A stretch of 19,581 nucleotides of DNA from Methylobacteriaceae bacterium. GTDB lineage: Bacteria > Pseudomonadota > Alphaproteobacteria > Rhizobiales > Beijerinckiaceae. Both the position numbers and the translations under genes were made by a program. This document shows positions 1-19,581 of this stretch, one piece after another. The first letter of the stretch is position 1. The number at the start of each line of letters is the position of its first letter. The stretch covers positions 1 to 19,581 of the forward strand of contig JAISTL010000133.1 in assembly GCA_031272615.1 (NCBI GenBank), read 5' to 3'. Below the pieces are notes generated by a model. That model saw only the letters and a list, made by a program, of their open reading frames with translations, was not told where the DNA came from and made no database searches.

Positions 1-543
1 CATCTGGAAGACCAGGTTGTGCCCAAACGGATGGATTACCACAAAGGTCAACACCACATCACCAGCGTGGAGGAAATGCTGCAAAAGCTCGAATGCGCGC
101 TGGCCGCCCGCAGGAACGAGGATTTTGTCATCATTGCGCGTACCGACGCCGGAAGGAACAAAGACGAGGATTTCAACAACGCAATCGAACGCGCCAACAT
201 TTTCGCTGAAACCGGTGTGGATATGATCAAGGTTTTCCCGCGCAATGAAGAGGAAATGATCATGGCGCCGAAAAAGATCAAATGCCCGCTTTGCTATGTT
301 GCTTCGGAAGGGCTGGGGCGCCCCATACCATCCCCTCAGCAGGCCAAGGATATGGGATACAAGCTGATCTTTTACCCTCTGACTTCCGTCATATCCGCAT
401 ATCGCGGATTCCGGGATGCCTACCGCAACATTTTCACCACCGGCTTCAGCGGAATCCAAAGGGAAGAAACCCAAACGCTTTCCAAGGAAATCATGTCGAT
501 GATCTCCATCAACGAACTGGCAACCTTGGAAAAGAAAATCTGA
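1..543 (+). CDS. Isocitrate lyase / PEP mutase-family enzyme, C-terminal part (5' end outside the window)
   Basis: The reading frame is open from base 1 to the TGA at 541-543, so the N-terminus, including the metal-binding aspartates, lies upstream of the window. The visible part starts HLEDQVVPKR, the family's E-D-Q-x-x-P-K-R loop, followed about 35 residues later by VIIARTDA, the conserved R-T-D-A strand. Family members cleave or rearrange C-C or P-C bonds of 2-oxo or hydroxy acids using Mg2+ (isocitrate and methylisocitrate lyase, PEP mutase, oxaloacetate decarboxylase). True lyases carry K-K/R-C-G-H in the loop. Here it reads K-R-M-D-Y-H, so the catalytic cysteine is absent. That argues against isocitrate or methylisocitrate lyase and leaves decarboxylase- or hydrolase-like activity possible. 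A TAXI transporter gene starts 64 bases downstream on the same strand, so they are probably co-transcribed. The family call is secure but the reaction is unknown. Confidence 0.85.
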   Translation, partial: HLEDQVVPKRMDYHKGQHHITSVEEMLQKLECALAARRNEDFVIIARTDAGRNKDEDFNNAIERANIFAETGVDMIKVFPRNEEEMIMAPKKIKCPLCYVASEGLGRPIPSPQQAKDMGYKLIFYPLTSVISAYRGFRDAYRNIFTTGFSGIQREETQTLSKEIMSMISINELATLEKKI

Positions 544-607
544 CGTGCGACAGCCAACCGATCCGGCTGTCCCGTCAGCGCAAAATAACCAGAAAGGGAA
601 TGGAAAA

Positions 608-1597
608 ATGCGAACAAATTCAATGAAAGGAATGTGCCTGAAGGCCTCCGCGACGCTTTTCGCGCTCGTTGTCTCCTGTGTGCCGTTTTCGCAATCCGGC
701 TGGGCTCAGGATGGAACCGTCAAGACGATCAGCTGGTCGCTGGGCGGAACCACCGGTATGTATTACCGCGCGTTTGCCCCGGTATCCAATTATATCAACT
801 CACAGAGCAAAACACTGCGTGTGATTCCGACGATCTCCAGCGGTTCGACCGAAAACGCCGCAAACCTCATCAACCGGTCCAGTCAGATCGGCTGCCTTTA
901 TCCTGAAGACGCGGTTGAAGCGTACTCGGAAGACAAGTCCATGCGGTATCTCGGCCCTGCGATCAAAACGATGCCCTTGCAGTTCGTTGTCTTGAAAACC
1001 AGTGACATCAAGAAAATCGCCGATCTTGAAGGGCGCGTCATATCCTACGGCGCTCCGGGAACCGGTTCCCGGCGTTGGATGGATGCGTTCATGGGGCATA
1101 TCGGCTTGGCTGACAAGGTGACGGAAGTGCCGATGGGCACGGAAGAGCAACCGAACGCCATGAAGGACGGAGACATCGAAATGCTTGCCACGGCGGCCTT
1201 CCCGCCGGTGGCGAGAATCGAGGAAATCGCGGTGACCAACCCCATACGGATTCTCGACGTTTCCGAATACCTCGACAGCTTCCTCAAGGCGTACCCGGTG
1301 TACCTGGCCGTGCCGATTCCGGCGGGCTCCTACAACGGGCACGATGTGGACGTGATGAGCTTCGGACTCGCCACCGCCAATGTTGCCACCGCCGACGTTC
1401 CCGATGACGTCATCGCCGAATTCATGAAATGGACGTATTCCAAGGAAGGCCAGGAGCAAGCCCTTTCCGGGCAGAAACAAGGACCCAATCTGGATGCCGA
1501 AGACCCATTCGCCGACATGGTTGTGCCCATCCACCCCGCAGCCAAGGCTTTCTGGGAAAGCAAGGGTTACACGGTCCCCGACCTGAAAACCCAATGA
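608..1597 (+). CDS. TAXI-family TRAP transporter solute-binding protein
   Basis: A periplasmic binding protein of 329 residues, usual for the TAXI family, which presents a substrate to a fused TRAP permease. The ATG at 608 is preferred over upstream in-frame codons for two reasons. A purine-rich ribosome site (AGAAAGGGA) lies about 8 bases upstream. A normal signal peptide also follows: basic start, hydrophobic ASATLFALVVSCVPF, and a probable cut after GWA, leaving QDG. The mature start, TISWSLGGTTGMYYRAFAPV, is the typical TAXI opening strand and substrate loop. It is followed by the usual S-S-G-S-T-E-N and later Y-G-A-P-G-T-G-S-R stretches. The permease gene lies 250 bases downstream, separated by a strong hairpin. 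TAXI ligands are often dicarboxylates or glutamate-like, but the ligand cannot be read here. Confidence 0.92.
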   Translation: MRTNSMKGMCLKASATLFALVVSCVPFSQSGWAQDGTVKTISWSLGGTTGMYYRAFAPVSNYINSQSKTLRVIPTISSGSTENAANLINRSSQIGCLYPEDAVEAYSEDKSMRYLGPAIKTMPLQFVVLKTSDIKKIADLEGRVISYGAPGTGSRRWMDAFMGHIGLADKVTEVPMGTEEQPNAMKDGDIEMLATAAFPPVARIEEIAVTNPIRILDVSEYLDSFLKAYPVYLAVPIPAGSYNGHDVDVMSFGLATANVATADVPDDVIAEFMKWTYSKEGQEQALSGQKQGPNLDAEDPFADMVVPIHPAAKAFWESKGYTVPDLKTQ

Positions 1598-1610
1598 TTT
1601 CAACACCCTT

Positions 1611-1658
1611 CGTCGTCACGTGACCGCGTTCCCTCCTCTGACCGGTCTCGTGACGACG
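1611..1658 (+). promoter_or_regulatory. Long intercistronic hairpin between binding-protein and permease genes
   Basis: Arms CGTCGTCACG (1611-1620) and CGTGACGACG (1649-1658) are perfectly complementary. After one T-T mismatch the stem continues with GACCG (1622-1626) and CGGTC (1643-1647), giving 15 of 16 pairs around a 16-base loop. It begins 13 bases after the binding-protein stop codon. No T-run follows, so it is not a classical intrinsic terminator. Such structures between binding-protein and permease genes often protect the upstream mRNA, so that the binding protein is made in excess. That role is inferred here. The rest of the 1598-1847 gap shows nothing I recognise. Confidence 0.7.
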
Positions 1659-1847
1659 CGGCACACTCGGGAATACACGGCGGTTTCGTCGAAGCGACGT
1701 GCGGAAACCCCTGATTTCAAAATATTTGAACATATGCGGACGGCATCCGGATGTACCATCGCCGAACCTCCGCAGAGCGCAATTTCAAATTGGTTCTTTT
1801 TTCAAGCAAACCTTTACATGGTTCATCTGTTTTGGGGAGCGGTCGGA

Positions 1848-3818
1848 ATGAATATGAACAAAACAATATCCGCTTTTCTGTTTTCGTTGGTCGACATGAA
1901 CACACCGCGTCAACTGACCGGAATGACGGGTATCATATACAAATTGCTGGGCTTCAGCTTCGGCGTCCTGTTTCTTTATGTCGCCGGGCCACCTTTCTTC
2001 GGGCGCATTCCCGTTCAGTGGAGCCGCGGGCTTTTTGTCATGCTGATATCCGTTCTCGTATTCATGAAATTTCCCGCGGCGAAAACCTCTCCCAAAGACA
2101 GACTGGGCGTTGTGGATTATGTCATGATCGCCCTCGCGGTCATTTCAATCGGGTACTGGATTGTCTATTTCCGCGCCATCATCATGCGCCCCGGGCGGCT
2201 CACGAGTTTCGAGCTGGTTATGGCGTCGACAGCATTGATCGTGTGTCTCGAAACCAGCCGGCGCACCCTGGGGGCGGTGTTTCCCATGGTCTCGGTTGTG
2301 ATGATGGTTTACGCGATGTTCGGGAACAGTGAAGTCCTGCCCCAGATCATCCGCACGCCGGGCTACAGCTGGAATTATGTCGTTGCCTATTGTTACACCC
2401 TCGACGGAATCTTCGGTTTCATCCTCAACACCATCATGGCGTTTGTCACGCTGTTCGTTATTTTCGGAGGTTTGATGTCCGCGCTGGGTGCGGGCGACTT
2501 TTTCATCAACATGCCCTATGCCCTGACCTGCGGATTGCGCGGCGGCCCGGCTAAAACCGCCGTGGTGGCCAGCGGGCTGTTCGGTTCCATTTCCGGAAGC
2601 GCCACCGCCAACACCGCCGCCACCGGCGCGTTTACAATTCCGCTCATGATCAAAACCGGCTATCCGAAGGAAGTGGCGGGAGCAATCGAACCCGCCGCAT
2701 CGACCGGAGGGATGTTCATGCCGCCGGTGATGGGTGCGGGCGCCTTCATCATGGCGGATCTTTTACGGATTCCCTACGTCGAAATCGTCAAGGCGGCGGC
2801 TGTCCCGGCTTTGATTTATTTCTTCTCGGTTTTCATGATCGTTCACTTCTATGCCGGAGCAAAATCGATCACGCCGGTCCCGCCCGAAGAACGACCGAAC
2901 ATCAGGGAGACCTTCCTCAAGGGGGCCCATTTTCTGCTTCCGCTTATCCTGTTGATCTATCTTCTGCTCACCTATATGAGCCCGAGCCGGGCGATTTACT
3001 GGGTTGTTCTGGCGATGGTCGCCACCACCCTCATCGTCCGCATTCTCCGCAGGCAATCGGACTCGATTGTGAGCGTCTCCATCCGATTGGTGAAAGACGT
3101 CATCAACGGATTCATCAACAGCGCCACCGATTGCCTCGTCATCGGTTCGGTGGCCGGAAGCACCGGCGTCGTTGTTTCGGTCGTCATGATTACCGGACTC
3201 GGATTCAGCTTCACCACCGCCGTCATGGCGCTGGCCGGGAATCATCTCATCGTCGGCGTATTGATGGCACTGTTGGCCTCATATGTTCTCGGCATGGGGC
3301 TTACGGTTACGGCCTCGTATATTCTCTGCGCCATTCTTGCCGCCAACGGGCTGGTTGCTCTCGGAATGACGCCTCTTGCCGCGCATTTTCTGCTCTTCTG
3401 GTACAGCCAGACTTCCAATATTTCACCGCCGGTGTGCCTGGCCGCCTTTGTGGGAGCCGGAATCGCCAAGGCAAATCCGTTCAGGGTCGGATTCAACGCA
3501 CTGATGTTCAGCGCCTATATTTTCATCATGCCTCTGCTGTTTGTATACAGTGATATCCTCATGCCCGACGGCTTAACCGCCAGTGCCGTTCAAGCCATGA
3601 TCAGCGGCTTCCTGTCCACAATTCCTTATGCCGCGTTCGTAACGGGATATTATCGGGCGCCGTTGAGCTGGCCGGTTCGCCTGCTTCTGCTCTGTTCTTC
3701 GCTTTTGATGATGCATCCCGGTGCGATAACGGATTTCGTCGGGGTATCCATCATGATTCTGGTTTATGCTTGGCAGTTCTTTTCCGAAAAAAGAAACAAG
3801 GCAGCCCCGGTTCGATGA
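1848..3818 (+). CDS. TRAP transporter fused permease (DctQ-DctM fusion, TAXI type)
   Basis: An inner-membrane permease of 656 residues that uses an ion gradient to import the substrate delivered by the upstream TAXI protein. The frame is open from 1620, but the ATG at 1848 is favoured. GGGGAG lies 8 bases upstream, and the residues before it (SKRRAETPDF and neighbours) look like random translation. The N-terminal part (about residues 30-170) has the four-helix small-subunit region. The large DctM-like region follows, with the family signatures GSISGSATANTAATG (about 246-260) and EPAASTGGMFMPPVMGAGAF (about 281-300). A second set near the C-terminus includes SQTSNISPPVCLAAFVGAGI. The protein is hydrophobic throughout, and its length is normal for TAXI-linked fused permeases. 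The amidohydrolase gene follows after 36 bases. The family call is firm and the substrate is not known. Confidence 0.93.
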   Translation: MNMNKTISAFLFSLVDMNTPRQLTGMTGIIYKLLGFSFGVLFLYVAGPPFFGRIPVQWSRGLFVMLISVLVFMKFPAAKTSPKDRLGVVDYVMIALAVISIGYWIVYFRAIIMRPGRLTSFELVMASTALIVCLETSRRTLGAVFPMVSVVMMVYAMFGNSEVLPQIIRTPGYSWNYVVAYCYTLDGIFGFILNTIMAFVTLFVIFGGLMSALGAGDFFINMPYALTCGLRGGPAKTAVVASGLFGSISGSATANTAATGAFTIPLMIKTGYPKEVAGAIEPAASTGGMFMPPVMGAGAFIMADLLRIPYVEIVKAAAVPALIYFFSVFMIVHFYAGAKSITPVPPEERPNIRETFLKGAHFLLPLILLIYLLLTYMSPSRAIYWVVLAMVATTLIVRILRRQSDSIVSVSIRLVKDVINGFINSATDCLVIGSVAGSTGVVVSVVMITGLGFSFTTAVMALAGNHLIVGVLMALLASYVLGMGLTVTASYILCAILAANGLVALGMTPLAAHFLLFWYSQTSNISPPVCLAAFVGAGIAKANPFRVGFNALMFSAYIFIMPLLFVYSDILMPDGLTASAVQAMISGFLSTIPYAAFVTGYYRAPLSWPVRLLLLCSSLLMMHPGAITDFVGVSIMILVYAWQFFSEKRNKAAPVR

Positions 3819-3854
3819 TTTGCCGTCCGAACAATAAAGAAAGGAGCCTCCGTC

Positions 3855-5195
3855 ATGGAACTCGCAATTATAAACGGAACCGTTGTCTCGCATCTGGGCA
3901 GGTACAAGGCTGATATCGCCGTCGCCGACGGAGTCATCACGGCGCTTGTCAAACCCGGCGGTTTACGAACCGGAGAGGCCCGAACAGTTATCGATGCCGG
4001 GGGGCTGTTTGTTTTGCCAGGTTGCATCGAAGCGCACTCCCATTTCCGGGAACCGGGTCATGAATACAAGGAAGACTTCTACACCGGATCAATGGCGGCG
4101 GCGGCCGGCGGCATTACAACGGTTTTCGAAATGGCCAACACCAAACCTCTGGCGGACGGCCCAAAGGAAATACTGGATAAGATTGCTTTGATTTCGGGGC
4201 GCAGCTTCGTCGACTATTGCCTGCACGGATTGGTGACAAAAAGAAACATCGGGCGTCTGACGGAAATGCTCGCTGTCGGAGTACGAGGCTTCAAGGCGAT
4301 GATGAGTCTGTCGGCAATGGGCACGCCCACAGTCGATGACGGCGAACTGCTCTGCGCCTTGCGGGAACTGCAGAAGACAGACACGGTGCTGACCGTGCAC
4401 GCCGAGAACACAAGCATCGTCAATGTCGAGAAGCAACGCTTGCAGGATGCGGGACGCACGGATTGGAAAGCGCACATGGAATCCCGCCCTGTCATCTCTG
4501 AAATTGAGGCGATTACACGCGCCATTCTGCTGTGTGAAGAAACCGGCTGTCGGTTGCATATCGCCCACATCGCCGCGGGAAGATCCGTTGACATCATCCG
4601 GCGGGCGAAACACCACGGAATCCGCGTGACCTGTGAAACAGGCCCGCATAATCTCACGTTGACCGATGCCGATTACGAGCGCCTCGGGCCGTCGATGTTC
4701 ATGAATCCGCCGGTTCGCCCCATTGAAGACCAGAACGCGCTTTGGCAGGGAATTCGTGATGGCACGGTGGATATGATCAGTACCGATCATTCTCCCCACA
4801 GCGAAGAAGAAAAATTCGCCGCGAACAGTGTCTGGAAAACGAAATCCGGGTTGGCCGGCGTTGAAACGAGCGTTCCGGTGATGCTGACAACGGTCAACGC
4901 CGGAAAGCTGACGCTTGAACAGTACGTCAAAGTCTCAAGTTTCAATCAGGCGCATCATTTCAGGATATATCCCCGGAAGGGAGCGATACAGGTGGGTTCA
5001 GACGCGGATTTCACGATTGTCGACATGGGTAAAACCGGGATAATCCGCAAAGAGGATTTGAAGAGCAAAACCAAAGTGATGCCGTATGACGGATTCCACT
5101 ACACCGGCGCGCCGGTGTACACCATCATCCGCGGCAACATCGCGATGAAAGACGGAGTCGTCGATCTCTCGAAACGGGTCGGGCAACTGATTTGA
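3855..5195 (+). CDS. Cyclic amidohydrolase (dihydroorotase / hydantoinase / allantoinase family)
   Basis: A cytosolic metal-dependent hydrolase of 446 residues, normal for the family, expected to open a cyclic amide or imide ring. The start is fixed by AAGGAG (3841-3846), 8 bases before the ATG. All expected metal ligands are visible: H61 and H63 in EAHSHFREPG, K147 in GFKAMM as the candidate carboxylated lysine, H182 in VHAEN, H238 in HIAH, and D311 in STDHSPH. The stretch ETGPHNLTLT also matches the allantoinase/hydantoinase group. One oddity is the residue before the HxH motif pair: E59 replaces the commoner aspartate of D-x-H-x-H. No pyrimidine or purine genes are nearby. The neighbours are a TAXI importer and a hydroxyacid dehydrogenase, so a catabolic role on an imported cyclic amide is more likely than pyrimidine synthesis. 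Dihydroorotase, hydantoinase and allantoinase cannot be told apart by eye. Confidence 0.88.
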   Translation: MELAIINGTVVSHLGRYKADIAVADGVITALVKPGGLRTGEARTVIDAGGLFVLPGCIEAHSHFREPGHEYKEDFYTGSMAAAAGGITTVFEMANTKPLADGPKEILDKIALISGRSFVDYCLHGLVTKRNIGRLTEMLAVGVRGFKAMMSLSAMGTPTVDDGELLCALRELQKTDTVLTVHAENTSIVNVEKQRLQDAGRTDWKAHMESRPVISEIEAITRAILLCEETGCRLHIAHIAAGRSVDIIRRAKHHGIRVTCETGPHNLTLTDADYERLGPSMFMNPPVRPIEDQNALWQGIRDGTVDMISTDHSPHSEEEKFAANSVWKTKSGLAGVETSVPVMLTTVNAGKLTLEQYVKVSSFNQAHHFRIYPRKGAIQVGSDADFTIVDMGKTGIIRKEDLKSKTKVMPYDGFHYTGAPVYTIIRGNIAMKDGVVDLSKRVGQLI

Positions 5196-5394
5196 GACGT
5201 CGGCCACGGAACCGGAAGCAGCGTTGCCGACGCCGCTTGTTCACCTGCTCCGCGTATTGTGCGGACATGCGGCATAAGCCCGGCGGTTTGGCTTTCACTC
5301 TGCCGGAGATTGTTCTAACAGCGTTTGAAAACGACTCTCACGGCGTTCATGCCGCCAACCATCTGCCAAACGACCTGAATTGAAGGAGCACACC
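5196..5394. other. Intergenic gap between amidohydrolase and hydroxyacid dehydrogenase genes
   Basis: About 200 bases without a convincing gene. A small stem TCCGC/GCGGA (5249-5253 with 5261-5265) is present, but I see no strong promoter or terminator. The gap is wide for a single operon, so the dehydrogenase may have its own weak promoter here. Confidence 0.4.
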
Positions 5395-6351
5395 ATGGAT
5401 ATCGTAGTATTGGACGGCCACACCGAGAACCCCGGGGACCTGAGCTGGGCGCCGTTGGAGGCGTTCGGACAGGTGACGGTGTATGAGCGCACGGCGGCGG
5501 CGGATATCGTCACCCGCATCGGCCAAGCCGAAGCTGTCGTCACCAACAAGACGCCGATCCGCCGCGACACCATGGACGCCTGCAAAGGTCTCAAGTTCAT
5601 CGCCGTGACGGCCACGGGCTATGATGTGGTGGACATCGCCGCCGCCAGAGAAAAAGGCATCGTCGTCTCCAACGTGCCCGCCTACGGCACCGAGGCGGTG
5701 GCGCAGGCGGCCATCGCCCTGCTGCTGGAAATTACCAATCGTGTCGGCCATCATGACCACGCCGTGAAGCAGGGGCGCTGGGCCGCCGGGCCGGACTGGT
5801 GCTTCTGGGATTACCCGCTGGTGGAGCTTTTGGGCAAAACCATCGGCATCATCGGCTTCGGCCGCATCGGCCGCACTACCGGGCGGATTGCCGGGGCGCT
5901 GGGCATGAAGGTGCTCGCCCATGACAAGTTTGAAACCGATGACGGTCGGGCCATCGGCGAGTATGTGCCGCTGGAGCGACTCATCGCCGAAGCGGACGTC
6001 ATTGCCCTCCACTGCAACCTGACCGATGAAACCCGGGACCTCATCCGCGCCGAAACAATCGCCAGGATGAAAGACGGCGTGATCATCATCAACAATTCCC
6101 GCGGCCCGCTGATCAACGAGGCGGACCTGGCGGCGGCCCTGAACGCCGGCAAAGTCCGCGCCGCGGCGGTGGATGTGGTGTCGAAAGAGCCGATCACGCC
6201 GGACAATCCGCTGCTCAAAGCCGAAAACTGCCTGATTACGCCGCACATTTCCTGGGCCTCCCTGGAATGCCGCCAACGCATCATGGACATCACCGCCCGC
6301 AATCTCGAGGCCTTCGTCAACGGCGCGCCGGTCAACGTCGTCTCCGGATAA
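5395..6351 (+). CDS. D-isomer-specific 2-hydroxyacid dehydrogenase (glycerate dehydrogenase / hydroxypyruvate reductase-like)
   Basis: An NAD(P)-dependent oxidoreductase of 318 residues that interconverts a D-2-hydroxyacid and its 2-oxo acid in the cytosol. The ATG at 5395 has AAGGAG (5383-5388) 6 bases upstream, and an in-frame TTG at 5380 is rejected. The start LDGHTENPGDLSW resembles glycerate dehydrogenases. The Rossmann loop is GFGRIG (154-159). An aspartate (D177) at the end of the second strand suggests NAD rather than NADP. The catalytic triad is intact: R236 in NNSRGPLI, E265 in VVSKEP and H284 in ITPHISWAS. It closes the plus-strand gene set and may reduce or oxidise a product of the amidohydrolase or lyase upstream, which is inference. 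It belongs to a different subfamily from the dehydrogenase at 11379-12353. Confidence 0.92.
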   Translation: MDIVVLDGHTENPGDLSWAPLEAFGQVTVYERTAAADIVTRIGQAEAVVTNKTPIRRDTMDACKGLKFIAVTATGYDVVDIAAAREKGIVVSNVPAYGTEAVAQAAIALLLEITNRVGHHDHAVKQGRWAAGPDWCFWDYPLVELLGKTIGIIGFGRIGRTTGRIAGALGMKVLAHDKFETDDGRAIGEYVPLERLIAEADVIALHCNLTDETRDLIRAETIARMKDGVIIINNSRGPLINEADLAAALNAGKVRAAAVDVVSKEPITPDNPLLKAENCLITPHISWASLECRQRIMDITARNLEAFVNGAPVNVVSG

Positions 6352-6352
6352 C

Positions 6353-6366
6353 GCCGACTCATCGGC
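6353..6366 (+). terminator. Weak hairpin just after the plus-strand operon
   Basis: GCCGA (6353-6357) pairs with TCGGC (6362-6366) around the loop CTCA, directly after the stop codon of the dehydrogenase gene. There is no T-run, so it is at best a weak or factor-assisted terminator. Confidence 0.3.
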
Positions 6367-6815
6367 AAACCCTTGCATCGCTTTTCCCGGAGCAGCCCGC
6401 GTTTTTCGCGCCGCTTCGGGAACGGCGGCGAAGCCGGACACTTGGTTTTGTAAATATGGGCAACGTGAAATGAAGCGTCTGACGACGCTCAACTGTGCGT
6501 TCGAGTAACCTTCGAATGTGACGCCTCATGAGTGCTCGAAGGGCTCGGAAGTCACGAATCAATCGTGCCGGAAGAAAGGAAGAAGGAACAGATTTTCCAT
6601 CACACTCCCGCCAAATCCTTCGCGATCTATGAACGGCTGTACCCGGCTCTGAAAGACGCCATGCACGTTCTCGCCGACCACCAGTCCCCGCCGCAAGACC
6701 ATGCCCGTGTTCCGGGCCGGTGACCCAACGACGGACAACAGAAATGACGGGATGCCCCGCGCATCCGGTCAACCTTGGGTTTCCGCTTTACCGCAGCACG
6801 GGTTTGGCATATAAT
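6367..6815. other. Mostly non-coding stretch before the ATPase cassette
   Basis: There is no complete gene here. It contains a 6-bp hairpin AGCGTC/GACGCT (6474-6489, loop TGAC) and the short possible kinase remnant listed separately. Several 8-9 base words recur in the non-coding stretch 19261-19530 (GGGCTCGG, GTGCCGGAA, TTCCATCAC). It looks like decayed or recombined sequence. Confidence 0.5.
6532..6723 (+). pseudogene. Possible remnant of an FGGY-family sugar kinase C-terminus
   Basis: A 63-codon frame opens directly after an in-frame TGA (6529-6531) and ends at 6721-6723. Its middle reads SFAIYERLYPALKDAMHVLA. That strongly recalls the last helix of xylulokinase-like FGGY kinases, where a Y-x-x-L-Y-P-A-L pattern followed by a short L-A end is usual. 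The ATP-binding and sugar-binding parts of such a kinase (about 450 residues) are not present upstream, and no ribosome site is evident. I read it as a leftover of a deleted or interrupted kinase gene. A chance frame is the main alternative. Confidence 0.35.
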
Positions 6816-6854
6816 AACCTCGCAAATCTTAAATTCAACTTCAAATTTGCAAGG
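6816..6854. repeat. Palindromic repeat, copy A, upstream of and touching the ATPase start
   Basis: A 39-base AT-rich block whose arms CCTCGCAAAT (6818-6827) and ATTTGCAAGG (6845-6854) are inverted with one mismatch. Overall 14 of 18 positions pair about a centre at 6836. It matches copy B (8063-8101) at 35 of 39 positions, and the final 21 bases are identical. Its last bases, AAGG (6851-6854), sit 2 bases before the ATPase ATG and are the only ribosome-site-like sequence there. It may be an element end, an operator or an RNA hairpin. Confidence 0.85.
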
Positions 6855-6856
6855 AA

Positions 6857-8032
6857 ATGTCGCCCAAATATATCACCAGACTCGCTGAGGCGGATGTCGA
6901 CTACTCGCTGAAACACTTTCCCGTCACCGCGATTACGGGGCCGCGACAATGCGGAAAATCAACTCTGGCCAAACATCTGGCGGCGCGACACAACCGGTTT
7001 GTGTTTCTCGATCTCGAAAAACCCGAAGACCTGAACAAGCTTACTGACCCCTACCTGTTTTTCAGCACCGTGCAGGCGGACTTGTTCTGCATCGATGAAA
7101 TCCAGCGCAAGCCGGAGCTGTTTCCCGTTCTGCGCACCCTGGTCGACGAATGGTCACGACCGGGCTGTTTTCTGGTTCTCGGCTCCGCCTCCCGGGACAT
7201 GCTCAAACAGAGCTCGGAATCCCTGGCCGGGCGAATCGCTTATGTCCGGCTGTCGCCCTTCACTCTCACGGAAGCGGCGCACACAAACGCCTTCACCCTG
7301 GCGGCCTATATCGAGCGCGGCGGTTTTCCGCGCAGTTTTCTGGCCGCGGAAGCCAGAGCCTCCTTTCTCTGGCGGCAGAACTTCATCACCACCTTCCTGG
7401 AACGGGATTTGCCGCAATGGTCGGCGGTTCCGCCACCGGCGATGCGGCGGTTATGGCAGATGCTGGCCCACATCAACGGACAAACCGTCAACTATTCCGA
7501 GCTCGCCAATTCCTTGGCCGTCAGCGGCGCCACCGTCAAAACCCATATCGACCTGCTGGCGGGCACCTATATGCTGGACCTGGTGCCGCCGTGGTTTTCC
7601 AACATGGGCAAGCGGCTTGTCAAAGCGCCGAAAGTCTACATCACCGATTCCGGCATCACCGCCTGCCTGCTCGGCCTGCGCGGTTTCGAGGAGTTCATCG
7701 CCCACCCGCGCATCGGCGCCGCATGGGAACAGATTGTGTTGACCAATCTGCGGACGCACTTTCCCGACGCCGAATTCTACCACTACCGCACGTCGGCCGG
7801 CGCCGAAATGGATTTTGTCATGCGGCAGGGGCCGCGCCTGTTCGCCGTGGAATGCAAATTTTCACGGGACCCGAAACCCGGCCGCGGCGCTCATAACGCC
7901 ATTGAAGACATCCGCCCGGAGCACACCTTCATCGCCGTTCCCACCGCGACCGGCTGGCCGCTCACACCGGACATCAGCGTGGTCTCCCTCGAAGACCTGA
8001 CGACGCGCCTGCAGGAGCGACTGGCGAAATGA
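6857..8032 (+). CDS. ATP-binding protein, AAA_14 domain plus DUF4143
   Basis: A protein of 391 residues, the usual length for this two-domain family. The start MSPKYITR fits the family's typical opening. Walker A is GPRQCGKST (28-36), Walker B is LFCIDEIQ (76-83, D80/E81), and LGSASRD (108-114) is the sensor-like strand. These are followed by SLAGRIAYVRLSPFTLTE and YIERGGFPRSF. A winged-helix-like piece lies near 213-232 (YSELANSLAVSGATVKTHID). The DUF4143 end carries E317-x-D319 in GAEMDF and E332-C-K334, a PD-(D/E)XK-nuclease-like pattern. The family is widespread, often in many copies per genome, and its cellular role is poorly known. All visible motifs are intact, so it is probably functional. 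It is unrelated to the catabolic genes around it, and two palindromic repeats bracket it, suggesting a separately acquired cassette. Confidence 0.93.
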   Translation: MSPKYITRLAEADVDYSLKHFPVTAITGPRQCGKSTLAKHLAARHNRFVFLDLEKPEDLNKLTDPYLFFSTVQADLFCIDEIQRKPELFPVLRTLVDEWSRPGCFLVLGSASRDMLKQSSESLAGRIAYVRLSPFTLTEAAHTNAFTLAAYIERGGFPRSFLAAEARASFLWRQNFITTFLERDLPQWSAVPPPAMRRLWQMLAHINGQTVNYSELANSLAVSGATVKTHIDLLAGTYMLDLVPPWFSNMGKRLVKAPKVYITDSGITACLLGLRGFEEFIAHPRIGAAWEQIVLTNLRTHFPDAEFYHYRTSAGAEMDFVMRQGPRLFAVECKFSRDPKPGRGAHNAIEDIRPEHTFIAVPTATGWPLTPDISVVSLEDLTTRLQERLAK

Positions 8033-8062
8033 GCGGGTGGGAATACGGCAAACCGGTCAATC

Positions 8063-8103
8063 AACCTTACAAATCTGAAGTTCAACTTCAAATTTGCAAG
8101 GTT
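8063..8103. repeat. Palindromic repeat, copy B, downstream of the ATPase gene
   Basis: A 41-base near-perfect palindrome centred at 8083, with 18 of 20 positions pairing and AACCTTACAAAT at the left end matched by ATTTGCAAGGTT at the right. It begins 30 bases after the ATPase stop codon. It is the direct-repeat partner of copy A (35 of 39 identical). Because the element is palindromic, both strands of each copy can encode an N-L-A-N-L-K-type peptide, which is a by-product and not a gene. Confidence 0.88.
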
Positions 8104-8122
8104 AATGGATGCCGACCAGAAC

Positions 8123-8140
8123 GGGCGTTTCCAAACGCCC
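8123..8140 (+). terminator. Perfect inverted repeat after the ATPase cassette
   Basis: GGGCGTTT (8123-8130) and AAACGCCC (8133-8140) are perfectly complementary around CC, and would form a 7-bp stem with a 4-base loop. No T-run follows. It may end transcription of the ATPase gene with help from a factor, or be a protein-binding palindrome. Confidence 0.45.
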
Positions 8141-8204
8141 CGTCTCGGCCGCACCTCGAAAATCCGTCCATACCCCCGATTCCTCCCAACCCGCAGCCAA
8201 AAGA

Positions 8205-8228
8205 AACCCCGGGGTCGCCCCCGGGGTT
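8205..8228 (-). terminator. Intrinsic terminator of the minus-strand operon
   Basis: AACCCCGGGG (8205-8214) pairs perfectly with CCCCGGGGTT (8219-8228) around a 4-base loop. Read on the minus strand, the 10-bp stem is followed by TTTCTTTT, and it lies about 29 bases beyond the tctC stop codon. The plus strand has TTCTTC after the stem, so it may also stop transcription coming from the ATPase side. Confidence 0.85.
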
Positions 8229-8256
8229 CTTCTCCTGTCATCCGGCGTGTCCGGAA

Positions 8257-9234
8257 TTACTGGACATTCTTGTTGTAGAGGTTGAGGCGCTTGATGGTGG
8301 CCAGCAGTTTGGTGTCGTCCTCCTCAAGATACTTGGCGAACTCTTCGGGGCCCATCCATGTCGGCAGGTCACCGATTTTGGCCAGTGTTTCGAGATAGGT
8401 CGGGTCCTTGGTCGCCGTTTCAATGGCCTTGACCAGGATATCCTTGACCTCCTTCGGAGTTCCCTTGGGAACCACGAAGGAACGCCACACCTGCCCGGTC
8501 GCGTCGTATCCCGATTCCTTGAAAGTCGGAATTTCCGGATAAGCTTCGAGGCGGGTTTCGTCCAACACGCCGAGAACACGCAGATTGCCCGCCTTGTATT
8601 GGCCGTACGCCTCAGACGGATGGATCACACCGGAATCGATGTGGTTGCCGACCAGAGCGGTCAAAACGCCACTGCCGCCATCCTTGAACGGCATGGGCTG
8701 AACCTTGATGCCCGCCTTCTCGAAAAACAGTTCGATCGGCAGGTGGGTGCCGCCGCCGACCGCCGCGACGCCCAGAGTCAAGGCGCCGTCTTTTTCCTTG
8801 GCGGTCTTGACATAGTCATCAAGGGTCTTGATGGGCGAGGCGCTGTTGACGACCAGGAACACCGGCACCTTCAGGAACAGGCAGAGCGGATCCAGATCCT
8901 CACGGGTATACTCCAGCCCGCCGTAGTGAATCTGGTGGATTAAGCCGGTATTGTTGATGAGACCGACGGTGTAACCGTCCGGCCGCGAATGGGCGACGAA
9001 GCTGGTGCCGATGGTGCCCGAACCGCCGGCCTTGTTGGTGACGATGACCGGTTTGCCCAGTTCCTTCTCCAACGGACTCACCAGAGTACGGGCAATGATG
9101 TCGGAACCGCCGCCCGCACCCCACGGCACGACAAGCGTGATGGGCCGTTGCGGAAAATCCGCCGCCGATGCCGGCGCCGCGACGCCAAGCGACACCGCGC
9201 AGGCCGCCGCGAAAAGAGTGACGAGTTTATTCAT
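8257..9234 (-). CDS. tctC: Tripartite tricarboxylate transporter substrate-binding protein (TctC/Bug family)
   Basis: A periplasmic binding protein of 325 residues, normal for the family, which hands a carboxylate to TctA and TctB. AAGGAG lies 7 bases before the ATG. A clear signal peptide (LFAAACAVSLGVAAPASA) is probably cut before ADFPQRP. The mature protein opens with PITLVVPWGAGGGSDIIART and contains NKAGGSGTIGTSFVA, both hallmarks of Bug/TctC proteins. The two loops that bind the ligand carboxylate via backbone groups are therefore present, but the family binds many different acids. It is the last gene of the operon, 35 bases after tctA and followed by a strong terminator. The gene order B-A-C differs from the often-seen C-B-A. 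Confidence 0.93.
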   Translation of the reverse strand: MNKLVTLFAAACAVSLGVAAPASAADFPQRPITLVVPWGAGGGSDIIARTLVSPLEKELGKPVIVTNKAGGSGTIGTSFVAHSRPDGYTVGLINNTGLIHQIHYGGLEYTREDLDPLCLFLKVPVFLVVNSASPIKTLDDYVKTAKEKDGALTLGVAAVGGGTHLPIELFFEKAGIKVQPMPFKDGGSGVLTALVGNHIDSGVIHPSEAYGQYKAGNLRVLGVLDETRLEAYPEIPTFKESGYDATGQVWRSFVVPKGTPKEVKDILVKAIETATKDPTYLETLAKIGDLPTWMGPEEFAKYLEEDDTKLLATIKRLNLYNKNVQ

Positions 9235-9269
9235 GAATATCTCCTTTTGTTATTGCACGAGAGAAACGG

Positions 9270-10757
9270 TTATTGTGGAATTTTCTTGCCGGTTTTCCAT
9301 TCCCGATAAACTGGCCAAACCAGTGACAAAATGCTGAGCACGATGAAAAAGGCTGAGATCGGCTTAGTGATGAATACGGTGAGGTCCCCCTGGTTGGCGA
9401 TATAGGCCAACCGCAGATTGACCTCGGCGATGGGCCCGAGAATTAGGGCAATACACACCGCCGCGAGCGAGAAGTTGTATTTTTGCAGGAAGTAGCCCAC
9501 CACGCCGAACACCAGCATGGTGTAGAGATCGGTCACGTTCATATTGATGGCATAGGAGCCGAGCACACAGAACATGACGATGGCCATCACCAGGGTTCTC
9601 TTGGGAATCCGCAGTACCTGGGCGAACAGGCGGACCCCGGCGAGCCCGATGATGATCATGAACACATTGGCGATAAAACTGCCGGTAAAGATGCCGATGA
9701 CCACATCGGGGCGCTGTGTGAACAGCATGGGCCCCGGCGCCAGACCCTGAATCATCAGGCCGCCGACCAGAACCGCCGTCACCGAATCCCCCGGAATGCC
9801 GAGGGCGAGAAGCGGAACCAAAGCGCCGCCGCACACCGCGTTGTTGGCGCTCTCCGTCGCCGCCACACCGTCCAGTTCTCCTGTTCCGAACCGTTCGGGA
9901 TGGGGAGAGTTGCGCTTGGCTTCGCTGTAGCTGATCCAGGAGGCCGTGCCCGAGCCCGTACCCGGCACGATACCGACAAACGTGCCGATGATCGAACCGC
10001 GCAAAAGGGTTTTCCAGCACGAGGCTAATTCCCTCAGGCTGGGGATGCTCCCCGAGAGCTTGACCGTCACCTCGTTCTTTTCAAAAATGCGCTCGATTTG
10101 CACCAGCACCTCGGAAATGGCGAAGAGACCAATCAACGCCGGGATAAAGGCAACCCCGTCGGCAAAACCGGTCATGCCGAAGGTGAAGCGCAGGACACCG
10201 CCGATGGGGTCAGAGCCGATGGTCGAGAGCAGCATGCCGAAACAGCCGATCAGGATGCCTTTGAGGATATCGCTGGACAGGCTGGCGATGATCGCCAGGC
10301 CGAAGGCTGCAAGGGAGAAGTATTCGGCCGGGCCGAACTTCAGGGCGAAACTGGCCAGCAGCGGCGCGCAAAACGCCAGCACCACGCAGGAGAACAACCC
10401 GCCGATGCCCGAGGCGATGGTGGCCATGCCGAGGGCCTTCAACGCCTGCCCCTTTTGTGCCAGCGGGTAGCCGTCAAGGACCGTCGCCGCCGACGCCGGA
10501 GTTCCGGGGGTCTTGACCAGAATCGAGGAAATGCAACCGCCGTAAATCCCGCCGATGAAAATGCCGATCAGCATGTTCAAGCCGATGACCGGCGGCATGC
10601 CGAAGGTGATGGGGATCAGCAGGGCCACGCCCATGGTCGCCGTAAGGCCCGGCAGGGCGCCGATGACCGTTCCACCGAACACGCCGACGAAAATGGCCCA
10701 CAGGCAGGACGGCTGGAAAACCGCAAGGATATAACCGAGGGTGTCAGGGGTCTCCAT
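9270..10757 (-). CDS. tctA: Tripartite tricarboxylate transporter large permease (TctA)
   Basis: The 495-residue large membrane subunit of the TTT importer, of usual length, hydrophobic with about a dozen helices. AAGGAG stands 7 bases before the ATG at 10757. Family signatures are clear: GTVIGALPGLTATMGVALL near the N-terminus, then GIYGGCISSILVKTPGTPAS, and in the second half GTFVGIVPGTGSGTASWISY and ESANNAVCGGALVPLLALG. The repeated G-x-x-P-G elements mark the two inverted halves thought to form the transport path. It lies between tctB and tctC with gaps of 51 and 35 bases. The substrate is probably a hydroxy- or acid-sugar carboxylate used by the upstream enzymes, by context only. Confidence 0.95.
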   Translation of the reverse strand: METPDTLGYILAVFQPSCLWAIFVGVFGGTVIGALPGLTATMGVALLIPITFGMPPVIGLNMLIGIFIGGIYGGCISSILVKTPGTPASAATVLDGYPLAQKGQALKALGMATIASGIGGLFSCVVLAFCAPLLASFALKFGPAEYFSLAAFGLAIIASLSSDILKGILIGCFGMLLSTIGSDPIGGVLRFTFGMTGFADGVAFIPALIGLFAISEVLVQIERIFEKNEVTVKLSGSIPSLRELASCWKTLLRGSIIGTFVGIVPGTGSGTASWISYSEAKRNSPHPERFGTGELDGVAATESANNAVCGGALVPLLALGIPGDSVTAVLVGGLMIQGLAPGPMLFTQRPDVVIGIFTGSFIANVFMIIIGLAGVRLFAQVLRIPKRTLVMAIVMFCVLGSYAINMNVTDLYTMLVFGVVGYFLQKYNFSLAAVCIALILGPIAEVNLRLAYIANQGDLTVFITKPISAFFIVLSILSLVWPVYREWKTGKKIPQ

Positions 10758-10808
10758 GGTATCTCCTTAATCAATGTCAACAAAAACAAACGTTTCAGCC
10801 CGGGACGA

Positions 10809-11288
10809 TCAGAAATAGAGATAGGAGGGGAATTCCGGCAGCGGCACCATCATGATTTTGGTGAAGCCGTAATATGCCAACCCGATGATGACATAGGGAA
10901 AAACGAAGATATGAAGCGGGCGCCTCTCCCCCAGAAGCAGCATTCCCGCCGGCAGGATGACGGCGGACGCCACGAGAAAGCCCAAAGGCTCATAAATCAG
11001 GATGTAAACAACCAGCAGCACGATAAACAGCGCCATGCGCAGCAACACATTGCCCGCCGCCATGGCCGGGGCTTCGCCGGCATCGAGCGCGCCGTACCAC
11101 AGGCTTCGGCCCAACAACGCGAGGGACAGCAGAGCGATGGTCGCTGTCATCACCCCGGGGAAAAACTCCGGCCCGATGGTGTGTTCATAACCGACACCCA
11201 GAGGCAGCTTGGAAATCCGCCACCAGGCAAAGGCGCAAAACATCAGGAAAGCGATGGCAACATAGGTGTCATGGTTGGCTTTTTTCAT
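10809..11288 (-). CDS. tctB: Tripartite tricarboxylate transporter small permease (TctB)
   Basis: The small membrane subunit of the TTT system, 159 residues with four predicted helices (for example YVAIAFLMFCAFAWW, ATIALLSLALLG, MALFIVLLVVYILIY and ASAVILPAGMLLL). The ATG at 11288 is chosen because AGGGGA lies about 6 bases upstream and the protein then begins MKKANHDTYV. An in-frame ATG at 11318 would add ten unlikely residues. TctB sequences are poorly conserved, so the call rests on size, topology and the adjacent tctA and tctC. The 90-base gap before it holds a large hairpin. Confidence 0.88.
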   Translation of the reverse strand: MKKANHDTYVAIAFLMFCAFAWWRISKLPLGVGYEHTIGPEFFPGVMTATIALLSLALLGRSLWYGALDAGEAPAMAAGNVLLRMALFIVLLVVYILIYEPLGFLVASAVILPAGMLLLGERRPLHIFVFPYVIIGLAYYGFTKIMMVPLPEFPSYLYF

Positions 11289-11329
11289 GAAACGTCCCCT
11301 CTTTATCGAATGTTGCAAATTCCTGAGCG

Positions 11330-11371
11330 GTGCGGCGGCTGCATCCGGCGATTCCGGAGGCGCCGCCGCAC
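11330..11371 (-). promoter_or_regulatory. Compound hairpin between enzyme genes and transporter genes
   Basis: GTGCGGCGGC (11330-11339) and GCCGCCGCAC (11362-11371) pair perfectly over 10 bp. Inside, TCCGG (11344-11348) and CCGGA (11354-11358) form a second stem with a 5-base loop. It sits in the 90-base gap after the dehydrogenase gene and before tctB. No T-run follows on the minus strand. It may be an mRNA processing or stability element that lets enzymes and transporter be expressed at different levels. Confidence 0.65.
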
Positions 11372-11378
11372 GCGAGAG

Positions 11379-12353
11379 TCACTTTTTCCAGCGCGGATGG
11401 TCATAGGCTGCCGGATTACAGACCTTGGGCCATTTCTCCCCGTTGATCACCGCCAGAACTCCCTCCACCGCGCCGACCGCGACGCCCGCGGCCGCTTCTT
11501 TTGTCTGCCCGGCCATGTGCGGCGTAATCACGAAGTTGTCCAGCTGCATCAGCGGCAGCCCGGCGTCGAACGGTTCCTGCACCAACACGTCAAAACCCGC
11601 ACCGTGGATTTTGTTGTCCTTCAGGGCGCGGTACAGCGCGTCTTCGTCAACGATGCCGCCCCGCGCGCAGTTGATGAGGATCGCGTTGTCTTTCATCATG
11701 CCGAGTTCCTTTTCGCCGATGAGGTTGCGCGTCGCGTCCGTCAGCGGCACGTGCAGGGAGATCACGTCCGCCTCCCGGTAGAGCGGCCCGAGGTCCGTGA
11801 TATAGGCCCAACCGCCGGCTTCAACGGCTTCTTTTTTCAGGAACGGATCATACACCATCACCGTCATGCCGATGGCCGCGGCCATACGCCCGAATTCCGA
11901 ACCGATGGCGCCGCCGCCGACAAGCCCGAGGGTTTTGCCCTTCAGTTCATAGGCCTTGTAGGTCGAGCGGATATTGAAATTGCCGCGTCGTGTTTCCTGG
12001 TCGGATCGCAGCACATCCTTGGCAAGGGCGAACATCAGCATCATGGCATGTTCGGCGACGGAACGGGTATTGGCGCCCGGAACGATGACAACGGGAATAC
12101 CGAGTTCGGTGCAGGTCGCGACATCGACACTGTCGACGCCAACACCCGGGCGGCCGATGACCTTCAGGTTTTTCGCCGCCAGCAGCCCTTCCCTGTCAAT
12201 GGAACCGATACGGATGATCAGCCCGTCGGCATCCGCCAGAAACGGATCCAGTTTGCGCGGCTCCCCGGTTTCGGCGACAACCGCCTGCGCATGGCGCTCC
12301 AGAAGCGCCATGCCCTTTTCATGCAGTCTTTGAGTCACAACCACTTTTGTCAT
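11379..12353 (-). CDS. D-isomer-specific 2-hydroxyacid dehydrogenase (phosphoglycerate dehydrogenase-like)
   Basis: A 324-residue NAD-dependent dehydrogenase that oxidises a 2-hydroxyacid or reduces a 2-oxo acid. The start MTKVVVTQRL at 12353 is chosen over an in-frame codon at 12476, which lies inside the dapA-like gene. It is 11 bases after that gene's stop codon, with AAGGAA near the end of that gene, so translation may be coupled. Motifs include GRPGVGVD (68-75), Rossmann loop GGGAIG (146-151), and catalytic R231 in INCARGGIVDEDAL, E260 in LVQEPFD and H279 in VITPHMAGQT. No ACT or other serine-sensing domain is present, so a biosynthetic SerA role is unlikely. In context it could link the racemase product to the aldolase substrate. 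Confidence 0.92.
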   Translation of the reverse strand: MTKVVVTQRLHEKGMALLERHAQAVVAETGEPRKLDPFLADADGLIIRIGSIDREGLLAAKNLKVIGRPGVGVDSVDVATCTELGIPVVIVPGANTRSVAEHAMMLMFALAKDVLRSDQETRRGNFNIRSTYKAYELKGKTLGLVGGGAIGSEFGRMAAAIGMTVMVYDPFLKKEAVEAGGWAYITDLGPLYREADVISLHVPLTDATRNLIGEKELGMMKDNAILINCARGGIVDEDALYRALKDNKIHGAGFDVLVQEPFDAGLPLMQLDNFVITPHMAGQTKEAAAGVAVGAVEGVLAVINGEKWPKVCNPAAYDHPRWKK

Positions 12354-12364
12354 GTTCACAACCG

Positions 12365-13246
12365 CTATTCCTTGTAGACGTCGCACGCGGCCTTGAGCGC
12401 CGCATCGATTTTCGGGTCGGTGCCGCTGGCCGGCTCGCGGGCCGGGCCGACGGGATGGCCGAGAAGATTCAGGCACCGCTTGACGACGGAATTGGGGTTC
12501 CCCAACGCCATCACGTCGCGGAACGGCCGGATGGCGCGCTGCGCGGTGTTTGCCGCCTCGATATCACCCTTGGCCCAATTGTCGTAAATGCTGCAGATCA
12601 GCTTCGGGAACACATTCGCCCAACCGGCGATCGCTCCCGTGCCGCCGGCCAGCAACGTCCAGAGAATGAGTGAATCATTGCCGGCCAGCACCGCAAGACG
12701 TCCGCCGGTATTCTCGATATAGCGCAGGGTATTGTCGAAATTGCCGCTGGAATCCTTGGCGCCGACGATGTTCGGGTTTTCCTCGGCGAGCTTTTTGACC
12801 GTCTGATAATTGATGTTGTTGCCCGTGCGCGCCGGCATGTTGTACAGCAGAATCGGCAATGTGACGCTCTTGGCCACGGCGCTGAAATGACGATAGATAT
12901 CGTCCTGCGAAACCGCCACGAAATAGGGCGAGACCACCGACAGGGCGTTCACACCCAAACCCTCGGCCTTCTTCGACATTTCAACGGTTTCCCTGGTGCC
13001 GATGCACCCCGTCCCGGCATAAACCGGCACCCGCCCCTTGACCTCGTCCACGGCGACTTTCAGCACCTTGAGTTTTTCATCCTCGGTCAGCGCATACACT
13101 TCACCGTTGGTGCCCAGTGCAAAGATACCGGAAACCCCGCCATCAATCAGCCGGTTGATTTCGATGCGGAACTGCGCTTCGTTGAAGCTTTCATCGTCGT
13201 TCATCGGCGTGATGATGGGAACGATAATACCTTTGGGTGTGAACAT
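12365..13246 (-). CDS. DapA-family class I lyase/aldolase
   Basis: A 293-residue Schiff-base lyase of the dihydrodipicolinate synthase/N-acetylneuraminate lyase family, with an AAGGAG site 7 bases before the ATG. Pyruvate-binding GTNGE (45-49), catalytic Y135 in LLYNMPARTGN and Schiff-base lysine K164 in IVGAKDSSG are intact. The family condenses or cleaves pyruvate and an aldehyde, and also contains sugar-acid dehydratases and 4-hydroxy-2-oxoglutarate-type aldolases. Placement between a racemase-like gene and a hydroxyacid dehydrogenase gene in a transport operon favours a catabolic aldolase over lysine biosynthesis. The usual G-T-T-G-E of true DapA is here G-T-N-G-E, as is common in catabolic paralogues. 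The exact substrate is unknown. Confidence 0.9.
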   Translation of the reverse strand: MFTPKGIIVPIITPMNDDESFNEAQFRIEINRLIDGGVSGIFALGTNGEVYALTEDEKLKVLKVAVDEVKGRVPVYAGTGCIGTRETVEMSKKAEGLGVNALSVVSPYFVAVSQDDIYRHFSAVAKSVTLPILLYNMPARTGNNINYQTVKKLAEENPNIVGAKDSSGNFDNTLRYIENTGGRLAVLAGNDSLILWTLLAGGTGAIAGWANVFPKLICSIYDNWAKGDIEAANTAQRAIRPFRDVMALGNPNSVVKRCLNLLGHPVGPAREPASGTDPKIDAALKAACDVYKE

Positions 13247-13262
13247 TCTGGTCTCCTTGTTG

Positions 13263-14597
13263 TCAGGACGATTGAGCGATGGAATGATTGGGCGGCCACG
13301 GGTCGATGAGGTTTCCCGCCGCGTCGAACCGCATGGGCGCCGGCCGGCTCAGAATCTCGATGCCCGGCCGTTCTTCGAGCTCCGGCAGCATGGCTTCCGA
13401 GGCGTAGAGATATTCAAGATGCAGGGTGTTGGGAATGCGCAGCATGCGAACCGCGTCGGGCGTTCGGGTTTCGCAGGTTTTGACCGCGGCCTGGATGGCG
13501 GATTTGTCGTCCGGCATGCTCAACGGAATCGACGCGGCGCACAGCAGGCCGGACGTCACCGCGTTCATGTACACCGCTTCACGGTCAAACTTGTTGAACA
13601 GCTTGTCGGTAATCACATCCGCCCGGGCGACGCCATTGGCGTTGCCGGCGCTTTTGTCGGTGATGTCCAGCACCGCGATGCGCTTGATGTCCGGCCCGCC
13701 GGACATCGCCGGTGACGACGGACGTCCGGTGATGTTGGTATCCATGCACGCGCCGGAAAACTCCTTGCCGACATAATCGATGATCAGCACATCCAGCGGA
13801 CCGGTGGCCAGCGGCTCATCCAGCGGCCCGATGGGCAGCCGCGGCATGTTGCCCATGGCGATCTTCAGAAATTCCTTTTCTTCGGCAATCAGGCTTTGAG
13901 GAGCGGCAACCACAATCCGCGACAGGCGATCATAGGCGTTCTCGATGGTGCCGACTCCGAACAGCACCTTGCACGTCTTCAGCTTGACCACGGCCATTTC
14001 CTCGACGAGGTGTCCCATATGACCGAACCCCCACAGATGGCAGTTTTCAGCCCCGGACTGTTTGCCGAGTCCGATGGTCAGCATTTTCGCAAGCCCGCTT
14101 TCGAGGGGAGCGCGGAATCCCGTATGGGGTTTGATCCGGTTGTAGAGAACGATGCCGTCGGCTTCATGGGCCAGCTTGTCGATCCGCACGGACATGCCGT
14201 TCTCCAGCACGCCCACTTCCACGGTTTCCATACTGGAACGAATCGGGCAACCGATGGTGCTTTCCGTTACACCGAGATGTTCCAGCACTTTCCGCTGACC
14301 CTCGGCGGTCGCGCCGCCGTGGCTGCCCATGGCCGGCACCACAAACGGATGGGCGCCGCGCTCACGGATGAACTCCACCAACCCTTTCAACACCGGGACA
14401 AACTGCGCGAACCCGCGGCTCCCCGCGGTCACGGCGATGCTCATGCCGGGTTTGACCGCCCCGGTGCAGGGCGTGCTCAGTGCCTGCCGCAGCGCCGCCT
14501 GAACGTCGGAGACATCCATCGCCGCAAAGGACTGCCGCACCAGCGCAACCGGCGGGATCGGAAAATCATCGACAAGTCTGGCATATCCGGGGCGCAT
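13263..14597 (-). CDS. LarA-like (DUF2088, lactate racemase N-terminal domain) protein
   Basis: A 444-residue member of the nickel-pincer lactate racemase superfamily, which in known members inverts the 2-hydroxyl of lactate, malate or related acids. Family signatures include VTAGSRGFAQF (R61), PFVVPAMGSHGGATAEGQ (H93) and IKPHTGFRAPLESGLAKML (H158, K171), with H187 in CHLWGFGHMG. These positions plausibly match the cofactor- and substrate-binding Arg, His and Lys of LarA, though the spacing marks it as a divergent subgroup. It begins 9 bases after the pdxA2 stop, with AAGGAG inside the end of that gene, so translation is probably coupled. The cofactor-making genes larB, larC and larE are not in the window. 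A racemase of the imported hydroxyacid is the best guess, but epimerase or other activity is possible. Confidence 0.82.
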   Translation of the reverse strand: MRPGYARLVDDFPIPPVALVRQSFAAMDVSDVQAALRQALSTPCTGAVKPGMSIAVTAGSRGFAQFVPVLKGLVEFIRERGAHPFVVPAMGSHGGATAEGQRKVLEHLGVTESTIGCPIRSSMETVEVGVLENGMSVRIDKLAHEADGIVLYNRIKPHTGFRAPLESGLAKMLTIGLGKQSGAENCHLWGFGHMGHLVEEMAVVKLKTCKVLFGVGTIENAYDRLSRIVVAAPQSLIAEEKEFLKIAMGNMPRLPIGPLDEPLATGPLDVLIIDYVGKEFSGACMDTNITGRPSSPAMSGGPDIKRIAVLDITDKSAGNANGVARADVITDKLFNKFDREAVYMNAVTSGLLCAASIPLSMPDDKSAIQAAVKTCETRTPDAVRMLRIPNTLHLEYLYASEAMLPELEERPGIEILSRPAPMRFDAAGNLIDPWPPNHSIAQSS

Positions 14598-14606
14598 GGG
14601 CTGCTC

Positions 14607-15635
14607 TCACTCCTTCGCCAGCCAGGCGGCCAGTTCAACGGAATCGATCATGGAATGCGGGTTGGCTCTGCCTTCGCCCGCAATCTCGAAAGCGGTGCCG
14701 TGATCGACGGAAACCCGGATGATCGGCAGGCCGAGGGTAATGTTCACCCCGGCCACCGCGCCCATCTGCCCGGTTTTTTCGTCAAAGGTGAACCCCTTGA
14801 GTTTGATGGGGATATGCCCCTGGTCATGGTACATCACCACCACCACATCAAACTTGCCGCCGGCCATTTTGGGAAACACCGTGTCGGGAGGAACCGGCCC
14901 TTCCACATTCAGTCCCGCCGCCTGCGCTTCGGCAATCGCCGGGATGATTTCTGTAATCTCCTCGTCGCCGAACAGTCCGCCTTCGCCGCTGTGCGGATTC
15001 AACCCGGCAACCGCAATGCGGGGCGAGGCGATCCCCATCTTCTTCAGGGCATTGCAGGAGAGTTCGATCACCTTGAGGACCCGCTCCTTTTTCACCAGGT
15101 CACACGCCCGGCGCAACGACACATGGGTGGAGACATGCGCCACCCGGAAAGCCCCGTCTGCCAACATCATAGTGTAATCGCGGGTTTTGGTGAGGTCGGC
15201 ATAGATTTCAGTGTGGCCGGCATAATGAAATCCGGCGGAATTGACGGCGGCCTTGTTGATGGGGCCGGTCACCGTCGCATGGACCCTGCCCTCCATGGCC
15301 AGCGCGATATTGCGGGCGATATACTCGAAAGACGCCTTTCCCTGGGCGGGGGTCGCCGTTTTGTAGCGAAGCTCTTCGCGCGGCATGTTGTGAAGGTCGA
15401 GAACATCGACGACGCCGTATTTGTACTTTCCTTCCTCCGGTGAGGAAACCGCGCGGACGGAAAGGTCCAGCCCGGAAAACCTCACGGCATCCGCCACCAC
15501 CCCCGCATCCGAAACCACCAACGGCCGGCACAGATCATAAATCCTGCGATCATTCAAAGCCTTGACCGTCACTTCGGGGCCGATTCCCGCCGGGTCCCCC
15601 GAACTGATTCCCACAATCGGGCGCTGTCCATTCAT
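14607..15635 (-). CDS. pdxA2: PdxA2-like 4-phospho-acid-sugar dehydrogenase (PdxA family)
   Basis: A 342-residue NAD-dependent, metal-using oxidative decarboxylase. The ATG at 15635 overlaps the kinase stop codon as ATGA and has GGAGA 5 bases upstream. Longer in-frame starts run into the kinase gene and are rejected. It opens with VGISSGDPAGIGPEV. H141-T142 in AGHTE is the substrate site, and the three metal histidines are H171 in STHVSLR, H215 in GLNPHSGEGG and H270 in MYHDQGH. True PdxA makes vitamin B6. PdxA2 proteins next to DUF1537 kinases instead act on 4-phosphothreonate-type acids, giving DHAP and CO2. The overlap with the kinase gene makes the catabolic role much more likely. Confidence 0.9.
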   Translation of the reverse strand: MNGQRPIVGISSGDPAGIGPEVTVKALNDRRIYDLCRPLVVSDAGVVADAVRFSGLDLSVRAVSSPEEGKYKYGVVDVLDLHNMPREELRYKTATPAQGKASFEYIARNIALAMEGRVHATVTGPINKAAVNSAGFHYAGHTEIYADLTKTRDYTMMLADGAFRVAHVSTHVSLRRACDLVKKERVLKVIELSCNALKKMGIASPRIAVAGLNPHSGEGGLFGDEEITEIIPAIAEAQAAGLNVEGPVPPDTVFPKMAGGKFDVVVVMYHDQGHIPIKLKGFTFDEKTGQMGAVAGVNITLGLPIIRVSVDHGTAFEIAGEGRANPHSMIDSVELAAWLAKE

Positions 15636-16939
15636 GATGTTCTCCGTAAAACCGTATCGGACTGCCGAAGCATTTGAACAAGTTGCAAAAGTGTCTGCGG
15701 GCCGCCGAAGCCCCCGGCCTTGGTGACGGCTTTCAGCCCGTGCCACGCCCCACCGCTGACCGTCACAAGCGCGATCCCGGGCAGCAGTTCGGCGTGCAGA
15801 TCGAGACACCCGCTGAGACGGTGCAGAATGGAATAGGCCGTTTCACCTCCGGTCATGACCAGCGCGACGGAGTGAGGTGAGTCCTTCAACCGGGCGAGAA
15901 CCTCGAGTGCCGCGGCGGCCATTGCGGCGCTGAGCGCCAAGCCCGCCGAATCGGTCCCCCGGGTTTCCAAACGCGCAACGGGTGTCGCAAGCACCGCCGC
16001 CCCTTCCCCGAGCGCCCGGACGACCTCATCCGTTGCCGCCGCCGCTGAAGCGGGATTGTCCAGAACGTCCTCCGGCAGACGGATAACCGGCACCCCCGCA
16101 TCGGCAAGGGCCAGGGTCTGATGATGAGCGGTCTGGTGCGCGCTGCCGCACACAACGAACACCCGCTCCACCACCGGCAAAGACTTCCGTTTGGCCTCCG
16201 CGTTCAGGGTCGCGGCGTGCGGCGACAGCCGGGAAGCGACGGCTTCCGCCAGCCCGGCCGAGCCGACGAACAGCGGCCGGTCCGCCATGGCTAACCCCAC
16301 CGCGGCAATGGTCGCCAGATGTTCGGGGGTTTGCGCATCGAAAATGACATAGTCCGCGCCCTCACTCCGGATCAGCTCCTGAATCCGCCGGGTGACGGCG
16401 TCTTCACCGGCATCCATGACCGCCACGGGAACAAGACCGGTTTTGTGGCTGCCGGACCGGTTGACATTTGCCGCCACTGAGGACGTCGTGACCGGCGTCA
16501 GCGGATCGGCGGCGAAGCCCGTGAGGTGCAACGGAACGTCTGCCACGAACAGGTCGCCGTCGATGACGCTGCGCCCCTGCTGCGGATAGGACGGCGCCAC
16601 AAATGCCGCGGAGAATCCGAATCCGCTCATCACGGCGTCAATCTCAACTCCGGGATGCCCGCGCAGCGTGCTGTCAATCTTTTGATACACCGCCTGGGGT
16701 TGCTCCCCCATCGCCTGTTTCACGGCGGAAACCATCGCGGCGAGACGCTCCCCGGCGACATCGGCAGGAAGGTTGCGCGTGTTGGTATTCACCACCAACA
16801 GCCGCTCTCCCGTGTCCACGGGAGCGAGAGACAACGCCGCGTCACCGGTAATCGTCGCGCGCGTTTCAATGCCGCGTTTCGCGAACTGGATTCCGGCATC
16901 GTTGCCGCCGGTGAGATCATCGGCCACAAGCAGATACAT
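15632..16939 (-). CDS. Four-carbon acid sugar kinase (DUF1537 family, threonate kinase-like)
   Basis: A cytosolic ATP-dependent kinase of 435 residues, normal length. The N-terminal domain has VADDLTGGND (5-14), the family's acid-sugar-binding D-D-L-T-G, and QKIDSTLRG (86-94). The C-terminal nucleotide domain has VGSAGLAEA (225-233), VMTGGETA (361-368) and an AGGFG turn (408-412). GGAGA lies about 7 bases before the ATG at 16939. The preceding alcohol dehydrogenase gene ends 1 base upstream, and the next gene overlaps by 4 bases. In studied systems a DUF1537 kinase beside PdxA2 phosphorylates D-threonate at O4, and other members use erythronate, L-threonate or related acids. Threonate is the leading candidate here from context, not from specificity residues. 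Confidence 0.93.
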   Translation of the reverse strand: MYLLVADDLTGGNDAGIQFAKRGIETRATITGDAALSLAPVDTGERLLVVNTNTRNLPADVAGERLAAMVSAVKQAMGEQPQAVYQKIDSTLRGHPGVEIDAVMSGFGFSAAFVAPSYPQQGRSVIDGDLFVADVPLHLTGFAADPLTPVTTSSVAANVNRSGSHKTGLVPVAVMDAGEDAVTRRIQELIRSEGADYVIFDAQTPEHLATIAAVGLAMADRPLFVGSAGLAEAVASRLSPHAATLNAEAKRKSLPVVERVFVVCGSAHQTAHHQTLALADAGVPVIRLPEDVLDNPASAAAATDEVVRALGEGAAVLATPVARLETRGTDSAGLALSAAMAAAALEVLARLKDSPHSVALVMTGGETAYSILHRLSGCLDLHAELLPGIALVTVSGGAWHGLKAVTKAGGFGGPQTLLQLVQMLRQSDTVLRRTS

Positions 16940-16940
16940 A

Positions 16941-18110
16941 TCAGCTTCTCCGCGTCAGAATGCCGGTATAAATGACCCTGATATCATCCTTGGAGAGGGG
17001 TTTCGGATTGTTGTCCAGCAGCCGTTTGACTTCAAACGCCGCGTCCACCAGAAGGTCGAGGTCCTCAGGTCCGATCCCCAGTTCTTCCAGCGACGCGGGA
17101 ATTTTCAGGTCCTGCGCCAGCCGGGCGAGGTAATCCACAAGATAATCGGCCTTGTCGGAGTCATTCATGCCGCCGAGGGATGTTCCCGAGGCCCGGGCCG
17201 CGAGGTCCGCCACCATCGCCAGCTTTTCAACGCAGGCGTCCTTGTTGTAGGCAAACACCGGCGCCAGCAGCACCGCATTGGAGACCCCGTGGGGAATCCG
17301 GTAGCGTCCGCCCAGGGGGTAAGACAGGGCATGGACAGCGTTGGTACCCGAGCAGGCAATACACACGCCGCCGTAGAACGCCGCCAGTTGGGTTTCGCCT
17401 CTCGCTTCGATATCGGCGCCGTCAGCAACCGCGGTGCGCAGGCTTTTGAAGGTGAGTCGCATCGACTCCATGGCGAACATGTCGCTCACCGGGTTGGCCT
17501 TGTTGGACACATAGCATTCCAAAGCATGGCACAACGCATCCAGGCCCGTTGCCGCCGTAACGTTCGGCGGCAAGCCGACCAGCAGTTCCGGATCGAGAAT
17601 GACCTGATCGGCCATAAACTCTTCACACACCACGCCGACCTTGAGGTTGAGCTTCGGCCGCAGCGCAATGGAATTCGGCGTCGCCTCGGAGCCGCTGCCC
17701 GCCGTCGTCGGAACCATGATGAGCGAGGCTTTGCGTTTGCCGGAAAACCGCCCGGCAAAGAGATCCTCCATGCTCGGCCCGCCCTGCGCCATCACCGAGA
17801 CGAACTTTGCCGTATCCATGGCGCTGCCGCCGCCGACGGCCACAATGGCGTCAAGCCCGGGCATATCGACGGCCGCGACGATATCGGTGATTTGCTGTTC
17901 GGTCGGTTCGGCGACGATATCCCAGAACTCCCTCACCGCCGCGGCGTCAGCGCCGATGGCATCGAGAGCGGCCCGGACGGCGCCGCTGCTTTTGACGCCC
18001 GGGTCCCCCATGACCAGAATTTTCTTTCCCGCCACCGAGCGGGCAAGCTCCCGCGCTTTTCCCGGACCGAAGGATATGACTTTGGGCATGAGACATTTGA
18101 ACTGGCGCAT
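16941..18110 (-). CDS. Iron-containing alcohol dehydrogenase
   Basis: A 389-residue group III alcohol dehydrogenase (PF00465 type) that interconverts an alcohol and an aldehyde or ketone with NAD(P). GGGSAMDTAK (93-102) is the nucleotide-binding turn. Metal ligands are intact when compared with FucO: D191 and H195 in GLDALCHALECY, H260 in NAVHALSYPLG and H274 in IPHGVSNA. The position matching FucO His267 is a tyrosine (Y264), as in many paralogues. The ATG at 18110 is chosen for fit with the family N-terminus, but the ribosome site is weak (GAGA). A second ATG, seven codons in, is possible. It is the first gene of the nine-gene operon, so it is the one nearest the regulated promoter. It may handle an aldehyde released by the aldolase or oxidise a substrate alcohol, which is inference. 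Confidence 0.93.
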   Translation of the reverse strand: MRQFKCLMPKVISFGPGKARELARSVAGKKILVMGDPGVKSSGAVRAALDAIGADAAAVREFWDIVAEPTEQQITDIVAAVDMPGLDAIVAVGGGSAMDTAKFVSVMAQGGPSMEDLFAGRFSGKRKASLIMVPTTAGSGSEATPNSIALRPKLNLKVGVVCEEFMADQVILDPELLVGLPPNVTAATGLDALCHALECYVSNKANPVSDMFAMESMRLTFKSLRTAVADGADIEARGETQLAAFYGGVCIACSGTNAVHALSYPLGGRYRIPHGVSNAVLLAPVFAYNKDACVEKLAMVADLAARASGTSLGGMNDSDKADYLVDYLARLAQDLKIPASLEELGIGPEDLDLLVDAAFEVKRLLDNNPKPLSKDDIRVIYTGILTRRS

Positions 18111-18191
18111 CGGATTCTCTCAGTCGTAACGCTGAAGGCGGAGGCCTGACTTTGGTCGATTCAGTTGCGCCCCACCATCACCCTTGGAAAA

Positions 18192-18206
18192 CATAAAGCT
18201 TTTATG
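18192..18206. promoter_or_regulatory. Palindrome near the minus-strand operon start
   Basis: CATAAA (18192-18197) and TTTATG (18201-18206) are perfect inverted arms around GCT. It lies between the putative promoter area and the alcohol dehydrogenase gene, so it could be a second regulator site. Low complexity makes chance possible. Confidence 0.35.
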
Positions 18207-18211
18207 CTTTT

Positions 18212-18236
18212 ATTGTTATCGTGTTATCATAACAAT
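18212..18236. promoter_or_regulatory. Candidate operator palindromes in the divergent promoter region
   Basis: ATTGTTAT (18212-18219) is inverted as ATAACAAT (18229-18236). Inside it, GTTATCATAAC (18223-18233) is itself a palindrome of GT-N7-AC form. The block lies just upstream of the plus-strand -35 box. It would also overlap a possible minus-strand promoter (TTGTTA at 18235-18230, 17-base spacer, TAAAAG at 18212-18207). Binding by the adjacent FadR-type regulator is inferred from position. Confidence 0.5.
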
Positions 18237-18242
18237 TTTATT

Positions 18243-18270
18243 TTGACAAGTGCTATGTTAAGAATATAAT
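18243..18270 (+). promoter_or_regulatory. Near-consensus sigma-70 promoter facing the GntR regulator
   Basis: TTGACA (18243-18248) and TATAAT (18265-18270) are both exact consensus hexamers with a 16-base spacer in an AT-rich stretch. Transcription would start near 18277, leaving an untranslated leader of about 290 bases before the regulator gene. Confidence 0.75.
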
Positions 18271-18567
18271 ATGATAAATAACAACCGAAGCTGGAGGAGT
18301 TCGACCAAGCGCTCACGGAGTATAACGGACAACATTTCGCAAGGCCGGCAGGCCGGCCGGGAAAGTCAAATACAGTTGCTTCCGGCATCCCGCCGGCACA
18401 ACAAAATGTGTATCGTTCGCTTTGAAATGTATTATCCGGAATATAGCTTGTGAACTGGTGGCCTATGCTCAAGAACTCTCTGTCTTCACTTGGCAAATAT
18501 GTGTACTTTCACGTCGTCGGGCTGAAATCGTCAAACCGATACCACCTTTTCGGTTCAGCGACTCGAA

Positions 18568-19260
18568 ATGACACAAGTGGCAAAGGACTGGTCTGAACGC
18601 ATGCGTACGAGCCTCACTGACGAAGTCACCGCAAACATTTCCGCCGCCATTTCCGCCGGGCAGTTTCCGCCGGGAACAAAGCTGCCGACGGGCCAACAGT
18701 TGGCGCAGGAATACGGCGTCAGCCTGACGGTCATCCGCGAATCCGTCTCGCGGCTGCTGGCTGACGGGATGGTGACGTCACGCCAGGGCTCGGGGATTTA
18801 TGTTGCCGACATCTCGTTTCGCCGGCCTTTTCGCATCGATGACCCCACATTGATCGAGCCGATCTACATCTTTGAGCTGCGCGCGGCCATGGAAGTCACC
18901 GCCGCCGGGCTTGCCGCCCTGCGTCATACCGATGCGGAGTTCGCGAGGATTGAAGAGGCTCAAAGTTTGATCGGTGAAGCTTTTGCGCGTGGAGAGGAGG
19001 CCGTCGACGAAGATCTCCAGTTTCACTGCGCCGTTGCCGACGCCACCGGCAATCCGCTGTTCAAGCAGTTCATGGAGTTCCTGCGGCCGCACATTCAGGG
19101 CGCCATCAGCGCCTCGCGCGTCAAGGGCGGCGCTCAGGGAGTGGCGATTGTGCTCGAAGAGCACTCCTACGTCATCGACGCCATCCGCCGGCGGGACCAG
19201 GTGGCCGCGGAAGCCGCCATGGGCGCCCACATGGAAAAATGCAAGGCGCGCTGCGCGTAG
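18568..19260 (+). CDS. GntR-family transcriptional regulator, FadR/FCD subgroup
   Basis: A DNA-binding regulator of 230 residues that probably controls the divergent catabolic operon and itself in response to a carboxylate. The N-terminal winged helix (about 15-80) has the family pattern G-x-x-x-P-G-x-x-L-P, the recognition segment QEYGVSLTVIRESVSRLL and the wing RQGSGIYV. The C-terminal FCD domain keeps all four metal/ligand residues: D149 and H153 in DLQFHCAVADATGN, H199 in EEHSYV and H221 in MGAHMEK. FCD regulators usually sense organic acids, which suits its neighbours. The start is uncertain. ATG 18568 has no clear ribosome site, while ATG 18601 has AAAGGA 13 bases upstream, which is rather far. 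I keep 18568 because the protein then has a short lead before the winged helix. Confidence 0.92.
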   Translation: MTQVAKDWSERMRTSLTDEVTANISAAISAGQFPPGTKLPTGQQLAQEYGVSLTVIRESVSRLLADGMVTSRQGSGIYVADISFRRPFRIDDPTLIEPIYIFELRAAMEVTAAGLAALRHTDAEFARIEEAQSLIGEAFARGEEAVDEDLQFHCAVADATGNPLFKQFMEFLRPHIQGAISASRVKGGAQGVAIVLEEHSYVIDAIRRRDQVAAEAAMGAHMEKCKARCA

Positions 19261-19530
19261 GCAATTGCGCCTTGCCATAAAAACAGCTCGATTGTGCCGG
19301 AAAGGAAGTCCTCGAGGGCTCGGTCAAACGTTGTCTGAGTTGAGCGACAAGCCGTCTCTCGAACATCTTTGGAGGTTCTTCCATCACGTCACAAGGAAAC
19401 AGACGTATCGGCACCGCCGGGCGAACCGTCGGGTTCCGCCTTACGACCTGCCGAAAACGTCCGTCATTGGTCTGAAAACGCACGCATCGGCGCCGCCGGA
19501 ACCGTCCGGTTGATTCCGCCGTTTTTCCCT
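19261..19530. other. Non-coding stretch after the regulator gene
   Basis: No gene is recognisable. The stretch holds two imperfect direct repeats (listed separately). It also has short words shared with the non-coding region 6541-6790: GTGCCGGAA (19294-19302), GGGCTCGG (19316-19323) and TTCCATCAC (19379-19387). Its end, with AACC-GTCC-GGTT then GTTTTT (about 19500-19526), might act as a weak terminator for the regulator gene. Confidence 0.45.
19404..19520. repeat. Two imperfect direct repeats with internal dyads
   Basis: Block 19404-19440 (starting CGTATCGGCACCGCC) and block 19483-19520 (starting CGCATCGGCGCCGCC) align over about 37 bases with small gaps. Both contain GAACCGTC and end in TTCCGCC. 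They lie 79 bases apart and each has a short internal inverted repeat around AACCGTC, like REP-type extragenic elements. A more diverged relative may lie at about 6757-6792. Confidence 0.45.
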
Positions 19531-19581
19531 CTACCGCTCCTCGGGGCGGATATTGTCCACCTGACCGTAAATGAACATGGC
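19531..19581 (-). CDS. C-terminal end of a minus-strand gene cut by the window edge
   Basis: Reading leftward from 19581, the frame AMFIYGQVDNIRPEER ends at a TAG (plus-strand CTA at 19531-19533). Only 16 codons are visible, so no function can be assigned. The peptide looks like real coding sequence, and the gene would run convergent with the regulator gene. A chance frame is possible. Confidence 0.35.
   Translation of the reverse strand, partial: AMFIYGQVDNIRPEER

Follow-up and report, generated by a model that had tools for sequence, protein, structure and literature searches.

A palindrome before a PDC-S01-type ATPase gene as a probable operator read by the gene's own protein

The palindrome that precedes an AAA_14/DUF4143 ATPase gene in a Methylobacteriaceae bacterium is likely a DNA operator of two half-sites, recognised by the protein that the gene itself encodes and probably controlling the gene's own promoter. 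The gene lies in a 19,581-nucleotide stretch of contig JAISTL010000133.1, here called the window, and is flanked by two palindromic repeats. An earlier interpretation, made from the letters alone (the sequence-only reading), offered three options for the repeats: the ATPase could move or maintain them, they could be its binding sites, or another enzyme could move the unit. The second option is the best supported of the three, by co-variation between protein and DNA. Computation shows that the dyad is conserved, where it lies, how it stands to the promoter and that the co-variation is specific.

Results

Two palindromes flank the ATPase gene

The matching repeats reported by the sequence-only reading were borne out. 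Positions 6816–6854 and 8063–8101 are 90% identical (35/39), and the repeats belong to two dyads of 41 nt each (Table 1): dyad 1, centred on 6836, keeps 14 of 18 symmetric pairs, and dyad 2, centred on 8083, keeps 18 of 20. The half-site TTNAACTTCAAATTTGCAAGG has three matches in the window at up to three mismatches, against none in 200 shuffles, and dyad 1 reached p = 0.005 against shuffles of its own region, the lowest value attainable with 200 shuffles. With the window's sites kept out of its construction, a weight matrix gives the two dyads 32.8 and 30.8 bits and the next position in the window 5.3. Elsewhere in the 2.6 Mb assembly (78% complete) the half-site found no further match at up to three mismatches, which leaves the two dyads as the only copies in the host assembly. 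An Rfam search returned nothing at gathering scores, and PHROGs and NCBIfam searches gave no match. The inverted GGCAT/ATGCC pair that the sequence-only reading placed just outside the repeats is indeed present, but we see no meaning in it: GGCAT overlaps the TATAAT box and occurs outside the left dyad edge (within 14 nt) in only 2 of 91 relatives.

Table 1. Positions of the features discussed in the text
Feature	Position	Strand	Basis or remark
Sigma-70-like promoter, TTTACC-17-TATAAT	6787..6815	+	Consensus scan, 10/12 matches
Dyad 1, proposed operator	6816..6856		Directly before the ATPase start codon; like elements in relatives
AAA_14/DUF4143 ATPase, 391 aa, PDC-S01 type	6857..8032	+	Pfam; PADLOC E 1.6e-85
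AAA_14 ATPase domain, residues 22–139	6920..7273	+	Pfam
Winged helix-turn-helix, residues 193–262, third helix 224–236	7433..7642	+	AlphaFold2 model
Residues 223–225, inferred readers of dyad positions 5–7	7523..7531	+	Co-variation
PD-(D/E)XK-like domain, residues 286–361, with D319, E332, K334	7712..7939	+	Model and conservation
Residues 313–316, turn between two strands	7793..7804	+	Model; 313/314 inferred readers of dyad positions 13/16
Dyad 2, rare extra copy	8063..8103		30 nt past the ATPase stop codon

Pfam confirmed the flanked gene as an AAA_14/DUF4143 ATPase, with bit scores of 137.2 for DUF4143 (PF13635) and 92.2 for AAA_14 (PF13173) at gathering cut-offs of 28.1 and 27. Seven PDC-S01 models of PADLOC match the protein (best E 1.6e-85) and place it in the same protein family, and we regard it as a candidate phage-defence ATPase with a predicted PD-(D/E)XK nuclease. 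In the AlphaFold2 model (mean pLDDT 95.3), residues 193–262 form a putative winged helix, so named from the order of its structural elements; residues 223–225 open the third helix, and 313–316 make a turn beside D319. The PD-(D/E)XK motif is a catalytic signature. Here D319 and K334 are invariant and E332 is kept in at least 90% of 64 sequences, and the strand order in the model agrees with a D..ExK arrangement. Such catalytic residues would not be needed by a pure repressor, and their retention counts against one. None of the 50 Foldseek matches listed exceeded a TM of 0.42 to the query. The alignment to the archaeal AAA+ ATPases SSO1545 (2fna) and PABY2304 (2qen) ends near residue 273, so the PD-(D/E)XK part lies outside this likeness.

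Two further observations concern the surroundings of the gene. Upstream, a plus-strand frame (6532–6720) that reads ...FAIYERLYPALKDAMHVLADHQ resembles the C-terminus of a sugar kinase of the FGGY type and is presumably a gene remnant. On the minus strand, a terminator-like hairpin of 11 pairs (8204–8229) lies 3' of the minus-strand gene at 8257–9234.

The upstream palindrome recurs in relatives

Relatives were drawn from three sources: eight homologues of 39–47% identity from 397 genomes of the window's order; 80 loci from GTDB genomes, the best of 505 that were confirmed, whose record titles span many phyla; and 16 loci on viral contigs, obtained by protein search with an alignment. With the window protein as sole query, the viral contigs yielded no relative. 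Left out were L104 and L107, which are copies of L103's locus, and L113 and L114, which lie at the same place as L112; with duplicates removed, the comparison set held 101 loci, the window and 100 relatives.

Tested against its own shuffles, the start region carries a significant palindrome (p ≤ 0.05) in 69 of the 101 loci, and in 40 at p ≤ 0.01, whereas the region after the stop codon does so in 9 of 96. The best palindrome centred at most 60 nt before the start scores at least 0.70 in 61/101 loci; other bins near the start hold 1–6 such loci each, apart from the adjoining outer bin with 12, and the first bin past the stop codon holds 11 of 96. In 32 of the 101 loci the shuffle test showed no significant palindrome with the automatically assigned start codons. 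A second copy of a locus's own dyad after the gene was found in three of the 101, namely the window (35/41 matches), L095 (33) and, inverted, L047 (28), and the upstream dyad is non-significant in both L095 (p 0.71) and L047 (p 0.14). By these counts, 69/101 at the start against 9/96 after the stop with three self-repeats there, the upstream palindrome is the conserved part of the arrangement, and the window's second dyad is, compared with its relatives, unusual.

This bears on the view that the gene is a mobile or excisable cassette bounded by two dyads and moved by the ATPase or by another enzyme. The copies at or just after the stop codon in the window and L095, and more weakly in L047, would suit it, and those gene-free dyads described below that lack gene remnants could be its scars. 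However, a downstream copy was missing in 98 of the 101 loci (in five because no sequence past the stop was available), the ORF list shows no transposase beside the window gene, as the sequence-only reading had already remarked, and no loss from dyad to dyad was seen in the Thermus, Rhizobium or G397-genus comparisons. We consider such a cassette very unlikely, and the comparison does not support repeat ends that bracket the gene as a general plan.

The commonest form of the dyad has its centre at –19 (22/76 loci), resembles ATCCTTGCAAATT-centre-AATTTGCAAGGAT and has the AT of the start codon as its last bases; the distance from centre to start varies and is mostly –19, –11 or –33. Tandem upstream dyads occur in L044 (34 matches), L081 (32), L013 (29), L111 (28) and L042 (27), where their order before the ATPase gene resembles an operator array. 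Searches with the dyads of other loci gave mostly 17–25 matches and at most 32. An exact half-site search of viral and genome contigs found no match, because relatives share the architecture and the outer arm and not the whole sequence. Paralogues within one genome likewise carry differing dyads (four each in G678 and G458). In a wider DUF4143 sample (26 of 28 matches, the window and L256 being left out), a strong upstream palindrome precedes 6 of 26 genes, against 1.3% of 619 control windows, and five of the six are unlike the window's type in sequence.

Some loci show features of their own. Two other DUF4143 genes of the window's assembly, L005 and L006, have unrelated palindromes of their own 12 nt before their start codons. 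In the 1.9 Mb genome G458 the ATPase profile matches 22 times at E ≤ 1e-10, in some cases to fragments or to copies with stops. In L062, a very long palindrome (30-pair score) that is unlike the dyad runs from the ATPase stop codon on and is probably a REP- or MITE-like repeat.

Protein residues co-vary with bases of the dyad

We compared 69 proteins and their dyads column by column; to reach this set, the distant loci L109–L112, L115 and L116 and loci with neither G-14 nor C+14 had also been left out. Residue–base couplings of 0.27–0.36 were found at 225×6, 225×5, 223×5, 224×7, 313×13 and 314×16, against maxima of 0.12–0.17 in 20 permutations. The pairs 316×17 and 229×4 stayed below the permutation maximum and 214×8 lay just above it; residue 316 is hinted at as a reader of base 17. 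Base 13 also couples above the maximum to L51, P354, G103 and more columns, as expected because of shared descent. The pairings amount to a chemically plausible residue-to-base code: K225 goes with G in 25/28 half-sites and P225 with A in 34/36, and N314 goes with A (14/14), D314 with C (6/6) and A314 with T (67/70).

Among nearest neighbours, base 6 is shared in 60 of 72 cases with the same residue 225 and in 12 of 66 with a different one (Fisher p 6e-15, on half-sites that are non-independent). Between distant pairs (<42% identity), base 16 is shared in 204/216 with the same residue 314 and otherwise in 297/1078. As a control for ancestry we used a tree built without the contact regions. Among the columns scanned on this tree, 225 ranked first for base 6, 314 first for base 16 and 313 first for base 13; base 7 has residue 365 in first place, 225 second and 224 third, and base 5 has residue 87 first, 225 second and 223 fourth. 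The pair 224×7 is weak on the tree (11.9 coincident changes against 8.5 expected, sd 2.0). Cross pairs, 225×16 for instance, lie at or below expectation. Differences among the dyads of relatives track protein residues, mostly beyond shared ancestry.

The code was then applied to held-out loci. In the first set it called 131 of 170 bases correctly, compared with 116 for the nearest neighbour and 86 for the majority; 20 loci had given a site and 17 passed the filter (L117, L119 and L173 failed), six of the 17 being rhizobial with 0.81–0.83 identity to a training locus. In the second set (eight loci) the respective counts were 59, 41 and 28 of 80, although at 314×16 the code was right in 9/16 and did worse than the nearest neighbour (11/16). 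Thirteen loci had been read for this set, of which L263, L264 and L273 were already in earlier sets and L266 and L270 were left out for lack of a convincing dyad; the dyad of L262 is weak (0.60).

Across the sites, symmetry persists while the sequence changes. In 62 anchored sites, selected on the outer motif only and not for symmetry, positions 4–8 pair in 42–50 of 62, with shuffle maxima of 30–38, and positions 1–3, 9 and 10 stay within the shuffle maxima. Symmetry score, integer centre and position had been the selection criteria for the palindrome sets of 76 and 69; in the 76, symmetry exceeds all shuffles at positions 4–8 and 12–19, and not at 1, 2 and 9–11. This pattern fits two reading heads.

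Another host regulator might in principle read the dyad, with the ATPase merely the regulated gene. The base changes follow residues of the ATPase itself, though, and dyads differ between paralogues of a single genome, which makes a separate regulator highly improbable.

Position relative to the promoter

In the window the predicted promoter ends at 6815 and dyad 1 begins at 6816; dyad 1 would therefore cover the predicted transcription start (+1 and leader). With a promoter just upstream of the dyad, the window is atypical as judged against the other loci. A TANNNT box stands exactly 6 nt before the start in 28/101 loci (other gaps, at most nine loci), and SD-like motifs are found in 14/101, compared with 14.6% of 588 control windows, which is no enrichment. 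The box and the background level of SD-like motifs together indicate a leaderless geometry in those 28 loci. The right arm is more TATAAT-like than the mirrored left arm (37 to 13, p 0.0009), with an even count in the –33 class (3 to 3). Two candidate plans, a leaderless promoter inside the dyad and the window's own promoter–dyad arrangement, were rejected as universal plans, neither being universal among the loci.

A transcribed dyad could also fold into a hairpin within the mRNA leader and so mask the start codon. The window's predicted transcription start lies inside dyad 1, so that a leader would carry part of the hairpin, and G.U outnumbers A.C among imperfect pairs. Yet this excess is non-significant (57 to 41, p = 0.13), so the mismatches are not clearly RNA-like, and in 28/101 loci the –10-like box at 6 nt from the start implies leaderless mRNA. 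We hold the RNA hairpin to be highly improbable.

Dyads without the gene and comparison of loci

An outer-arm pattern was searched blind over 385 genomes of the class. It matched 23 sites in 20 genomes, and the reversed control pattern matched 6 genomes. Fourteen sites were symmetric (37 nt long with at least 4/7 free pairs) and the other nine were not. Directly downstream of nine of the 14 lies a DUF4143 ATPase, in one case a remnant and in one frameshifted; the other five have no DUF4143 ATPase in the stretches read. A tblastn search of these five stretches found no convincing remnant, the best match (E 0.006) being in L170, some 1.8 kb away from the site. An ATPase homologue at E ≤ 1e-10 was absent from G539 and G769, which carry gene-free blind sites, and from G842. 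The tie between repeat and DUF4143 gene that the sequence-only reading envisaged accordingly holds for nine of these sites and, in the stretches read, not for the other five. Dyads can stand alone, which counts against the simplest operator reading.

Solo dyads would be expected if the protein were a homing-like or selfish nuclease. The dyad would then be its cleavage site, the gene would spread into or beside such sites, solo dyads would be empty or vacated, and the window's copies would flank a recent arrival. The five gene-free sites, two of which lie in G539 and G769, and the gene-free dyad of G842 are in line with this, as are the conserved D319, E332 and K334, whose active site adjoins the base-reading turn, and the patchy distribution of the gene (9/397 genomes of the order, window included).

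Comparison of loci yields similar hints. In the G397 genus, all 10 of 10 loci compared return to a conserved right flank at L014 2661–2672, the stop codon being at 2662–2664. In the G241 genus, where 69–75% identical copies stand elsewhere in seven genomes among the matches listed, similarity ends at L017 2688–2691 in five of the seven matches listed, and the dyad's outer edge is 2691. Both favour homing, but where identity is 74%, an edge of similarity may reflect no more than the extent of selective conservation. The G187 genus (2 genomes) offered no comparable site. As to empty sites, which the sequence-only reading had suggested looking for, G842, the nearest relative, lacks the gene and keeps the orthologous dyad; the right flank begins at the stop codon, the left end is inexact and two exact ends were not found. 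The G842 dyad has lost symmetry and 127 nt, which had no match in the comparison, replace the ORF, a state that fits gene loss equally well.

On Thermus and Rhizobium plasmids the gene lies among insertion sequences and near replication genes, and its boundaries differ. The Thermus positions 3903 and 5305 of L117, the locus of the Thermus thermophilus HB8 homologue, were rejected as element ends, insertion sequences being present at the L122 junctions; we read the other Thermus junctions likewise as insertion sequences. With Rhizobium L121 (dyad start 3911) as the reference, L127, L128 and L132 become similar from 3865 on, L130 from 3873 and L131 from the dyad edge at 3912. In the Rhizobium ruizarguesonis plasmid L128, positions 4808–4955 retain the dyad, followed by roughly 21 codons of an ATPase gene that is otherwise deleted. 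Neither Thermus, the Rhizobium plasmids nor one genus of the window's order yielded an element with exact ends on both sides. These comparisons show turnover and a unit of dyad plus gene, whatever the manner of its movement. Homing is weakened further by the missing clean ends in Thermus and Rhizobium, by the L128 dyad being a deletion remnant, and by the intact site beside the gene, where cutting would be expected; we judge it unlikely.

Discussion

A self-read operator accounts for a dyad that is conserved at the gene's own promoter and for a specificity that tracks the dyad sequence, with exceptions. In each half-site, the winged-helix residues 223–225 would read the inner arm, about 4–8 bases from the centre, and the PD-(D/E)XK hairpin residues 313–314, perhaps with 316, would read the outer arm at about 12–19. 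The site overlaps or abuts the promoter in this model, so that binding of a dimer would block RNA polymerase, and repression would hold the candidate defence gene low until ATP turnover or a trigger releases it. From the sequences we infer binding itself as well as repression, the trigger and the defence role. The window's second copy after the stop could serve as an additional binding site, for looping, or have arisen by duplication.

REP elements with RAYT transposases, and PATE elements, also combine palindromes with a neighbouring DNA-processing gene. Unlike these, the present locus has no transposase, and its own assembly shows only two copies. A further parallel is offered by autoregulated defence and toxin-antitoxin operators of the AbiEi kind, which are alike in the proposed self-operator; in the accessible part of one report, AbiEi, a protein of the system, binds inverted repeats at its own promoter (PMC7319586). 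In contrast to AbiEi, the repressor proposed here would be a single ATPase-nuclease in which a hairpin of the nuclease domain reads bases.

According to the part of the source available to us, PDC-S01 is the fourth most common defence system across prokaryotes, candidates of this type are ATPases fused to PD-(D/E)XK that were found by guilt-by-embedding, and validation is pending for most candidates found in this way (PMC12988326). The main text of that paper contains none of the terms 'palindrom', 'inverted repeat', 'operator' or 'promoter', and the literature on DUF4143, AAA_14, COG1373 and PDC-S01, mainly what is openly accessible, gave no description of a palindrome or DNA target. Now that a cognate DNA site and its contact residues are predicted, the biochemistry of PDC-S01 becomes directly testable, with regard to binding, cutting and off-control.

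Tentatively, PDC-S01 proteins might be ATPase-nucleases programmed by sequence: each would target a private palindrome kept at its own promoter, through a simple residue-to-base code to which winged helix and nuclease hairpin both contribute. This palindrome would then serve as an off-switch and possibly as a cleavage or homing target, and families would diversify and so avoid cross-talk. We see this wider proposal as possible, though doubtful. Finally, TT_P0211, an AAA_14/DUF4143 gene of Thermus, is listed with a value of 6.6 in an expression-change table for cells with plasmid DNA present, in the part of the report available (PMC4406477).
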